DNA from: Phycisphaerales bacterium
Lineage (GTDB): Bacteria; Planctomycetota; Phycisphaerae; Phycisphaerales; UBA1924
Assembly (NCBI GenBank): GCA_040221175.1
Contig: JAVJVK010000004.1
Coordinates: 666,268-730,267, forward strand
Reading direction: 5' to 3'
Length of the DNA: 64,000 nucleotides
Made by a program: the position numbers and the translations under genes. Positions 1-64,000 of the stretch are shown in pieces (position 1 is the first letter of the stretch; each line of letters starts with the position of its first letter). The notes under the pieces are model-generated. The model had not been told where the DNA came from. It ran no database searches and was given only the letters and a program-made list of their open reading frames with translations.

Positions 1-410
1 GCACCTGGCACCATGCGGTGGAGTACAGCTACCCCACGCCGTCGGTAGACCGGGACGATCGGCTTTCGGTCGCCATCCCCTGGCTCGAGGCCCAGGGCAT
101 CTACAGCCGCGGGCGGTTTGGCATGTGGAAGTACGAGGTGGCCAATACCGACCACACGCTCATGCAGGGCGTCGAGGTCGTCGATCGCCTGGTGCTGGGC
201 GAACCCGAGCACACGATCGGCATCGTCTACAAGGTGACCGAGGACGGCCGAGAGGCCGCCGGCCACGACCGTCCGACGGTCGCGGGCTCGGGCGAAAAGC
301 GCCTGATCGGGTCGGCAACTGGGGGAGGCCCCGGACGCGGCTCGCAAGACGTGGCCGACGCGGAACTTGGGGCCAATGTGGGCAGCGAAAGCCGACCGAA
401 CGAATCATGA
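1..410 (+). CDS. FAD-dependent oxidoreductase (amine oxidase / UDP-galactopyranose mutase-like), C-terminal part
   Basis: The reading frame is open from the left edge (first complete codon at position 3), so only the last 135 or so residues are present. The conserved part ends near residue 70 and has the motif GIYSRGRFGMWKYEV followed by DHTLMQGVE. That pattern is typical of the C-terminal end of NAD(P)/FAD-binding amine-oxidase-fold proteins annotated as protoporphyrinogen oxidase-like or UDP-galactopyranose mutase-like, often found in surface-polysaccharide loci. The last 60 residues are low-complexity Gly/Ala/Arg and look like a disordered tail. The FAD-binding Rossmann motif lies outside the window, so the substrate cannot be judged. 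A GTG at 18 is internal, not the start. Confidence 0.7.
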   Translation, partial: TWHHAVEYSYPTPSVDRDDRLSVAIPWLEAQGIYSRGRFGMWKYEVANTDHTLMQGVEVVDRLVLGEPEHTIGIVYKVTEDGREAAGHDRPTVAGSGEKRLIGSATGGGPGRGSQDVADAELGANVGSESRPNES

Positions 411-640
411 CCTCGGATTAACCCGAACTATAACCAGTTGCGGACGTAAATCTGGCCCGCAAAACGCTGCGGATTGTGTCGGTTGCATCGGCTATTCGGG
501 CGAATGCTGGCCGAGTTCCATTCCCGGCGCACACTTACAGCAGTGAGGCACCCGGCCCCCTCGTGGTGGTCGGAACAGGGGTATGGCACACCACCCTGGG
601 TGTTGTGTCGTGGTGAGACACGGACGGAAGGCTCCGGGGT

Positions 641-1291
641 ATGGGCGTTCTTACGAGCCAATCGAATAACCCCCTGTTGGGGGGACGGTGGCAAGCCGAC
701 GTGCTGGCCATGGCCGACGAGTCGCATCTCGTCGCCTGGACGCCCTCGCCGCGCCGCCAGCTCGACTTCCTGGCATCGCTCGGCCAGTTCCTCCAATCCC
801 AGCGATACACCGAGGTGTTTCGCTTCCAAGGCCGACACATCCACGATCTGGAATCGTTCTGCGCGCAACTGGAACGCCACGTGCCCGGCCCGTCGCTGGC
901 GCGCCGCGTCCACGGCCCGCGCGGCGTGGTGTCACTCTTGCGAGGCCGTGACCCCGCACACTGCGGACCGGCCAGCCGGTTTCGCTTCCTCTTGTGGGAC
1001 GACGCCCACGTGCTGCTGCAACACGACCGCCGGCTCTTCGGCGAGTTGGTCGACGCCCTCATCGGCGTGTCGGCCGAGTCGGAGTACGTCGGCGACGATC
1101 TGCTTCTCATCCAGCGGGCGATCTTCGCGGGCAATGCCTCGCTGAAGACCTACGCCGACGATCCCACCGGCCAGTTCAACATCTGGCTGCCCGACGGGTT
1201 CGATGAGCCCTTCTGGGAAGTGGTCACGGGCATCGAGGCGCCATCAATCACGACGCTCTCGATCGATCGCCTGATCGAACCCGGCCGCTGA
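641..1291 (+). CDS. hypothetical protein
   Basis: A 216-residue soluble protein that I do not recognise. It has no signal peptide or membrane segment. It is rich in Asp, Arg and Trp, with a central stretch RFLLWDDAHVLLQHDR near residue 115 that looks like a folded core, and a Trp/Phe-containing end (NIWLPDGFDEPFWEVV). Codon usage (third-position G/C) agrees with neighbouring genes, which supports real coding. The ATG at 641 is preceded by GGAAGG about 8 bases upstream. The gene converges with the dockerin protein gene 9 bases downstream, leaving no room for a terminator. Function unknown. Confidence 0.6.
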   Translation: MGVLTSQSNNPLLGGRWQADVLAMADESHLVAWTPSPRRQLDFLASLGQFLQSQRYTEVFRFQGRHIHDLESFCAQLERHVPGPSLARRVHGPRGVVSLLRGRDPAHCGPASRFRFLLWDDAHVLLQHDRRLFGELVDALIGVSAESEYVGDDLLLIQRAIFAGNASLKTYADDPTGQFNIWLPDGFDEPFWEVVTGIEAPSITTLSIDRLIEPGR

Positions 1292-1300
1292 TTTCCGTGC

Positions 1301-2167
1301 TTAACCACACCCGGCCATGAACGACGCCTGGAAGCAGGCAAAGTCGTCCATGGTGACGCTGCCGTCGCCGTCGCAGTCAGCCGACGCCTCGCCCTGCGCG
1401 AACGCGTTCTGGAAGCACAGGAAATCGAAGATGGTCAGGTCGCCATCGCCGTCGCAATCGGCAGCGCACGCATACGAGCCGTACACCTCGTAGGGCAGCG
1501 ACACTTGCACGCCGCCCTCGGTACGGTTGCGTGCCGGACGCCATGCGCCAAGCACACGCTGGCGAGCCTCGCCCGTAACCGGCCGCGTGTCGTCGCCCAG
1601 GTACGGGCTGTAGGGTCCGCCATCGAGGCTGCCGCCCATCGTCCAGACGAGCCAGTAGTCTCCCGCGGGCACCGACCAGCCGAGATCACCCGCCGTGAGC
1701 GCAAACACGCGGCGGTCGATCGTAAAGGTCACGCCCGTCATCGCGACGAACGCGTCGGTCGGGGAGACCGACGAGAGCATGTTGGCATCGATATCTCCGG
1801 CGATGCGTGAACTACCCGCGTCGCCCGGGCGACCGTTCCACAGTTCAAGACCGAGTTGATCGATCGTGGACCCCTCGATGGCGCCCTGCTGGTAGCCAAA
1901 AACCACCACCGACTCGATCGTGGCCTGGCCGGTCAGCGTGATGGGCTCGGCCAGGCGATACGCAAGCGGCGCGTGCCCGCTCACGCCGGCCGACGCGCCG
2001 TCGGGCACGGCCCAGATCAGGTCGGCGCCGGTGTCGTGAGCGCCGGGCATGGAAGACAGCGGCCCGTTGAAGGCAAGTTGCTCCTGCCCCAGGGCAAGAG
2101 CCGCGAACCCAAACGAAGCAAGAACGATACCGGTCCGCATCGCGGCAATGGACGTAGTCTGGGCCAT
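1301..2167 (-). CDS. secreted GC-type dockerin domain protein
   Basis: A 288-residue exported protein. The ATG at 2167 is chosen because GGAGGAGA lies just upstream on the minus strand and a signal peptide follows directly (cleavage probable after ALALGQ, near residue 28). The middle 190 residues have no recognised domain but are beta-rich (repeated Val/Ile/Phe-Gly-Tyr patterns) and look like a carbohydrate-binding or adhesin-type sandwich. The last 50 residues hold two calcium-loop repeats, DCDGDGDLTIFDFLCFQNAF and DCDGDGSVTMDDFACFQASF, ending in AGCG. This is the same C-terminal module as in three other proteins in the window. By family knowledge it is a dockerin-like anchoring domain. Its partner is not visible here. 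Confidence 0.8.
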   Translation of the reverse strand: MAQTTSIAAMRTGIVLASFGFAALALGQEQLAFNGPLSSMPGAHDTGADLIWAVPDGASAGVSGHAPLAYRLAEPITLTGQATIESVVVFGYQQGAIEGSTIDQLGLELWNGRPGDAGSSRIAGDIDANMLSSVSPTDAFVAMTGVTFTIDRRVFALTAGDLGWSVPAGDYWLVWTMGGSLDGGPYSPYLGDDTRPVTGEARQRVLGAWRPARNRTEGGVQVSLPYEVYGSYACAADCDGDGDLTIFDFLCFQNAFAQGEASADCDGDGSVTMDDFACFQASFMAGCG

Positions 2168-2456
2168 GGGTCTCCTCCGGATGCAGATTACGCGCCGCCC
2201 GCATTCATCGCTACAGCGCGAACCGGCTGGGGGCCACCACACGCGGGCTTCATGGGCGTGATCCGCCAGCGAGAGGGCGCAGGATCCGCCGATTCCGAAA
2301 TTTTGCCCTGCTTCGGGCAACTGGGATAAACCACCCACCCCTTCTAAGCCGATGCGAATGTCGGAGCGAGAGCCATGGTGGCGAGGGACGTCCCCGACGG
2401 GCCCGGTGGTGGGGCCACGGGGATGGAACGGATTCTTCCACACGGTGGTGAACGAC

Positions 2457-2804
2457 ATGGATGCGGCACAACAGATCGAACTGAAGAGGCTCCAGAGCGA
2501 CCCCCAGCCCGAGGCGACCGACGCCGGGCCGTACGTCTTCGACCGTCGCCGCGCGACGCGCACGCCCGCCACGGGGCAGCGCCTGGGCGTGGTCTTCGGC
2601 GTCGAGGGCGGGCGATGGCTCTTGCCCCTCGAGCTGCGCGACACCAGCGCGGGCGGCGTAGGGCTGATCTCGGCTCAAGCACTCGAGGCCGGCGATCGCG
2701 TCACGCTGTACGACGAAGGAAGCCGCGCCACCTTCATCAAGGGCCGCATCGCACGATGTGCCCTTCGCGACGACGGCCGCTTCGACCTGGGCCTGTCGAT
2801 CTAG
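2457..2804 (+). CDS. PilZ domain protein (c-di-GMP receptor)
   Basis: A 115-residue protein made almost entirely of a PilZ domain. It shows the two c-di-GMP contact motifs: the arginine box DRRRATR near residue 29 and DTSAGG near residue 61, with about 30 residues between them as usual. It should bind cyclic di-GMP and act as a small effector or adaptor. The frame stays open back to an ATG at 2352, but that would add 35 residues without homology and no ribosome site. The ATG at 2457 has a weak GGTGGTG upstream. It converges with the HIT gene 18 bases downstream. No diguanylate cyclase is visible in the window. Confidence 0.8.
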   Translation: MDAAQQIELKRLQSDPQPEATDAGPYVFDRRRATRTPATGQRLGVVFGVEGGRWLLPLELRDTSAGGVGLISAQALEAGDRVTLYDEGSRATFIKGRIARCALRDDGRFDLGLSI

Positions 2805-2822
2805 TCGGCCGCTTGCACGATC

Positions 2823-3407
2823 TCAATCAAGGGTGTGCGACAGCCGTTCCCACGTCTGGTGGTACCGCTTGGCCATGTCGTCGAGTGCCTGGGGCACCAC
2901 ACGCACCTGACCGACGGTGGTGATGAAGTTCGTATCACCACCCCAGCGTGGCACGACGTGCACGTGCAGGTGGCTCGGCACGCCGGCGCCGGCGGCGCGG
3001 CCCTGGTTGATGCCCACGTTCAGCCCCTGGCATTCCAGCGTGCGCTCGGCCAGGTCGCAGGCCAGTTCGACGAGCATCCACAGGTGCGCTCGGTCCTGCG
3101 GCTCGTAGTCCAGCAGCCTCGCACGCGGCTCGCCCAGCGCCACGAGCAAATGACCGTTGGCGTAGGGGAACGCGTTGAGCAGGATCATGCCGCGCTCGGT
3201 CCGTGCAACGACGTGGTTGGATTGATCGGCCTTCGGGCTGGCCCAATAGGCCGAGAGGAACGTGCCGCCGGAGCCGTCGGTGGTCTTGGGCCCGGACTCT
3301 CCCAGCGACTGGAGGTACGTCAGCCGCCAGGGCGCATGGATGCCTTCGGGCCCGGCGGGGCGATTATCGGATCCGCGGCCGGGCGTGGCATGGTCGTCGG
3401 TGGGCAT
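2823..3407 (-). CDS. HIT family protein, Ap4A phosphorylase-like
   Basis: A 194-residue histidine-triad hydrolase/transferase. It carries the N-terminal APWRLTYL signature and the catalytic triad HLHVHVVPRWGGDTNF near residues 145-160. The residues after the triad (PRWGGDTNF) match the bacterial Ap4A phosphorylase branch better than the HINT branch. Expected role: phosphorolysis or hydrolysis of diadenosine polyphosphates or related nucleotides in the cytosol. The ATG at 3407 is used because upstream codons have no family similarity. TACAGT sits 5 bases before this start, so a very short leader is possible. The gene stands alone between convergent pilZ and divergent CBS genes. Confidence 0.85.
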   Translation of the reverse strand: MPTDDHATPGRGSDNRPAGPEGIHAPWRLTYLQSLGESGPKTTDGSGGTFLSAYWASPKADQSNHVVARTERGMILLNAFPYANGHLLVALGEPRARLLDYEPQDRAHLWMLVELACDLAERTLECQGLNVGINQGRAAGAGVPSHLHVHVVPRWGGDTNFITTVGQVRVVPQALDDMAKRYHQTWERLSHTLD

Positions 3408-3479
3408 GAGCGACTGTAGCGGCTGCGCGCCGAGCCTTGATCGACCGATATTAAGGTTGGATCCAACGGAGGCACGTCG

Positions 3480-3917
3480 ATGAAAATCGCCGACATCATG
3501 ACCCGCCAGATCGTGACCGCGCATATGGACGAGGACCTTGAGCACGTCCGCGAGCTCTTCACCCGCTACCGCTTCCGGCACCTGCCGATCGTCGGCGACG
3601 ACGGCGGCCTGGTGGGGATCGTCTCCGATCGCGACATGCTGGCCCACGTGAGCCCGTTCGCGGGCACCATCAACGAGCGCACCGCCGACGCCAACAGCCT
3701 GAAGCGTCGGGTCCATCAGATCATGACGCGTGATCCGCAGACCGTGTCGCCCGAGGAGTCGGCCGAAGGCGCCACGCTGATGCTGCTGCATCGTCGCATC
3801 TCGGCCATGCCGGTGGTCGACGACCGCGGGCGGCTGGTGGGCATCGTTACCATGCGGGACCTCACAAGGTGGCTGCTCAATCGCGAAAAGCCGCAGCAGC
3901 GGGACGGCGCAGCTTAG
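3480..3917 (+). CDS. CBS domain pair protein
   Basis: A 145-residue protein consisting of two CBS domains and nothing else (about residues 1-60 and 75-135). Each repeat starts with the usual I-M-T-R pattern (DIMTRQIVTAHMDEDL; QIMTRDPQTVSPEESA) and ends in GIVSDRDML or GIVTMRDLT. Stand-alone CBS pairs bind adenine nucleotides and regulate partner proteins; the partner is not identifiable here. A clear ribosome site (GGAGG, about 7 bases before ATG) supports the start. Transcription is divergent from the HIT gene, across a 72-base gap. Confidence 0.85.
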   Translation: MKIADIMTRQIVTAHMDEDLEHVRELFTRYRFRHLPIVGDDGGLVGIVSDRDMLAHVSPFAGTINERTADANSLKRRVHQIMTRDPQTVSPEESAEGATLMLLHRRISAMPVVDDRGRLVGIVTMRDLTRWLLNREKPQQRDGAA

Positions 3918-4017
3918 GGTATTCACGGATCTGTGAAACGGTCTGAACGGTGGCCGGGGGGGGCAGGGCGGATATACTCTCCGTTCCACGCACCAGACGC
4001 ATCTTCGGAGCCGGGCC

Positions 4018-4254
4018 ATGAAGCAGGACACCCACCCCACGTACTACCCCAACTGCAAGGTCTACCACAACGGCGAGGTCGTGATGACCGTGGGCGCCAC
4101 CGTGCCCGAGATGCACGTGGAAGTCTGGTCGGGCTCGCACCCGTTCTTTACGGGCAAGCAGGCCTTCGTCGACGCCGCTGGACGCGTCGAGAAGTTCCAG
4201 CGCAAGTTTGGCGGCAACTACTTTGCCGGCAAGGACAAGAAGAAGGCCAAGTAA
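4018..4254 (+). CDS. rpmE: 50S ribosomal protein L31
   Basis: A 78-residue ribosomal protein L31 of the large subunit. It shows the N-terminal MKQDTHPTYY and the conserved HPFFTGKQ...GRVEKFQRKFG core. The zinc-binding cysteines of the C+ form are mostly absent: one Cys remains near residue 13 and the usual CxxC before HPFF is replaced by VWSGS. It is therefore the zinc-independent (C-minus) type. GGAG lies about 10 bases before the ATG. The gene has its own intrinsic terminator 35 bases downstream, so it is probably monocistronic. Confidence 0.92.
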   Translation: MKQDTHPTYYPNCKVYHNGEVVMTVGATVPEMHVEVWSGSHPFFTGKQAFVDAAGRVEKFQRKFGGNYFAGKDKKKAK

Positions 4255-4288
4255 GACCTTCGACCCTGCCTCAAATCGACACCCCCTC

Positions 4289-4319
4289 GACCGCACGGCT
4301 TCCCGTGCGGTCTTTCGTT
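4289..4319 (+). terminator. intrinsic terminator after rpmE
   Basis: Perfect 10-bp stem GACCGCACGG / CCGTGCGGTC with a CTTC loop (stem arms 4289-4298 and 4303-4312), followed by TTTCGTT. It lies 35 bases after the L31 stop codon. Confidence 0.85.
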
Positions 4320-4455
4320 GGGCGTCCGGTGGTTATGGGGCAACGCAATTTGCCCAAGCCGCATGTTCGTCATGCCTTCCGCCCAGTGCGTGCCACATTC
4401 GCTTCATCGCGACAGCGCCCCGGCCATTGGGTCGATGAACGCATCAGGAAGTCCC

Positions 4456-5202
4456 ATGTTCACGGCAATGGATGCCAGCCCGTCGACCACGCAAGCCGCC
4501 ACCTATCGGGCGCGAGTTGGCCTCCCGCGACAGAAACCCGAGCGATCGACGTCGGGCAAGGAACTGAGCGAGTCCGAGGAGCGCAAGCTCAAGGAGCTTC
4601 GCGAAACCGATCAACGCGTTCGTCGGCACGAAGAGGCCCACAAGGCAGCCGCGGGCTCGCTCTATCGCGGCGGACCGAACTACAGCTACGAAACCGGGCC
4701 GGACGGCAAGCGATATGCCGTTTCGGGCTCGGTGCAGATCGATACCTCGCCCGGTCGCACGCCCGAGGAAACGGTGCAGAAGGCCGCGCGAATCCGCCGT
4801 GCAGCATTGGCGCCCGTCGATCCGTCGGGCACCGACCGCGCCGTGGCCTCGAAGGCGACGCGCATGGAAGATGCCGCGCGGCGCGCGATGGTCAGGGACA
4901 GCGTGACCAGCGAGGCCGCGCCGCAGGTTCGCACGACCAAGGCGCCACCGCTGCCCATCCGCGAGCGTTCGGATGACGACGCAACCCCGGCGGCAAACGC
5001 CCCGGAGCCAAGCCGGATCGACGTTGCCGAGGTCGACCAAACGGCAAGCATCGAGTCGGTCGCGGCGGAGACCTTGTCGCCGGGCGACCTGGGCGGCGAG
5101 GTGTGGGCTTCAACCAGTGCCCTGAGCGATTCGTCGCAGCTCAAACAGGAGCGCCGGGCCGACGGATCAATCCCGACGCCGCACGTGGACGTGATGGCCT
5201 AG
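4456..5202 (+). CDS. putative metalloprotease, CJM1_0395 / SprA-related family
   Basis: A 248-residue protein. Residues from about 35 to 145 carry the family core: ELSESEERKLKELRETD, then the zinc-protease-like HEEAH motif, then YETGPDGKRYAVSG and the helical region ending in ATRMEDAARRAM. By family knowledge these are putative metalloproteases of unknown substrate (Pfam SprA-related). The activity is unproven. The rest is a disordered Ala/Ser/Glu tail. The ATG at 4456 is preferred over 4435 because AGGAAG lies 5 bases before it. The gene overlaps the convergent FecCD gene by the 4-base palindrome CTAG, both genes stopping on TAG. Confidence 0.75.
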   Translation: MFTAMDASPSTTQAATYRARVGLPRQKPERSTSGKELSESEERKLKELRETDQRVRRHEEAHKAAAGSLYRGGPNYSYETGPDGKRYAVSGSVQIDTSPGRTPEETVQKAARIRRAALAPVDPSGTDRAVASKATRMEDAARRAMVRDSVTSEAAPQVRTTKAPPLPIRERSDDDATPAANAPEPSRIDVAEVDQTASIESVAAETLSPGDLGGEVWASTSALSDSSQLKQERRADGSIPTPHVDVMA

Positions 5203-6146
5203 GACGGCCGGCTTGCCTGGCTCCGCAGGATGATGACCAGCGCAGGCGCGGCCAATATGGCAACGACCACGCCGGTGGGAAGGCGTCCGGTTTCCATCGG
5301 CAAGGCCCGAGCGAGCGCATCGCTGGCAAGCATGATCATCGCACCAACCATCGCAGCGCCGAACACCAGGGGCGTGTGACGCGGGCCCATGAGCATCCGT
5401 ACGAGGTGGGGGCACACCAGGCCGAGGAACGCGATCGGTCCTGCGAGCACCACCGCGATGGCGGTAAGCACGCCCGACACCAGCACCATCTCGACGCGCA
5501 GCCGCCGGAGCGGGACGCCGGTCGTGCGTGCCTCGTCTTCGCCCATCGCAGCCGCGTCGAGCGCTCGCCCGCGCCAGGCCACCCAGAGCACGCCGGCCAG
5601 CGTCACGCCGCCCGCCATCAGCATCTGCCCCGTGGTGAGCGATTCGGTGAGCGAGCCGAAGTACCAGCCGCCCTCCAGCCTTGCGCTGGGAGGCATAAGA
5701 GCACGCACGGCACTGGCCATAGACCCCAGGCCGATCGCCAGAGCTACGCCGACGAGGATCAGCGTGACCGGCTCCACTTGACCGCGTCTTCGTCCCAGCA
5801 GCAGCACTAGGCCGAGCGCCCCGATCGACCCGACCAGCGCCGCCACGTCGTCGCGGATGGCCCAGCCCACCGCGTGCACCACCGTGACGGCAAGCACGGC
5901 GCCGGCGGACATGCCCAGCAGGTCGGGCGAAGCCAGCGGATTTCGCAGCATGGCCTGCAATGCCACGCCCGCCGCGCCCAGGGAGACTCCAACGATGATG
6001 GCCGCGATGGCGCGATCGAGGCGGATGCCCCACACCACCGAACTTCCCGGCAGGGCCAGCCCCCCACCGGGCTCGATCAAGAGCCGAACACCCAGTGTCA
6101 GGGCAAGCAGAAGGGCGAGCAGGATGAGGGCGACCCGAACGGGCAT
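5199..6146 (-). CDS. FecCD-family ABC transporter permease (iron siderophore / cobalamin type)
   Basis: A 315-residue polytopic membrane protein with about nine hydrophobic helices. It matches the FecCD/BtuC permease family: GVALQAMLRNPLASPDLLG after the second helix, and GPIAFLGLVCPHLVRML in the cytoplasmic coupling-helix region that touches the ATPase. It should form the inner-membrane channel for Fe-siderophore, haem or vitamin B12 uptake. No ATPase or binding-protein gene adjoins it, so partners must lie elsewhere. The start at 6146 gives the usual length. Upstream in-frame codons overlap the divergent atpC promoter region and have no similarity. Converges with, and overlaps by CTAG, the preceding gene. 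Confidence 0.88.
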   Translation of the reverse strand: MPVRVALILLALLLALTLGVRLLIEPGGGLALPGSSVVWGIRLDRAIAAIIVGVSLGAAGVALQAMLRNPLASPDLLGMSAGAVLAVTVVHAVGWAIRDDVAALVGSIGALGLVLLLGRRRGQVEPVTLILVGVALAIGLGSMASAVRALMPPSARLEGGWYFGSLTESLTTGQMLMAGGVTLAGVLWVAWRGRALDAAAMGEDEARTTGVPLRRLRVEMVLVSGVLTAIAVVLAGPIAFLGLVCPHLVRMLMGPRHTPLVFGAAMVGAMIMLASDALARALPMETGRLPTGVVVAILAAPALVIILRSQASRPS

Positions 6147-6227
6147 GGGCCAGCGTATGGCGCTACCATGGCGGCCCCGGCCCTTGGGGCCGGCCTGAGA
6201 CGACTTCCTACACGGAGCCGGGCACGC

Positions 6228-6650
6228 ATGAGCACCCTCACCTGCAAGCTGATCACCCCCGATGGCGTGCTGTCGGACGGACCGGTGCAGTACGCCTCCA
6301 TCCCCGCCCACGACGGCCAGTTCGGCGTGATGCCCGGCCGCGCCCCGGTGGTGGCCAAGCTGGGCCTGGGCCTGCTGACGCTCAAGACCAGCGAGCGGCA
6401 GGAGCAGGTCTACCTGGTCGAGGACGGCTTCGTGCAGGTCTCCAACAACACCATCCGCGTGCTGGCCAGCAGTGCGAAGGCGCCGGCCGACCTGAGCGAG
6501 CAGGACGCCAAGGCCGAACTGGCCGAGGCCGAGGCCCGCCGCGTACCCAAAGACCACCCCGATCCCGTCGCCGAGCAGGAGCGCATCTCCCGCCAGATGG
6601 AGCGTGCGAAGCTGCAGTTGCGACTCATCCGCGAGCGCGATCGGCGGTAA
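6228..6650 (+). CDS. atpC: F1F0 ATP synthase subunit epsilon
   Basis: A 140-residue epsilon subunit of the F1 sector. The N-terminal beta-sandwich is clear (LTCKLITPDGVLSDGPVQYA, then IPAHDGQFGVMPGRAPVV, the most conserved motif of the family). The helical C-terminal hairpin is divergent and longer than usual, ending in Arg/Glu-rich coiled coil. GGAG lies about 9 bases before the ATG. The gene is not next to atpD or any other ATP synthase gene: it is flanked by a divergent ABC permease and a convergent agmatinase-type gene, and has its own terminator. Confidence 0.88.
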   Translation: MSTLTCKLITPDGVLSDGPVQYASIPAHDGQFGVMPGRAPVVAKLGLGLLTLKTSERQEQVYLVEDGFVQVSNNTIRVLASSAKAPADLSEQDAKAELAEAEARRVPKDHPDPVAEQERISRQMERAKLQLRLIRERDRR

Positions 6651-6672
6651 GACCAATCGATCGTTTGAGACA

Positions 6673-6697
6673 AGACCGCGTTCGACGCGGTTCTTTT
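6673..6697 (+). terminator. intrinsic terminator of atpC, probably bidirectional
   Basis: Stem ACCGCG / CGCGGT with loop TTCGA (plus a G-T pair at the base), followed by TCTTTT. It sits 24 bases after the atpC stop and touches the stop codon of the convergent agmatinase-family gene, so it could end both transcripts. Confidence 0.7.
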
Positions 6698-7694
6698 ATG
6701 CGCCCAGTGCGCACATCTTGTACAGCACCCGCGCCCCCACCACTGCGTCGATGGATCGCACGCTCGGGTCCGGGTCGGGCGCGACCTCGACCAGGTCGAA
6801 CCCGACCACCTTCTTGCCGCTGTCGACGATGGCCTTGATGAGCGCCGCCGCCTGCGAGAAGCTCATGCCCCCGGGCACGGGCGTGCCGGTGTTGGGGCAC
6901 AGGTAGACCTCGAGCGCATCGATGTCGAAGGTGACGTAGATCGCGTCGGGCAGCGCTTCCAGTGCCCGCTCGACCAGATTCTTGAACAGCACCGGGTCGC
7001 CGCCCGTGTCGGCGATGTCTTCGCCAAAAACCGTGGTCACGGGCTTGCCCAGCGTGTCCTTGGCCGATCGGGCGAAGTCCAGTTCCTCCCTGCAATAGTC
7101 GCGGATGCCGATCTGAGCCAGGGCCTTCACGCCCGGAATCATCGTGAGCGCGTTGCGCATGATCGAGGCGTGGCTGTGCGTCAGCCCGCAATAGGCGTCG
7201 CGCAGGTCCATGTGGGCGTCCATCTGCAGGATGCCGATCTCGCCGGCGTGCTCGGCGCAGGCCTCGATGGCCCCCAGCGGCACGCTGTGCTCGCCGCCGA
7301 CCAGGCCGGGTGTCTTGCCGTCCTTCAGGATGCCAGCGACCGTCTCGCGTACGTACGCACGCACGCGCTCGCTGGCGGCGTTCACCCGGCCCCGGGCGTC
7401 CTCGTCCACCGGCGGCTCGCCCTCGACCTCGATCAGCACCTCGGCATCGGGACGCACCGCCGCGGAGAGTTCGGCGATCCAGGGCTCGATGGGCTCCATG
7501 ACGATGCCGCGATCACAGATGCGACCCAGCCGCAGGTCTTCGAGGTCGACCTGGGCCGAGGCTTCGAGAACGGCCAGCGGCCCATTAGCCGTACCGGGGC
7601 GGTAGCTGGTGGTCGCGTCGAAGGGGATCCCCACGAGCACGACGCTGGCGTCGTTGCGAGTCGTTGGCAGGCGGAGGAAGTCGGGCTGGGTCAT
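6696..7694 (-). CDS. agmatinase / arginase-family ureohydrolase
   Basis: A 332-residue cytosolic ureohydrolase with the binuclear manganese ligands visible in order: GGEHS (near residue 145), MDAHMDLRD (near 170), SHASIMR, and FDIDALE (near 265) followed by NTGTPVPGG. By family this hydrolyses a guanidino compound (agmatine, arginine or guanidinobutyrate) to urea and an amine. The canonical DxDxxDP has Glu in place of the last Asp (DIDALE). Substrate is not decided by the sequence; similar planctomycete and Bacteroidetes enzymes are annotated agmatinase (speB). ATG at 7694 with GGGAG about 9 bases upstream. Converges on atpC. Confidence 0.82.
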   Translation of the reverse strand: MTQPDFLRLPTTRNDASVVLVGIPFDATTSYRPGTANGPLAVLEASAQVDLEDLRLGRICDRGIVMEPIEPWIAELSAAVRPDAEVLIEVEGEPPVDEDARGRVNAASERVRAYVRETVAGILKDGKTPGLVGGEHSVPLGAIEACAEHAGEIGILQMDAHMDLRDAYCGLTHSHASIMRNALTMIPGVKALAQIGIRDYCREELDFARSAKDTLGKPVTTVFGEDIADTGGDPVLFKNLVERALEALPDAIYVTFDIDALEVYLCPNTGTPVPGGMSFSQAAALIKAIVDSGKKVVGFDLVEVAPDPDPSVRSIDAVVGARVLYKMCALGA

Positions 7695-7816
7695 GCAGGA
7701 ACGCTCCCGATAGCCGATGGAAGGCGTGCGACGGCGCCACGGTAGCGCTTGCTTGGCCCGCCCGGGGTGGGTAGGTTGCCTGCGATTCGCCCGCATCCAG
7801 ATCTCGTGGAGACGCC

Positions 7817-9646
7817 ATGGACCCCAGCGACACCTCCCGTTCGCCCGCCGATCCGCAGTTGAGCACCAAGCGCCGCGGCGCCCTGGACTGGATCGAGTGG
7901 CTTGGCAACAAGCTTCCCGACGCGGCCACCCTGTTCCTGCTGGGTGCGATCGTGGTCATGCTCGTCAGCCACATCGCCTACGTGGGCAACTGGTCGGTCG
8001 ACGTGCAGGCCCTGCGTGAGACGGTCGACCCCGCCACGGGCGAGGCGACGACCGAACTGGTGCCCACCGGCGTGACGCTGACGGCGCGCAGCCTGCTGAC
8101 CAGCGACGGGCTGTACTGGTGCCTGAGCACGATGGTCGCCAACTTCATGGGCTTTGCGCCCCTGGGCGTGGTGCTCACCGGCATGCTGGGCATCGGCGTG
8201 GCCGAGAAGACCGGTCTCATCGGGGCCGGTCTCAAGGCGTTCATGAAGGTCGTGCCCAACCGGTTCCTGACGCCCGCCATGGTGTTCCTGGGAATCATGA
8301 GCAGCTTTGGGCTCGACGCGGGCTACGTGGTGCTGCCGCCGCTGGCCGCGCTCCTGTACAAGTCCGTGGGCCGATCGCCGCTGGCGGGCATCGCGGCGGT
8401 GTTCGCGGGCGTGGCGGCCGGCTTCAATGCGAACCTCGTCGTGACGGGCCTGGACCCCATGCTCGCTGCCCTGAGCACGCAGGGCGCCCAGATCATCGAT
8501 CCGGATTACCAGGTCGCCGCGACCTGCAACTGGTGGTTCATGATCGCCTCGACGTTCATCATCACTGGCGTGGGCTGGGCCACCAGCTCGTGGTTCGTCG
8601 AACGCCGACTGAGCCGCAAGAGCATCGAAGAAGGCGGCCCGGCGCCGGTGGAAGCCACCGACTTGGAAAGCCAGCAGATCACGCCAACCGAACAGAAGGG
8701 CCTGTTTGCCGCCACGATCGCCGGCGTGATCGTCATCGCCACCATCGTTGGCTGCGTGCTTATCAAGGACTCGCCGCTCTACGACTACACGATGCCGGGC
8801 GTGGCGACGGCTGAGAACCCCGAGCCCGATCCGGCGATCGCCGACCTGGTGAAGGAAAACGGTCAGCCCGTCGCGCCGCCGGAGACGATGCCCGAATCAG
8901 CGGTCGTCGTCGAGGGCAAGGGCTACTACACCGACGCCACCCTTTCGAGATTCGTCACCGATGCGGGCGACGTGCTCCAGAAGCGCTCGCCGCCGTTCGC
9001 GCGCTGGGTGGTGGTCATCACGCCGCTGATCTTCATCGGATCGATCATTCCGGGCATGGTCTATGGCATGGTGACCGGCAGCATCAAGAGCACGAAGGAC
9101 GCCGGGGCCGTGATGATCAAGGCCATCGAGATGATGGCGCCCATCATCGTGCTGGCGTTCTTTGCCGCCCAGTTCATCCAGTACATGAGCTACAGCGGGC
9201 TCGACGTGATGATGGCCCACGCGGGCGGGCAGTCGCTGGCGACCAGCGGGCTGAGCAAGTACGGGCTCGTGGTGGCGTTCATCGTAATGACGATGTTCTT
9301 CAACCTGTTTATCGGGTCCATGAGCGCCAAGTACACGCTCTTCGCGCCCATCTTCGTCCCCATGCTCATGTTCGTAGGCATCAGCCCCGAGCTGACCCAG
9401 GCGGCCTACCGCATCGGCGACAGCACCACGAACATCATCACGCCCCTGAATGCGTACTTGGTGATCATCCTGGTATTCATGCAGAGGTTCGCTCCGCGTT
9501 CGGGTATGGGCACACTGATTTCCATGATGATGCCCTACACCCTGGTCTTTGCCGTCGTCTGGACGATCCTGATCCTGCTCTGGATGGCACTGGGCATCGA
9601 GCTCGGTCCCAACGGGCCTCTGTCGTACACGATGACCCAGGGCTGA
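7817..9646 (+). CDS. AbgT family transporter
   Basis: A 609-residue inner-membrane transporter of the AbgT family (p-aminobenzoyl-glutamate importers and sulfonamide/antimetabolite exporters). Motifs seen: LDWIEWLGNKLPDAATLF at the N-terminus, FAPLGVVLTGMLGIGVAEKTGL, SSFGLDAGYVVLPPLAA, and the C-terminal GDSTTNIITPLNAYLVIIL. It is about 100 residues longer than AbgT of E. coli because of a hydrophilic insertion between roughly residues 265 and 390, containing one extra hydrophobic stretch. GTGGAG lies 6 bases before the ATG. It stands alone. Confidence 0.9.
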   Translation: MDPSDTSRSPADPQLSTKRRGALDWIEWLGNKLPDAATLFLLGAIVVMLVSHIAYVGNWSVDVQALRETVDPATGEATTELVPTGVTLTARSLLTSDGLYWCLSTMVANFMGFAPLGVVLTGMLGIGVAEKTGLIGAGLKAFMKVVPNRFLTPAMVFLGIMSSFGLDAGYVVLPPLAALLYKSVGRSPLAGIAAVFAGVAAGFNANLVVTGLDPMLAALSTQGAQIIDPDYQVAATCNWWFMIASTFIITGVGWATSSWFVERRLSRKSIEEGGPAPVEATDLESQQITPTEQKGLFAATIAGVIVIATIVGCVLIKDSPLYDYTMPGVATAENPEPDPAIADLVKENGQPVAPPETMPESAVVVEGKGYYTDATLSRFVTDAGDVLQKRSPPFARWVVVITPLIFIGSIIPGMVYGMVTGSIKSTKDAGAVMIKAIEMMAPIIVLAFFAAQFIQYMSYSGLDVMMAHAGGQSLATSGLSKYGLVVAFIVMTMFFNLFIGSMSAKYTLFAPIFVPMLMFVGISPELTQAAYRIGDSTTNIITPLNAYLVIILVFMQRFAPRSGMGTLISMMMPYTLVFAVVWTILILLWMALGIELGPNGPLSYTMTQG

Positions 9647-9884
9647 ACCGGCTGGCAATTTCGGTGTTTCGATCGCCCCGTCGCCCTCGGGCTGGGACGG
9701 CGCGTTGGTTGCCAATATCATCTTCACTCGGCCGGCATTGCCACCTCGATTGTGCCGATGAACCGATACCCGGAACGGCGTTGGACGGACCACGCCGTCC
9801 CTTGAAGATGGGATCAGGCGCCGTGCTATGGGACCTTCGGCCGAGGCCACGACAATCCAGCGAGCCACGACGGGCGGCACGACG

Positions 9885-10706
9885 ATGAGCGACGGGAGCG
9901 CCGTGCGCCAGATGCTGCTGTTCGCCGGCGCGGTGCGTCCCACCCCGCTGCTCAAGGCGGCCGCGCGCAACGTGCTCGATCTTCCGTTGCTCGATGGACA
10001 GACCGTTGGGACACGATGGCTCGCGGCGCTCGAAGAGCTTGGGGAAGCACTCGGGATCACCCTGCCACTGCGGATCCTGACCGATCGCAAGAGCCCCGCC
10101 CCAACCTCGACCAACCACGACCGCACCACCGTCGAGCCCGATGACGTGGCCTTCCTCGGCACCGGGGGCGTGCTTCGGGCGGCCGCCTCGGGCCAGCAGG
10201 GCAAGATGCTCGTCGCAACTGGCGGCAGCGTTGTGATCCCACCGCTGCCCGGTGTGGTCAACAGGCTCCTGGAACTCGACGCGGACGTCGCGCTCCTGGC
10301 CGAGCACGATGGCACGCCAACGGGCTTCATGCTCGTTTCTGCCGAGGTCATGCGAGCGGTGCCCGGCGCCGGCTACATGGACTTCAAGGAACAGTGCCTT
10401 CCGGTCATCGCCAGGCGCCACCGCGTGCGCGTGGCATATGCCTCGGCCGGCGAGCGGATCTGCCTGCCGATCCGCGACCGCGAGCAGTACATCGAGGCCC
10501 TGGGATACCTGTCGGGCGGCAAGCCGTTCGTCGTCGTGGAGCCGGGCGCCGAGGTGGCGCCGTCCAGCCGGATGCGCGACGCGGTCGTGCTGGCCCGCGC
10601 TCGGGTGGGCGAGCGAGCGGTCGTCGCGCGCTCACTGCTGGGGCCGGGCGCAGTGGCGCCGGCGGGCCAGGTCGTCACCGACAAGACGCTGGGAGGTGAT
10701 GCATGA
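9885..10706 (+). CDS. nucleotidyltransferase-like protein of the exosortase-type operon
   Basis: A 273-residue protein resembling the GT-A/MobA-like nucleotidyltransferase fold, with GYMDFKEQCLPVIAR near residue 168 and a C-terminal stretch suggestive of hexapeptide turns (VVLARARVGERAVVARSLLGPGAVAPAG). The glycine-rich NTP-binding signature expected at the N-terminus is degenerate (LLFAGAVRPTPLL), so catalysis is uncertain. Expected role by context: supply or modification of a nucleotide-activated sugar. The ATG at 9885 is preferred to 9828, which adds a non-homologous 19 residues. Its TGA overlaps the ATG of the next gene (ATGA), so the two are translationally coupled. First gene of a four-gene operon. 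The 238 bases upstream hold no gene. Confidence 0.6.
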   Translation: MSDGSAVRQMLLFAGAVRPTPLLKAAARNVLDLPLLDGQTVGTRWLAALEELGEALGITLPLRILTDRKSPAPTSTNHDRTTVEPDDVAFLGTGGVLRAAASGQQGKMLVATGGSVVIPPLPGVVNRLLELDADVALLAEHDGTPTGFMLVSAEVMRAVPGAGYMDFKEQCLPVIARRHRVRVAYASAGERICLPIRDREQYIEALGYLSGGKPFVVVEPGAEVAPSSRMRDAVVLARARVGERAVVARSLLGPGAVAPAGQVVTDKTLGGDA

Positions 10707-11566
10707 GCCTCGCCGCCCGCACCTGGACCGCATGGACGCCCGTGCAGGCGTGCGTTGCCGTGGCCGCCGCGGTGCTGGCGTGCCTGCCGGCATGGCGTGA
10801 CATCTACGTCAGCGCCACGACCGATCCGGACAACGGGTACATCGTGCTCGTGCCCGCCGTAGCCGGCTGGCTGGCGCTGTGCCGGCGACGCAGGCTCCGC
10901 AGCGCAGGCCGCCATGGCTTATGGCTCGGTCCGGTCATCGCGGCCGTGGCCGGCGGGGTCTACCTCGTGGGCGGTGCGCTCGATTCAACCCTGACCGTGC
11001 ACCTGGGCGCCATCGGCGTACTCATCGGAGCCATCTGGTCGGTCGTGGGTAGCAGCGTGATGCTGCGCATGAGTCCGGCGGTCGTGGCGCTCTTCTTCCT
11101 GGCCCCCGCGCCCATGCCGTGGCTGCTGCCGGTCACCGACGTGCTGAGCGCATGGAGCCTGGCGGTGACCGCGGGCGTGCTCGAAGTCTTTGGCATGCCG
11201 GCCTACTCCAGCGGGCAGGAACTGGTGGTGGGCGTCGAGCAGATCAGCCTGGGCGACTTCGCCGGCGTCCGCATGATCGCAGCCATCGGCCTGGTGACGT
11301 ACGCCTTTGCATTCGGCACGCCGCTGCGCCATGGCGTGCGCATCGCGCTCGTGCTGGCCAGCCCGCTCGTGGCGATGGTTGCCAACATCGTTCGTCTCGT
11401 GCCGTTTGCCATCCTGGCCGAATCGTGGCCCGCCTCGACCAATTTCCTTGCCCAGCTCAGCGGCTGGCTCACGCTGGCACTCTCGCTCGGCATGCTGTAC
11501 GGCGGCATTCGGCTGCTCGCCTTTGCCCAGGTTCCCGCCCGCCGCTACGCCCTGGCTTATCAGTGA
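10703..11566 (+). CDS. exosortase/archaeosortase-family homologue lacking catalytic residues
   Basis: A 287-residue membrane protein with about eight helices and the exosortase layout: PDNGYIVLVP near residue 42 (where active members have a 'SHG' motif), then the helix leading to the catalytic region at 180-270. Active exosortases carry Cys in an A-C-S-G motif, Arg in N-I-x-R and a His four residues before Gly-Trp. Here the matching positions read D185-F186-A187-G188 (no Cys), N228-I-V-R231 (Arg kept) and A250-Q-L-S-G254-W (no His). It is therefore probably not a transpeptidase. It is coupled to the gene before (ATGA overlap). The family assignment comes from motif order and hydropathy and needs a profile search. 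Confidence 0.65.
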   Translation: MSLAARTWTAWTPVQACVAVAAAVLACLPAWRDIYVSATTDPDNGYIVLVPAVAGWLALCRRRRLRSAGRHGLWLGPVIAAVAGGVYLVGGALDSTLTVHLGAIGVLIGAIWSVVGSSVMLRMSPAVVALFFLAPAPMPWLLPVTDVLSAWSLAVTAGVLEVFGMPAYSSGQELVVGVEQISLGDFAGVRMIAAIGLVTYAFAFGTPLRHGVRIALVLASPLVAMVANIVRLVPFAILAESWPASTNFLAQLSGWLTLALSLGMLYGGIRLLAFAQVPARRYALAYQ

Positions 11567-11588
11567 TTCGTACACAAGAGGAACCCGC

Positions 11589-12266
11589 TTGCGCCGAAGC
11601 ATCCCCGTCATCCTGATCCTGCCGGTCGCGGCGGCTGTCTACATGGCCGACCCGATTCGGCGGCAGGGCCCGATGCTCGATCCTGCGTCGGTGGACGTTG
11701 ACGCGCATGTGCTCCAGCAAGACGTCGCCGGCTGGGTGCGGACGGAGACCTCGCAGCAGATGCCGCTGGCATTCCCGCCGCACAACGCCGTCCGGATCGA
11801 AACCATCCGATACGTCATCCGCAGTACGCCCGAAGGCGATATCGGCTTGCTCGATGACGATCGCAGGATCATCGCCGAGGCCTTCCTGCGCATCGTCATC
11901 GCGCAAGATCGTCGAGACCTGCTCGCGTTCGACCCGATCGAGGCCATGCGTTCGGGTGGATGGTCGGGCCAGGCCGGCGAGGATACGGACGAGCTTCGCC
12001 GGACGGTTCATCAGCGTGGCCCCGGACCGTTCACCGAGAGCGTCACGCTCGACACCGCCTACGTCGCTCCTGGTGCTTGGGGAGCCGACCCGGCCGTCCT
12101 GAACGCTGCTGGTGATCTTGATCGTGGCTGGCCCGGCCAGGGCGCCATGGTGCAACTTCTCATCGCCGACGCGCCGAGCGAGCAGGATGCCCAGGCACTG
12201 CGCAACGTCGTACGGTCGGCGGCCGAAGCGCTGGCCGAAGCGCTAGCCGGGAGCGAGGCGCCATGA
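11589..12266 (+). CDS. anchored envelope protein, EpsI-like by position
   Basis: A 225-residue protein with an N-terminal signal anchor (IPVILILPVAAAVYMA) and an otherwise soluble, presumably periplasmic, domain. I see no strong sequence motif. Its place directly after an exosortase-family gene is where EpsI/exosortase-associated proteins normally occur, so it may be a divergent EpsI-type partner. The start is taken as TTG at 11589, because AGAGGA lies 6 bases before it, the signal anchor follows at once, and no ATG/GTG exists in a suitable place. It overlaps the next gene by ATGA (12263-12266). Confidence 0.6.
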   Translation: MRRSIPVILILPVAAAVYMADPIRRQGPMLDPASVDVDAHVLQQDVAGWVRTETSQQMPLAFPPHNAVRIETIRYVIRSTPEGDIGLLDDDRRIIAEAFLRIVIAQDRRDLLAFDPIEAMRSGGWSGQAGEDTDELRRTVHQRGPGPFTESVTLDTAYVAPGAWGADPAVLNAAGDLDRGWPGQGAMVQLLIADAPSEQDAQALRNVVRSAAEALAEALAGSEAP

Positions 12267-13672
12267 TCGCCGAGCCGGCTGGCACCCCCACCATCTTCGG
12301 CCTCTCGGCCGTGGCGCTCCACGATCGCTACTGGGCGTCGCGCGGGGTGCAGGTTGTTCGACAGGGCCTGGCCACGCCGCTCGTGCGCCACGCCCAGTTG
12401 TTTCTTCTTCTGCAGCCTCGCACGCTGTGCCTCTTCGAGCTGCCCCCGGTGGTCGACCATATCGTGTGGGATGATGCCGACCTGGTCATGCTGCGCCTGC
12501 AGGACATCGACGAGCACGCCTATCGCGAGCGCATCGTTGCGGATGACCAAGGACGCTTCGTGCAACTCGAACGGGTCTACGGCAGCGACGATTCACGATT
12601 TGCTCGGGCTGCGGTAACCAATCGGCCCACGGTCGCCAGACTGTGGCAGGAAGCCGAAGACCGTCGGGACGGATGGCGGAAGCTCCGACGGGCCGTACGA
12701 CGCGGACAACGTTGGCCCATGGGCATCGATGCGCGGGTGTTCGATGCCGACGACCCCACCGAGCTCGCCCGGTGCGCCCGCCTGCTGGTCGAACGCTGGC
12801 ACACGCCCAACAGCACCATCGAGCGCGCCACCCAGCGCGGGGGCGGCGCCTGGATCGACCCCGACGCCACGCTGGGCAAGGACGCCCAATGCATCGGCAG
12901 GGTCTGGGTGGGCGCCGGACGCACCGTCGCCGACGACGAGATCCTCGTGGGCCCGGACATCGCATGGGACGACCCCGCGCACACGCCCGACCCCGGGGAT
13001 GTCCGCTGGCTTGATCTTCAGCCCACCGAACGGACCGAGCCCCTGCACCCGCGCTCCCTGCCACCCCTGGAGCGTGTGCTCAAGCGGGCGTTCGATATCG
13101 TGTTCGCGATCATCGCCCTGGCCCTGACGCTGCCGATCTATCCCTTCGTCATGCTGGCCATCTGGCTCGAGGACGGGCGGCCGTTCTTCTTCGCGCACAC
13201 GCGCGAGTCGCTGAACGCCAAGGACTTCCCTTGCCTGAAGTTCCGCTCGATGCGCAAGGACGCCGAGAAGATGAAGGCCGAACTCGCCGCGCTCAACCAG
13301 GTCGATGGCCCACAGTTCTACATCAAGGACGACCCACGGCTGACGCGCGTGGGCAAGTTCATCCGCAAGGTACAGATCGACGAGTTGCCGCAGTTTATCA
13401 ACGTCCTGCTGGGCCACATGTCGGTCGTCGGGCCGCGCCCAAGCCCATACAAGGAGAACCAATACTGCCCCGGCTGGCGCGAGGCGCGGCTGAGCGTGCG
13501 CCCCGGCGTGACGGGGCTGTGGCAGGTGAAGCGCACTCGCGCGGCCGACAGCGACTTCCAGGAATGGATCCGCTACGACATCGAGTACGTCGAGAACATG
13601 AGCCTGTGGCTCGACCTGAAGATCATCTGGCGCACCATCGCGCAGATCATCCGCTCGATCAAGCGCTCTTGA
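12263..13672 (+). CDS. polyprenyl-phosphate sugar-phosphate transferase with extra N-terminal region
   Basis: A 469-residue protein. The C-terminal 200 residues are a bacterial sugar transferase (WcaJ/PglC type): KRAFDIVFAIIALALTLPIY is the membrane segment near residue 275, followed by FAHTRESLN, CLKFRSMRKDAE, the Asp-Glu motif IDELPQFINVLLG, VGPRPSPY, and RPGVTGLWQV. It should transfer a sugar-1-phosphate to undecaprenyl phosphate and so start a glycan repeat unit. Instead of the usual four-helix N-terminus there are about 270 soluble residues, including hexapeptide-like turns near residue 195-235 (IDPDATLGKDAQCIGRVWVG). Last gene of the operon; it abuts the convergent dinG gene with no spacing. 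Confidence 0.82.
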   Translation: MIAEPAGTPTIFGLSAVALHDRYWASRGVQVVRQGLATPLVRHAQLFLLLQPRTLCLFELPPVVDHIVWDDADLVMLRLQDIDEHAYRERIVADDQGRFVQLERVYGSDDSRFARAAVTNRPTVARLWQEAEDRRDGWRKLRRAVRRGQRWPMGIDARVFDADDPTELARCARLLVERWHTPNSTIERATQRGGGAWIDPDATLGKDAQCIGRVWVGAGRTVADDEILVGPDIAWDDPAHTPDPGDVRWLDLQPTERTEPLHPRSLPPLERVLKRAFDIVFAIIALALTLPIYPFVMLAIWLEDGRPFFFAHTRESLNAKDFPCLKFRSMRKDAEKMKAELAALNQVDGPQFYIKDDPRLTRVGKFIRKVQIDELPQFINVLLGHMSVVGPRPSPYKENQYCPGWREARLSVRPGVTGLWQVKRTRAADSDFQEWIRYDIEYVENMSLWLDLKIIWRTIAQIIRSIKRS

Positions 13673-15745
13673 CTACCAGCTCGGCTCGCCCAGCGGCTCG
13701 CCCTCGTAACGCTCGACGGGCACGCCCTCGGGCATGGCCTTGAGGAACATCGACCCATACCGCGCCGTCACGATGCGGGGGTCGAGCACGACGACCTGGC
13801 CCGTGTCGCTCGCGCTGCGGATCAATCGGCCGAAGCCCTGCTTGAACCGGATCACCGCGCGCGGCAGGCTGTCGATGCGGAATGGGTCCATGCCCTGCTC
13901 CTTCAGTCGCTCGGCGCGCGCCTCGGCCAGCGGACGATCGGGCGGGTCGAAGGGCAGCCTCGTAATGATGACGTTGCGCAGGCTCTCGCCGGGCACGTCC
14001 ACGCCCTGCCAGAAGCTCGCAGCGCCGAAGAGCGCCGAACTCGGGTCCTCCCGGAAACGCTCGAGGATCACCGCCCGCGAGCCGTCCGCTTCCTGGGCAT
14101 GCACGTTGATGCCCATGCGGCCCAGAGGGTCTCGGCAGGCTCGGGCCATGTTCCGCAGCAGTCGATGGCTGGTGAAGAGCACGAACGCCCCGCCGCGCGT
14201 GGTGCCCACGTGTTCGACGATCGCGGCGGCCAGACGATCCTCGTAGCCGCGGTCGAGCCCGCGGCCGGGTGTGCCCACGCGCTCGTCGACGACCAGCCGT
14301 ACCTGGCGTTCGTAGTCGAAGGGCGAGCCGAGCCGCAGCGTCGATGCGCCGTGGGCCCCCAGGCGGGCCATCGCGTGGTCAAAGCCCTTGCTCTCGTCGC
14401 GAGAGCTCGTCGCCAGGGTCGCGCTGGTCAGGCACACCGAAAAGTCTCGCCCGAACAGGTGCTCGTTCAGCAGCGGGCCCACGTCGACCGGGGCGCTCGT
14501 GAGGCTTATGCGCGGCCGGCCCGTCGTGCTTCGGCTGGCGTCGATCCAGTAGACGTATCCCGCTTGCTTCTGCTCGATGAGCTGCGCGCACGAGCTGGCG
14601 ATCTCGGCCGCCCGCATGGCGTAACTGTTCAGCTCGAACCTGTCGGGCTCGAACTGCGGCTCCTCGGGCAGGGCGTCCTTCAGCCGTTTCAGCCGGCCGG
14701 CCAGTTCATCGAAGGCGGGCGTCACCGAGTTACCCACGACCTCCGGCTCGCGCACGCGGAGCGAGCCGCCCTCGCCGCCGCTCTTCTCGCCCGCGACGAC
14801 TCCCAGCGAACCGAAGAACTCGCGAGCGGCAAGTTCGGCCTCGTGCACGGCATTCGCCGCCGCAAGCACCGGGCGATCGTCGGGCAATTCCAGGTTCGCC
14901 AGATACCCCTTGTTCGTCCGGCTGTTGAGCAGCACGCCCAGCAGGTGCATCACGCGGCCCTCTGTGAGCGAGATGCCGAAGTGGTCGGCGGCGACCTCCT
15001 CCACCGTGTGCGCCTCGTCGAGCACGACGTGGTCGTACCTTGGCAGGAAGCCCGTGCCGCGCGACCGGAGCGCCATGTCGCTGAAGAACAGCGCGTGGTT
15101 GGTCACCAGCAGGTTGGCCCGCTCCATGTCCCGCCGGGCGTTCTGGTAAAAGCACTGCTGGTACCGCGGGCACTTGCGGCCCATGCAGTTGCCGCTGTCG
15201 CTCTGCACGCGGTCCCACACACCCGGTTTCTCGAGCGCCGGCAGCGTGCTGAGCGTGCCGTCTTCGGTGACATAGGCCCATTCTTCGATCGTGCCCAGCG
15301 ACCGCCGACTTGGCTCATCGCCGAAGAGCTTCAGGCGCCGCTTGCTGGCAAGTTCCAATCGCCGGATGGAGAGGTAGTTTCCTCGTCCCTTCACGAGCGA
15401 CGCGTGCAGCTCGCTCGTCGCGCCCGGCTGAGCGAGCAGCACCGGTTGCAACACACGCTGAAGCAGCGGAATGTCTCGCGAGATCAACTGCTCCTGCAAC
15501 GCAATCGTGTGCGTTGAGACCACGACGCGCTCGCCGAAGAGGATCGCCCGGATCATCGCCGGCACGAGGTAGGCAAAGCTCTTGCCCACGCCCGTGCCCG
15601 CCTCGGCCAGCAGGTGGGCGCGGTTCTCCATCGTCCGCTGCACGGCGTCGGCCATCTGCAACTGCTCTTCGCGCGGCTCGTACCGCCCGCCCAACGCCTC
15701 GGCGATGGGGCCGTCAGTCTCCAGCAGGTCGCGTGCGTCGGCCAT
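13673..15745 (-). CDS. dinG: DinG-family (XPD/Rad3-like) DNA helicase
   Basis: A 690-residue superfamily 2 helicase. Walker A GTGVGKS is at residues 50-56 and the DEAH box at 243-246. Three cysteines of the iron-sulfur domain are present (Cys187, 192 and 198). The first one, normally in a N-Y-L-C motif, is Ser126 here (GRGNYLSIRRL), so the cluster may be lost or differently ligated. By family it unwinds DNA with a 5' overhang and helps resolve R-loops or damaged forks. Its ATG overlaps the rsmG stop by one base (TGATG), making it the last gene of the mrdA-rodA-rsmG-dinG operon. Confidence 0.88.
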   Translation of the reverse strand: MADARDLLETDGPIAEALGGRYEPREEQLQMADAVQRTMENRAHLLAEAGTGVGKSFAYLVPAMIRAILFGERVVVSTHTIALQEQLISRDIPLLQRVLQPVLLAQPGATSELHASLVKGRGNYLSIRRLELASKRRLKLFGDEPSRRSLGTIEEWAYVTEDGTLSTLPALEKPGVWDRVQSDSGNCMGRKCPRYQQCFYQNARRDMERANLLVTNHALFFSDMALRSRGTGFLPRYDHVVLDEAHTVEEVAADHFGISLTEGRVMHLLGVLLNSRTNKGYLANLELPDDRPVLAAANAVHEAELAAREFFGSLGVVAGEKSGGEGGSLRVREPEVVGNSVTPAFDELAGRLKRLKDALPEEPQFEPDRFELNSYAMRAAEIASSCAQLIEQKQAGYVYWIDASRSTTGRPRISLTSAPVDVGPLLNEHLFGRDFSVCLTSATLATSSRDESKGFDHAMARLGAHGASTLRLGSPFDYERQVRLVVDERVGTPGRGLDRGYEDRLAAAIVEHVGTTRGGAFVLFTSHRLLRNMARACRDPLGRMGINVHAQEADGSRAVILERFREDPSSALFGAASFWQGVDVPGESLRNVIITRLPFDPPDRPLAEARAERLKEQGMDPFRIDSLPRAVIRFKQGFGRLIRSASDTGQVVVLDPRIVTARYGSMFLKAMPEGVPVERYEGEPLGEPSW

Positions 15746-16572
15746 CAGGTTCCCAGCGGCTTGCGCTTGGGCTCGCCATTGCCGCGCGGGTAGGCCTTGG
15801 GCGTCGGCCGCATCTTCTCGAGGATCACGATCCGGCCCGTGGGTGTCTCGACGGTGCCGGCGTGGTGGCTCAGCAGCATGTGCAGCGCAGCCTTGGCATT
15901 CTCGAGTTCCTCGCCAGCCCGTTCGCCCTTGATGAGCAGCGCGACGCCCCCCGGCTTGACGAACGGCGTTGCGAGTTCGGCGATGGTCGCCATGGGCCCC
16001 ACCGCCCGCGCGATGGCCGCGTCGTAGGCGTCGCGGTGCTCGGGGTCTCGGCCGGCCGCCTCGGCGCGCGCGGTGACGACCTTCGAGTGTTCCACGCCCA
16101 ACACGTCCATCGCCGCGCGCACGAAGGCGGTCTTCTTGGCCGTTGCGTCGAGCATGGCGAACCGCAGGTCGGGCCGCACGATCGCCAGCGGCACGCCCGG
16201 CACGCCCCCGCCGGTGCCGATGTCGATGACAGTTGCCCCAGCGGGCAACTCGGCCAGGGGCGCCATGAGCGTCAGCGAATCGAGGATGTGCCGCTGCCAG
16301 GCCTCGGCCGGGTCCTTGATGGCCGTCAGGTTCATCCGCGTGTTGGCGTGCAGGAGCAGGGCAAGGAAACCGCCCAGCTTCTCCACCTCGCCGGGCTCGA
16401 AGGCGATGCCAAGTTCGGCGGCCTGGGCCAGGAACTCGGGCGGCGCCGGCAGCGGCTCCTTGGGCGCGTCGGCAAGGATCTCGGCGACGAACGCCTGGAT
16501 GTCGCGCTCTTCCTGGTTGGCAGGCTTACGGGCTGGGGCGGGTTCGGACGTTGCTGAGGACCGGTTGGGCAT
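15745..16572 (-). CDS. rsmG: 16S rRNA (guanine(527)-N7)-methyltransferase RsmG
   Basis: About 275 residues. The methyltransferase core is clear: the N-terminal helical region LLLHANTRMNLTAIKD, then RHILDSL, SAM motif I VIDIGTGGGVPGVPLAI, and ARAVGPMATIAELATPFVKPGG. It methylates N7 of G527 in 16S rRNA using SAM. An additional 60 residues precede the usual start. The ATG at 16572 (GAGGG just upstream) is chosen; a TTG at 16590 is possible. Either start lies inside the 3' end of rodA, so translation is probably coupled. C-terminal tail is Lys/Arg-rich. Confidence 0.9.
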   Translation of the reverse strand: MPNRSSATSEPAPARKPANQEERDIQAFVAEILADAPKEPLPAPPEFLAQAAELGIAFEPGEVEKLGGFLALLLHANTRMNLTAIKDPAEAWQRHILDSLTLMAPLAELPAGATVIDIGTGGGVPGVPLAIVRPDLRFAMLDATAKKTAFVRAAMDVLGVEHSKVVTARAEAAGRDPEHRDAYDAAIARAVGPMATIAELATPFVKPGGVALLIKGERAGEELENAKAALHMLLSHHAGTVETPTGRIVILEKMRPTPKAYPRGNGEPKRKPLGT

Positions 16573-17776
16573 CACCCTCAGCGTATTCAAACGACGGGCG
16601 ATAGGACTGGCTGGACCGCCGCAGGCCGACGCCCAGCACCAGCCCGGTGGTCAGCCAGACGGCCACGATGCTCGACCCGCCGTAGCTGAGAAAGGGCAAG
16701 GTAATCCCCACGATTGGCAGCAATCCGACGTTCATGCCCACGTTCACGATGGTCTGCGCGGCGATCAGGGCGGCCAGCCCCACGCACAGCAGCCGGCCGA
16801 AGGGATCGGCACACATCGCCGCCACGCCCAGTGCCCCCAGGAGCCAGGCGAGGTAGAGCCCAAGGATGCCCACGCCGCCCCAGAAGCCAAACCGCGTGAC
16901 GAGCACGCTGTAGACCATGTCGTTGTGGGCCTCGGGCAGGCTGTTGTAGCGGATGAGGGCCCGGGCGTGCTCGTCGCCGTTGCCCGTGGTCAGGCCCGCG
17001 CCCATGACGCGCTGGGCGGTCAGGCTCTGGTAGTTGATGCCATCGGCGCCTTCGCGGCTGCCCTGGATCTGGCGGATGAGCCCCACCACCCGCTCCTTCT
17101 GGTAGTCCTTCAGGAACGGATAGCTGGCCGGTGCGGCCATGGCTGCCACGAGCGCGATGACCGCCAGATGGCGGAGCTTGGCGCCCGCGGCGATGATGAC
17201 CGCGCCCAGCGCCGGCACGATCATCATGGCCGTCCCGAAGTCTGGCTGGAGCATGATCAGGCCGATGGGCACGAAGGCGATCATCGCCGGCCCAATCAGC
17301 CCGAGGAAGCGACGGTGGCTCCGGCGATATCGCATGTGCCAGGCAAGCATGATCACGAAGACGACCTTGGCCACTTCCGAGGGCTGGAAGTCGACCGGGC
17401 CCAGATCGATCCAGCCGCGCGTGCCGTTGCGGGGCGTCACGATGGACGCGGGCACAACGGGAATAAGCAGGAACACCAGCAGCGCCAGGGTGGCGATGGC
17501 CATCGGCCAGCGCAGGAACCCGATCAGCCGGTAGTGCGGCACGCACGCGGCGCCGGCGGCCAGCACGCCCGCACCGACGAAGATGAGCTGGCGGTGGGCC
17601 GTGGGGCTCAGGCCGGCAGCGTCCTCGCCACGCGTGGCGATGTCGATGGCGTAGACGCCCAGCAGCGAGAGCGCCATGGCGGCGCCGAAGCTCAGCCAGC
17701 CCAGGTTGGCGATGGCCCACCGGGCCCGGGAGCCCGACCCTTCGGCCAGCATGAACCCGTGCAGGCGATCGAGCAT
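16526..17776 (-). CDS. rodA: RodA/FtsW-family peptidoglycan glycosyltransferase
   Basis: A 416-residue SEDS-family membrane protein with about ten helices. Conserved segments: GTRGWIDLGPVDFQPSEVAKV, LIMLQPDFGTAMMI, the long extracytoplasmic loop with GAGLTTGNG and LPEAHNDMVYSVL, and the C-terminal GITLPFLSYGGSSIV. With PBP2 it polymerises glycan strands during side-wall elongation. The start at 17776 overlaps the mrdA stop by one base (TGATG), so rodA is coupled to mrdA as in many bacteria. Its 3' end overlaps the start of rsmG by about 47 bases. Confidence 0.93.
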   Translation of the reverse strand: MLDRLHGFMLAEGSGSRARWAIANLGWLSFGAAMALSLLGVYAIDIATRGEDAAGLSPTAHRQLIFVGAGVLAAGAACVPHYRLIGFLRWPMAIATLALLVFLLIPVVPASIVTPRNGTRGWIDLGPVDFQPSEVAKVVFVIMLAWHMRYRRSHRRFLGLIGPAMIAFVPIGLIMLQPDFGTAMMIVPALGAVIIAAGAKLRHLAVIALVAAMAAPASYPFLKDYQKERVVGLIRQIQGSREGADGINYQSLTAQRVMGAGLTTGNGDEHARALIRYNSLPEAHNDMVYSVLVTRFGFWGGVGILGLYLAWLLGALGVAAMCADPFGRLLCVGLAALIAAQTIVNVGMNVGLLPIVGITLPFLSYGGSSIVAVWLTTGLVLGVGLRRSSQSYRPSFEYAEGDAQPVLSNVRTRPSP

Positions 17777-20283
17777 CAAGGGCGCCCACCCTCCGAGCCG
17801 CGGGGCAGGTAGCCCTCGGCCTGCAGTGCGTGGACGATCTGGTTGGCGATGGGCGCACTGACGCGTCCGCCGCTGCCGGCAAACTCCATCATCACGCTGA
17901 TGGCGTACCTGGGCCGGCCACCTTCCGGCCCCACCAGCCCGACGAACCAGGCGTGCGTGTAGTGCGTGGTGACCGGCTCGAAGACGGTGCTGGCGCCGGG
18001 TGGCTCGGGGTCGCCCTCTTCGATGACCGTGCCGTCGGGCGCGATCCTGCGTTCCTTGGTCAGCGTGGCCCTCTGCTGGGCGGTGCCCGTCTTGCCCCAC
18101 ACGCTGACGCCCGGCGCGTTGAAGTACTCGACGCGCTGGCCGTTGATGGTCGTGTGGTTACCCGTCCCGTACCGCGGATCGTTGACGCTCAGCCACAGGC
18201 CCTCGAGGGCGCGCTCGACGGCGGTGGACTCCAGGCCGATGTCCTCCCGGCGGACCGGCGAGCCCTCGCGCACCAGCGTGGGACCCAGCCGTTGGCCGCC
18301 GCGCGCAAGCGTGGCGTACGCGTCGGCCGCCTGAAGCGGGCTCCACGCGACGGGCCCCTGGCCGATGCCCATGAGCACCGCGTCGATGCGGGTGGGTCGC
18401 ACCTCGATGGGGTTGCCCTGGTCGTCTCGCTCGGGGATCAGGCCCAGGATGCCCGGTGCGCACGCGACGGCGTCCAGCGGCTGGGAACCAACGCCGAACT
18501 GCCGGTAGGCCTCGACCATGCGGTCGTAGCCCAGTCGGCCCCCAAGCTCGTAAAAATAGATGTTGCACGAGCACATGAGCGCATCGACCTCGTCGGGATC
18601 GCGGCCCAGTTGCATGCTGTGGGTCAGGTTGTTGTAGACTCGCCGGTAGATCCAGCATCGCAGGATGTCGTCCCGCCCGGGCAGGTAGTGGCCGGTGCAC
18701 TCGATGTGCTCGCCCAGTTGCTGCTCGCCCCGGCTGGCCGCCCAGACCAGCGTGAGGGCCTTGGCGATGCTGCCGGGCGGGTAGATCGCCGAGGTCGCAC
18801 GATTGAACCGTGGATCATCCCAGTCCTGCGCCTCGACGTTGTCGGGCCTGGTGGCGCTGCCCACGGGGTCTTCGGGGTCGACGGTGGGCGTGGAGACCAG
18901 CGCGAGCACCTCCCCCGAGTCGATGTCGATGACCACGGCCGCGCCGGCCAGGGGCAGGCCGTCGTCTCGCCTGGAGGCGCGGTCGCCGTGCCACGCCTGC
19001 GCGACGGCCAGCCCGACCTGGGGGCTCATGGCCGCGGCGATGCGGGCCTGGAGCATGGCATCGAGCGTGAGCGTGACGTCGCGGCCGGGAGTTGGCTCGG
19101 TGACCTGCTGCTGGCCGGTATCCAACCGGCGAACGCGCACGCCTCGAAGACCCCGCAGCGTGTGCTCCATCCTGGCTTCGACGCCGGCGTGGCCCACGTG
19201 GTCGCCGGGCATGTAGGCGCCGCGGTCGCCGCCGCGATCGGTGCGCGCCAGGGCCACCTGCTCGGGCGTTGCCTGCTCTTCGAGCCACTGGCGGCGACGC
19301 TCGGGATCTTCCTTGTACACGCGTGAGCGGGTGCTGCCGACGATGGCGTCCAGCGTGCCGCGCACGGTCACGCCCACGGCGCCTTCGCCGCGCCCGCCCC
19401 GGCCGTCGCCGCGCAGCGGACCGGGCAGCGTCGAGCGGTCGACGTCGACCGTGATGGTCTGGTAGGGGTACTGCCGATCGCGCGAGAAGCCTGCGTCCAG
19501 GCCCGGGCAGACGGGCAGCTCGACCCGGGCGCGGCGGCCGGTCGCGGCGCCGTCCAGGTCGAGCACCGGGGCCTCGAACATCGTGGTTCGCTCGGCCAGT
19601 TGCATGACGGCAAAGCCGACATCGTCGCTGACCAGTGGCACGACGGTGTGCGGCTCGGTCTGCTCGCGCACGGGCCGACGGGCCTGGCGTTCAAGGCGTT
19701 TATCCAGGTCGGCGGTCAGGGCCTGGCCTCGGTCCAGGGCGCGCTCTTCCAGTTCCTTCTTGCGGTGGGCGGCGTAGCGGTCGGCCACGTCATCGACGCG
19801 CCGGACGATGGCGGCGCGGCGCTCCATGAGATCTTCCAGCGGCACGCCGGTGACCAGGGCCAGCTCGGCGAGCCCCCGCTCGACGTGGGCCTGGAGGAAG
19901 GGCTCGTAGCTGCGCGCGAGCGCATCGCGCTGCTCGGGCGCGATCTCGCGCCACGTTTCGGCGTGGGCAGCCCGCGCAAAGCGGACGGCCCAGAGCTCGG
20001 CCCAGGCGCCACCCAGCACGGCGTAATCGACGCGCACGTCGAAGCTGGGGCGATCCTGGGCCAACACCCGGCCCGTGCGGTCGAGGATGCGGCCCCGCAC
20101 GGTGGGCTCGAAGGCCAGACGCTCGAGCCGCCGCTCGGCCTCCTGGCGAAGCTGGGCCCCCTGGACGAAGCTGAGGCGGCCAAGCTGGGCCGTGAGGGCG
20201 GCAAAGCCAAGCAGCCCCAGGGCGGCCAGCAAGAGCAGCCGCCCGTGGAACATTCCCAGGCCGTCTTTTTCGTACATGCCCAT
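17776..20283 (-). CDS. mrdA: penicillin-binding protein 2, elongation-specific transpeptidase
   Basis: An 835-residue class B PBP. One membrane anchor (about residues 12-33) is followed by a long PBP-dimer domain with a coiled, charged insertion (roughly 130-230), then the transpeptidase domain. The three catalytic motifs are S505-I-A-K508, S572-C-N574 and K731-T-G. It cross-links peptidoglycan together with RodA. It is about 200 residues longer than E. coli PBP2. The start at 20283 (MGMYEK) fits the anchor; 20277 is an alternative. The same frame remains open a further 133 codons upstream, through the 21-bp repeat array, so a longer form cannot be fully excluded. Confidence 0.92.
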   Translation of the reverse strand: MGMYEKDGLGMFHGRLLLLAALGLLGFAALTAQLGRLSFVQGAQLRQEAERRLERLAFEPTVRGRILDRTGRVLAQDRPSFDVRVDYAVLGGAWAELWAVRFARAAHAETWREIAPEQRDALARSYEPFLQAHVERGLAELALVTGVPLEDLMERRAAIVRRVDDVADRYAAHRKKELEERALDRGQALTADLDKRLERQARRPVREQTEPHTVVPLVSDDVGFAVMQLAERTTMFEAPVLDLDGAATGRRARVELPVCPGLDAGFSRDRQYPYQTITVDVDRSTLPGPLRGDGRGGRGEGAVGVTVRGTLDAIVGSTRSRVYKEDPERRRQWLEEQATPEQVALARTDRGGDRGAYMPGDHVGHAGVEARMEHTLRGLRGVRVRRLDTGQQQVTEPTPGRDVTLTLDAMLQARIAAAMSPQVGLAVAQAWHGDRASRRDDGLPLAGAAVVIDIDSGEVLALVSTPTVDPEDPVGSATRPDNVEAQDWDDPRFNRATSAIYPPGSIAKALTLVWAASRGEQQLGEHIECTGHYLPGRDDILRCWIYRRVYNNLTHSMQLGRDPDEVDALMCSCNIYFYELGGRLGYDRMVEAYRQFGVGSQPLDAVACAPGILGLIPERDDQGNPIEVRPTRIDAVLMGIGQGPVAWSPLQAADAYATLARGGQRLGPTLVREGSPVRREDIGLESTAVERALEGLWLSVNDPRYGTGNHTTINGQRVEYFNAPGVSVWGKTGTAQQRATLTKERRIAPDGTVIEEGDPEPPGASTVFEPVTTHYTHAWFVGLVGPEGGRPRYAISVMMEFAGSGGRVSAPIANQIVHALQAEGYLPRGSEGGRP

Positions 20284-20401
20284 GGGCGGCGTCCTTGCCT
20301 GCGGGTGGGGCTCAGCGTGCGATGCGGGCCGTCCGGTGGCCCACAGAGGGTATCGGGTGTTGGGGCGAGGGGGCACGAAGGCCGCGGGCCCGAACGCCGG
20401 A

Positions 20402-20569
20402 GATGCCCCGGGCGCCGCGTCCCGGCCGCCGGACGAGGCAATAGGCCCGTCGAACAGAGCGCCCGGCCCGCCGATCGCCGCGCACGGCCCGTCGATGGGA
20501 GCGTTCGGCCCGCCGATCAGAGCAATCGATCCATCGATCATCGTGATGGATGGCGGGATCACGACATCC
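20402..20569. repeat. degenerate 21-bp tandem repeat array, 8 units
   Basis: Eight consecutive 21-base units. The best four begin at 20444, 20465, 20486 and 20507 and share the pattern GGCCCG(C/T)CGAT.....GCG...; outer units (20402, 20423, 20528, 20549) are more diverged. Read on the minus strand in the mrdA frame, each unit gives a heptapeptide of the form (G/D)-G-P-x-A-x-I. The array sits 120-290 bases before the mrdA start. Confidence 0.75.
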
Positions 20570-20736
20570 GGCGGGCCCAAACCGCCCTGGCGCGGCGTGA
20601 GGGCGGTTTCGATATTGGGACGTGGCGTGTGTGCGGGGTGGCCCGAGGTCTGGCGGTTGCCGCCGCACCTCGGACGCCCCACAACCAGCGGCCCGCGCGG
20701 GCAGGCCGAGTTCAGGGATCATGATGGAGCCGGGCG

Positions 20737-20904
20737 TTATGGGCCGGTCGCGGCGTCGTTAGCGTCGTACGCGTCGTGATAGAGGGTGTCGTCGGTCTGG
20801 CCATCGGTGTTCATGTCCACGCGGCGGGCGCCAGTAGCGATCAGGTCGTTGAACAAGGTCATGTCGTAGAGATCGGTCCCATCGTCGAAGTCGAGGCTTC
20901 CGGG
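20737..20904 (-). pseudogene. possible remnant of a dockerin-type C-terminus
   Basis: On the minus strand this stretch reads LDFDDGTDLYDMTLFNDLIA...VDMNTDGQTDDTLYHDAYDA and then a stop: two Asp-rich calcium-loop-like repeats spaced as in dockerin domains. It lacks the signal peptide and body of such a protein, and upstream in-frame codons run antisense into the start of the next gene. It is best read as the decayed 3' end of a dockerin-domain gene. The call rests on pattern alone. Confidence 0.35.
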
Positions 20905-20964
20905 GTCGGGTGTTCGCGGCGAAATGGCCTTGCAAACGAGACCACGATCGAGGACAATGGCGGC

Positions 20965-22329
20965 ATGACTGCCTCGCAAGCCTGCCATGCCGCCGCCATC
21001 GCCCTCGCCGGTTTCATGCTGGCCAAAGCGACGTTGGCCCAATGTCCGCGGCAGATTCTCGAATCACCCTCGGCCTTCGCCGACTCGTTTGGCGGCGCCG
21101 TCGCTATCCACGACCGCCACCTGCTCGTTGGCGATGGCGGGGAGCATTCGCTCTGCGGCGATGTCTTCTGTGCCAACGGCCTTGTGTACGCCTACGAGCG
21201 AGACGGCGCCGGGGACTGGATGCTCCGGCAGGTCATCGAGCCCGCTGACCTCGCATGGAACCACCTGTTCGGTGCGGGCATCGCGTTGGACGGCGACCGC
21301 GTCCTGATCGGTGCCGCCCGCATCGGCAGCGGAGGACAGGCAAACTACGAATTCGAGTTCGATGGCGAACGGTGGCGCGAGGTCAGCCTGTTCCAGTCGC
21401 CCGATACCCGGCCTAAAGACGCGGCACGTGCGCTCTCGGGGGATACGGCGCTGGTGCCGTACGCCTTCGACGGACTGTTTGTTTTTGAGCGGGTCGACGG
21501 GGTGTGGCAAGCGACGGAGGATCTTCGAAATCCAGACAAGCCCATCGGCCGCAGCGACTTCGGCGTGTCCGCCGCGCTGAACGATGAGTGGGTCGTGGTC
21601 GGAGCGACGTACGAAGATATCATTGCGATCAACGGTGGCGCAGCCTACGCGTATCGCCGATTGCCGGATGGTGGCGTTGAACTAGCCCAAAAGCTCGTCG
21701 CGCCAGACGTGCTGGATGGCCCTCGCTTCGGTGCGCCCGTCGTGCTCCACGACGACCAGCTCTTCATCGGGGCCAGGCTCGCCAGCCGAACGGCCAGGGG
21801 CCAAGGCGTCGTCTACGTGTACGAACTCGAAGAAGGCCTCTGGACCCTTGCCGACGAGATCACGCACTCGAATCCCGAACGCTTCGATGGCTTGGGACGA
21901 TCGCTCGCCGTCGAGGGCAACAACCTCGTCGTTTCAGCGCCCGGCGCATCAACGCCCACGGCCAGCGGCGGGGCCTTCCTGTTCCGGCGGGATGCGTCGG
22001 GGCTGTGGATCGAGGACACGCGGATCAGTCCCGTGCAACCCACGACGTCGTTCGGCGTCGGTGGGATCTCCGGCTCGACGGCGGTCTTGGGTTCGCCCGG
22101 CGCCGTGGTCGGAACTGGCTTCCCCGGCGTGGTCGAGATCTTTGATCTGGATTGCGACGCCTGCCCCCCCGACCTCGATTTCGACGGCGCCCTGACCATC
22201 TTCGACTTCCTCACCTACCTCAACCTCTTCCAAGACGCCGACCCGCAAGCCGACTTCGACGGCGACGGCGAGCTGACGATCTTCGACTTCCTGGCGTTCC
22301 AGACGGCGTTCGACGCGGGGTGCCCATAG
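20965..22329 (+). CDS. secreted FG-GAP repeat protein with GC-type dockerin domain
   Basis: A 454-residue exported protein. The signal peptide ends near residue 26 (AKATLAQ|CPRQ). Six or seven FG-GAP-like beta-propeller blades follow, each with a pattern such as FGAGIALDGDRVLIGA, FGVSAALNDEWVVVGA or LGRSLAVEGNNLVVSA. The last 55 residues form the dockerin-like module (DLDFDGALTIFDFLTYLNLF and DFDGDGELTIFDFLAFQTAF) ending in DAGCP. It is presumably displayed at, or released from, the cell surface. The ATG at 20965 gives an immediate signal peptide; AGGA lies 10 bases upstream. Confidence 0.82.
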   Translation: MTASQACHAAAIALAGFMLAKATLAQCPRQILESPSAFADSFGGAVAIHDRHLLVGDGGEHSLCGDVFCANGLVYAYERDGAGDWMLRQVIEPADLAWNHLFGAGIALDGDRVLIGAARIGSGGQANYEFEFDGERWREVSLFQSPDTRPKDAARALSGDTALVPYAFDGLFVFERVDGVWQATEDLRNPDKPIGRSDFGVSAALNDEWVVVGATYEDIIAINGGAAYAYRRLPDGGVELAQKLVAPDVLDGPRFGAPVVLHDDQLFIGARLASRTARGQGVVYVYELEEGLWTLADEITHSNPERFDGLGRSLAVEGNNLVVSAPGASTPTASGGAFLFRRDASGLWIEDTRISPVQPTTSFGVGGISGSTAVLGSPGAVVGTGFPGVVEIFDLDCDACPPDLDFDGALTIFDFLTYLNLFQDADPQADFDGDGELTIFDFLAFQTAFDAGCP

Positions 22330-22387
22330 CGAGCACGCTGGGGGCCGGGACGTTCTGCGCGATCCTTCGTGCTCATACCCTGTCTCC

Positions 22388-23557
22388 ATGGCCGCCGCCG
22401 AGCCCCGCACCATCCTGCACGCCGACCTCGACGCGTTCTTCGCGTCGGTCGAGCAGCGTGACAACCCCAAGCTGCGTGGCAAGCCGGTGCTGGTGGGCGG
22501 CGGCGGCAAGCGCGGGGTCGTCGCGGCGGCCAGCTACGAGGCGCGGAAGTTCGGGTGCCGCAGCGCGATGCCCGGGGCGGTGGCGGCCCGGCTGTGTCCG
22601 CAGGCCATCTTCGTCAAGGGCCGCTACGACGCGTACAAGGAAGCCAGCCGGGCGGTGTTCGAGGTGTTCGAATCGGTGACGCCGCTGGTCGAGCCGCTGA
22701 GCATCGACGAGGCGTTCCTGGACGTCACCGGGAGCCTGCGCCTGCTGGGCGAGGGCGAGGCGATCGCGCGGCAGATCAAGCAGAGGGTGTTCGAGAAGAC
22801 CCAGCTTCGCGTGAGCCTGGGCGTGGCGCCCAACAAGCTGGTCGCCAAGATCGCCAGCGACCTGGGCAAGCCCGACGGCCTGGTCGTGGTGCGCCCGGGC
22901 GAGGTTGGGTCGTTCCTCGAGCCGCTGGAGATCGCGCGCCTGTGGGGCGTGGGCGCCGTGGGGCAGCGCAAGCTCGAGCGCATCGGCGTCCGCACGTTCG
23001 GCGACGTGCGGAAGCTGGAGCGGCAAGCGCTCTCGGCGATGTTCGGCAGCCTGGGCGAGAGCCTGCACGACCGCTGCCGCGGCATCGACGATCGGCCGGT
23101 GGTGACCGACCGCCGGGCCAAGAGCATCGGCCACGAGCGGACGTACGGAGACAACCTTGTGACGCTGGAACAATGCCACGCGCAGGTGGTCGACCTTGCC
23201 GAGCGTGTGGCGTGGCGGCTTCGCCGTGCCAACCGTGCCGCGGGAACGATCACGCTGAAGGTGCGCAATGGCGAATTCAAGACCATCACGCGGGCGCACA
23301 CGCTGGCCGAGCCCACGCACGACAGCGGCACCGTCGTGCGCGAGTCGTGCGCTTTGCTCGATGCCTGGGCGCGAGCGAGGTTCGAGCCCGTGCGGCTGCT
23401 GGGCGTGAGCGCGAGCCACCTGCACACGCCCGAGGGGCCGGGGCTGTTCGACGCGGCCGAGCACGAGCGGTCCAGCCGGGTCGATGAAGCGGCCGACGCG
23501 ATCCGCAGCAGGTTCGGCGATGCGGCGATCGGTCGTGCGAGTTCGCTGGATCGCTAG
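22388..23557 (+). CDS. dinB: DNA polymerase IV (Y-family)
   Basis: A 389-residue Y-family translesion polymerase. Catalytic carboxylates are visible in [14 protein letters not shown] (near residue 10) and [12 protein letters not shown] (near residue 105). Also seen: [15 protein letters not shown] (finger motif) and [22 protein letters not shown], followed by helix-hairpin-helix and little-finger domains. It bypasses lesions or extends mismatched ends. No beta-clamp-binding motif is obvious at the extreme C-terminus. It overlaps the convergent DUF2256 gene by CTAG. I see no LexA-like site upstream. Confidence 0.93.
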
Positions 23558-23931
23558 GGCCTGAGCCGCAGCCGGATCGGGCCGCGGGCGTCGTCCGGGC
23601 TGACTTCCTGGGCGCCCTTGGTGATCACGAGCGAGCCCTGGCGCACGAGGCGTCGCGCGGCCCGACGAGTGCGCTCCATCAGCGGCTTCCAGTCGTCGGG
23701 CTCCACGGCCCGGGCCGCCTCGCTGGGGCAGATGGTGGCGCCGCGATCGCGGCTTGCGAGCACGCCGAGGATGGCTTGTTCGAGCCGGGCATCGAGATCG
23801 CCGGGCTTCTCGCGGCGACAGAGGTCCGAGCAGTAGCGAACGGTCTCCCAGGAACGCTCCCACTTCTTGCGCCACGAGAACGTGCGGCCGCACGTCTGGC
23901 AGATCTTCGTGGGCACGTCCGGGGGCGTCAC
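23554..23931 (-). CDS. DUF2256 and DUF3253 domain protein
   Basis: A 125-residue two-domain protein. Residues 7-40 are a DUF2256 zinc-ribbon-like motif: [18 protein letters not shown] followed by YCSDLCRR, four cysteines likely to bind one zinc. Residues 45-125 match DUF3253, a small winged-helix-like domain ([21 protein letters not shown]...[15 protein letters not shown]). Function is unknown; a nucleic-acid-binding role is a guess. The start is GTG at 23931, which overlaps the stop of the upstream kinase gene (GTGA), so the two are coupled. Overlaps dinB by CTAG at its end. Confidence 0.8.
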
Positions 23932-24827
23932 GAGCCCACCGCGCGGGGTTTGGCGAGCGGATCGACCCGGGGCGTCGGATCGCCATGGCCGCGGATGCGC
24001 TGGGCGATGCGCGGCCAGGCGCGCAGCGACATGCCGGCCGGAAGGGACGCCAGGATGCCGTCCTGCTGGCTCTTGGTCAATCGCAAGACCTGCTGGACGG
24101 GCATGCCGGCGAACCTGCGGGCGGTATACGCGGCCATGGTGGCGCGCAAGACGCGGGCGATGATGGCGCGGCGTGGGAGCACGCCCGCGCCGATGGCCTC
24201 GAGCGCGAGGCTCGCCTGGGTGCGGATCGAGTGACGGCTCCGATCCCGGCTGAGGCGATGCACGCCCTGGCAGTCGGCCACGGCCACGCTCGGGGTGTCG
24301 CCATCGAACGAGACGATCAGGTTGCTGGGCTTGTGATCGCGGTTGTGCAGGCCCGCGGCAAGCAGGCACCCGACCTGGAGCCCCACCGCGTCGGCCAGGG
24401 CATGCTGACGCTTGAGGGACAACTGGCCCAGTCGAGCCTGGTCCATGCAATGCAGCAGGCTCTGGCCCTGGAGACGGCCCATGATCAGGCAATCCTCGCG
24501 AAGGCCGGATTCACGACGGCTGAGCAGGGCCAGCATGGGCGCGCAAGGGATGCCCTCTGCCGCCAGCAGTGCTGCTCCGGCCCAGTGCCGGTCTCCCGCG
24601 GCAACGCCCATGCGGGCGCGGGCACGGGCGAGCGGGCCGCGATAGCGGTAGAACTTGAGCACCACCGATTGGCCGCGCAGCTCGGCGGCCAGCACCCGGA
24701 CGCCGGCATCTTCCTTCAGGAGGACCGCCTCATCGGCCCATGGCTCGCTGGCCAGGGCGCTGGCCCATTGGGGTCCGTCGCCCAAGGCGCCGTGTCGGCG
24801 AGCTGTGAAGCTGGGAGGCTCGGGCAT
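23928..24827 (-). CDS. lipopolysaccharide kinase (WaaP / InaA-type) family protein
   Basis: A 299-residue kinase-fold protein. Beta-strand lysine in [11 protein letters not shown] (near residue 57), catalytic loop [12 protein letters not shown] (near residue 160; the HxDxxxxN pattern) and metal-binding VADCQGV (near 185). These match the WaaP/KdkA/InaA kinases that phosphorylate LPS core sugars on the cytoplasmic side. The glycosyltransferase and methyltransferase genes on the opposite strand fit an envelope-glycolipid locus. Coupled by GTGA to the downstream DUF2256 gene. Confidence 0.8.
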
Positions 24828-24929
24828 CGGGCCCTAGTGTACGTTCGGGCGGTTTCAGGCCGCCGGATGTCCGATTTTCTCTCTGCCGCGAGGGACCGGC
24901 CGCGACGGCGACCGCCCCCGAGGACGCCC

Positions 24930-25727
24930 ATGCCCCCTGCTCCAAAGCCGCTCTCGGTGGCGATCATCTGCAAGAACAACGCCGACACCATCGGCAGGAC
25001 GCTTGAAAGCGTGCGCGGGCTTGGTCATGAGATCGTCGCGGTGGATTCGGGCTCGACCGATGGCACGCTGGCCATCCTGCACGAGCACGGGGCGCGGGTG
25101 ATCGAGGTCGAATGGCTGGGATACGTCGAGACGGTGCGGTATGCCTACGAACAGTGCCAGCAGCCGTGGATCCTGCCGCTCGACAGCGATGAGTCGCTCG
25201 AGCCGGAGCTCCGGGCGTCGATCGAGGCCCTCGATCTGGAACGCGCTGGCGGGCCCACAGGCTACCGCGTGAACCGCAAGGTGTTCTTCAAGGGCCGGTT
25301 CTTCGAGCACACGTGGCAGCCCGAGTGGCGGCTGCGGCTGGTTCGCAAGCACCGATACCACTGGCACGGCATCAACCCCCACTACGACCTGCGGCCGCTG
25401 GAGCCCGGCGAGGTGATCGAGGACCTGCGGGGCGACCTGCGGCACGACAGCTTCGCCAGCTTTGCAGATCTCATGCGAAAGCACGTAGGGCACGCCGAAC
25501 TGATGGCCAAGGGGCTCCACGAGCGGGGAAAGCGGGCCAGCGCGTGGAAGCTGGCGACCTCGCCGCCGCAGGCGTTTGTGCGGCAGGCGATCTTCAGGCG
25601 GGGATACAAGGACGGCACGCGTGGATGGGCCGCTGCCGGTGCGATGGCGGCTTATACCCTCATGAAGTACGTGTGCCTGCTGGAGCTTCAGGACCAGACG
25701 GGCCGACAGGACAGGGAGCGACTTTGA
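24930..25727 (+). CDS. family 2 glycosyltransferase (WaaE/KdtX-like)
   Basis: A 265-residue GT-A glycosyltransferase. Motifs: LSVAIICKNNADTIGRTLES, IVAVDSGSTDGTLAI (nucleotide-sugar site), the DxD-type PLDSDESL, and the WaaE-like GYRVNRKVFFKGRFFEH followed by WRLRLVRK. WaaE-type enzymes add glucose or a related sugar to LPS inner core. GAGGA stands 6 bases before the ATG at 24930. An in-frame ATG at 24867 has no such site. Its TGA overlaps a possible TTG start of the next gene; the two are probably co-transcribed. Confidence 0.85.
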   Translation: MPPAPKPLSVAIICKNNADTIGRTLESVRGLGHEIVAVDSGSTDGTLAILHEHGARVIEVEWLGYVETVRYAYEQCQQPWILPLDSDESLEPELRASIEALDLERAGGPTGYRVNRKVFFKGRFFEHTWQPEWRLRLVRKHRYHWHGINPHYDLRPLEPGEVIEDLRGDLRHDSFASFADLMRKHVGHAELMAKGLHERGKRASAWKLATSPPQAFVRQAIFRRGYKDGTRGWAAAGAMAAYTLMKYVCLLELQDQTGRQDRERL

Positions 25728-25753
25728 CGACGATTCAAGAGGAGCGAACACCC

Positions 25754-26536
25754 GTGAGTCAGGCCGCAGCCGTGGATTTGTCCGGTGTCAACAAGACGCT
25801 GCAGTTCGAGGATGCCCGCGACCCGCGCGTGGCGCCCACCGTGGCGGACATGAAGAAGTGGGTGCTGCGCTGGCGGCTCAAGGGCGAGCCCCTGGGCGTC
25901 AACGGGGCGGTCAAGAAGCGGTGGTATGTGCGGCCGCACAAGATGTGGGAGTACAGCCGCGGCCTGGCCCTGACCGGTGCGAGCGGGCCGACGCGCGAGC
26001 CGGGGGCGAAGCTGCACTGCCTGGACGTTGGCGGCGCGATGACCCTGCCGATCTTCTACCTCGGGAGCCTGGGCGACCGGGTGGTGTGCCTTGACATCGA
26101 CCCAACGATGACCCGGCAGAGCATGGACGCGGCCCGGCGGCAGGGGCTGGACCTGGACTGCCGGACCACGAACCTGGGCGAGGAGGACCCTTCGGCGGCC
26201 GACCTTGGCGTACCGGAGGCTGGTTTTGACCGCGTGTATTGCTTCAGCGTGATCGAGCACATCCTGCCGCCCGAGCAGGAGCGTGTGGCCAGCCGCATGG
26301 GCAAGTTGGTCAAGCCGGGCGGGATGCTGTGCATCACGTTCGACTTCGGGGAAGACGGGCCCATGGAGGCTCCGATGCGGACGATGGACGACGCGCACGA
26401 ACTGGGCAAACTCATCGGGCTGCCGCTGGTGGGCGGAGACTTCGTCGACACGGGCGACCGCTACCCGCTGAACCGCAAGCACCCGCAAGCCCGCTATACG
26501 TTTGGTTCGATGTTCTTCCGCCGGCCCGAGGCCTAA
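25754..26536 (+). CDS. class I SAM-dependent methyltransferase
   Basis: A 260-residue methyltransferase. SAM-binding motif I is HCLDVGGAM near residue 95, followed by an acidic loop (VVCLDIDPTMT), motif IV DRVYCFSVIEHI and motif V LVKPGGMLCITFDF. The N-terminal 90 residues are Trp/Lys-rich and not typical, perhaps for acceptor recognition. Substrate is unknown; context suggests a glycan or glycolipid. GTG at 25754 is chosen because AAGAGGAG ends 9 bases upstream; TTG at 25724 is an alternative. Confidence 0.75.
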   Translation: MSQAAAVDLSGVNKTLQFEDARDPRVAPTVADMKKWVLRWRLKGEPLGVNGAVKKRWYVRPHKMWEYSRGLALTGASGPTREPGAKLHCLDVGGAMTLPIFYLGSLGDRVVCLDIDPTMTRQSMDAARRQGLDLDCRTTNLGEEDPSAADLGVPEAGFDRVYCFSVIEHILPPEQERVASRMGKLVKPGGMLCITFDFGEDGPMEAPMRTMDDAHELGKLIGLPLVGGDFVDTGDRYPLNRKHPQARYTFGSMFFRRPEA

Positions 26537-26622
26537 CGAGCCGATGAGTTGGTGCTAGCATTGTCGCCCTTATCGTGAGGGCGAAAGACGTGCCCGCGGC
26601 TGATACCGCGTCGAGGACACCA

Positions 26623-26886
26623 ATGGCCAAGAAGACCACCAAGAAGGCCGGCACCACCGGCAAGAAGACCACCAAGAAGACGTCGAAGAAGAAGACGACA
26701 AAGAAGACCGCGCCGGCCGCCGCCGCCGCGGGCAAGAAGACTTCGAAGAAGACCAGCACCAAGAAGACCAGCAAGAAGGTCTCCAAGAAGACCCCGACCA
26801 CCAAGAAGACCGGCAAGAAGGCCACCAGCCGCACCGGCCGCAGCAAGGTGACGCGCACCAAGGTGCACGCGATTCCGTCGAGCTGA
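26623..26886 (+). CDS. histone H1-like lysine-rich nucleoid protein
   Basis: An 87-residue, very basic protein built of repeated KKTTKK / KKTSKK units with a short alanine run in the middle and a tail RSKVTRTKVHAIPSS. It resembles bacterial histone H1-like (HC1/HctB-like) proteins that bind DNA without sequence specificity and condense the nucleoid. The ATG at 26623 follows GAGGA by 4 bases. A 7-bp hairpin (TCGCCCT / AGGGCGA, 26564-26584) lies in the leader but has no T-run. The repetitive sequence makes homology assignment weak. Confidence 0.7.
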   Translation: MAKKTTKKAGTTGKKTTKKTSKKKTTKKTAPAAAAAGKKTSKKTSTKKTSKKVSKKTPTTKKTGKKATSRTGRSKVTRTKVHAIPSS

Positions 26887-26958
26887 TCGTGACCGCCTCG
26901 GTTCGATCCAGCCACCAAGGCCGCGGCGGCCACGGGCCCGCCGGAGAGGAATTCCGCC

Positions 26959-28392
26959 CTGCCTCCTTCAAAGAAAAACAACAAGAAGAAGCCCGCCCCC
27001 ACGCCCTCCAAGGGCGGCGCTGCTCGCGGCCGGAAGTCATCGTCCGGCAAGCCCGAGCGTGACGAGACCATCTTCGATCGCTCGGTGACGTTCGACGATT
27101 TCGATCTGGTCGAAGACGTACTCGAGGGGGTGGACGACGAGGGATTCGTCCACCCCACCATGATCCAGTCGATGCTGATTCCCGTCGCGCTGACGGGCAA
27201 GGACGTGCTGGGCCAGGCCAAGACCGGCACGGGCAAGACGGCGGCGTTCGGCTTGCCGTTGCTGTCCCTGATCGATCCCGGCGACTCGTTCGCGGGCCTG
27301 GTTCTGGCACCCACGCGTGAACTGGCGCTCCAGATCACCAGCGAACTCCAAACCCTGGGCAAGCACAGCGGGCTGAACGTCGTGGCGATCTACGGCGGCG
27401 ACCCGATCGAGAAGCAGGCCAAGAAGCTGGCCAGGAAGCCCGAGATCATCGTGGGCACGCCCGGCCGCGTGATGGACATGGAGCGGCGGGGCTACCTGCG
27501 CTTCGACAAGATCCAGGTAGCGATTCTCGACGAGGTCGACCGGATGCTGGACATTGGATTCCGCGAGGACATCCGTCGCATCATGAGCGCCTGCCCCAAG
27601 GACCGCCAGACGATCTTCGTCTCGGCCACGCTGACCGAAGAGATCGAGAAGCTCGCCCGGCAGTACATGAACAACCCCGAGAAGCTGGTCGCCTCGGCCG
27701 GTTCGCTGACCGTCAGCGTGGTGGAACAGCACTACCTGACCGTGCAGCCGTGGGACAAGAAGCGGCTGCTGGTGCACCTGCTCACGCACGAAGAGCCCGC
27801 GCTGACGGTCGTCTTCTGCCGGCTCAAGCGCGTGGTGGACGACCTTGAGAAGCTGCTGCGCGACAAGGGCATCGACGCGGTCGCCATCCACGGCGACATG
27901 CGGCAGAGCAAGCGCAACAGCGTGATGAGCCGGCTTCGCACGGGCGAGCTCGGCGTGCTGATCGCCAGCGACCTGGCCAGCCGCGGCATCGACGTCGAGG
28001 GCATCAGCCACGTCATTAATTACGACCTGCCCGAGGACCCGGATCTGTACATCCACCGCATCGGGCGCACGGCGCGTGCCGGTCGCGGCGGCGTCGCGTG
28101 GAGCCTGGTGACCCCCGAGCAGGGCAAACTGCTGACCGAGATCGAGACGCGGATCAACACGCACATTCCGTACATGGACTACCCGGACTTCAAGCCCGGG
28201 CCCGAGCCGGCAGCCGTGCGTGAACGACGTGAGCAGGAAGCGGCCCGCGAAGAGCGCTCCAAGCAGCGAACGTTGGAGCGTCAGGGTAAGGTGTTGCCCA
28301 AGACCGCCGACGAGAGCAAGTTCCCCGGCGGGGTGGTGCCGACGAAGCTGCCGCCCAAGCGCATGGGCGGCCGTCTGTCGGGTCGGCGATAG
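26959..28392 (+). CDS. DEAD-box RNA helicase
   Basis: A DEAD-box helicase. Q motif region FVHPTMIQ, Walker A AKTGTGKT, PTRELA, TPGRVMD, a DEVD box in place of DEAD (AILDEVDRMLDIGF), SAT motif, and C-terminal SDLASRGIDVEG and HRIGRTARAGRGG. It remodels RNA secondary structure, as in ribosome assembly or RNA decay. Start choice is unusual: the first ATG-like codon (GTG 27085) begins just before the Q region and has no ribosome site. A CTG at 26959 is preceded by GGAGAGGA with 8-base spacing and adds a basic tail (PPSKKNNKKKPAPTPSKGG). I take CTG as the start; 477 residues. Confidence 0.88.
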   Translation: MPPSKKNNKKKPAPTPSKGGAARGRKSSSGKPERDETIFDRSVTFDDFDLVEDVLEGVDDEGFVHPTMIQSMLIPVALTGKDVLGQAKTGTGKTAAFGLPLLSLIDPGDSFAGLVLAPTRELALQITSELQTLGKHSGLNVVAIYGGDPIEKQAKKLARKPEIIVGTPGRVMDMERRGYLRFDKIQVAILDEVDRMLDIGFREDIRRIMSACPKDRQTIFVSATLTEEIEKLARQYMNNPEKLVASAGSLTVSVVEQHYLTVQPWDKKRLLVHLLTHEEPALTVVFCRLKRVVDDLEKLLRDKGIDAVAIHGDMRQSKRNSVMSRLRTGELGVLIASDLASRGIDVEGISHVINYDLPEDPDLYIHRIGRTARAGRGGVAWSLVTPEQGKLLTEIETRINTHIPYMDYPDFKPGPEPAAVRERREQEAAREERSKQRTLERQGKVLPKTADESKFPGGVVPTKLPPKRMGGRLSGRR

Positions 28393-28409
28393 CCCGCGGC
28401 TTTGCCTGG

Positions 28410-28802
28410 CTAGCCCTGTTTGCCCATTTTCGTGAGCGCCTTTTCACGGCTTGGCGCAATCGTGAAGAGGCGATCGACCCGCGTGGTCTTGAGCACCGCC
28501 GCGATGGGCTTGGCGAGGTTGCAAAGTGCAAGCGAGCCACCTTCGCCCATGCACAACTCACGCAGTTGCACGAGCATGGAGATGCCCGCGCTGGACATGT
28601 ATTCGACGCGGGACATGTCCAGCACCACCCGTCCTCGCTGTCGGGCAGCATCGGGCATGGTCTCGGCCAGTACGTCGGCAGCGTCGGACTCGCTCAAACT
28701 CGGTCCTTTGGGCGAAACCACCAACACGCCCGAGCAGATTTCACGAAGGGTATTGAGGCCCTCGACGATGGGCTGGTCCGGGGTTTCGGCATGCCTCGGC
28801 AT
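28410..28802 (-). CDS. STAS domain anti-sigma factor antagonist
   Basis: A 130-residue STAS-domain protein of the SpoIIAA/RsbV type. The core VVLDMSRVEYMSSAGISMLVQL near residue 72 contains the serine (S-S-A-G) that is phosphorylated by the cognate anti-sigma kinase. When dephosphorylated, such proteins bind the kinase and free a sigma factor or other target. A SpoIIE-like phosphatase is encoded 27 kb away at 55753-57189 and could act on it, but that link is inference. ATG at 28802 with GGAGAG 6 bases upstream. Converges on the helicase gene. Confidence 0.85.
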   Translation of the reverse strand: MPRHAETPDQPIVEGLNTLREICSGVLVVSPKGPSLSESDAADVLAETMPDAARQRGRVVLDMSRVEYMSSAGISMLVQLRELCMGEGGSLALCNLAKPIAAVLKTTRVDRLFTIAPSREKALTKMGKQG

Positions 28803-29032
28803 AGTGGCTCTCCGTTTCGGGTTCGGCCCCGAATGTACAGGATCCATCGGTCGGTATGTGCGAACGGTGAAGTGCGTCCGCCCCACCCTCGATCGGTCGT
28901 ACCGGCAGGGGATGGTAAGCGGCTGTTACCGGACGGGCGGTTAGCCTGCCATTGCCGGATCCGACCGCTGGACGCACCTCTGGGGTTGAGCTTGGTTTCC
29001 CCCACCTACACCTTTAAAGAAGGAGAGATCGA

Positions 29033-30382
29033 ATGATGAATTTCACGGAATCGCTGTCGACTCGCATGATCGCCGCGGCCGGCCTGGCCGCCACCGCGAC
29101 CGCCGCCTTCGGACAGTGCGTGCCCACATGGGACTATGCGATTGGCAACCCCGGCGTGGCAGACGGCTACGTGCAGCCCATGTTTGTTTGGGAAGGCGAC
29201 CTGTACGCGGGTGGCTCGTTCCCCATGATCGGCGGCGTGAGCGACACCGCATACATCGCCCGCTGGGACGGCAGCGCCTGGAACAGCCTGGGCACGCCGG
29301 GCATCGACCCGGGCTCGTCCAACGCGTTCACCACCAGCTTCGAGAGCTTCGACGTGAACGGCACGGAGGCGCTGATCGTCGGCGGCTTCTACGCCAGCGC
29401 TGGCGGGCTGGCCAACTCCATGTCCATCGCGGCCTGGGACGGGACGGAGTGGCTCTCGATGGAGCCCGACTTCGCGCTCTTTGACGCCATCTGGGGCATG
29501 ACGACCGGCGACCTGGGCGACGGCGAGCGTCTGTACGTCGGCGGCGCCTTCGAGGGCATCGGCAGCTCGGCCGGCGCGGGCGTGGCCCAGTGGGACGGCA
29601 CGAGTTGGGCGCCCGTGGGCGGCGGCGGCACGTTCGTGGGCACCGTGTTCGACGTGGTCATCTTCGACGACGGCTCGGGCCCTGCGCTCTATGCCGGTGG
29701 TCGCTTCAACACGATCGACGGCGAGCCCATCCTGCTGCTGGCGCGTTTTAAGGACGGCGCCTGGGAGACCGTGCAGGACGGCCTGTTCGGCACCTCGCCG
29801 GTTGCCGACGCCGGCCAGCTGGCGGTTTTTGACGACGGCAGCGGCCCGGCCCTGTACGTCGGCGGTCGCAGCTTCTTTGCCGCCAGCTCGTCGGACATGG
29901 CCGACGTGTATAAGTGGGACGGCACCGAGTGGTCAGGCGTCGGCCAGGACTTCACCGGCATCGTCAGCGACCTGTTCGTCTGGGACGATGGCAGCGGCGA
30001 AGCGCTGTACATGGCCACCAGCAGCTCGGACCTGGGCCGCCTGGCTCGCCTCGAGGGCGACACCTGGGTGACCGTCGATGGCGGCGCCGACGGCGGGTCG
30101 GTCTTCGGCCTTGCCGAGTGGAACGGCGACCTGTACGTTGGCGGCAGCTTCGAGACCGTCAACGGCGAGGCCGCCAGCGGCATCGTGCGCCGCACCGGCT
30201 GCACCGCCAGCGATTGCTACGCCGACTTCGACGGCGACGGCGAGCTGACCATCTTCGACTTCCTGGCCTACCAGAACGCGTTCGACGCGGGCGACCTGGT
30301 GGCCGACTGCGACGAGGATGGGTCGCTGACCATCTTCGACTTCCTGTGCTTCCAGAACGGCTTCGACGCCGGCTGCCCGTAA
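29033..30382 (+). CDS. secreted beta-propeller protein with GC-type dockerin domain, copy 1
   Basis: A 449-residue exported protein. Signal peptide to about residue 28 (TAAFGQ|CVPTW). The body is made of repeats with the pattern YVGGxFxxIxG...IAxWDGxxWxxLG, as in Kelch-like or delta-60-type propellers, probably six blades. The C-terminal module is FDGDGELTIFDFLAYQNAF and CDEDGSLTIFDFLCFQNGF, then DAGCP. AAGGAGAG precedes ATG-ATG. It is a close paralogue of the next gene (same order of motifs, e.g. IGNP-DGYVQP near residue 38). The two were made by tandem duplication. It has its own terminator. Confidence 0.85.
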   Translation: MMNFTESLSTRMIAAAGLAATATAAFGQCVPTWDYAIGNPGVADGYVQPMFVWEGDLYAGGSFPMIGGVSDTAYIARWDGSAWNSLGTPGIDPGSSNAFTTSFESFDVNGTEALIVGGFYASAGGLANSMSIAAWDGTEWLSMEPDFALFDAIWGMTTGDLGDGERLYVGGAFEGIGSSAGAGVAQWDGTSWAPVGGGGTFVGTVFDVVIFDDGSGPALYAGGRFNTIDGEPILLLARFKDGAWETVQDGLFGTSPVADAGQLAVFDDGSGPALYVGGRSFFAASSSDMADVYKWDGTEWSGVGQDFTGIVSDLFVWDDGSGEALYMATSSSDLGRLARLEGDTWVTVDGGADGGSVFGLAEWNGDLYVGGSFETVNGEAASGIVRRTGCTASDCYADFDGDGELTIFDFLAYQNAFDAGDLVADCDEDGSLTIFDFLCFQNGFDAGCP

Positions 30383-30437
30383 GCGGCACGGCGAGAAGGC
30401 CCGTATAACGGGCACTCCATTCAGGATTTCCAGAAAT

Positions 30438-30475
30438 GCCCCCGATTCAGCGAATGAATTGGGGGCTTCTCTGTT
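30438..30475 (+). terminator. intrinsic terminator between the paralogous dockerin genes
   Basis: Eleven-base stem GCCCCCGATTC / GAATTGGGGGC with one G-T pair and loop AGCGAAT (arms 30438-30448 and 30456-30466), followed by TTCTCTGTT. It lies 55 bases after the first gene and indicates the two paralogues are transcribed separately. Confidence 0.8.
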
Positions 30476-30528
30476 AGCATGCCACACGGCCGTGGGCCGT
30501 TGAGGGACCCCATCAGGAGAGATTTTTC

Positions 30529-31926
30529 ATGCAGACGAAGACCGTTCTTGGCATTCTTGCGGGCGCCGGCTTGGCTTGCGCCGCGCACGCGCAGTGCGAT
30601 CCGGCGTGGGATGGCGCCATCGGCAACCCCGGCCTGGTGGACGGCTATGTCCAACCCATCATGAACTGGGACGACGGCTCGGGGGAGAAGCTCTACGTGG
30701 GCGGCTCGTTCCGCGGCATTACCGGCGTGGCGGGCTCGACCATCCTCGCGGCGTGGGATCGAGACACGAACACGTGGTCGCGCGTGGGCACCCCCGGCCT
30801 GAGCACCGGAAGCACCAACGGCTTCCTGACCACAATCATGCCGTACGACGTGTTCGGCGAAGAGCGACTCGTCGTGGCCGGGTTCTTCGCCAGCGCGGGC
30901 GGCGTCACCGACACCCGTTCGATCGCGGCGTGGAACGGGACCGAGTGGGTCTCGATGGGCGCGAATCTGCCGGCGCCCCAAAGCATCTGGGCTATGACCA
31001 CCGGCGACGTGGGCGATGGCGAGAACCTGATCATCGGCGGCGCGTGGCCCGAGATTGGCGGCGAGTTCGCGGCCGACCTGGCCCAGTGGGACGGCGAGCA
31101 GTGGCTGCCCGTGGGCGACGGCCTGGGCATCACCGGCTCGTTCAGCCCCACCGTCTTCGCCATCGAGATGTTCGACGACGGTAGTGGTCCGGCCCTGTAT
31201 GCCGGCGGCCGCTTCGACAGCATCGGCGGCGCCGCGGGCACGAGCCTGCTCGGCCGATTCGACGGCACCTCCTGGGAGGCGGTCGGACCTGGACTGCTTG
31301 CCGGGAGCATCACCTCCCAGGTTGCGGCCATGACCGTCTTTGATGACGGCACCGGCCCGGCGCTCTACGTCGGCATGGGCAGCGGCGTGCGCATCCCAGG
31401 CGTGCCCTTCGCCAGCGTGTACAAGTGGGACGGCGCGGAATGGTCGGCCGTGGGTCAGGAGTTCGGCGGCCGCGTGACGGACCTGCAGGTGTGGGACGAC
31501 GGCACCGGCCCGGCCCTGTACGTTGCCGGCACGGCCGTTCCGCCCATCGAGTACCTCGCGAAGCTTGTCGACGACGAGTGGATCCCCGTCGACGGCGGCA
31601 TCGCCAGCCAGCCGGCCACCAGCGGCACGTTCGCCAGCGTCTTCGGCCTGCACGTGTGGGACAACGATCTCTATGTGGGCGGCAACTTCACGCTGGTGGG
31701 CGATCCGGCCATCGACGTACGAGGTCTCGTCCGCCGCACCGGCTGCGCCGACTCGGCGTGCTTTGCCGACTTCAACGAAGACGGCGTCCTGGACATCTTT
31801 GACTTCCTGGCGTTCCAGAACGCGTTCGACGCGGGCGACCTGGCGGCCGACTGCACCGAGGACGGCTCGCTGGACATCTTCGACTTCCTGTGCTTCCAGA
31901 ACGCGTTCGACGCGGGCTGCGAGTAA
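30529..31926 (+). CDS. secreted beta-propeller protein with GC-type dockerin domain, copy 2
   Basis: A 465-residue paralogue of the preceding gene. Signal peptide to about residue 22 (LACAAHAQ|CDPAW). Blades repeat LYVGGSFRGITG, LIIGGAWPEIGG, LYAGGRFDSIGG and so on, each preceded by a WD/WNG turn. The C-terminal module is FNEDGVLDIFDFLAFQNAF and CTEDGSLDIFDFLCFQNAF, then DAGCE. Acidic loop residues suggest calcium binding. AGGAGAG lies 9 bases before the ATG. A strong terminator follows. Role presumably at the cell surface or in an extracellular complex; ligand unknown. Confidence 0.85.
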   Translation: MQTKTVLGILAGAGLACAAHAQCDPAWDGAIGNPGLVDGYVQPIMNWDDGSGEKLYVGGSFRGITGVAGSTILAAWDRDTNTWSRVGTPGLSTGSTNGFLTTIMPYDVFGEERLVVAGFFASAGGVTDTRSIAAWNGTEWVSMGANLPAPQSIWAMTTGDVGDGENLIIGGAWPEIGGEFAADLAQWDGEQWLPVGDGLGITGSFSPTVFAIEMFDDGSGPALYAGGRFDSIGGAAGTSLLGRFDGTSWEAVGPGLLAGSITSQVAAMTVFDDGTGPALYVGMGSGVRIPGVPFASVYKWDGAEWSAVGQEFGGRVTDLQVWDDGTGPALYVAGTAVPPIEYLAKLVDDEWIPVDGGIASQPATSGTFASVFGLHVWDNDLYVGGNFTLVGDPAIDVRGLVRRTGCADSACFADFNEDGVLDIFDFLAFQNAFDAGDLAADCTEDGSLDIFDFLCFQNAFDAGCE

Positions 31927-31951
31927 GTCTTCAGGGGATCGAGCAACGAAC

Positions 31952-31987
31952 AGCGCCCGGGAGCGATCCCGGGCGCTTTCGCGTTTA
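31952..31987 (+). terminator. intrinsic terminator after dockerin propeller copy 2
   Basis: Perfect 11-bp stem AGCGCCCGGGA / TCCCGGGCGCT with a GCGA tetraloop (arms 31952-31962 and 31967-31977), followed by TTTCGCGTTT. It reaches the stop codon of the convergent DUF6065 gene. Confidence 0.88.
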
Positions 31988-32743
31988 ACGCTTGTCGAAC
32001 TGCTTGAGCTTCAGGCGGGTGCGGTGGTGCTCGGGCGCTACGGTGCCGCCGGCTGTCTGGCCCTTCATGTAGTCCTTCTGCCAGGTGTCCTGGCCGCCCT
32101 GGTGGCGGGTGATGGCTTGCTGGCGGCTGGCGGCCCAACTCAGGTAGGCCTTCTGCGTGGCGGGCTCCTTTTCGATGTTGATCGCGCCCGGCTCGGTCCA
32201 CTCGAGCAGCGCGAGCGGGTAGGGCGTGATCATGCAGATGGGCTCGCCCTTGCGGAACCACACGTCGGTGCCGCGCTTCATGATCTTCCAGTTCATCGTG
32301 AACGTGCTGGGCGACCAGTCGGTCTCGACCAGGCCGTCGAGCGGGACGGCGTAGTCCTTGGGGTAGTTGGTCGCGCCGCGGACCATGAGCCCGATCCTGG
32401 GTGGCGTGCGGAAGAGCCAGGGCAGGCGGAAGGTGACGATGCCGCTACCGAAGTGGCTGACGATGAACTGGTCGATGCCCTTGGGTCCATCGTGGACCTT
32501 GATGGTCAGGGCGTCGGGCATGTCCTTTCCGTTCCAGCGCATCGAGACCGTGGCCGGGCATGGGATGACCCAGCCGCTCTGGTTGGCCATGGCCAGGGGC
32601 AGGCAGCGGTACGCCCCCTTGCCGGGCGTCTTGTCCATCCATTCACGGGTGGGACCGGCGGGCTCGATGCTCCAGCCGGTATCGTCGCTGACGATGTAGG
32701 CGGTCAGGGGGCAGGGTCCGTCGATGGTGACCGTTTCGGGCAT
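31985..32743 (-). CDS. DUF6065 family protein
   Basis: A 252-residue soluble protein. It resembles DUF6065: REWMDKTPGKGAYRCLPLAMAN near residue 33, GWVIPCPATVSMRWNG, then SHFGSGIVTF and the proline-rich FRTPPRIGLMVRG, with the late motif FRKGEPICMITPYP. Function unknown; conserved Arg-Cys and Trp residues suggest a catalytic or ligand site. The C-terminal 60 residues are charged and helical (QKAYLSWAASRQQAITRHQ). ATG at 32743 with AGGAG 9 bases upstream. It diverges from recA, sharing a 278-base control region. Confidence 0.65.
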   Translation of the reverse strand: MPETVTIDGPCPLTAYIVSDDTGWSIEPAGPTREWMDKTPGKGAYRCLPLAMANQSGWVIPCPATVSMRWNGKDMPDALTIKVHDGPKGIDQFIVSHFGSGIVTFRLPWLFRTPPRIGLMVRGATNYPKDYAVPLDGLVETDWSPSTFTMNWKIMKRGTDVWFRKGEPICMITPYPLALLEWTEPGAINIEKEPATQKAYLSWAASRQQAITRHQGGQDTWQKDYMKGQTAGGTVAPEHHRTRLKLKQFDKR

Positions 32744-32823
32744 GGGGTCTCGCTCCTGGGGTGTCTGCCTGCCAGCATACGGGGCCGGGAGCGGGTCCAC
32801 GAAAACTTCACACAGATCATGAA

Positions 32824-32847
32824 CCGAACACTTGACGGGTTGTTCGG
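32824..32847 (+). promoter_or_regulatory. inverted-repeat operator candidate over the recA -35 box
   Basis: Perfect inverted repeat CCGAACA - N10 - TGTTCGG (arms 32824-32830 and 32841-32847). The 10-base spacer contains the -35 hexamer TTGACG of the promoter below, so a bound repressor would block it. LexA control of recA is the obvious hypothesis, but the half-sites and spacing do not equal the E. coli (CTGT-N8-ACAG) or Bacillus (GAAC-N4-GTTC) boxes. Confidence 0.5.
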
Positions 32848-32860
32848 GCTCTGGTACACT
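32832..32860 (+). promoter_or_regulatory. sigma-70-type promoter upstream of recA
   Basis: TTGACG (32832-32837), 17-base spacer, TACACT (32855-32860). Close to the TTGACA/TATAAT consensus with optimal spacing; about 160 bases before the recA ATG. Confidence 0.6.
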
Positions 32861-33021
32861 GGCCCGGCCGGGCACGCGACCAGCGCCGCCCCCGGCCCCC
32901 GACGCCCTTCGGTCATGGTGGACCGGGCCCGGGCCACGAGCGCTGCAGCGGTGTGACGCCCGGCTGGAGCACGAGATGCTTCAGCAGGCCACGGCACGCC
33001 GAAACAACTGGAGGTGCCCCC

Positions 33022-34206
<1,185 letters not shown>

Positions 34207-34230
34207 GCCGCCATCGAGCCTGGCAGGCAG

Positions 34231-34254
34231 GGCTGGCCCCAAAGGGGGTCGGCC
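34231..34254 (+). terminator. possible recA 3' hairpin
   Basis: Ten-base stem GGCTGGCCCC / GGGGTCGGCC with two G-T pairs and an AAAG loop, 25 bases after the recA stop. There is no T-run, so termination would be inefficient or factor-assisted. Confidence 0.4.
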
Positions 34255-34260
34255 GGCCGG

Positions 34261-34336
34261 ATTGGCTTGGCTTGGCTGGATTGGCCTGACTGGGTTGAAT
34301 TGGCTGGGTTGAATTGGCTGGGTTGCTTGGGGGTGG
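34261..34336. repeat. 14-bp GGTTGAATTGGCT-type tandem repeats
   Basis: Two exact copies of TTGAATTGGCTGGG (34295-34308 and 34309-34322) are flanked by partial, degenerate copies back to 34261 and forward to about 34336. The array ends in the -35 element of the tRNA-Leu promoter. Confidence 0.7.
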
Positions 34337-34352
34337 GGATGCGTGCTACACT
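34323..34352 (+). promoter_or_regulatory. promoter of tRNA-Leu(CAG)
   Basis: TTGCTT (34323-34328), 18-base spacer, TACACT (34347-34352). The predicted start of transcription is about 18 bases before the mature tRNA 5' end. TACACT is the same -10 hexamer as at recA. Confidence 0.55.
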
Positions 34353-34376
34353 CCCCACCGCCATCTGGCACCCACC

Positions 34377-34462
34377 GCGGATGTGGCGGAATTGGCAGAC
34401 GCGCTAGGTTCAGGTCCTAGTGGGAGTAAAATCCCGTGGAGGTTCGACTCCTCTCATCCGCA
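34377..34462 (+). tRNA. tRNA-Leu (anticodon CAG)
   Basis: Eighty-six bases fold as a class II tRNA: acceptor GCGGATG / CATCCGC, D-arm with GGCAGACGC, anticodon stem CTAGG / CCTAG around loop TTCAGGT (anticodon CAG), a long variable arm (TGGGAGTAAAATCCCG) and T-arm GGAGG-TTCGACT-CCTC. Discriminator base A, as expected for leucine. CCA is not encoded. Confidence 0.95.
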
Positions 34463-34465
34463 CTC

Positions 34466-34497
34466 AAACCCCGGGCTTGTCCCGGGGTTTTTTGTTT
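34466..34497 (+). terminator. terminator of tRNA-Leu(CAG)
   Basis: Perfect 10-bp stem AAACCCCGGG / CCCGGGGTTT with loop CTTGT (arms 34466-34475 and 34481-34490), followed by TTTGTTT. It also lies next to the stop codon of the convergent lipoprotein gene. Confidence 0.9.
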
Positions 34498-34501
34498 GGG
34501 C

Positions 34502-34999
34502 TCAGAGCCCCTCGAACTCCAGGTCGGCAGAGGCATCCAGCCCGTAGACCTCCAGCAACACAACGCCAACGAGCCCGACGGCGGCTTCGATGTCGCCGCC
34601 GAGATTGGCCGACAGCACTTCCACCCCGTCTGGATCGTTCTCCACCGGCACCGACACGCCGTGAGTTGGAAGGACCCGCTTGGCCCGCTCGGCTTCGCCG
34701 ACCGAAAGCGCAACCAGTGGGAGATCAAAAATCAGATCTTCCCCAGCCCCGCCAGCAAACTGCACAAACTTGTCCGAGCCATCAACAGTGATGATGAGGA
34801 ATGGCGCCTCTCCGAGCGAGTCAGGCTGGCGCTCCATCAACGCTCGGAGTTCCCGGCGTACCGCGTCAGCCTGATCGTACATACTGACACCCTCGTCCGG
34901 GCTCTCACTCGTGGACGATTGCACCGGCGGTGGCGATTCGCTGCAACCGAGCACAAGTATCATCGCAGCTAGAACTGGCAATGCCGCAATGTGCCGCAT
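34502..34999 (-). CDS. lipoprotein with TY-Chap/YbjN-like domain
   Basis: A 165-residue exported lipoprotein: signal sequence RHIAALPVLAAMILVLGC with the lipobox L-V-L-G-C19, then a Ser/Pro/Glu linker. The remaining 130 residues show the pattern FLIITVDGSDKFVQFAGG ... DIEAAVGLVGVVLLEVYGL, which recalls the TY-Chap or YbjN-like domains; this is a tentative match. Function unknown. AGGGG lies about 8 bases before the ATG at 34999. It sits between two tRNA-Leu genes and may be read from the promoter of the upstream minus-strand tRNA-Leu(CAA), 38 bases away. Confidence 0.65.
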   Translation of the reverse strand: MRHIAALPVLAAMILVLGCSESPPPVQSSTSESPDEGVSMYDQADAVRRELRALMERQPDSLGEAPFLIITVDGSDKFVQFAGGAGEDLIFDLPLVALSVGEAERAKRVLPTHGVSVPVENDPDGVEVLSANLGGDIEAAVGLVGVVLLEVYGLDASADLEFEGL

Positions 35000-35037
35000 C
35001 AACTGCCCCTTGTGCGCGCCCAAGGCCAACTTGCAAA

Positions 35038-35121
35038 TGCCGGAGGGGGGACTCGAACCCCCACTCTGTCTCCAGAAGTGGATTTTGAATCCACCGCGTC
35101 TGCCAATTCCGCCACTCCGGC
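35038..35121 (-). tRNA. tRNA-Leu (anticodon CAA)
   Basis: Eighty-four bases on the minus strand: acceptor GCCGGAG / CTCCGGC, D-arm with GGCAGACGC, anticodon stem GTGGA / TCCAC around loop TTCAAAA (anticodon CAA), class II variable arm (CTTCTGGAGACAGAG) and T-arm GGGGG-TTCGAGT-CCCCC. Discriminator A; CCA not encoded. A -10-like TATCAT lies at 35133-35138, about 12 bases before the 5' end; no good -35 box is seen. Confidence 0.95.
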
Positions 35122-35241
35122 GAGGGGGCTGGATGATAGCCGGGCGGATTGAGGGGGCGGCATGCTGAATCGATGGACAGGGCGTGGAGTAGTGGCTGAG
35201 CCAGCTGGTGAGAGGTCCGGGCCTGAGCCGGCGCTCGGGTA

Positions 35242-36405
35242 TCAAACGCCGATCATCGACGATGCCATCGACCAGGCCGAGACGAGCAGCACGACAGCCA
35301 GGGTTGGGACGGCGATCCATGCGCGAAACCATGGCGCACGCCGCAGCCATCCGAGGACGAGGCAGAGCGCGAAGAACACCGTCACGCACCCCGCCGCCAG
35401 GCCCAGGCTCATGCCGGCAACGGACGTCCACCGATCGTGGTCTGGCAGGGCGGCAATCGTCGGATCGGTCGCCAGGCTGGCGCCCTGGAGCAAACCGAGC
35501 AACAGCAAGGGACTGGTCCATCCGCGTGCGCGGTCGCTGCTCACCAGGCCGGCGATCGCCAGGACGACGACCGACGCGGGCGTCGCGACGTCGAGCATCT
35601 TCGGAGCGGCGTCGATGGCCCCGACCGACACCAGGCCGAATGCCCCCCCGAGCCCCACGAGCAAAGCGCTCATACCCGCGACGTGCTGCTCGAATCTCAG
35701 CCCCAGCAGGACCAGCGCGAGCACGAACAACTGCGGCATCGTCGCACGATCGAAGAATCCCACGTAGCCGTCCAGGGCGTGAGACGAGCCGGCACGAACG
35801 GACGTTCGTCTGGAAGTGTGAGCATCTGATGGAACAAGCGGGGTAGTCGAGCCCACGTACGCGACGTCGATGGCCGCCGACCACTCGCCGGTGGGCACGT
35901 GCATGATCATCGCTTCGCGACCGGGTCGATGCACCGACAGCAGCATCTGGTCGAGGACGTACGGACCGCGAATCGCCAGCTCTGCGGCTGTTGCAGGGAG
36001 CGTGCCGCGAAGGACGAACTCACCGGCCAGTGGAAATCGGAGCGAGGGGTTCTCCAGCCTCCAGGCATCGACCGTTTCGAGCGTCGGCGCGCTGACGACG
36101 GCCATGGAAACGGGCACGCCGTCCACCGTGACCTGGAAGCTGGCCGCGAACCGCTCGCGACTCTCGTGCAACGCGGCGCCGAGCACGCCGGGCGGGCCCT
36201 CCAGCAAGTCGTACATCTGCCAGTCCATCACCCGCTCGGACGTGTCGTTGAGCGCATAGGCCAGTACATCGTGCGTGACGCGCAGCTCGATCTCACCGCC
36301 GCGGGCGCCCCGGTCGATCTCTACCACTGCCACGGTCGCCAGCGTCGGGTGTGCGCTCGCACATGCAGCCATGCAGAGCACGAGCGTGAGGCACAAGCGG
36401 ATCAT
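35242..36405 (-). CDS. HupE/UreJ-like membrane protein
   Basis: A 387-residue membrane protein. A signal peptide (RLCLTLVLCMAACASAHP) leads to an extracytoplasmic domain of about 190 residues, then six or seven helices beginning near residue 215 with GYVGFFDRATMPQLFVLALVLL. This layout matches HupE/UreJ_2-type proteins, thought to be metal (nickel/cobalt) permeases, though the histidine-rich helix typical of HupE is weak here. The ATG at 36405 overlaps the stop of the alpha-mannosidase gene (ATGA), so the two are coupled although their roles look unrelated. Annotation is moderate. Confidence 0.6.
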   Translation of the reverse strand: MIRLCLTLVLCMAACASAHPTLATVAVVEIDRGARGGEIELRVTHDVLAYALNDTSERVMDWQMYDLLEGPPGVLGAALHESRERFAASFQVTVDGVPVSMAVVSAPTLETVDAWRLENPSLRFPLAGEFVLRGTLPATAAELAIRGPYVLDQMLLSVHRPGREAMIMHVPTGEWSAAIDVAYVGSTTPLVPSDAHTSRRTSVRAGSSHALDGYVGFFDRATMPQLFVLALVLLGLRFEQHVAGMSALLVGLGGAFGLVSVGAIDAAPKMLDVATPASVVVLAIAGLVSSDRARGWTSPLLLLGLLQGASLATDPTIAALPDHDRWTSVAGMSLGLAAGCVTVFFALCLVLGWLRRAPWFRAWIAVPTLAVVLLVSAWSMASSMIGV

Positions 36406-39400
36406 TGCGGCGGTTGGCTCATGAGCGTGTTGATCGCGTGCTCGGTCAATGCCTGGTCCCAGATGGTCAGGTTCGCAAGATCACCCTCGTAGCGATATCG
36501 CCCATCCCACGGGTCGACGGGCGCGATGAGCACCTTCGACTCGTCGTCGGCCAGTCGCACGGCTCGCTCGCCGATGAGCTTGCCGTCCTTGTAGAGCCGG
36601 CCGACCTCGCCGTCGTAGGTCGCGGTAATCATCTGCCAGCGGCCCGTGTCGTACGCCGTTCGGCTGGGCACGTCCTGGTTGTGGCTCCACAAATGGACGC
36701 CGCTGGCAAATTTGGCGAAGTAGCGGGCCTGACCGCCCGTTCGTGCGTCACAGTTGCCAAAGCCAACCAACAGCGTGCGATTGTCGGGCTGCTCGTCGAA
36801 GCGGACCCACACGTTCATGGTCCACGCATCGCCAGCGGCAACGGGGAGTTGACCGACGTCCTCGAGGGTGGAGCCATACAGGTTCTTCGAGATCGTGTCG
36901 AGCCCGAAGGTCGGCCCCGAGACAACGAGCGTGTGCATGTCGTTCGAAAGCGTGTTGGCGGCGGGCGAAGCATCCTGCACGCGCGCCAGGTTCAGGGAGT
37001 AGGGCGTGCCGGCGTCGGGCGCGTCGGCGAGTTCGAGCATCGCGGTCCGACCGTCTTCGCCCATCGATACGCCTCGGATCTCGATGGCAGGATCGATCGA
37101 TACATCGCTGGCGGCGATCGCCTGCACGGGCTCGGAAAAGCTCAGGCGGATGCGCGGCGTGGCGTACATCGCCAGCACCTCCTCGACGCGGGGCTTGGTC
37201 TGGTCGTTTACTCGGATGATCTGCTGCTGGACGGGGCCCACGCTGCCGTCGTCGTTGAGCATGGCGGCGCGGATCGTCGTCGTCTGGTTGAGGACGATCG
37301 GCCGCTCGTAGGCGGGCGAATCGGCGGTCGGTTCGCGGCCATCGGTCGTGTAGCGGAACGAGCCGGGCTTCCAGTAGAGGCTGGGCTGGATGGTGGCTTC
37401 GATGGTGTCGGTGTGCGTGCCGTCGGCGCCACCGGGCGTTGCATCCACCTGGATGGTCGGCGGGCGGTACTGGTGATCGCTGAGCGTGTCGAAGAGCGCC
37501 CTTGCCGGCGTGGCCGAGTGACCAACGTTGGCGACCGTGGCCGCGAAGATCGTGATGCGCGGGTCGTCGGGCAGCGTGATGGTGCGTGCGCCCTCGGGCA
37601 GTGCGATCGCCTTGCGGAAGAGATAGCAATAGCGGTAGATCGCGTCGGAATCATCCGTGTGGTGGTGCGAGGCGTACCAGGCGATCTCGTCGTGCTTGAT
37701 GAATCCGGGCGTGAGGCCGATGATGTCGGTGCGGCCCCAAGGGTAGCGTGGGTTGGTGACGTCGCCGGGCCACTCGCGGCGGTCCCACTGGCCCACGTAA
37801 CCGTCCCAGGCCTGGGCGGAGAGGTAGGTCTCGCTGCCGTTGATGTTGAGGAACGCGTGGGCGTCGTCTTCGCTCGAGGCCAGCAGCAGGTACAGCGTGT
37901 CGTAATCGCCCTCGGGCAGAGTGATCTCCTGGCCCTGGCACCGCAGTGCGTTCGGCGCGTCATGGTTGCCCAGATCAAAGTCGACGCCGCCCAGCGTGAT
38001 GGTGTCGGGCAGCATCTCGGCGGGGTACGAGCGGCCGTCGCCGGTGAAGGCGCCGGAAGCGCGGTCGGCATTGGCCGTCATGGCATCGGTGTTGAAGGGC
38101 AGTTCGATGCTTCGGGCCTTGGGCGTTGCCACGCTCGACGAAACGTCTTGGATGCTCAGGGCGATTGCCTCGAGGCCATACCCGCCCAGGCTCGTCGTGA
38201 GCGTGCCGTCGCGGGCCTCCAGGTCAGCCATGGGCCGTTCCTGGCCATCGATCTGTCGGGCGTTGGTGATAGCGCCGATACCGCTGGAGATGGTGACGTT
38301 CTTCGCGGGTCTGCCGGTGTGCTCGCGCAACCGGATGACGATCTCGCCGGTGTCCTCGGCCTTCTTCATGGCCTGCACGCTGACGGCGGGGTCATCGACG
38401 CTCAGGAGCGAGATTGTTTTGCCCAACTCGCCGCTGTGCGAGGTCGTGCGGAACGGGATGAGCGGCTGGTTAAGCGCGGCGGCGTGCTGGTAGCTCTCAC
38501 CCTCGCGCCAGTCGCCGGCGTGGCCCTGCACGGCGTAGAGCACGTGGTGGCGGCCCAGGTCCTGGCTCTGCTGGTCGGGGTAGCCGCCGCGGACGCCGGG
38601 AGTGAACAGCAGCGTGAGGCGGACGGTGTTGTCGTCTGGCTTGTCGGCGGCGTACTTGCTGTCGCACATCACGGTCGTGCCGTGGCTGCCGCTGGTGTCG
38701 GTCAGGTCGAACCATTGGTGGAAGAGGTACTCGTACTGGCGCGGGTGGCCGTTGCCTCGCTCGATCGTGCCCAGGTGGATGTCGTAGGTGGCCTTCGGGT
38801 TGCTGGCCGTCAGCGGGAAGGCGGCTCGGACGCTGCGCTCGCGCGTATTCCAATCGATGTCGGTATCGAACTCGACACGATCGCTGCCGGCGCCCAGGCG
38901 GATGCGCTGGGTAAAGGTCGAGCCCTCGGCCTGCCTGGTCACCTCGACGGCCACGCGGGCCGGACCGTTCTCGATGACCTCGAACTCGACCGGGCCTTCC
39001 TCGCCGACGAATGCCTTGGCGGGGAGCTGGCGGTCTTCCCAGTCCATGTTCCACGCGGGCCACTGGCTTGGATTCTCGTAGTGCAGGCCGATGCGCGCGG
39101 GGGCGCTGAGCAACTCGGTATCGGCCTGCTTATCGAAGATGGACTCGACGTCGCCCTGAGCGTTGAGCTTGACAATGTAGCTTGCGTTCTCGAGGCGGCG
39201 GCCGTCGGGCGCGATGCTGAGTTCGCTGGGCTGGCCCGGGAAACCGGCCTCGCTCAGGCGGACGTCGTAGGTCGCGAAGCCGATCGAAGGCGCGCTGGCG
39301 ACGAAGGCGACGCGGGCGTAGCCATGGGCGTCATCGACCCAAAGGAGCTGCGCGGGCACGGGCTGGCCATGGGCATCGAGCACGACCACGGCCTTGGGCG

Positions 39401-40745
39401 TCGGGCCCTCGAAGGTCAGCTCGGCCTCGACGATGTCGGTGCGCTCCCACGAGACCGGGTTGTAGACGACGATGGGCGTGCCCTCGGCCGAGGTATCCAT
39501 CGCGCTGATGATGACCGAAGCCGCGTCGGTGAGGACCGCGCCGAACTGATTGGCGGCGATGACTTCGTCATTCCAGCTCAGATCGTACGCGAGCGGCACG
39601 CTGGTGCCGGGCAGGATGTCGTGCATCTGCGAGCCCAGCACGAGCTCCCACGCGTCCTGCAGCCGCTGGCCGGGGTAGTCGCGGGCGCCCAGCAGCATGG
39701 CGCCCACGGCCGCCTTCTCGGCGGCGTCGGCGAGCTGCTCGTTCTTGCGGTTCCATCGCTTCATGTAGGCCTGGGACGAGATGCTGCCGGCCGAGTGCTC
39801 GATGAGCTGGAGCTCGCCCTTGTAAGTGGGCAGGGCGTCGCGCTGCTCGGGCGTGATAGCCTCGAACATGAGGTCGGCCCGCTGGGCGATGACGTTGATC
39901 TTTGCGTCAGCGTTCTTGCTGTGGGCCACGCTCTGCTCGACCATCGCGACCGAGGCTTCGCGGGGCGCACCGCCCTGATCGCCCACGCCGTAGTAGTGGT
40001 AATCGACGTAGACGCCCGACGCGTCGCCGTTGTTGTTGATGCGGGTGAGCCAGCCCTCGTCCATCGAGAGGTCGTTGCGAACGTCGCCCACGTAGGCGCC
40101 GGGGTCGAGGGCGGCGATGATCGACTCACCGTCGGGCCCCTCCCACACGCCCACCTTGAAGGGAATCGGTGTGACGGCGTTCCAGGTGAGCTTCTGCGTG
40201 CTGAAGCCCTCGAGCCCGCAGTGGGCCAGCAGGCTGGGCAGCGCCGCGGGGAAGCCGAAGCAGTCGGGCAGCATGAATTCGTTGCTGGTGACGCCGAACG
40301 TATCGCGGGCGTACTTGTTGCCGTAGAGGACGTGGCGGATCTGGGACTCACCAGAGGGCACGTTGGCGTCGTTCTCGTCGACGGCCGAGCCCGAGGGGAA
40401 CCAGCGGCCCTGGGCGACATACTTCTTGAGGGTTTCGAAGTCTTCGGGGTAGTACTCCTCCATCATCTCGAAGCGGCGGGAGCCACCGAAATTGAAGACG
40501 TAGCCGGGGAACTTCTCGAAGCGGTCGAAGTTCTGGTGCAGCGTGTTGGGAATGAACTCGCGAATGGTGTCGAAGTAGGTCCAGCGCCACTGGGTGTCCA
40601 GGTGGGCGTAGCCAACGACGAAGAGGGTGGGCTCGGTCAGGTCGAGGGTGGCGGGGTCTGGCCCGGGGGCGTCCTGCTCCTGAGCAGCCGCGAGGGTCGT
40701 CGCCGCCAGTGCCATGCCCGCCGCCGCCACAAGGATGCTGGTCAT
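36402..40745 (-). CDS. secreted multidomain GH38 alpha-mannosidase
   Basis: A 1447-residue exported glycosidase. After a signal peptide (about 22 residues) comes the GH38 catalytic domain: zinc-binding AHLD at 47-50 and the nucleophile Asp161 in LPDCFGFP, then the YYGVGDQGG loop and the helical three-helix bundle with GSQMHDILPGTS. The all-beta mannosidase C-domain reaches about residue 850. It is followed by an NPCBM/NEW2-like carbohydrate-binding segment, a chitobiase-type C-terminal domain (FRYTTDGREPTADSPAYE), an Ig-like domain and a C-terminal LamG (residues 1290-1440, VNVWVRFDEQ...WQMITATYDG). It trims alpha-mannosides of extracellular polysaccharides. The start at 40745 has GGAG 7 bases upstream; ATG 40751 is too close. 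Confidence 0.85.
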   Translation of the reverse strand: MTSILVAAAGMALAATTLAAAQEQDAPGPDPATLDLTEPTLFVVGYAHLDTQWRWTYFDTIREFIPNTLHQNFDRFEKFPGYVFNFGGSRRFEMMEEYYPEDFETLKKYVAQGRWFPSGSAVDENDANVPSGESQIRHVLYGNKYARDTFGVTSNEFMLPDCFGFPAALPSLLAHCGLEGFSTQKLTWNAVTPIPFKVGVWEGPDGESIIAALDPGAYVGDVRNDLSMDEGWLTRINNNGDASGVYVDYHYYGVGDQGGAPREASVAMVEQSVAHSKNADAKINVIAQRADLMFEAITPEQRDALPTYKGELQLIEHSAGSISSQAYMKRWNRKNEQLADAAEKAAVGAMLLGARDYPGQRLQDAWELVLGSQMHDILPGTSVPLAYDLSWNDEVIAANQFGAVLTDAASVIISAMDTSAEGTPIVVYNPVSWERTDIVEAELTFEGPTPKAVVVLDAHGQPVPAQLLWVDDAHGYARVAFVASAPSIGFATYDVRLSEAGFPGQPSELSIAPDGRRLENASYIVKLNAQGDVESIFDKQADTELLSAPARIGLHYENPSQWPAWNMDWEDRQLPAKAFVGEEGPVEFEVIENGPARVAVEVTRQAEGSTFTQRIRLGAGSDRVEFDTDIDWNTRERSVRAAFPLTASNPKATYDIHLGTIERGNGHPRQYEYLFHQWFDLTDTSGSHGTTVMCDSKYAADKPDDNTVRLTLLFTPGVRGGYPDQQSQDLGRHHVLYAVQGHAGDWREGESYQHAAALNQPLIPFRTTSHSGELGKTISLLSVDDPAVSVQAMKKAEDTGEIVIRLREHTGRPAKNVTISSGIGAITNARQIDGQERPMADLEARDGTLTTSLGGYGLEAIALSIQDVSSSVATPKARSIELPFNTDAMTANADRASGAFTGDGRSYPAEMLPDTITLGGVDFDLGNHDAPNALRCQGQEITLPEGDYDTLYLLLASSEDDAHAFLNINGSETYLSAQAWDGYVGQWDRREWPGDVTNPRYPWGRTDIIGLTPGFIKHDEIAWYASHHHTDDSDAIYRYCYLFRKAIALPEGARTITLPDDPRITIFAATVANVGHSATPARALFDTLSDHQYRPPTIQVDATPGGADGTHTDTIEATIQPSLYWKPGSFRYTTDGREPTADSPAYERPIVLNQTTTIRAAMLNDDGSVGPVQQQIIRVNDQTKPRVEEVLAMYATPRIRLSFSEPVQAIAASDVSIDPAIEIRGVSMGEDGRTAMLELADAPDAGTPYSLNLARVQDASPAANTLSNDMHTLVVSGPTFGLDTISKNLYGSTLEDVGQLPVAAGDAWTMNVWVRFDEQPDNRTLLVGFGNCDARTGGQARYFAKFASGVHLWSHNQDVPSRTAYDTGRWQMITATYDGEVGRLYKDGKLIGERAVRLADDESKVLIAPVDPWDGRYRYEGDLANLTIWDQALTEHAINTLMSQPPQ

Positions 40746-40935
40746 CGTCATGCTCCGTCGAATCGGGGCCAAGCGGCCCGTACGCCCTGGGAGTGAGTCC
40801 GTCAAAGTCGATGGTACCCGCCCGGCTGAGCGTGTCGGCACCGAGCGATTGGATGACCGGCAGATCGCGCTATGAGGCGGTGATCCGCCTTCGGTCGGGT
40901 TTGTTGGTAGGATTGGCGCTGTTGGGGGGAGCAAG

Positions 40936-40955
40936 GCCCTGGCTTGCGCCAGGGC
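40936..40955 (+). promoter_or_regulatory. perfect hairpin/palindrome upstream of PTS operon
   Basis: Eight-base perfect stem GCCCTGGC / GCCAGGGC with a TTGC loop, 32 bases before the IIC start codon. No T-run follows. It could be an operator for a sugar-responsive repressor or an RNA element in the leader. A second shorter hairpin (AGGCGG-TGAT-CCGCCT) lies at 40875-40890. Confidence 0.4.
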
Positions 40956-40987
40956 TGCGTGGGGTGTTGTTGATTGGGGCGAATGAC

Positions 40988-42109
40988 ATGGGCGTGGTCG
41001 TCGATGAACTGAAGAAGCTGCGGCAGCACCTGCTGACGGGCGTGTCCTTTGCCATCCCGTTCATCGCGTGCGGCGGCATCCTGATCGCCCTGTCGCTGGC
41101 GTTCGCACCAAAGATCGAAGGCATGGGCCTGGGCGAGAGCCTGGGCACGCTCGAACCGATCTGGGCGCGAAACCTGTTCCAGACGACGCTCGCGATCGGC
41201 GTGGCGGCATTCACGCTGATGCTTCCGGTGCTGGGCGGATACATCGCCTATTCCATCGCGGGCAAGCCGGGGCTGGTGGCAGGCATGCTCGGCGGATGGT
41301 TCAGCGGACACCTGAGCGTGCCATGGGACCCCGACGCCGGCGAGGTCAGCGCGGGCTTTCTTGGCGCGATCGTGGCGGGCATCATCGCGGGCTACGTGGT
41401 GCAGGCGCTCAAGAAGATTCCGACGAATCGCTACGTCAAGCCGTTGATGCCGATCCTGGTAATTCCGGTTGTCAGCGCACTGGTCATCGGCGTGCTGATG
41501 CTGCTGGTGATTGGTCCGCCCATCGCCTCGCTGATGGGCTGGATGACGGCCGGACTGGAAGACATGCAGGGCGGCAGCGTCGTACTGCTGGCGGCGCTGC
41601 TTGGGGCCATGATCGCCTTCGACATGGGCGGACCGGTCAACAAGGTTGCGTTCTTCTTTGCGGCCGGCCTGATCCAGGATGGCAACATCATGGTCATGGG
41701 CCCGGTGGCGGCGGCGATCTGCACGCCGCCGCTGGGGCTGGGGCTGGCGACGGTCATCGCTCGCAGGATGTGGCGTGAAGACCAACGGGAAGCCGGGCTG
41801 GCGGCGTTGGGCATGGGCATGATCGGGATCACCGAGGGGGCGATCCCTTTCGCGGCGGCCGACCCGCTGCGCGTGATCCCGTGCATCATGCTCGGTTCGA
41901 TGACCGCGAGCGTGACGGCCATGCTGGCATCGGTGGGCAACCACGCGCCGCATGGCGGGCCCATCGTGCTGTTCGTGGTCGAGAACAAGCTGATGTATCT
42001 CGTGGCGATCGCGATCGGCACGCTCGTGACGGCCGGGTCGGTGCTGGCCGTGAAGAAGCTCACCGCCGGCACGCCGCCCGAGGCCGCCGAGAAGGAGGAT
42101 ACTCGATGA
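40988..42109 (+). CDS. PTS fructose-family permease, IIC component
   Basis: A 373-residue membrane permease of the fructose PTS family, with about nine helices. Characteristic segments: LLTGVSFAIPFIACGGILIAL at the N-terminus, LGGYIAYSIAGKPGLVAGMLGG, FDMGGPVNKVAFFF, GMGMIGITEGAIPFAAADP and VGNHAPHGGPIVL. It translocates sugar while it is phosphorylated by IIB. The ATG at 40988 gives the normal IIC length; the ORF continues upstream without similarity. Overlaps the IIB gene by ATGA. Specificity (fructose or mannitol-like) is not provable from sequence alone. Confidence 0.88.
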   Translation: MGVVVDELKKLRQHLLTGVSFAIPFIACGGILIALSLAFAPKIEGMGLGESLGTLEPIWARNLFQTTLAIGVAAFTLMLPVLGGYIAYSIAGKPGLVAGMLGGWFSGHLSVPWDPDAGEVSAGFLGAIVAGIIAGYVVQALKKIPTNRYVKPLMPILVIPVVSALVIGVLMLLVIGPPIASLMGWMTAGLEDMQGGSVVLLAALLGAMIAFDMGGPVNKVAFFFAAGLIQDGNIMVMGPVAAAICTPPLGLGLATVIARRMWREDQREAGLAALGMGMIGITEGAIPFAAADPLRVIPCIMLGSMTASVTAMLASVGNHAPHGGPIVLFVVENKLMYLVAIAIGTLVTAGSVLAVKKLTAGTPPEAAEKEDTR

Positions 42110-42405
42110 AGATCGTCGCCGTCACGGCGTGCCCGACGGGCATCGCCCATACGTACATGGCCGCCGAGCAACTCGAGCGGGCGGCGACCGCCGCCGGGCA
42201 CGAGGTGCAGGTGGAGACGCAGGGCTCAATGGGCATCGAGAACGAACTGAGCACGCAGGCCATCGATGCCGCCGACGTGGTGATCTTCGCGGTGGACATC
42301 GAAGTGGAAAAGAAGGAACGCTTCGAGGGCAAGAAGATCATCCAGGCCAGCGTGTCGGAAGCCATCAAGAAGCCCGAGAAGCTCGTGGCCCGCGCGAGCG
42401 AGTAG
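42106..42405 (+). CDS. PTS fructose-family IIB component
   Basis: A 99-residue phosphocarrier. The active-site cysteine is in VTACPTGIAHT (Cys9), the exact fructose IIB signature; GSMGIENELS is the partner loop. It takes phosphate from IIA and passes it to the sugar in IIC. The ribosome site AAGGAGGA is near-perfect, and the ATG overlaps the IIC stop. The next gene starts 3 bases after its stop, so all three PTS genes form one operon. Confidence 0.93.
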   Translation: MKIVAVTACPTGIAHTYMAAEQLERAATAAGHEVQVETQGSMGIENELSTQAIDAADVVIFAVDIEVEKKERFEGKKIIQASVSEAIKKPEKLVARASE

Positions 42406-42408
42406 GCC

Positions 42409-44901
42409 ATGACGCACGCGGCCGAGCATCGCTTCGTGTGCGAATTGCCCCATGGGCTGCATGCGCGACCGGCGAGCGTGCTGGCCGAGGCGGCCGGCGG
42501 GTTCGCCGCCACCATCGAGATCGTTCGCGACGACGGACCGATTGCCGACGCGCGGAGCGTGCTGTCGGTGGTCGGGCTGGACGTGCAACAGGGCGACGGA
42601 TTCACGATCCGCGCGGAAGGTGACGACGCCACGGACGCCGTGGCCGCGCTGCGGACGATCATCCAGACGAGCCTACATGATGATGGGGACGAAACGCCGA
42701 ACGGCGTCGAGTGCCGCCTGCCGCCCGTGCTGCGCATGCTCGGTGTGCCGCACGTGCCGGGCCTGGGGGTGAGCAGCGGCGGCGGCATGGGGCGCGCGGT
42801 CTGCGTTGGTGGCCTGACGCTGCCCGAGGCGGCCCGTACTGCGAAGCCGGCATCGAAGGATGAAGAGCTGACCGCTGCTCGCCGGGCCGTATGTGCGGTG
42901 ACCGAGTCGCTCCGGACGCGGGCGAGCCAGACACTCGACGACATGGAGGCCTCGCTCCTGCGTGCGCACGCCCAGATTGCCGGCGATGCGGCGCTCTGGT
43001 CGGCGATCGAAGCGCAGGTGGACAAGGGTGAGACCGCCCCCCGCGCCGTGATCAGCGCGGCCGAGGAGTTGGCCGCCCGGCTGCGCAGCGTCGATAGCGC
43101 GTACGTTCGCGAGCGAGCGGTCGACGTGATCGATATCGCGATGCAGTTGGTGGACGAACTGATTCCCGGGTCGATGAGCGCGGCGTGTCCTGGCCTCGAA
43201 GAAGACTCGGTGGTCTTTGCGGATATGCTGACGGCCAACCAGTTGCTGGGCATGGATCGGCGGCACCTTCGGGGACTGGTGCTTGGACCGATCGGCCGCA
43301 CGTCGCACACGGTGATCCTTGCCCGGGGCATGGGCCTGCCGTGCGTGATCGACGTCGCTCGGGCAGCGGGCGTAGCCCGGCCGGGCGTGCACGCGGTCGT
43401 CGATGGCGATGGCGGCTTTGTCATCTCACCCATCGACGAGCGGGTACGGCGCTTCTATGCGAGCGAAGAGCGCACGTTGCAGCGGCGCCGTGACCGCGAG
43501 CGACCGCTGGTGTGCAAGCCCGCCCGAACCGTCGACGGGCGCGCTCTGGAAGTTGGCGTGACGCCGGTGGATGCCGCCGAGACGGCGCAGGCCGTCGAGA
43601 ACGGCGCCGACGGGGTCGGGCTGTTCCGCACCGAGTTTCTGTATGTCCACCGGGACGAGCCCCCGGGCGAGGCCGAACAGCGCGAGGTGTATGAAGCGGT
43701 CATCGACGCGGCCGGTGACAACCCCGTGATCCTGCGAACATTCGATATCGGCGGGGACAAGCCGGCGCCGTACCTCCGGCTGGCTCGAGAGGATAACCCG
43801 TTCCTCGGCGTACGCGGCGTGCGCCTGTACGAGCGGCGCCCCGACCTGCTGGACACGCAGCTGCGCGCGATGTCCGCCGCCGCGCACGGTCGGCCGTTGA
43901 GGGTGATGGCGCCGATGGTCTCGACGGTCGCCGAGATGGCGTGGTTCCGGGAACGCGTCGCTTCGGTTGACGAGGGCATGCAGGTGGGCATGATGGTCGA
44001 GGTTCCGGCGGTCGCTCTGTCGCTGGACCGCTTTGCGCCGCACGTCGATTTCGTGAGCCTTGGAACCAACGACCTGTGCCAGTACTGGATGGCCGCCGAC
44101 CGCGGCAACGTCGCGGTGGCCGGCCTGGGCGACGAACTGCAGCCTGCGTTCCTGCGGGTGCTGCGGCGCATCGTCGATGATGCTCACAACGCTGGGGTGT
44201 GGGTGGGCGTGTGCGGCGAGATGGGTGGGCGCGTGGCCAACGTGCCGATCATGCTCGGCCTGGGTGTTGACGAGGTCAGCGCGGGCTCGGCCGACGTGGC
44301 GGCCATCAAACTCGCGGTTGGCGAAGCCGATGCGCAGCGCTGCCGGGAACTCGTGGAAGCGGCGTGCCAGTTGGATTCGCCCGGGGACGTCCGTTCAATG
44401 CTGGCGGGCTTCGCATGGCGGGCGGTGCGCGATGGGCCGCCGATCATCGATGCCGCATGCATCGAGGTTGGCGTTGATGCCGTCAGCAAGGCCGAAGCCA
44501 TCAAGGCGGCGGTGGACCTGCTGGCGATCTCGGGGCGGACCGAGCGACCGCGGGAGATCGAAGAAGCCGCGTGGGCGCGCGAGGCGACGTATTCGACCGG
44601 GCTCGGCTACGGATTTGCCGTGCCACACTGCAAGTGTGCCTCGGTCAAGTGGCCGACGCTGGCGGTCATCAAGCTGAACGAGCCGGTCGATTGGGAAGCC
44701 ATGGACGACCAGCCGGTGCACACGGTGCTGCTGCTGGCGATGCCCGAGGGCGAGGCGGCGGGCGGCGGCGGCGCAGCACACCTGAAGGTATTTGCCACCC
44801 TGGCCCGCAGGCTGATGCACGAGGGCTTCCGCGACCGGATGGCGTCGTGCAACGACGCGGCGTCGATCGAAGCGCTACTCCACGAAGAGCTTGGAATCTG
44901 A
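42409..44901 (+). CDS. HPr-EI-IIA multiphosphoryl transfer fusion protein
   Basis: An 830-residue fusion of three soluble PTS proteins. Residues 5-90 are HPr (LHARPAS, active His18). Residues 115-690 are enzyme I: phosphohistidine His300 in GRTSHTVILARG, PEP-binding FRTEFLYVHRDEPP, LRTFDIGGDKPAPY, and the catalytic Cys in GVCGEMGG. Residues 690-830 are a fructose-type IIA with His740 in GFAVPHCK. It carries phosphate from PEP through to IIB. Order HPr-EI-IIA differs from the better-known FruB/FPr type, where IIA comes first. With IIB and IIC next to it, the operon is a complete PTS. No 1-phosphofructokinase gene is adjacent. Confidence 0.9.
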   Translation: MTHAAEHRFVCELPHGLHARPASVLAEAAGGFAATIEIVRDDGPIADARSVLSVVGLDVQQGDGFTIRAEGDDATDAVAALRTIIQTSLHDDGDETPNGVECRLPPVLRMLGVPHVPGLGVSSGGGMGRAVCVGGLTLPEAARTAKPASKDEELTAARRAVCAVTESLRTRASQTLDDMEASLLRAHAQIAGDAALWSAIEAQVDKGETAPRAVISAAEELAARLRSVDSAYVRERAVDVIDIAMQLVDELIPGSMSAACPGLEEDSVVFADMLTANQLLGMDRRHLRGLVLGPIGRTSHTVILARGMGLPCVIDVARAAGVARPGVHAVVDGDGGFVISPIDERVRRFYASEERTLQRRRDRERPLVCKPARTVDGRALEVGVTPVDAAETAQAVENGADGVGLFRTEFLYVHRDEPPGEAEQREVYEAVIDAAGDNPVILRTFDIGGDKPAPYLRLAREDNPFLGVRGVRLYERRPDLLDTQLRAMSAAAHGRPLRVMAPMVSTVAEMAWFRERVASVDEGMQVGMMVEVPAVALSLDRFAPHVDFVSLGTNDLCQYWMAADRGNVAVAGLGDELQPAFLRVLRRIVDDAHNAGVWVGVCGEMGGRVANVPIMLGLGVDEVSAGSADVAAIKLAVGEADAQRCRELVEAACQLDSPGDVRSMLAGFAWRAVRDGPPIIDAACIEVGVDAVSKAEAIKAAVDLLAISGRTERPREIEEAAWAREATYSTGLGYGFAVPHCKCASVKWPTLAVIKLNEPVDWEAMDDQPVHTVLLLAMPEGEAAGGGGAAHLKVFATLARRLMHEGFRDRMASCNDAASIEALLHEELGI

Positions 44902-44903
44902 TT

Positions 44904-46526
44904 TCAGGCCGTGACCGGTTGTGCCGTGGGCCGTGCGGCGAGATCGGCGACTTCGACCGTGGGCAAGCCCGGGGCCTCGACGCCCGCGTACGCCAAGCCG
45001 CGTTGCTCGCAGAGCATCTTCGCGGTGATCTGGCTTGAAAGGAAGATCACCGGCAGGCCGCTGCCCGGGTGCGTGCCTCCGCCGACCATCCACACGCCTT
45101 CCAGGCCCTGCAACTTGTGGCGCGGGCGCTTGTGCAGCATCTGGCCCAGATTGTGGGCCAGATTGAACGTGGCGCCGTGGTTGATGTTCATCGCCGCCCA
45201 GTCGTCGGCGGCGACCATCTGCTCGCACTGGATGCGTTCTTCGATTCGCTCGATGCCGAAGACGGTCTCCAGTTGGGCCAGCATGTCGGCGCGCATCCGC
45301 CGGCGCTCGGCCTTGAAGTTCACGTCGCTGCGCTCGTTGGGCGTGGGCATGAGGACGTACAGGGCGCTGCACCCGGGAGGGGCCATCGAGGGATCGGTGG
45401 CGACCGGGTTGCAGACGTAGGCCGAAGGGTCTTCGCTCAGCGTGCCCAGGCGCGAGATTTCCTCGAGGTTCTGCTCGTACCGCGAGGATATGTAGATGGT
45501 GTGGTGCGGGAGGTCCGTCGGGCCCTCGATGCCCAGGTACAGCATCGCCGTCGAGCAGGAATACTTCTTGTCATCGATCGCCCTGGGCGTGGCATAGCCC
45601 GCCACGCGGCGGAGCGCGTCGGGCGGAATCAGGTGCTTGAGCGCCCAGGGCGCGTCGGCATTGACGACGATGTCGGCGTGTTCGTGGTGGGATCCGTCGA
45701 CGACCACGCCGGTCGCCCGGCTTCCTTCGAACGTCAGACGCTCGACGGGCGCGCCGGTGCAGATCTCGACGCCCATCTGTTCGCACGCGCCCGCCATGGC
45801 ATGCATTAGTTGGTTCAGGCCGCCGGTGACGTGCCACACGCCGTACTCGTATTCGATGAACGGCAGGATGGTGAACAGGCTGGGGCAGTCGAAGGGGCTC
45901 ATGCCCAGGTACTTGCTCTGGAAGCTCACGGCAAGCCGCACTTGCGGATGGTTGAAGTACTTGCTCAGGAGCTGGTGCACGCTCTGGTGGGGATTGATGT
46001 GGGGCAGAGCCTTGATGGCGTCGGCCTTGAGCAGGTCCAGCGGTGAACGGATGGCCCGGCGCAGGATGGGCTCGGCCGCGGTGAGCTTGGCGCGGTTGTC
46101 GATGATAAAACGCTCGAAGGCGGCGCCGTCCTTTGCATCGATCGTTCCGATGCGCCGGGCCATCTCGGCCACGTCTTGCGTGGTGTCGAGCGAGATCGGA
46201 TCCTGGCCCGACCGTCCCAGCAGCAAGCGGTACATCGGGTCGAGCCGCGTGAGTTCGACCGCGTCGGCCAGGCGCAGGCCGGCGGCGCGGAAGATCTCGT
46301 CGAGCACGTAGGGCATCAGGAAGAACGTGGGGCCCAGGTCGAAGCGGAACTCGCCCGACTCGCCCTGCAGCGAAACGCGGCTGGTGCGCCCGCCGACGCG
46401 GGACTGGGCCTCGTAGACCTTCACGCGGGCGCCGCTGGCCGCCAGCAGCATCGCGGCCGCCAAGCCACCCGGACCGGCGCCGATGATCGCGATGGGGTTG
46501 TCTGCCTTGGGCGTGGGCGCACTCAT
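44904..46526 (-). CDS. crtI: phytoene/diapophytoene desaturase-type carotenoid oxidoreductase
   Basis: A 540-residue FAD enzyme of the CrtI/CrtN family. The N-terminal FAD-binding motif is IAIIGAGPGGLAAAMLLAASG, followed by VYEAQSRVGGRTS. The C-terminal family signature is VWMVGGGTHPGSGLPVIFLSSQIT. It introduces double bonds into a colourless carotene precursor at the membrane. Whether it acts on C40 phytoene or C30 precursors cannot be told. The adjacent aldehyde dehydrogenase resembles the CrtNc/AldH partner of planctomycete C30 pathways, which favours the latter. It converges on the PTS operon with a 2-base gap and diverges from the dehydrogenase gene across only 22 bases. Confidence 0.87.
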   Translation of the reverse strand: MSAPTPKADNPIAIIGAGPGGLAAAMLLAASGARVKVYEAQSRVGGRTSRVSLQGESGEFRFDLGPTFFLMPYVLDEIFRAAGLRLADAVELTRLDPMYRLLLGRSGQDPISLDTTQDVAEMARRIGTIDAKDGAAFERFIIDNRAKLTAAEPILRRAIRSPLDLLKADAIKALPHINPHQSVHQLLSKYFNHPQVRLAVSFQSKYLGMSPFDCPSLFTILPFIEYEYGVWHVTGGLNQLMHAMAGACEQMGVEICTGAPVERLTFEGSRATGVVVDGSHHEHADIVVNADAPWALKHLIPPDALRRVAGYATPRAIDDKKYSCSTAMLYLGIEGPTDLPHHTIYISSRYEQNLEEISRLGTLSEDPSAYVCNPVATDPSMAPPGCSALYVLMPTPNERSDVNFKAERRRMRADMLAQLETVFGIERIEERIQCEQMVAADDWAAMNINHGATFNLAHNLGQMLHKRPRHKLQGLEGVWMVGGGTHPGSGLPVIFLSSQITAKMLCEQRGLAYAGVEAPGLPTVEVADLAARPTAQPVTA

Positions 46527-46548
46527 GGGTCTCACTATACTGCCGTCG

Positions 46549-47850
46549 ATGACCCCCGCCGAGCACGCGAGCGCACCGAACGCGGGACTGCCCGCACCCC
46601 GCGGGGGTTTGACGCAGCCGTCGTGGACCCTCCGCGAGCGGCTGGCGTGGGTGCGACGGTTCCGGCGGGCGGTCGTGACCGGTCAGGACGAGTTGATCAC
46701 GCTGGCGGGCGAGGAGGTCCGCAAGGACGCGTTCGAGACGCTGGTGAGCGACCTGGTGCCGCTCTTGAGCAGTTGCAGGTGGCACGAGCGCCACGCGGGG
46801 CGGGTGCTGCGGACGCGGCGGCTGCGCGGCGGGAGCGTCTGGCAGATCGGCCAGCGGCACTGGCTGCGGCGCGAGCCCCTGGGGCTCGTTGGCATCATCG
46901 CGACGTGGAACTACCCGGTGCAGCTCCTGGGTATTCAGCTCGTGCAGGCGGTCGTCGCGGGCAACCGGGTGGTCGTGAAGCCCAGCGAGCGGTGCCCGAA
47001 GACGCAGGCGCGGCTGCTGGCGATGGCGCAGGAAGCGGGGCTGCCCGAGGGGATGCTGGGCGTGCTGGACGCCACGAGGGAAGCCGGCGCGGCGATGCTC
47101 GAACGCGAGCGGCTCGATCACCTGGTGTTCACGGGATCGACGGCGGTCGGTCGCCAGATCGCCGGCGTGCTGGGGCCACGGCTGGTTCCCAGCACGCTGG
47201 AACTCTCCGGACGCGACTCGGCGATCCTGCTTGCCGATGCCGACGTCGCGCTGGCGGCGCGATCCATCGGCGCTGCGGTGCGGCTGAACGCCGGGCAGAC
47301 GTGCATGGCGCCGCGACGCGTGCTGGTGCACGCGGGCATCGCCGAACGCTTTGCCGAAGTGCTTCGCGCGGAGGTGGCCACGGGCGGTGCGCTCACGGCC
47401 TGCGATGGCACGCCCTGCCGGGCCCGCGTCGAGGCGTGCGGACCCGGCGATGCGCTGGTCGAGGGCGACCACTTCGAGCCGGTGATCGCGGTGGTGGCGT
47501 GCGAGTCGGTCGAGCAGATGCTGCGGATTCACCGCGACGTCGGCCAGCACCTGGCAACCAGCGTGTTCACCGCGAACGTCCGCGGTGCGCGCGAACTCGT
47601 CGCGGAGTTGGCCGCCGGCACGGTGACCTTCAATGACGCCGTCATCCCCACCGCACACCCGGGGGCCCCGCTGCCGGCGCTGGGCGCCAGCGGCTGGGGC
47701 GTCAGCCGGGGGAAGCTTGGTCTGCTGGCGATGACGCGGCCGGTGCACGTCTCGACGACCAGCCGGCGTCTGCGCGTGCCGACCGACCCGCCAAGCCCGA
47801 AGCAGGCCGGGCAGGTGAAGAAGTTCGTGCGATTCTGGTACGGCCGCTAG
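46549..47850 (+). CDS. aldehyde dehydrogenase, probably for carotenoid aldehydes
   Basis: A 433-residue aldehyde dehydrogenase-fold protein. Oxyanion and NAD motifs: IATWNYPVQLLG (Asn), VVKPSERCPKT, FTGSTAVGRQI, general-base Glu in LELSGRDSAIL and nucleophile Cys in NAGQTCMAPRRV. The C-terminal GWGVSRGKLGLLAMTRP is typical of short ALDH3/CrtNc-like enzymes. The likely role is oxidation of a terminal aldehyde on a carotenoid, given the divergent crtI gene. The ATG at 46549 has no ribosome site. TATACT at 46536-46541 is so close that a leaderless transcript is likely. It overlaps the convergent GNAT gene by CTAG. Confidence 0.82.
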   Translation: MTPAEHASAPNAGLPAPRGGLTQPSWTLRERLAWVRRFRRAVVTGQDELITLAGEEVRKDAFETLVSDLVPLLSSCRWHERHAGRVLRTRRLRGGSVWQIGQRHWLRREPLGLVGIIATWNYPVQLLGIQLVQAVVAGNRVVVKPSERCPKTQARLLAMAQEAGLPEGMLGVLDATREAGAAMLERERLDHLVFTGSTAVGRQIAGVLGPRLVPSTLELSGRDSAILLADADVALAARSIGAAVRLNAGQTCMAPRRVLVHAGIAERFAEVLRAEVATGGALTACDGTPCRARVEACGPGDALVEGDHFEPVIAVVACESVEQMLRIHRDVGQHLATSVFTANVRGARELVAELAAGTVTFNDAVIPTAHPGAPLPALGASGWGVSRGKLGLLAMTRPVHVSTTSRRLRVPTDPPSPKQAGQVKKFVRFWYGR

Positions 47851-48527
47851 GCCAGGCCCTTGAGCCAGAGTTCGTGGGGGTGGTGCTCGCCGCCGGTGTC
47901 CTTATGCTCGCGCGTCTGGGGCTGGTGGGCGAAGCCCAGGTTGGCCAGGAGCGACTGGGCCCGGGCGTTGGTGGGCTGGACGAACGCGCGCACGGTGGTG
48001 CAGCCCAGGCCGGCGGGCAGGTCGGCAAGCGCGTGCTCGGTGACGGCGGCGCAGGCCTCTCGCGCCACGCCCCGACCGCGGGCCTGGGGGGTCAGCCAGA
48101 AGGCCAGCTCGGCGTACCACTCCAGCCCCCGCTCGATGGTGATGAGGTTGCAGCAGCCCAGGATGGCCGTGGGGTCCTCGCGGTCGAAGACGGCGCGCCG
48201 CATGGCCCCGCCGGTGCGCAGGCCCTTGGCGGTCAGGTCGAGTTGCCGCTTGACGATCTGGCGGGCCTGCTCGCCGGGCAGGTTGACCCCGCTGGTGCCG
48301 TCGCCCGAGGCGATGAGGGCATCGATGGCCGCCTCGAAGGCCGTAGCGTCGGCCGGCGTGGCGGGGCGGAGGATCAGGCGATCGGTGTCCAGGCGGGCCC
48401 CGGGGGTGTCGCCCGCGAACACCTCCACGGGCCGTCCGGCCGTCGCGGGGGTGGCCGGGGTGGACGGTGGGTGCGGGACCGGGTTGCTGGGGGCCCGATT
48501 GCGGGGCGCTGGCTTGGATGGGTCCAT
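47847..48527 (-). CDS. GNAT-family N-acetyltransferase (RimJ/RimL type)
   Basis: A 226-residue acetyltransferase. The first 40 residues are a Pro/Thr-rich tail. The domain then shows LDTDRLILRPATPADATAFEAAI, AILGCCNLITIERGLEWYAELAFWL and the acetyl-CoA loop ARGRGVAREACAAV, ending in NARAQSLLANLGFAHQ. It should acetylate an amino group of a protein or small molecule; RimJ/RimL relatives act on ribosomal protein N-termini. The N-terminal tail could indicate that the real start is further in, but no better ribosome site was seen. Overlaps the dehydrogenase gene by CTAG. Confidence 0.75.
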   Translation of the reverse strand: MDPSKPAPRNRAPSNPVPHPPSTPATPATAGRPVEVFAGDTPGARLDTDRLILRPATPADATAFEAAIDALIASGDGTSGVNLPGEQARQIVKRQLDLTAKGLRTGGAMRRAVFDREDPTAILGCCNLITIERGLEWYAELAFWLTPQARGRGVAREACAAVTEHALADLPAGLGCTTVRAFVQPTNARAQSLLANLGFAHQPQTREHKDTGGEHHPHELWLKGLA

Positions 48528-48605
48528 GGGCGGGGCCTCGGCGCGGGTGCGTCCTCCTGCGGGCAGTGTCGGCCCGGGCCCGCCCGATCGCTTGAGAAAA
48601 GGGGC

Positions 48606-50444
<1,839 letters not shown>

Positions 50445-50927
50445 AGACCGAATCTCCTGGCGGCCGACGGGCCTCGAACTGCGTGCGCGGGGCATCCCGC
50501 CCACACCGCGGCCCGCCCAACGGTACACGATCGGCATTCGCCGGGTTCGACCGGAAGATTCGCGGGTCCGTGGGTGGGCCCGGGGCGTGGGCCGAAGCGG
50601 CTGCCCCATGGCCCGGGAGCCCCGCGCGGTCGTTGCGGAGTCCTCCGCCGTCATGCTGCAGGCCTGCGCCGCCGTCCTGTGGGCCTCCAGAGTGGTTCTG
50701 GAGGCCCGCGCGGTCGTGCTGTGGGCCCGCGCGGTCGTTCCGTGGGCCTCCGCGGTGACTCTGTAGGCCTCCAGAATGGCGGCGCAGGGCTTGGTTTCGG
50801 TCCGCCCACGCGTTATGAAGGTCCGCGCCGCGGGGGCGACCGCAGATTCGCCAGCATCCGTGCGGGTTTCGCGGCCGGTTGGATAATCGTCGGATTCTAG
50901 ATGGATTCTGAAAGGGTTGGCCCGCGC
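50445..50927. other. 483-base region upstream of glmS without a gene
   Basis: Between glmS and the end of the histidine kinase gene. It contains the 21-bp array at 50614-50781. Open frames here are shadows of the repeats. A terminator for the kinase is not evident; glmS may be read from a promoter in or beyond the array. Confidence 0.6.
50614..50781. repeat. 21-bp tandem repeat array, 8 units, upstream of glmS
   Basis: Eight consecutive 21-base units starting at 50614, 50635, 50656, 50677, 50698, 50719, 50740 and 50761. The best-conserved read CTG(T/G)(G/A)GGCC(C/T)(G/C)CGCGGTCGT. On the minus strand each unit can be read as a heptapeptide such as HDRAGLQ. It ends 170 bases before the glmS start. 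Confidence 0.85.
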
Positions 50928-53900
50928 TCAGGCCTCCGGCGCGTGCGCTCGCAGGAACCGTTCCAGGTCGTCCAGTTCCACGGGCTTGGGCAGCACCGGC
51001 ACGTGGTGGACGGCCTCGGGCAGGCTGCCGGGCTCGTGGCCGGTGAGCAGGACCATGGGCACGCCCGCGGCTTCGAGCACGGGGATCAGCGGGTAGACCT
51101 GCTCGTCGCCCAGGTTGACGTCGAGGATGGCCGCGGCCGGCAGCGTGCGCTCGGCCAGGGCGCGGGCCTGGGCGACGCTGGAGGCCGGACCGATGATCGC
51201 AAAGCCGCGGTGCTCGAGCTCGGCCTTCATCGCCATGGCCAGGGGGGCCAGGTCCTCGACCAGCAGCACGGCCGGGCGTGTGGGTTGGTCGGGATTTGTG
51301 TCGGAGCGGGCGGCCTGGTCCGAGATCGCATCGGTGTCGGGCGTTGCGCGGCCGTTCTCGCCGTGGCCATCCGCGTGATCCGGCGCGTCGGCCTGCGTGG
51401 GCGCGCGGGTCAGCGGCACGCGAAGAGAAAACGCCAGGCCGCAGGACTCGAAGCGGCGTTCGAGTGTGCCGCCCAGTTCGTAGACGACCAGTTGCTCGAT
51501 GAGGCGGCTGCCGAAGCCCTCGGCCTTGGGCGCCTCGACGGGGTCGGGGCAGCGCTCGGTCCAGGAAAGCTCCAGCTCTGGCTCGTCGGCCGTGCCGAGG
51601 CGTTGCCAGCGGATGTCCAGCGAGCCGCTGGCGGTCGCCAGGCAGCCGTACTTGTGTGCGTTGGTGGCCAGCTCGTGGAGGACCATGTGGACGGCCAGGG
51701 CCATGTGGGGGGGCAGGGTGATGTCGGGCCCGCTGGTGTGCAACCGGGCGGCGGCGCCGCCGGTGAGGTCCAGCTCGCTGTCGATGACCCGGCCCAGGGT
51801 GACGCCCGTCCAGGTCGTGCGGGTGAGCAGGTTGTGGGCCTTGGCGATCGAGCTCAGGCGGCGTTCGAAGTCTCGGCGGAAGCTGGCCAGGTCCGGCGCT
51901 CGGCGCATGGTCTGGCTGGCGATGGACTGGACGACGGCCAGGGTGTTCTTGACGCGGTGGTTCAGCTCGGCCATGACGGTCCTGAGCTGCTCCTCGTGGG
52001 CCTTCTGGCGGGTCTGGTCGCGCAGGATCTTGATGAACCCGCGGGGGTAGCCGTTTTCGAGCGGACGCAGCACGCCGTTGGCCCAGAAGCGTGAGCCATC
52101 CTTGCGACGGTACCACTGGTCGGTGGCCACCTGGCCCTCGGCCAGCGCGCGGGTGCGCTTGCGCTCGGGCGCCCCCGCGGCGCGATCCTCTTCGGTGTAG
52201 AGCGTCTCGGAGGGTGCGCCGATCATCTCCTGGGCGGTGTAGCCAAAGAGCCGCTCGGCGCCGGCGTTCCACGAGGCGATGGTGCCGTCGGGGTCGATCA
52301 TCAGCATCGCGTACTCGCGGGCGCTCTCGACCAGCAGGCGGTATCGCTGCTCGCTGATGCGCAAGGCCTCTTCGGCGCGCGTGCGCTCGGTGATGTCGTT
52401 GAAGAGGATGGCCACGCGATGCTCGGGCGGCTTGCCCATGCAGAAGGCGTAGACGTCGAACCAGCGGTTCATGGCTTCGGAGCGCTCGACGAATCGCTCG
52501 GCCTCGCCCGTGGCGGCCACGCGGGCGTACCGCTCGACCCAGTGCGGCTCGAGGTCGGGCACGAGGTCCATGATGCGTTTTCCGACCGCGTCGGTCAGCC
52601 CGGTATGCCGCTCGAAGGCGGGGTTGATCTCGGTGAACGCGTAGTCAATGGCCGTGCCCGCGTCGTCGTAGATCAGATCGATGACGCAGAAGCCCTCGTC
52701 GATGGATTCGAAGAGCGCGCGGTACTGGGCTTCGCTGGCCTCGAGCGCCGCTTCGGCCCGGCGACGATCGGTCATGTCGGAGATCATGGCGAACATGCCG
52801 CGGACTTCGCCAGATTCGTCGACGTCGGGCACGTAGACAGCGCTGACGTCGCGCCGGCCGGCGTTGGGGTAGACCAGGGTGGTCTCGAAGGAAACCTGCC
52901 GGCCCGACATCGCCAGTTCCAGGCGCGGGCGGATCTGCTCGTACGCATCGCGTCCCAGGACTTCCTCCACCGGCCGCCCGCTGATCTGCTCGCGCGGCCG
53001 GCCGAACCACCGGACGTAGGTCTGGTTGACGAAGCCGAAGCGCCTGTCAACATCGACGTAGGAGATGAGCACGGGGAGCGCATCGGTCAGCAGGCGCATG
53101 CGGGCCTCGCTGCGCTGGATGGCCTCTTCGGCCTGCTTGCGATCGGTGATGTCGGTCGCGGCGCCGAACCATTCGACGATGCGGCCGTCGTCGTCGGCCA
53201 CGGGCACGGCCTTGGAGTGCATCCAGCCGATGCTGCCGTCCTGTCGCAGGAACTGGTGTTCGAGTTCGAACACCTCTCCCCGTTCCTTGGCCCGCGCGAC
53301 GGCCTCGAGCACCGCCTCCTGGGCGTGATGGGGGATATAGCGTTCGAGCCAGGGCTGGTCGCTCGTGGCGTCTTCGAGGTAGCCGTCCACGTGCAGGCGT
53401 CGCATGCGCGTCCAGTCGGGGCTCATGCGGAAGACCACGTCGCTGGTGGCGGTCACGAGCGCGTGCAGCCGCGCTTCGCTGGAGCGCAGGGCCGTCTCAG
53501 TGTGTCGTCTTTCCGTCAGGTCGATGGTGACGACGACGATCGTTGTTGGGTCGCCGTCCTTCAGGAGGCTGGCCGTGCTGCTCACGTAGACGCTCGAGCC
53601 GTCGGGGCGCCGGTACCGCTTCTCGATCGCGACCGTTTGTCCGGTCTCCAAGAGGCGCTCGACTTCGTCGAGGCAACGCTCGACGTCGTCTGGATGGGTG
53701 ACGTCCTTGATGGTGCACGCGAGCAGTTCGTCTCGCGATCGCCCCATGATGCGGCACATTTCGTCGTTGGCGTTGATGAAGCGCCCGTCGGCGGTGATCT
53801 CGCTGATTCCCACCTTGGCGTTTGCATAGAGCCCAGCCAACCGCTGGCGACTGGTCCTCAGGGCCTGACGGGCCCCGTCGGCGTCGGTCTCGTCGCGGAT

Positions 53901-54260
53901 CCCCAGCAGGATGAGCTGCGCGTGGTCGAGCCGGCGGGCGTTGACGAGCATGAACCGGCGGCCGATGGATTCGAAGTGGTGCTCGACCTCGAAGTTATTG
54001 AACACCGTGTTGTCGGGCAGGACGTCCTCGAGTAACGTCCGAAGCGACGGGATATTCCATTGGCCATTGCCCAGGTCGTAGATCTTCCGCCCGATCGTCT
54101 CGGCCGGCTCGACTTCGAAGTGCTGGTAGAACGCGCGGTTGGCGCTCTTGACCACCAGGTCCGGCGAAAGCACGAGCAATGGCTCATGCAGCGTCTCGAC
54201 GATCGCCTGGGCGAACTCTTCGTTCGCGTCGTCAAATAATGGTTCCGGTGGCTGCTTCAA
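50928..54260 (-). CDS. six-PAS hybrid histidine kinase of the HWE type with C-terminal receiver
   Basis: A 1110-residue soluble sensor. Six PAS domains in series (about residues 14-125, 136-255, 260-385, 388-505, 508-635, 640-760) have typical ends such as DITDRKQAEEAIQRSEARM and DMTDRRRAEAALEASEAQY. Then comes an HWE/HisKA_2 kinase: phosphorylated His in MAELNHRVKNTLAVVQSIA, N-box HELATNAHKYG, and a short G-box (EGFGSRLI). A receiver domain closes the protein (LLVEDLAPLAMAM; phosphoacceptor Asp in AILDVNLGD; PKPVELDDL). No membrane helix, so it senses a cytosolic signal. The start is a TTG at 54260, since an in-frame stop lies four codons upstream. No output regulator is adjacent. Confidence 0.9.
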   Translation of the reverse strand: MKQPPEPLFDDANEEFAQAIVETLHEPLLVLSPDLVVKSANRAFYQHFEVEPAETIGRKIYDLGNGQWNIPSLRTLLEDVLPDNTVFNNFEVEHHFESIGRRFMLVNARRLDHAQLILLGIRDETDADGARQALRTSRQRLAGLYANAKVGISEITADGRFINANDEMCRIMGRSRDELLACTIKDVTHPDDVERCLDEVERLLETGQTVAIEKRYRRPDGSSVYVSSTASLLKDGDPTTIVVVTIDLTERRHTETALRSSEARLHALVTATSDVVFRMSPDWTRMRRLHVDGYLEDATSDQPWLERYIPHHAQEAVLEAVARAKERGEVFELEHQFLRQDGSIGWMHSKAVPVADDDGRIVEWFGAATDITDRKQAEEAIQRSEARMRLLTDALPVLISYVDVDRRFGFVNQTYVRWFGRPREQISGRPVEEVLGRDAYEQIRPRLELAMSGRQVSFETTLVYPNAGRRDVSAVYVPDVDESGEVRGMFAMISDMTDRRRAEAALEASEAQYRALFESIDEGFCVIDLIYDDAGTAIDYAFTEINPAFERHTGLTDAVGKRIMDLVPDLEPHWVERYARVAATGEAERFVERSEAMNRWFDVYAFCMGKPPEHRVAILFNDITERTRAEEALRISEQRYRLLVESAREYAMLMIDPDGTIASWNAGAERLFGYTAQEMIGAPSETLYTEEDRAAGAPERKRTRALAEGQVATDQWYRRKDGSRFWANGVLRPLENGYPRGFIKILRDQTRQKAHEEQLRTVMAELNHRVKNTLAVVQSIASQTMRRAPDLASFRRDFERRLSSIAKAHNLLTRTTWTGVTLGRVIDSELDLTGGAAARLHTSGPDITLPPHMALAVHMVLHELATNAHKYGCLATASGSLDIRWQRLGTADEPELELSWTERCPDPVEAPKAEGFGSRLIEQLVVYELGGTLERRFESCGLAFSLRVPLTRAPTQADAPDHADGHGENGRATPDTDAISDQAARSDTNPDQPTRPAVLLVEDLAPLAMAMKAELEHRGFAIIGPASSVAQARALAERTLPAAAILDVNLGDEQVYPLIPVLEAAGVPMVLLTGHEPGSLPEAVHHVPVLPKPVELDDLERFLRAHAPEA

Positions 54261-54346
54261 CGCATGATGCTATTCCTGGACACGGACATGCCGGCCACGG
54301 GCGTCGATGAGGAAATCCTCACATCCGCGGCTCCCTATGCTTGCGC

Positions 54347-55207
54347 ATGAGCCACATGACCCCGGTTTCCACCGATTCTGCAAGCCTCGTCGCCCCGCTC
54401 TCCATCGCCGGCCGCACCGTCGACAGCCGCCTGTTCGTGGGCACGGGCAAGTACGCCAGCTACGACCTCATGCAGCGGGCCCTGGAGGCCAGCGGCTGCC
54501 GCGTGGTGACCGTGGCGGTGCGGCGCGAGCGCCTGGTGAACGAGAAGGGCGAGAGCCTGCTGGACTACATCGACACCGGCAAGTACACCATCCTGCCCAA
54601 CACGGCCGGGTGCTTCACGGCCGAGGACGCCGTGCGGGTTGCCCGGCTGGGGCGCGAACTTCTCAGCCAGATCGACAATCCGGGACAGGATTGGGTGAAG
54701 CTGGAGGTTCTGGGCGACAAGCGCACGCTGCTGCCCGACCCGGTTGGCACGGTCGAGGCCACGAAGCAACTCATCGACGATGGATTCAAGGTGCTGGTGT
54801 ACTCCAGCGACGACCCGATCGTGGCCAAGCGGCTGAAGGACCTTGGAGCCGCGAGCGTGATGCCGGCGGGCAGCCCGATCGGCAGCGGGCGCGGCGTGGT
54901 GAACCAGGCCAACATCGTGCTGTGTCTTGAGGCGCTCAAGGAGAACGACCCGGACTATCCGGTGATCGTCGACGCGGGCGTGGGCAGCGCGAGCGATGTC
55001 TCGGTCGCCATGGAACTGGGCGCCGACGGCGTTCTGCTCAATACCGCCATCGCGCACGCGAAGGACCCGGTCTTGATGGCCCACGCCATGCGCTTGGCCC
55101 TGGACGCCGGCTACCTGAGCTACCGCAGCGGCCGCATCGAGAAGAAGCTCTATGCAACGGCCAGCAGTCCGTTCGAGGGCACGATCAGCTACATCCCCGG
55201 CGAATAG
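54347..55207 (+). CDS. thiG: thiazole synthase
   Basis: A 286-residue ThiG. It shows [24 protein letters not shown], the catalytic lysine in [25 protein letters not shown], and [14 protein letters not shown] plus [28 protein letters not shown] of the barrel's phosphate-binding end. It joins deoxyxylulose phosphate, dehydroglycine and ThiS thiocarboxylate to form the thiazole of thiamine. ThiS, ThiF and ThiH/O are not adjacent. No ribosome site precedes the ATG at 54347; TATGCT at 54336-54341 suggests a leaderless transcript. It abuts the convergent tautomerase gene. Confidence 0.93.
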
Positions 55208-55411
55208 TCACGCCTGCTTGCCGGCCCGGTACACGTCCGTCGGGATGCCCGCGAACCCCCAGTTCTGCTCGTCGATTTCGTCGATGACGATGTGGGTCTG
55301 CTCGGGGCGTTTGTCGAGCACGCGGCTGAGCGTGTCGGTGATCTCGGCGATGATCTGAGCCTTTTGTTCTCGTGTGGCGGCCGGGGTGATGCGGACGTTG
55401 ACGTAGGGCAT
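55208..55411 (-). CDS. 4-oxalocrotonate tautomerase family protein
   Basis: A 67-residue tautomerase. The start must be the ATG at 55411, because it places proline directly after Met (MPYVNVRI), the catalytic Pro1 of the family; a longer reading frame to 55423 would bury it. AGGA lies 7 bases upstream. The rest fits a beta-alpha-beta fold with TDTLSRVLDKRPEQTHIVIDEI. Substrate unknown; no aromatic-degradation genes are nearby. Confidence 0.82.
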   Translation of the reverse strand: MPYVNVRITPAATREQKAQIIAEITDTLSRVLDKRPEQTHIVIDEIDEQNWGFAGIPTDVYRAGKQA

Positions 55412-55433
55412 GATGATCCTCACGTGGTGGAGC

Positions 55434-55760
55434 TCAATCGAGCGCGGGCAGCATGACGGCCATCATGGCCGCGACGAGCAGGAAGGCGGCCAGGAAGTAT
55501 CGGGCTGCCACGCGCTTGCCGTTGCGGGCGCCTCCATGAACGGCGGCAACGTAGGCAACGCGGGCGCTCACCACGCCCGCCGGCACGCCGATGGCAAGCA
55601 CGAGCAGGGGGAAGGCGGTGAGGAAGAACGCCGAATCTCGGGATCGCAGCGACAGGGCGACGATGGTGATCAAGCCGCTGGTGATTGAAATCAGCCACGG
55701 CGCGATCAGATAGACGCGGGTCGACGGCGGCGCCGGGGCTGGCGGCAATGCGTCATGCAT
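55434..55760 (-). CDS. small membrane protein of unknown function
   Basis: A 108-residue protein with three hydrophobic helices (YLIAPWLISITSGLITIVAL; FFLTAFPLLVLAIGVPAGVV; YFLAAFLLVAAMMAVMLPAL) and a Pro-rich N-terminus. I do not recognise the family. Its ATG overlaps the end of the phosphatase gene by 8 bases, so it is coupled to that gene and may work with it. Confidence 0.6.
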   Translation of the reverse strand: MHDALPPAPAPPSTRVYLIAPWLISITSGLITIVALSLRSRDSAFFLTAFPLLVLAIGVPAGVVSARVAYVAAVHGGARNGKRVAARYFLAAFLLVAAMMAVMLPALD

Positions 55761-57189
55761 GCTGCCCCTGCGCCTCCCCCTGGGCCTGTTGGAGCCTGCC
55801 GGCACGGGTCGAGAGGCGGCGTTGTAGCTCGATGACCAGGGTGTCGTCCTCTGGCGGACCGCTCCGCCGCGCGTCGAGCTCGCCGATGATGCGGCGGGGC
55901 CAATCGCCCGGTTCGCAGCCGGCCATGGTCATCATGGCGGTCAACCACGAGCGACCGATGCACTTGCCCCGGTCGTCGCGGGCTTCCATCGCGCCGTCGG
56001 TGTAGGCAATGAGCATGTCGCCGGGCATGAACGTGTGGGTCTGCGGGTCGGCATGGAAGTCTTCCGGCAGGCAGGCGCCCAGGACGATGGCCGTCGAATC
56101 GAGCTCGTCGATCGTGCCGTCGACGCCGCGCAGGAACATGGGCGGGTGGCCGGCGTTGGCGTAGGTGAGCTCGTTGGTCGTCGGGTCGATGCGCAGGCAG
56201 ACCGCCGAGGCATAAATGCTGTGCTGGGCGAGTGTGAGGTGCACGTAGCGGTTCAGCAGGGCCAGCACGTGGCCCGGCTCGGCGTGGGGATCTTCGGCGT
56301 AGATGCGTTCGAGCTCGCCGTGCAGGCGATTGACGGTGAGTGCGGCGGCCAGGCCGTGGCCGGTGACGTCAAGGAGGACAAGGTTGACCGGGACGCGGCC
56401 CTCGATGCCCGGGCTCTCGTGGAAGAAGAGGAAGTCGCCGCCGATCTGTCGCATGGGCTGGTAGGTGTAGCGGAAGACCATGTCGCCCACGTCGCGTGGT
56501 TCGGGGAAGAGGTCTTCGTGGATGCGGCGGGCGTCGGTCATCTCGCGGCGGACTTCGCCGTAGCGGGTCGAGAGGAATCGCATCTTGTACGCCCGCATTC
56601 GGCTTGAGTGCTTGACGGCGCACACCGCGAAACCTGGCGCAACGAACGCGGGGAAGAACGCCAGCCAGAGCCAGCCCAGCGTGGGTGGCAGGTGCATGGC
56701 GATGTAGGCCACGGCGTGCAGCCCGAGCACGAGCCCCACCGTCTTGTAGACCTCCTGGGGCGACCAGGGCAGGAAGATGCTGGCCATGAAGAACGAGAAG
56801 CCGAAGGCCATCGTCGGCTGGGGTACGTAGCCCAGCGCCTCGGCGCCGGGCAGGCGGAACAGCGCGCCGACCAGGCTCATGACGCCGATGTAGATCAGCA
56901 GCATCCGCGTCAGCTTCAGCAGCGTCGCCTTGTCGGGCCGGCTGCGGCGGACGCGCTGGAAGAACCAGACGTAGACGCCGATGTCGACCACGGCGATGCC
57001 GGTCATGCCCAGCTTGGTGCTCAGTGGAAAGTCGCTCGGCTGAGCCCACATGAGCATCAGCCCGAACAGGCCGAACAGCCAGAGGCCGAGCGTCGCCGCG
57101 AGGAACCACATGAACCGACGACGCAACAGCCGACCCGTCTCGACGTCGAACTCCTGGGCGAACTCGGTAGTAAAGGTGGCGGTGGCCAT
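55753..57189 (-). CDS. membrane-bound PP2C (SpoIIE-type) protein phosphatase
   Basis: A 478-residue protein. The first 215 residues hold six hydrophobic helices. A short linker with the coiled sequence RREMTDARRIHEDLFPEPRD leads to the SpoIIE/RsbU phosphatase domain: metal sites in IGGDFLFF, LLDVTGHGLAAAL, YANAGHPPMFL, YTDGAMEA and DDTLVIEL. It dephosphorylates a serine on a STAS-domain anti-sigma antagonist. The STAS protein at 28410-28802 is the only visible candidate in the window. Twelve bases separate it from the upstream cobalamin adenosyltransferase gene. Confidence 0.87.
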   Translation of the reverse strand: MATATFTTEFAQEFDVETGRLLRRRFMWFLAATLGLWLFGLFGLMLMWAQPSDFPLSTKLGMTGIAVVDIGVYVWFFQRVRRSRPDKATLLKLTRMLLIYIGVMSLVGALFRLPGAEALGYVPQPTMAFGFSFFMASIFLPWSPQEVYKTVGLVLGLHAVAYIAMHLPPTLGWLWLAFFPAFVAPGFAVCAVKHSSRMRAYKMRFLSTRYGEVRREMTDARRIHEDLFPEPRDVGDMVFRYTYQPMRQIGGDFLFFHESPGIEGRVPVNLVLLDVTGHGLAAALTVNRLHGELERIYAEDPHAEPGHVLALLNRYVHLTLAQHSIYASAVCLRIDPTTNELTYANAGHPPMFLRGVDGTIDELDSTAIVLGACLPEDFHADPQTHTFMPGDMLIAYTDGAMEARDDRGKCIGRSWLTAMMTMAGCEPGDWPRRIIGELDARRSGPPEDDTLVIELQRRLSTRAGRLQQAQGEAQGQHA

Positions 57190-57200
57190 GTCGGCTCGTG

Positions 57201-57806
57201 TCAGGTCGAGGGGTGGTCCGTCTCGCGGTTTGCGCCGGGCTTCCAGAGCACGTCGCCGTCGGTGTTGGCGACGCGGCCCAATACGAAGAGCAGGTCGCTC
57301 AGCCTATTGAGGTATCGGATTACGATCGGGTTCGTTTCGTCGGGCTGGGACTCGAGCACGACCGCGGCAAGGCGCTCGGCCCTGCGGACGATGGTGCGGG
57401 CCAGGTGCAGGGCCGCAGCGGCCCGCGTTCCACCGGGCAGCACGAAGCTCGTCAGGGGCGCCAGGTCGGCGTTGAAGCGATCGATGAGGTCTTCGAGGCG
57501 GTCGACCTGGCCCGGGGTTACCCGAAGGCGCTCGCCCTCTTTGCCGTCGTCCTTCACGGGCGTGCACAGGTCGGCCCCGCAATCAAATAGGTCGTGCTGG
57601 AGGCTCTCGAGAATGGTGACCAACCCTGCCGTCGGCTGGCCGGCGTCTCGGCACGCAATGACGGCCAGCCCCAGGGCCGCGTTGGCCTCGTCGGTGGTGC
57701 CGTAGGCCTCGACGCGCGGGTCGGCCTTGGCTACGCGGGAACCATCGCCCAGGCCCGTGCTGCCGTCGTCGCCCGTGCGGGTATAAATCTTGTTGAGCTT
57801 GACCAT
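57201..57806 (-). CDS. cob(I)alamin adenosyltransferase, PduO type
   Basis: A 201-residue ATP:cob(I)alamin adenosyltransferase. N-terminal ATP-binding motif KIYTRTGDDGSTGLGDG, RVEAYGTTDEANA, and the C-terminal FVLPGGTRAAAALHLARTIVRRAER with RYLNRLSDLLFVL. It makes adenosylcobalamin from ATP and reduced cobalamin. First gene of a probable operon with the phosphatase, the small membrane protein and perhaps the tautomerase. ATG at 57806 diverges from recJ, whose start is 52 bases away. Confidence 0.92.
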   Translation of the reverse strand: MVKLNKIYTRTGDDGSTGLGDGSRVAKADPRVEAYGTTDEANAALGLAVIACRDAGQPTAGLVTILESLQHDLFDCGADLCTPVKDDGKEGERLRVTPGQVDRLEDLIDRFNADLAPLTSFVLPGGTRAAAALHLARTIVRRAERLAAVVLESQPDETNPIVIRYLNRLSDLLFVLGRVANTDGDVLWKPGANRETDHPST

Positions 57807-57822
57807 GCCGCCACTTCTCCCG

Positions 57823-57851
57823 TTGGCCCCGGCTGCGAGCCGAACTAGTCT
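57823..57851 (+). promoter_or_regulatory. recJ promoter, leaderless transcript candidate
   Basis: TTGGCC (57823-57828), 17-base spacer, TAGTCT (57846-57851), then 7 bases to the recJ ATG. Transcription would begin at or one base before the ATG. No ribosome site is present upstream of the start codon. Confidence 0.5.
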
Positions 57852-57858
57852 ACGGCCC

Positions 57859-59622
57859 ATGCCCCCCACCGCAGCCCAGACCGAGCGGCCCGAGCTTCGC
57901 GGCCTGACCTGCCGCTGGCGTGTCCACGAGCCTGCGGGGGTGCTCGACGCCTCGCTGCCACCGCTGGTGGCGCGGGTGCTGGCCGGGCGGACTCACCTTG
58001 GCGGTTCGGTGCTGGAGCCCAAGCTGACGGGCCTGCACGATCCTTCGGACATCCCGGATCTGGATCGGGCGGCGGCCATGCTGCTCGAGGCGGGGCGGTC
58101 GGGCGAAACCATCGCCATCTACGGCGACTACGACGTGGACGGCACGACGGGCTCGGCCATCCTCCATCACATCTTCGCCGAGTTGTGCCCCAACGTGAAG
58201 GTGCTGCACTTCGTGCCACATCGCCTGCGGGATGGCTACGGCGTGCACGTTGGCGCGGTGGAACGGCTCGCGGCCGAGGGAGCGAAGGTCATCGTCACGG
58301 TGGACTGCGGAATCACGGCCATCGAGCCCGCCCGCCGTGCGAGGGAACTGGGCGTTCGGCTGGTGATCACCGACCATCACAACCCGCCGGCACGGGTCGA
58401 GGACCTGCCCCAGGCCGATGCCGTGGTGCATCCGGGCAGGCCCGACTCGTCGTACCCGTTCGCCGGTTTGTGTGGCGCCGGCGTTGCGTTCAAGCTGGCG
58501 TGGCGCATGGCCACCATGGCGGGCGAGGGTGGTCGGGCGGCCGCGGGGCCGAGATCGCTGCTCCTGGACCTGCTGCCGCTGGCGGCGCTGGGCACGGTGG
58601 CGGACGTCTCGCCGCTGATCGATGAGAATCGCATCCTGGTCACCCACGGTCTTGCGTTGATGCGGCGCACGCGAGTACGCGGGCTGGCCGTTCTCGCCGA
58701 GCGCTGCGTGCGCGAGCAACGGGCCATCGGCGTGGGTGACCTGGGCTTTCGGCTCGGTCCGCGCATCAATGCGCTGGGCCGCGTGGCGCAGGCTGACGAG
58801 GCGATCGAGTTGCTCACCACGAGCGATGAAGACAGGATCGTTTCGATCTGTGAGACCATGGATGAGCTGAATCAGCAGCGGCAGTCCATCGAGAAGCTGA
58901 TCGTCGATCAGGCATGCGCGCAGGTCGAGCACTTTGGCATGGACCAGGACGAACGCCGGGCGATCGTGCTGGCTCACGAAGACTGGCACCCGGGCGTAAT
59001 CGGGATCGCGTGCTCACGCCTGGTGGAGCGATACCACCGGCCGGTCGTCCTGCTCCAGCGGGATGGGGACGTGTGTCGCGGCAGCGGCCGGAGCATCCCG
59101 GGGTTTAACCTGCACGGGGCCATCGCGGCGTGCGGGGATGCGGTTGATTCGTTCGGTGGCCATGACGCCGCGATCGGGTTGAAGGTCTTGCCGGACCGTT
59201 TCAGTGAATTCTCGGACGCGCTCATTGCGCATGCGAACGAGCACATCTCGGTTGATGAATTGACACCCGAGGTCCGCATCGATACGGACGCAGGCCTTGA
59301 CGAACTGGACGAAGCAACCATCGGGATGCTGGAGAGGATCGGGCCGTTCGGCCGGGGGAATCCGACGCCGCGGCTCCGCGTGAGAGGCGTGCGCGTAGCC
59401 CAGGCTCCGATCTTGATGGGCTCGTCGGGCGCCCACGTATCGGTGCTGGTGCGCGATGCGGGCGGGATGGTGCTCAAGCTCGTGGGCTGGGGTTGGGGGC
59501 GCCACGCCGAGCACATCCGCAACGGCGAAACCCTGGACGTGGTGATCACGCCCAGGGTCGAGGAATACCGTGGTCGCCGATCGGTTCGCGGCGAGATCGC
59601 CGACGTTCGAACGGCTGATTAA
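57859..59622 (+). CDS. recJ: single-stranded-DNA-specific exonuclease RecJ
   Basis: A 587-residue RecJ. DHH-family motifs in order: IAIYGDYDVDGTTGSAIL (motif I), VTVDCGITA, VITDHHNPP (DHH motif III), and LGTVADVSPLI. The DHHA1 part carries GFNLHGAIAACGDAV and SFGGHDAAIGLKVL (GGHxxAxG). An OB-like C-terminal domain follows. It degrades single-stranded DNA 5' to 3' with Mn/Mg in recombination and repair. The ATG at 57859 fits the usual N-terminus (CRWRVHEP). It converges on the TPR lipoprotein gene, 8 bases away. Confidence 0.94.
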   Translation: MPPTAAQTERPELRGLTCRWRVHEPAGVLDASLPPLVARVLAGRTHLGGSVLEPKLTGLHDPSDIPDLDRAAAMLLEAGRSGETIAIYGDYDVDGTTGSAILHHIFAELCPNVKVLHFVPHRLRDGYGVHVGAVERLAAEGAKVIVTVDCGITAIEPARRARELGVRLVITDHHNPPARVEDLPQADAVVHPGRPDSSYPFAGLCGAGVAFKLAWRMATMAGEGGRAAAGPRSLLLDLLPLAALGTVADVSPLIDENRILVTHGLALMRRTRVRGLAVLAERCVREQRAIGVGDLGFRLGPRINALGRVAQADEAIELLTTSDEDRIVSICETMDELNQQRQSIEKLIVDQACAQVEHFGMDQDERRAIVLAHEDWHPGVIGIACSRLVERYHRPVVLLQRDGDVCRGSGRSIPGFNLHGAIAACGDAVDSFGGHDAAIGLKVLPDRFSEFSDALIAHANEHISVDELTPEVRIDTDAGLDELDEATIGMLERIGPFGRGNPTPRLRVRGVRVAQAPILMGSSGAHVSVLVRDAGGMVLKLVGWGWGRHAEHIRNGETLDVVITPRVEEYRGRRSVRGEIADVRTAD

Positions 59623-59630
59623 CGGGCCGC

Positions 59631-60905
59631 TTACTGGCCGTCGTCGGGCACGTTGGCAAACGTCTCGGCGTACTGGGCGTCCAGCGCGGCGATCATGCGT
59701 GCCACGTTCTCGTTGCTGGGGTCGAGCTTCTGTGCGGCCTCGAAGCTCGAGCGGGCCAGGCCCGGCATTTCGGCCTGCTGGGCGATGAGGCCCCGCAGGA
59801 TGAGCGGCGAGGGGTCGCTCTCGCTGCGCTGGATGGCCAAGTCGAGGCTCTGCAGGGCGGCATCGAGGTCGCCCATGCCACGCTGCTGGAGGGCACGGAG
59901 CAGGTAGCCCTCGCTGCGCTGGGGCGCCAGGGCGATGACGCGGCCGGCGGCGCGGCGGACGCGGGCCATGTCGCGGAGCTGGTAGCAGACGTGGCCGAGT
60001 TGGACCCAGGCGTCCAGGTCCTTCTCGCCACCCTCGCCCTCGGTCAGGCTCACGAGCACGTCGCGAGCTTCGACGGGACGATCGACCTCGACCAGGCAGC
60101 GGGCACGCATGTGCTGCAGGTCGCGACGGCTCTCGAACTCTTCCTTGCTCATCAACTCGGCGAGGTTGAATTCGGCTTCGGCGAAGCGGCCGGCGGCCAG
60201 TTCGGCCCGGGCCAGGTCTTCGAGCACGCCGGGATCGTCGGGCGCCAGGAAGCGGGCCTCGGTGAACCAATCGGAGGCCTGCACGGCTTCGCCGCGCATC
60301 ATGGCGATGTGGCCGAGCGTCTGGCGGATGCCGGCGTTGTGTCGGTAGAGGTCCAGGCGATCCTTGAGGTAGGTCTCGGCGTCTTCGGTTCGACCAATAT
60401 CGATCAGCATCTCGGCGGCGGCGACGGCGTAGATGGCGCGGGCGGTGTCAAGCTCTGCGGCGGCCTGATAACGCTCCATGGCCTTCTCCTTCTCACCAAT
60501 GCGTTCGTAAGCGACGCCCAGGAAGTACTGGGTGTCGACGTCCTCGGGGTCGAGGACCTCGGCCTTGCCAAGCGAGGCCATCGATTCCTCGAAGTTGCCA
60601 AGCTCCATCATGATGCGGCCACGAAGGACGTGCGAACGCACGACTCCGTCGTTGAGCGCGATGGAGCGATCGATGTGGTCCAGGGCCTTCTCGGGGTCGC
60701 CCGAGAGGAAGGCCTGGCGGGCCATATCCCACTCGGTGCCGCTCTTCATGCCGGCCATGCGTTCGGCGGCGGCGTTACGGGCCTCGGCGGAGGTGCGGCC
60801 GTTGCTCGAGCATCCGGTCAGGGCCATGGCTCCCACCACGGCACCGGCGAGGATCATGAGCTTGGCGGTCCGCGTCGTCGTGTTCGTGCGTCGTTCGTTC
60901 TGCAT
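59631..60905 (-). CDS. TPR-repeat lipoprotein
   Basis: A 424-residue lipoprotein with lipobox (GAMALTGC, Cys near residue 32) and about nine tetratricopeptide repeats from residue 55 to 410, for example HVLRGRIMMELGNFEESMASLGKAEVLDPED and YFLGVAYERIGEKEKAMERYQAAAELD. Like PilF/PilW-type pilotins, such proteins often help place an outer-membrane secretin. It lies directly downstream of the secretin gene (143 bases), which supports such a role. GAGAGGACGCAGGACG precedes the ATG. Confidence 0.8.
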   Translation of the reverse strand: MQNERRTNTTTRTAKLMILAGAVVGAMALTGCSSNGRTSAEARNAAAERMAGMKSGTEWDMARQAFLSGDPEKALDHIDRSIALNDGVVRSHVLRGRIMMELGNFEESMASLGKAEVLDPEDVDTQYFLGVAYERIGEKEKAMERYQAAAELDTARAIYAVAAAEMLIDIGRTEDAETYLKDRLDLYRHNAGIRQTLGHIAMMRGEAVQASDWFTEARFLAPDDPGVLEDLARAELAAGRFAEAEFNLAELMSKEEFESRRDLQHMRARCLVEVDRPVEARDVLVSLTEGEGGEKDLDAWVQLGHVCYQLRDMARVRRAAGRVIALAPQRSEGYLLRALQQRGMGDLDAALQSLDLAIQRSESDPSPLILRGLIAQQAEMPGLARSSFEAAQKLDPSNENVARMIAALDAQYAETFANVPDDGQ

Positions 60906-61048
60906 CGTCCTGCGTCCTCTCACCCGTCTGCTCGGGCTCAGGCTTCTGAACGCGTGGTCACTGCACGCGTCCGGCTGTTGCTTACCTTCGGCCTTTTTGG
61001 GGCCACGCTGAACCGGACACGCACGTGCGCGGCCGGGTGATGGGGTTA

Positions 61049-64000
61049 TCAGTCCTGCGAGGTGTTCTCGGAACCCACGCCGTCGGCCGAGTCGGTCTCG
61101 AGTTGGCCTTCGTCGGTCTCGCCCGCGTCGGTCTTGTCGCCTGACGGGGCGCTCGAGGTCGACGGGGCTTTGGTGGCATCCCAGCTGGTCGGCTCGGTGT
61201 AGCCGTCGCGCGACACGCTGGGCGACCACTCGAACTTGTTGAAGCTGAGCGAACCAAGGAGCGCCGTCTCGAACTGGTCCTCGATCTGGGCTTCGACCTC
61301 GGCCTCGACGGGGCTCGACGCATCGAAGCTCGGCGTGAACTCGACGGGTTCGGGCGTCTTTGCTTCGGCCGGCTCAGTCGTCGGCTCGGCGGCCTCCTCG
61401 GCCTCGCTGGTCGCGATGGTCAGCGGGGCGTTGGCGGTGGTCCCGTCGGTCGACTCGGCCACGATCTCGCCCGTGCCTGCCTCGGGCGCTGGTTCGAGCG
61501 TTTCGACCTGCTCGGCCCCCTGGGCTTCTGCCAGGCGAGCGGCCTCGAGTGCCGCGGCGTCGGCTGCGGCCATGGCGGCGGCCTCTTCTTCGGCAGCCTG
61601 CTCGGCAGCGGCGAGCGCGGCCGCCTCGGCCTTGCGTTCGGCCTCGCGCTGGGCAATGACGTCCAGCGGAAGCACACGGATGACCTTGCCCTCCTCGACG
61701 TAGCCGAGGTTCTGCTGGCCGAGCACGGCGTCGAGCGTTTCCTCGAGCGTGAGTCCGTAAAGTGAGGCGCTCACGGTGCCGGCCACGTCGGGCGACACGA
61801 TGATGCTCCGTCGGGCCTGGCTGGACAGGTCTCGCAGGAAGGTCGGGAGGGGGGCGTCTTCGACGGCAACATCGAAGGTGCGTGCCTCGCTGTCATAGGT
61901 GATGGCGGGCGTTTCATCGGCGGTCGTGGTCTCGACGTCGTCGCTCACCGTCTCGGCCTGGCCCTCGACGGGCTCGTCGGTCGTCTGGCCCGCGGCAGCG
62001 CCGATCTCGGCCTGGGCGAGGCTGTTGATCCAGTCCGAACCCTCGAAGGCGCTCTCGCTGGACTCGGCCGACTCGATGGCTTCTTCGCCGGCGTTCTCGG
62101 CAACGATGGTCTCGCGAGCGCTTGCGAGTTCGGTCTCTTCGAAGCTGTCATCGGCCGCGGCGATCGCCTCGGCTTCGGCGGCGAGGGGGTCGACCGGCTC
62201 GAGTTCTTCGGTGGTCTCGTTGACGCCCTCGCTTGCCGTGGCGATCGTGGCCCCGGTTTCGACGTCGGTATCGGACGCGTTCTCAGCGTCGGTCCCGGTC
62301 ACGGTCTCGGCCTGGGCCACGGCAGTGTCGCCTTCACCGGCCTCTGTCGTGGATTCGTCGGTGGCATCTTCGTCCGTGGTGTCGCTCTCGGCGGCTTCGA
62401 CGAGCGTGTCGATCTCGCCCTCGAGCGAGGCGCCCTCGTCGATCATGTCGACCTTGGTGGGCACGTACATCTCACCGTGCTCATCGAGGTAGAGGTCCAT
62501 CTCGGTGTGGAAGGTGCTCTGGAGGATGCTCTGCATGGGCCAGTCCTGGGTCTTGGTCGTCAGCCGCTCGAGCAGCAGACGGGCCTGGGGCTGGTTGGGG
62601 TTGAGCGAGAGCGAGCGGCGAACGCAGTAGAGGGCCTTCTTGGTGTTGCCATCTGCGGCGTGCTGCTGGGCTTCGACGAGCAGACGCGAGGCCTGCTTGT
62701 CGCGGCTGAAGGGCAGCAGCCCTTCCCGTGTCCCGGCCACGGCGCTATCGATGAGGCTCTTGGCGCGCTCGGCGTGCTCGGAGACGATCTGGTCGTTCAC
62801 GATCGTGGGCGTGATCATGAAGATGATCTCGGCGCGATCGGTGCTGTCCTCGCGACCACGGAACGGAGCGCCGATGAACGGCAGGTCGGCGATCCAGGGC
62901 ACCTGGCGGCGGGTGTACTGCGTCCGCTCGCGGAACAGGCCGCCCAGGACGATGGTCTGGCCGTCGCGGACCATGACGTTGGCGGTCAGTTCATTGGTGG
63001 TCTCGTCGGGGATGGTTACGGCGGCGCCGCCCGAATCGGTGGCGTCGCGGATGACGGCCTCGGAGACCTGCGGCTTGAGTTCCATGCGGATCAGGCCATC
63101 GCGTGAGACGAAGGGTCGGAAGTAGAGCTGGGTACCAGTATCCAGGAATTCGACGGTCTGGGTCGTGCCCGTCTGCGTCGTGGTGCTGCTCAGGTAGCCG
63201 ACGCGCTCACCCACGAGCACGCGGGCGGGCTGGCGGTTGAGCGTGAGGACCTTGGGCCGCGCGATGATGGTGGTGTCGGTCACCTCGTCGAGCACGCGGA
63301 GGAAGGCGGCAAAGTCGCCGTCGACGTAGCCGACCTTCAGCGAGGCGGGGCCGGCGGTGCGGCCGACGCTGGACACGGCGCCGTTGGCGCTGCCGTTGTT
63401 CGAGCTGGGCAGGGCGGTGGGCGAGCCGGCGACGTTTTCGCCCTGACCGTCGATCAGGTTGTTGACGGCGTTGAGCGGGCCGCCCAAGAAGTCGCCGAAG
63501 TTCATGTTGCCGATGATCGAGAAGTCGACGCCGAAGGCGTTGTTCTCGGTCAGTGCGGCCTGGAGGATGGTGGCTTCGACCAGCACCTGGCTTGGCTTGG
63601 TGTCGATCTGCACCAGCAGGTCGCGGATGGCGTCGACGTTCTCCTCGAAGTCGACGACGACGATGAACGCCTCGGTGGCCAGGTCATCGGCGCCCACGGG
63701 GGCGTTATCGGGAATCTGGAAGGGCGAGGTCTTGCCCGGGGCCTTGATCTGCCCGTTCTCGCTGAGCAGGGCCTGGGCGAACTCGGCGGCGTCGCTGGAG
63801 TTGATGTAATCCAGCGGAATGACCGCGGTGGTGCGCTCGCGGCTGCTCTCGATGAGGGTCTTGATCTCTTCGGCCGTATAGACGTAGATGAAGTTGCCTT
63901 CTTCGACGTAGCCGAAGCCGTTGACATGGAGGATGGCGTCGAGAGCCTCGTAGAAGGTCACGCCGTAGAGAGTGGCGGTGACGTTCGCGGCCACGTTCTT
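61049..64000 (-). CDS. secretin-family outer-membrane channel protein, N-terminus outside the window
   Basis: At least 983 residues, open at the right edge (the GTG at 63994 is an internal Val). It starts within an STN-like N-domain (ATLYGVTFYEALDAILHVNG) and continues with N-ring domains (VLVEATILQAALTENNAFGVDF). The secretin domain follows, with ARVLVGERVGYLS, the beta-barrel region and the signature VPWIADLPFIGAPF...AEIIFMITPTIV. After it come a helical TPR-like segment and then about 440 acidic Ala/Glu/Thr-rich residues that contain a second STN-like domain. It should be the outer-membrane pore of a type II secretion or type IV pilus system. The TPR lipoprotein gene follows. Confidence 0.85.
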   Translation of the reverse strand, partial: KNVAANVTATLYGVTFYEALDAILHVNGFGYVEEGNFIYVYTAEEIKTLIESSRERTTAVIPLDYINSSDAAEFAQALLSENGQIKAPGKTSPFQIPDNAPVGADDLATEAFIVVVDFEENVDAIRDLLVQIDTKPSQVLVEATILQAALTENNAFGVDFSIIGNMNFGDFLGGPLNAVNNLIDGQGENVAGSPTALPSSNNGSANGAVSSVGRTAGPASLKVGYVDGDFAAFLRVLDEVTDTTIIARPKVLTLNRQPARVLVGERVGYLSSTTTQTGTTQTVEFLDTGTQLYFRPFVSRDGLIRMELKPQVSEAVIRDATDSGGAAVTIPDETTNELTANVMVRDGQTIVLGGLFRERTQYTRRQVPWIADLPFIGAPFRGREDSTDRAEIIFMITPTIVNDQIVSEHAERAKSLIDSAVAGTREGLLPFSRDKQASRLLVEAQQHAADGNTKKALYCVRRSLSLNPNQPQARLLLERLTTKTQDWPMQSILQSTFHTEMDLYLDEHGEMYVPTKVDMIDEGASLEGEIDTLVEAAESDTTDEDATDESTTEAGEGDTAVAQAETVTGTDAENASDTDVETGATIATASEGVNETTEELEPVDPLAAEAEAIAAADDSFEETELASARETIVAENAGEEAIESAESSESAFEGSDWINSLAQAEIGAAAGQTTDEPVEGQAETVSDDVETTTADETPAITYDSEARTFDVAVEDAPLPTFLRDLSSQARRSIIVSPDVAGTVSASLYGLTLEETLDAVLGQQNLGYVEEGKVIRVLPLDVIAQREAERKAEAAALAAAEQAAEEEAAAMAAADAAALEAARLAEAQGAEQVETLEPAPEAGTGEIVAESTDGTTANAPLTIATSEAEEAAEPTTEPAEAKTPEPVEFTPSFDASSPVEAEVEAQIEDQFETALLGSLSFNKFEWSPSVSRDGYTEPTSWDATKAPSTSSAPSGDKTDAGETDEGQLETDSADGVGSENTSQD

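Follow-up and report, generated by a model that had tools for sequence, protein, structure and literature searches.

The following features were located in the window, that is, the whole stretch of 64,000 nucleotides that was analysed:

9828..10706, forward strand: geneA, which opens the operon; its uncharacterised product ends in hexapeptide repeats (GlmU-like) and is nucleotidyltransferase-like, by eye, in its N-terminal part
10703..11566, forward strand: pseudo-exosortase (pXRT), 287 aa, characterised by its Pfam match, genus orthologs, AF2 model, dN/dS and tail
11589..12266, forward strand: putative degenerate EpsI (pEpsI), TTG start with AGAGGA upstream, assigned by alignment with 29 EpsI
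12263..13672, forward strand: BT, a polyprenyl-phosphate sugar transferase (Bac_transf; PF02397, 214 bits, residues 274-463; DELPQ present)

The reading frame of pXRT was intact, with an ATG at 10703 and the stop at 11564-11566. Its start overlapped geneA through ATGA (10703-10706), 22 bp separated its end from the likely downstream start at 11589, and its GC3 was 0.86, compared with 0.85-0.86 in the neighbours. These results agreed with the first-pass annotation, which had described an intact, coupled gene of normal codon use. The coordinates and frame it gave were verified on the sequence, as were D185-F-A-G, R231 and the Ala four residues before G254-W.

A profile search matched pXRT to Pfam Exosortase_EpsH (PF09721) with 99.9 bits over residues 21-271, against a gathering cutoff of 25.7, and this full-length match bore out the proposed family. 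The NCBIfam signature TIGR04178 was marginally above its cutoff (24.3 against 23 bits), and the subfamily model TIGR02602 was far below it (52.6 against 105.55). The six perfectly conserved residues of the family lie in C-x-G, N-x-x-R and H-x-x-x-G (Haft 2006, PMC1569441). Four of these six were present in pXRT (G188, N228, R231, and G254), and the putative catalytic Cys and His were missing: the Cys motif region reads D185-F186-A187-G188, and the His position is A250, four residues ahead of G254-W255. R190, W255 and a C-terminal tail of the form VPxxRYALAYQ were also retained. The earlier statement that R231 was the only conserved residue left was therefore too narrow, since G188, R190, N228 and G254 remain as well.

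An alignment of 56 family members was used, consisting of 49 intact homologs, the window protein, and six orthologs from its genus. Cys, N-x-x-R and H-x-x-x-G were present in 49/49 intact homologs. Across the seven genus sequences (window protein and six orthologs), the Cys position was occupied by F, F, F, F, N, D and N, and the His position by A, A, A, A, A, S and G, with the motif Gly retained. Depending on the alignment, the Cys position of pXRT is either a substitution (F186) or a one-residue gap, and there is no Cys either way. N228 and R231 were present in 7/7. More than 20 further positions that are fixed in live enzymes of the family were altered in the genus, and the core glycines, prolines and Arg were mostly retained. 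The sequence analysis confirmed that 10703-11566 encodes a full-length exosortase-family member without the putative catalytic Cys and His.

By its named relatives, the window belongs to the Phycisphaeraceae/Phycisphaerales. An ortholog of pXRT was found in all seven sampled genomes of the genus, with 55-86% identity, and Cys and His were absent from every one. The orthologs aligned end to end even at 55% identity, and no stops or frameshifts occurred in the gene in the seven species. In the closest species pair, dN rose from 0.064 (sugar transferase) through 0.090 (pXRT), 0.170 (geneA), 0.175 (intact exosortase paralog, described below) and 0.255 (intact EpsI) to 0.414 (degenerate EpsI). Between the window genome and its three closest relatives, dN/dS of pXRT was about 0.10-0.16, a value as low as that of the intact paralog. 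Because synonymous substitutions approach saturation (pS ~0.5 regardless of distance), the dN/dS figures are only approximate in absolute terms, and setting one gene against another is more reliable. By that comparison, the dead copy is about as constrained as the live paralog. A pseudogene or decaying gene was rejected on the open frames and low dN in seven species, in line with the first-pass view. Catalytic residues are gone and purifying selection persists, as in a pseudoenzyme. The first pass had also held that uniform loss with conserved substitutes would support a new function; the loss was uniform (7/7), but the substitute residues varied. Because they vary among orthologs, no replacement catalytic site is visible at those positions.

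The AF2 model of pXRT had a pLDDT of 88.3 and a pTM of 0.82. For the intact paralog, the model (pLDDT 89.2) had a similar helix order and the same hairpin region, and the secondary structure of the two models agreed. In the Protein Data Bank, neither a sequence relative nor a significant fold match was found. Assignment of pXRT to the exosortase fold depends on sequence evidence and on the consistency between the two models, because no solved structure resembles it. Misalignment or a hidden Cys or His was rejected. Of the alternative residues that the first pass had named, Cys17, Cys60 and His210 were variable among orthologs, but Cys27 was constant in 7/7. The only constant Cys and His among the seven orthologs were C27 and H100. 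It was considered whether Cys27, His100 and Arg231 form a new active site, so that pXRT would still be a protease; the helix order of the model would set C27 on the old active-site face. However, 44/49 live enzymes also have H100, and Thr is their most frequent residue at the C27 position; a new triad is therefore not indicated. Among the f6 dead copies inspected (see below), this position is likewise Thr and not Cys. Relocated catalysis is thus highly improbable.

The product of 11589-12266 is, judging by its sequence, a degenerate EpsI, an assignment new to this analysis. No EpsI model matched it in Pfam or NCBIfam, including TIGR02914. In a reference set of 29 EpsI adjoining intact exosortases, the motif GHYPPxCYPxxGW was nearly fixed, with H in 29/29 and C in 29/29. 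pEpsI lacks the motif residues C105, H114 and C119, and in the seven pEpsI beside the pseudo-exosortase, H was replaced by F or Y and C by A or S. D107, D110, P116, G124, W125 and Q189 were retained; R109 was present in six of the seven when aligned by eye and in 7/7 by count. Exosortase and EpsI motif residues were lost in the same loci of the genus. The proposal that pXRT could act as a scaffold for EpsI-like partners is thus not supported in the form given, the adjoining partner being itself degenerate in 7/7.

A second, intact exosortase (ACNG, NxxR, HxxxG) was found at another locus in each of the seven genomes. In the two loci that were read fully, the gene order was sugar dehydrogenase, glycosyltransferase, exosortase, EpsI, Wzc-like kinase, and TPR protein, and a PEP-CTERM-like protein adjoined the locus. 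This protein (L090:1792-2622 and L091:17614-18369) ends PLPGAGALAMAGLFGVAAVRRRR and is possibly a dedicated substrate. The EpsI of the intact paralog scored 27.4 bits with TIGR02914, below the cutoff of 42.8. Matches to PF07589 (PEP-CTERM) numbered 12-21 per genome in the genus and 16 in the window genome, which accordingly holds both PEP-CTERM proteins and an intact exosortase. With the intact exosortase-EpsI locus and these proteins in the genome, sorting can be covered without the window gene. In the family tree, pXRT and the intact paralog formed separate clades in different parts, each with 100/100 support; on this tree they are not recent duplicates. Proteins with a C-terminal GC-type dockerin (NF041540) were also observed in the window at 20776-22329 and 29033-30382 and, by eye, at 1301-2644; such ends add another type of C-terminal surface signal to the window genome.

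The presence of PEP-CTERM proteins in the genome, the exosortase profile match and the retention of R190, R209, R213 and R231 are consistent with a regulator of sorting, in which pXRT would bind PEP-CTERM proteins, or pair with the paralog, and restrain or direct sorting without cutting. However, pXRT has lost residues that are fixed in live enzymes, namely E43, S45, H46, R141, Q149, N172, N177, Y239 and D251, though family f2 (DNGY) shows variation at some of these in its live enzymes. Moreover, its gene stays with the sugar genes and not with the intact exosortase. A role in sorting control is therefore unlikely.

The usual operon across the order is geneA, live exosortase, EpsI, Wzc, and sugar transferase; it was seen in the family's other genera as well as in families f2, f4, f5 and f6. 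In the window genus this operon is split: the locus of the intact exosortase includes Wzc and the sugar dehydrogenase, and that of the dead copy includes geneA and the sugar transferase. geneA stood ahead of the exosortase, live or dead, in the inspected loci. The two co-occurred closely across the order, the geneA profile being found in 133 genomes and an exosortase in 125 of the same sample. The window geneA scored only 15.6 bits with Hexapep_GlmU, which matched 12/15 orthologs. By eye, geneA and its orthologs (L075, L208, L217, and others) are nucleotidyltransferase-like with the GXGTR-type motif gone and the hexapeptide end retained. NCBIfam matches of BT spanned only the C-terminal half of the models; its N-terminal domain of 265 aa (12263-13060) had no NCBIfam match and replaces the usual membrane half. 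The tail VPxxxYxLA, or a close form, was present in 16/17 dead, 27/39 live operon and 0/18 stand-alone copies, a pattern that was defined after inspecting the sequences and is partly phylogenetic. The distribution of this tail hints at an operon-specific partner.

Catalytic sites were readable in 119 genomes: 98 had one intact exosortase, 17 a dead and an intact copy, four two intact copies, and none a dead copy only. In 17/17 genomes with a dead and an intact copy, which belong to the window genus and family f6, the dead copy adjoined geneA. The ten f6 genomes were G170, G195, G207, G185, G187, G191, G177, G199, G249 and G215. Each of the ten carried an intact copy as well, either away from the operon or immediately preceding it, and none had an identifiable EpsI separating the dead exosortase from the next operon gene. 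Most f6 dead copies retain Cys and lack N-x-x-R and His; the exceptions are G187 and G191, without Cys and His, and G177, without all three. Their dN/dS was 0.13-0.28 where measurable. At L208:9461-11128 and L209:10373-12040, geneA and the dead exosortase are immediately preceded by an exosortase-EpsI fusion, so that live and dead copies are adjacent.

All dead copies in the order could descend from one ancient dead paralog that first lost His. AU tests did not reject a single clade of the dead exosortases (p 0.557) or of their sugar transferases (p 0.184). However, Cys is absent in the window genus and present in most f6 dead copies, and Arg231 shows the reverse; the Cys and Arg losses are therefore separate, and only the His loss could be shared between the two groups. 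The best sugar-transferase tree also separates the groups, by 21.5 log units. In the exosortase tree, eight of the f6 dead copies grouped apart from the genus clade, which L244 joined on a long branch. A single origin is thus the less probable history, though one with some weight. It concerns history, not role, and is compatible with a pseudoenzyme. DNGY at positions 43-46 was rejected as a mark of a dead clade, as live family f2 enzymes carry it, and the tree did not support the related idea that the dead clade arose from family f2. The live exosortases of family f2 (L144, L145, L149, L142, and others) have DNGY for ExSH near the first loop and GEACDGMRM around Cys, and are a distinct sequence type.

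In six inspected f6 loci (L260, L262, and L265-L268), Wzc came immediately after geneA, without an intervening exosortase-like frame. In L262, L266, L267 and L268 (genus g111), no exosortase match was found anywhere in the genomes at the threshold used. Two of the genomes with geneA-Wzc and no intervening exosortase, G166 and G211, had an exosortase match elsewhere in the genome. A strict requirement of the operon for the exosortase fold was rejected by these loci: the operon can work without the fold, and the importance of the dead copy may be confined to certain lineages. Taking in the four genomes that carry two live copies, the operon copy has been kept alive, kept dead or deleted.

Such genomes, two of them with a match elsewhere, would suit a relic on its way to loss, in which the second exosortase took over and the operon copy is slowly decaying and would later be deleted. 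The neighbouring pEpsI, the fastest-evolving gene of the operon (amino-acid identity 0.52 in the closest pair), points the same way. Against this stand the open frames in seven species, a constraint close to that of the intact paralog, and the end-to-end alignment at 55% identity. The dead copies of family f6 are constrained too. A relic is quite improbable.

The genus-wide loss of Cys and His, the conservation of the rest beside surface-sugar genes and the intact second copy together suggested that pXRT probably has a non-cutting job. The preferred reading is a pseudo-exosortase that the sugar operon retains for a non-proteolytic function, sorting being performed by the paralog; the probability of this reading was put at about 0.6. 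pXRT would descend from the single exosortase that related genera carry in a geneA-exosortase-EpsI-Wzc-sugar transferase operon, where it presumably sorts PEP-CTERM proteins. In the window genus, the intact exosortase-EpsI pair at the other locus can do this sorting. The operon exosortase lost Cys and His, and its EpsI the His/Cys motif, with the membrane protein retained by purifying selection. pXRT may now be a non-cleaving membrane subunit of the sugar-priming machinery that this operon encodes (geneA, degenerate EpsI, BT), and may hold that complex together or regulate it. Given its residues, pXRT is presumably not proteolytic in vivo. We infer a scaffold or regulatory role, as membrane subunit or organiser, from its gene neighbours, its constraint and the tail that it shares with other operon copies. 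A membrane partner would be of use to a BT without a recognisable membrane half. As raised in the first pass, handling of lipid-linked glycans or scaffolding is a plausible candidate role.

A broader reading, held tentatively, is that operon exosortases of this planctomycete order have two jobs: sorting with EpsI and a non-proteolytic job in sugar priming. Where a stand-alone pair takes the first, the operon copy would repeatedly lose catalysis, its EpsI would degenerate or disappear, and the copy would be kept for the second. EpsI itself appears to serve catalysis and not a structural role; the clue is that its His/Cys, or the whole EpsI, was lost wherever the operon exosortase was dead. If the two-job reading is true, exosortases have a hidden structural function, and the EpsI His/Cys motif is tied to exosortase catalysis. 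Exosortase genes lie mostly among exopolysaccharide genes, for a reason that is not established. With a selected, non-cutting copy beside a priming sugar transferase, the two roles come apart, and the link between exosortase and exopolysaccharide becomes accessible to testing by simple gene removal.

In comparison with known systems, pXRT resembles exosortase/EpsH (PF09721, TIGR02602, XrtA) in its full-length match, helix pattern, NxxR, motif glycines and exopolysaccharide neighbours, but differs in having no catalytic Cys or His, a TIGR02602 score below cutoff and a degenerate EpsI partner. Similarly, pEpsI resembles EpsI (TIGR02914) in its position directly downstream of the exosortase and in the conserved D..RD..P...GW skeleton, whereas the H and C of its motif are lost in 7/7 and the models do not recognise it. 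No pseudo-exosortase was found in the literature, of which coverage was partial. Archaeosortase A (ArtA) of Haloferax volcanii belongs to a family related to the exosortases. The activity of ArtA requires Cys173, Arg214 and Arg253 (PMC9263693). Of these critical residues, only the Arg taken to correspond to Arg214 is retained in pXRT. pXRT also resembles pseudopeptidases and pseudoenzymes in general (reviewed in PMC11266112): a protease fold is under selection without its catalytic residues, and an active paralog is present.
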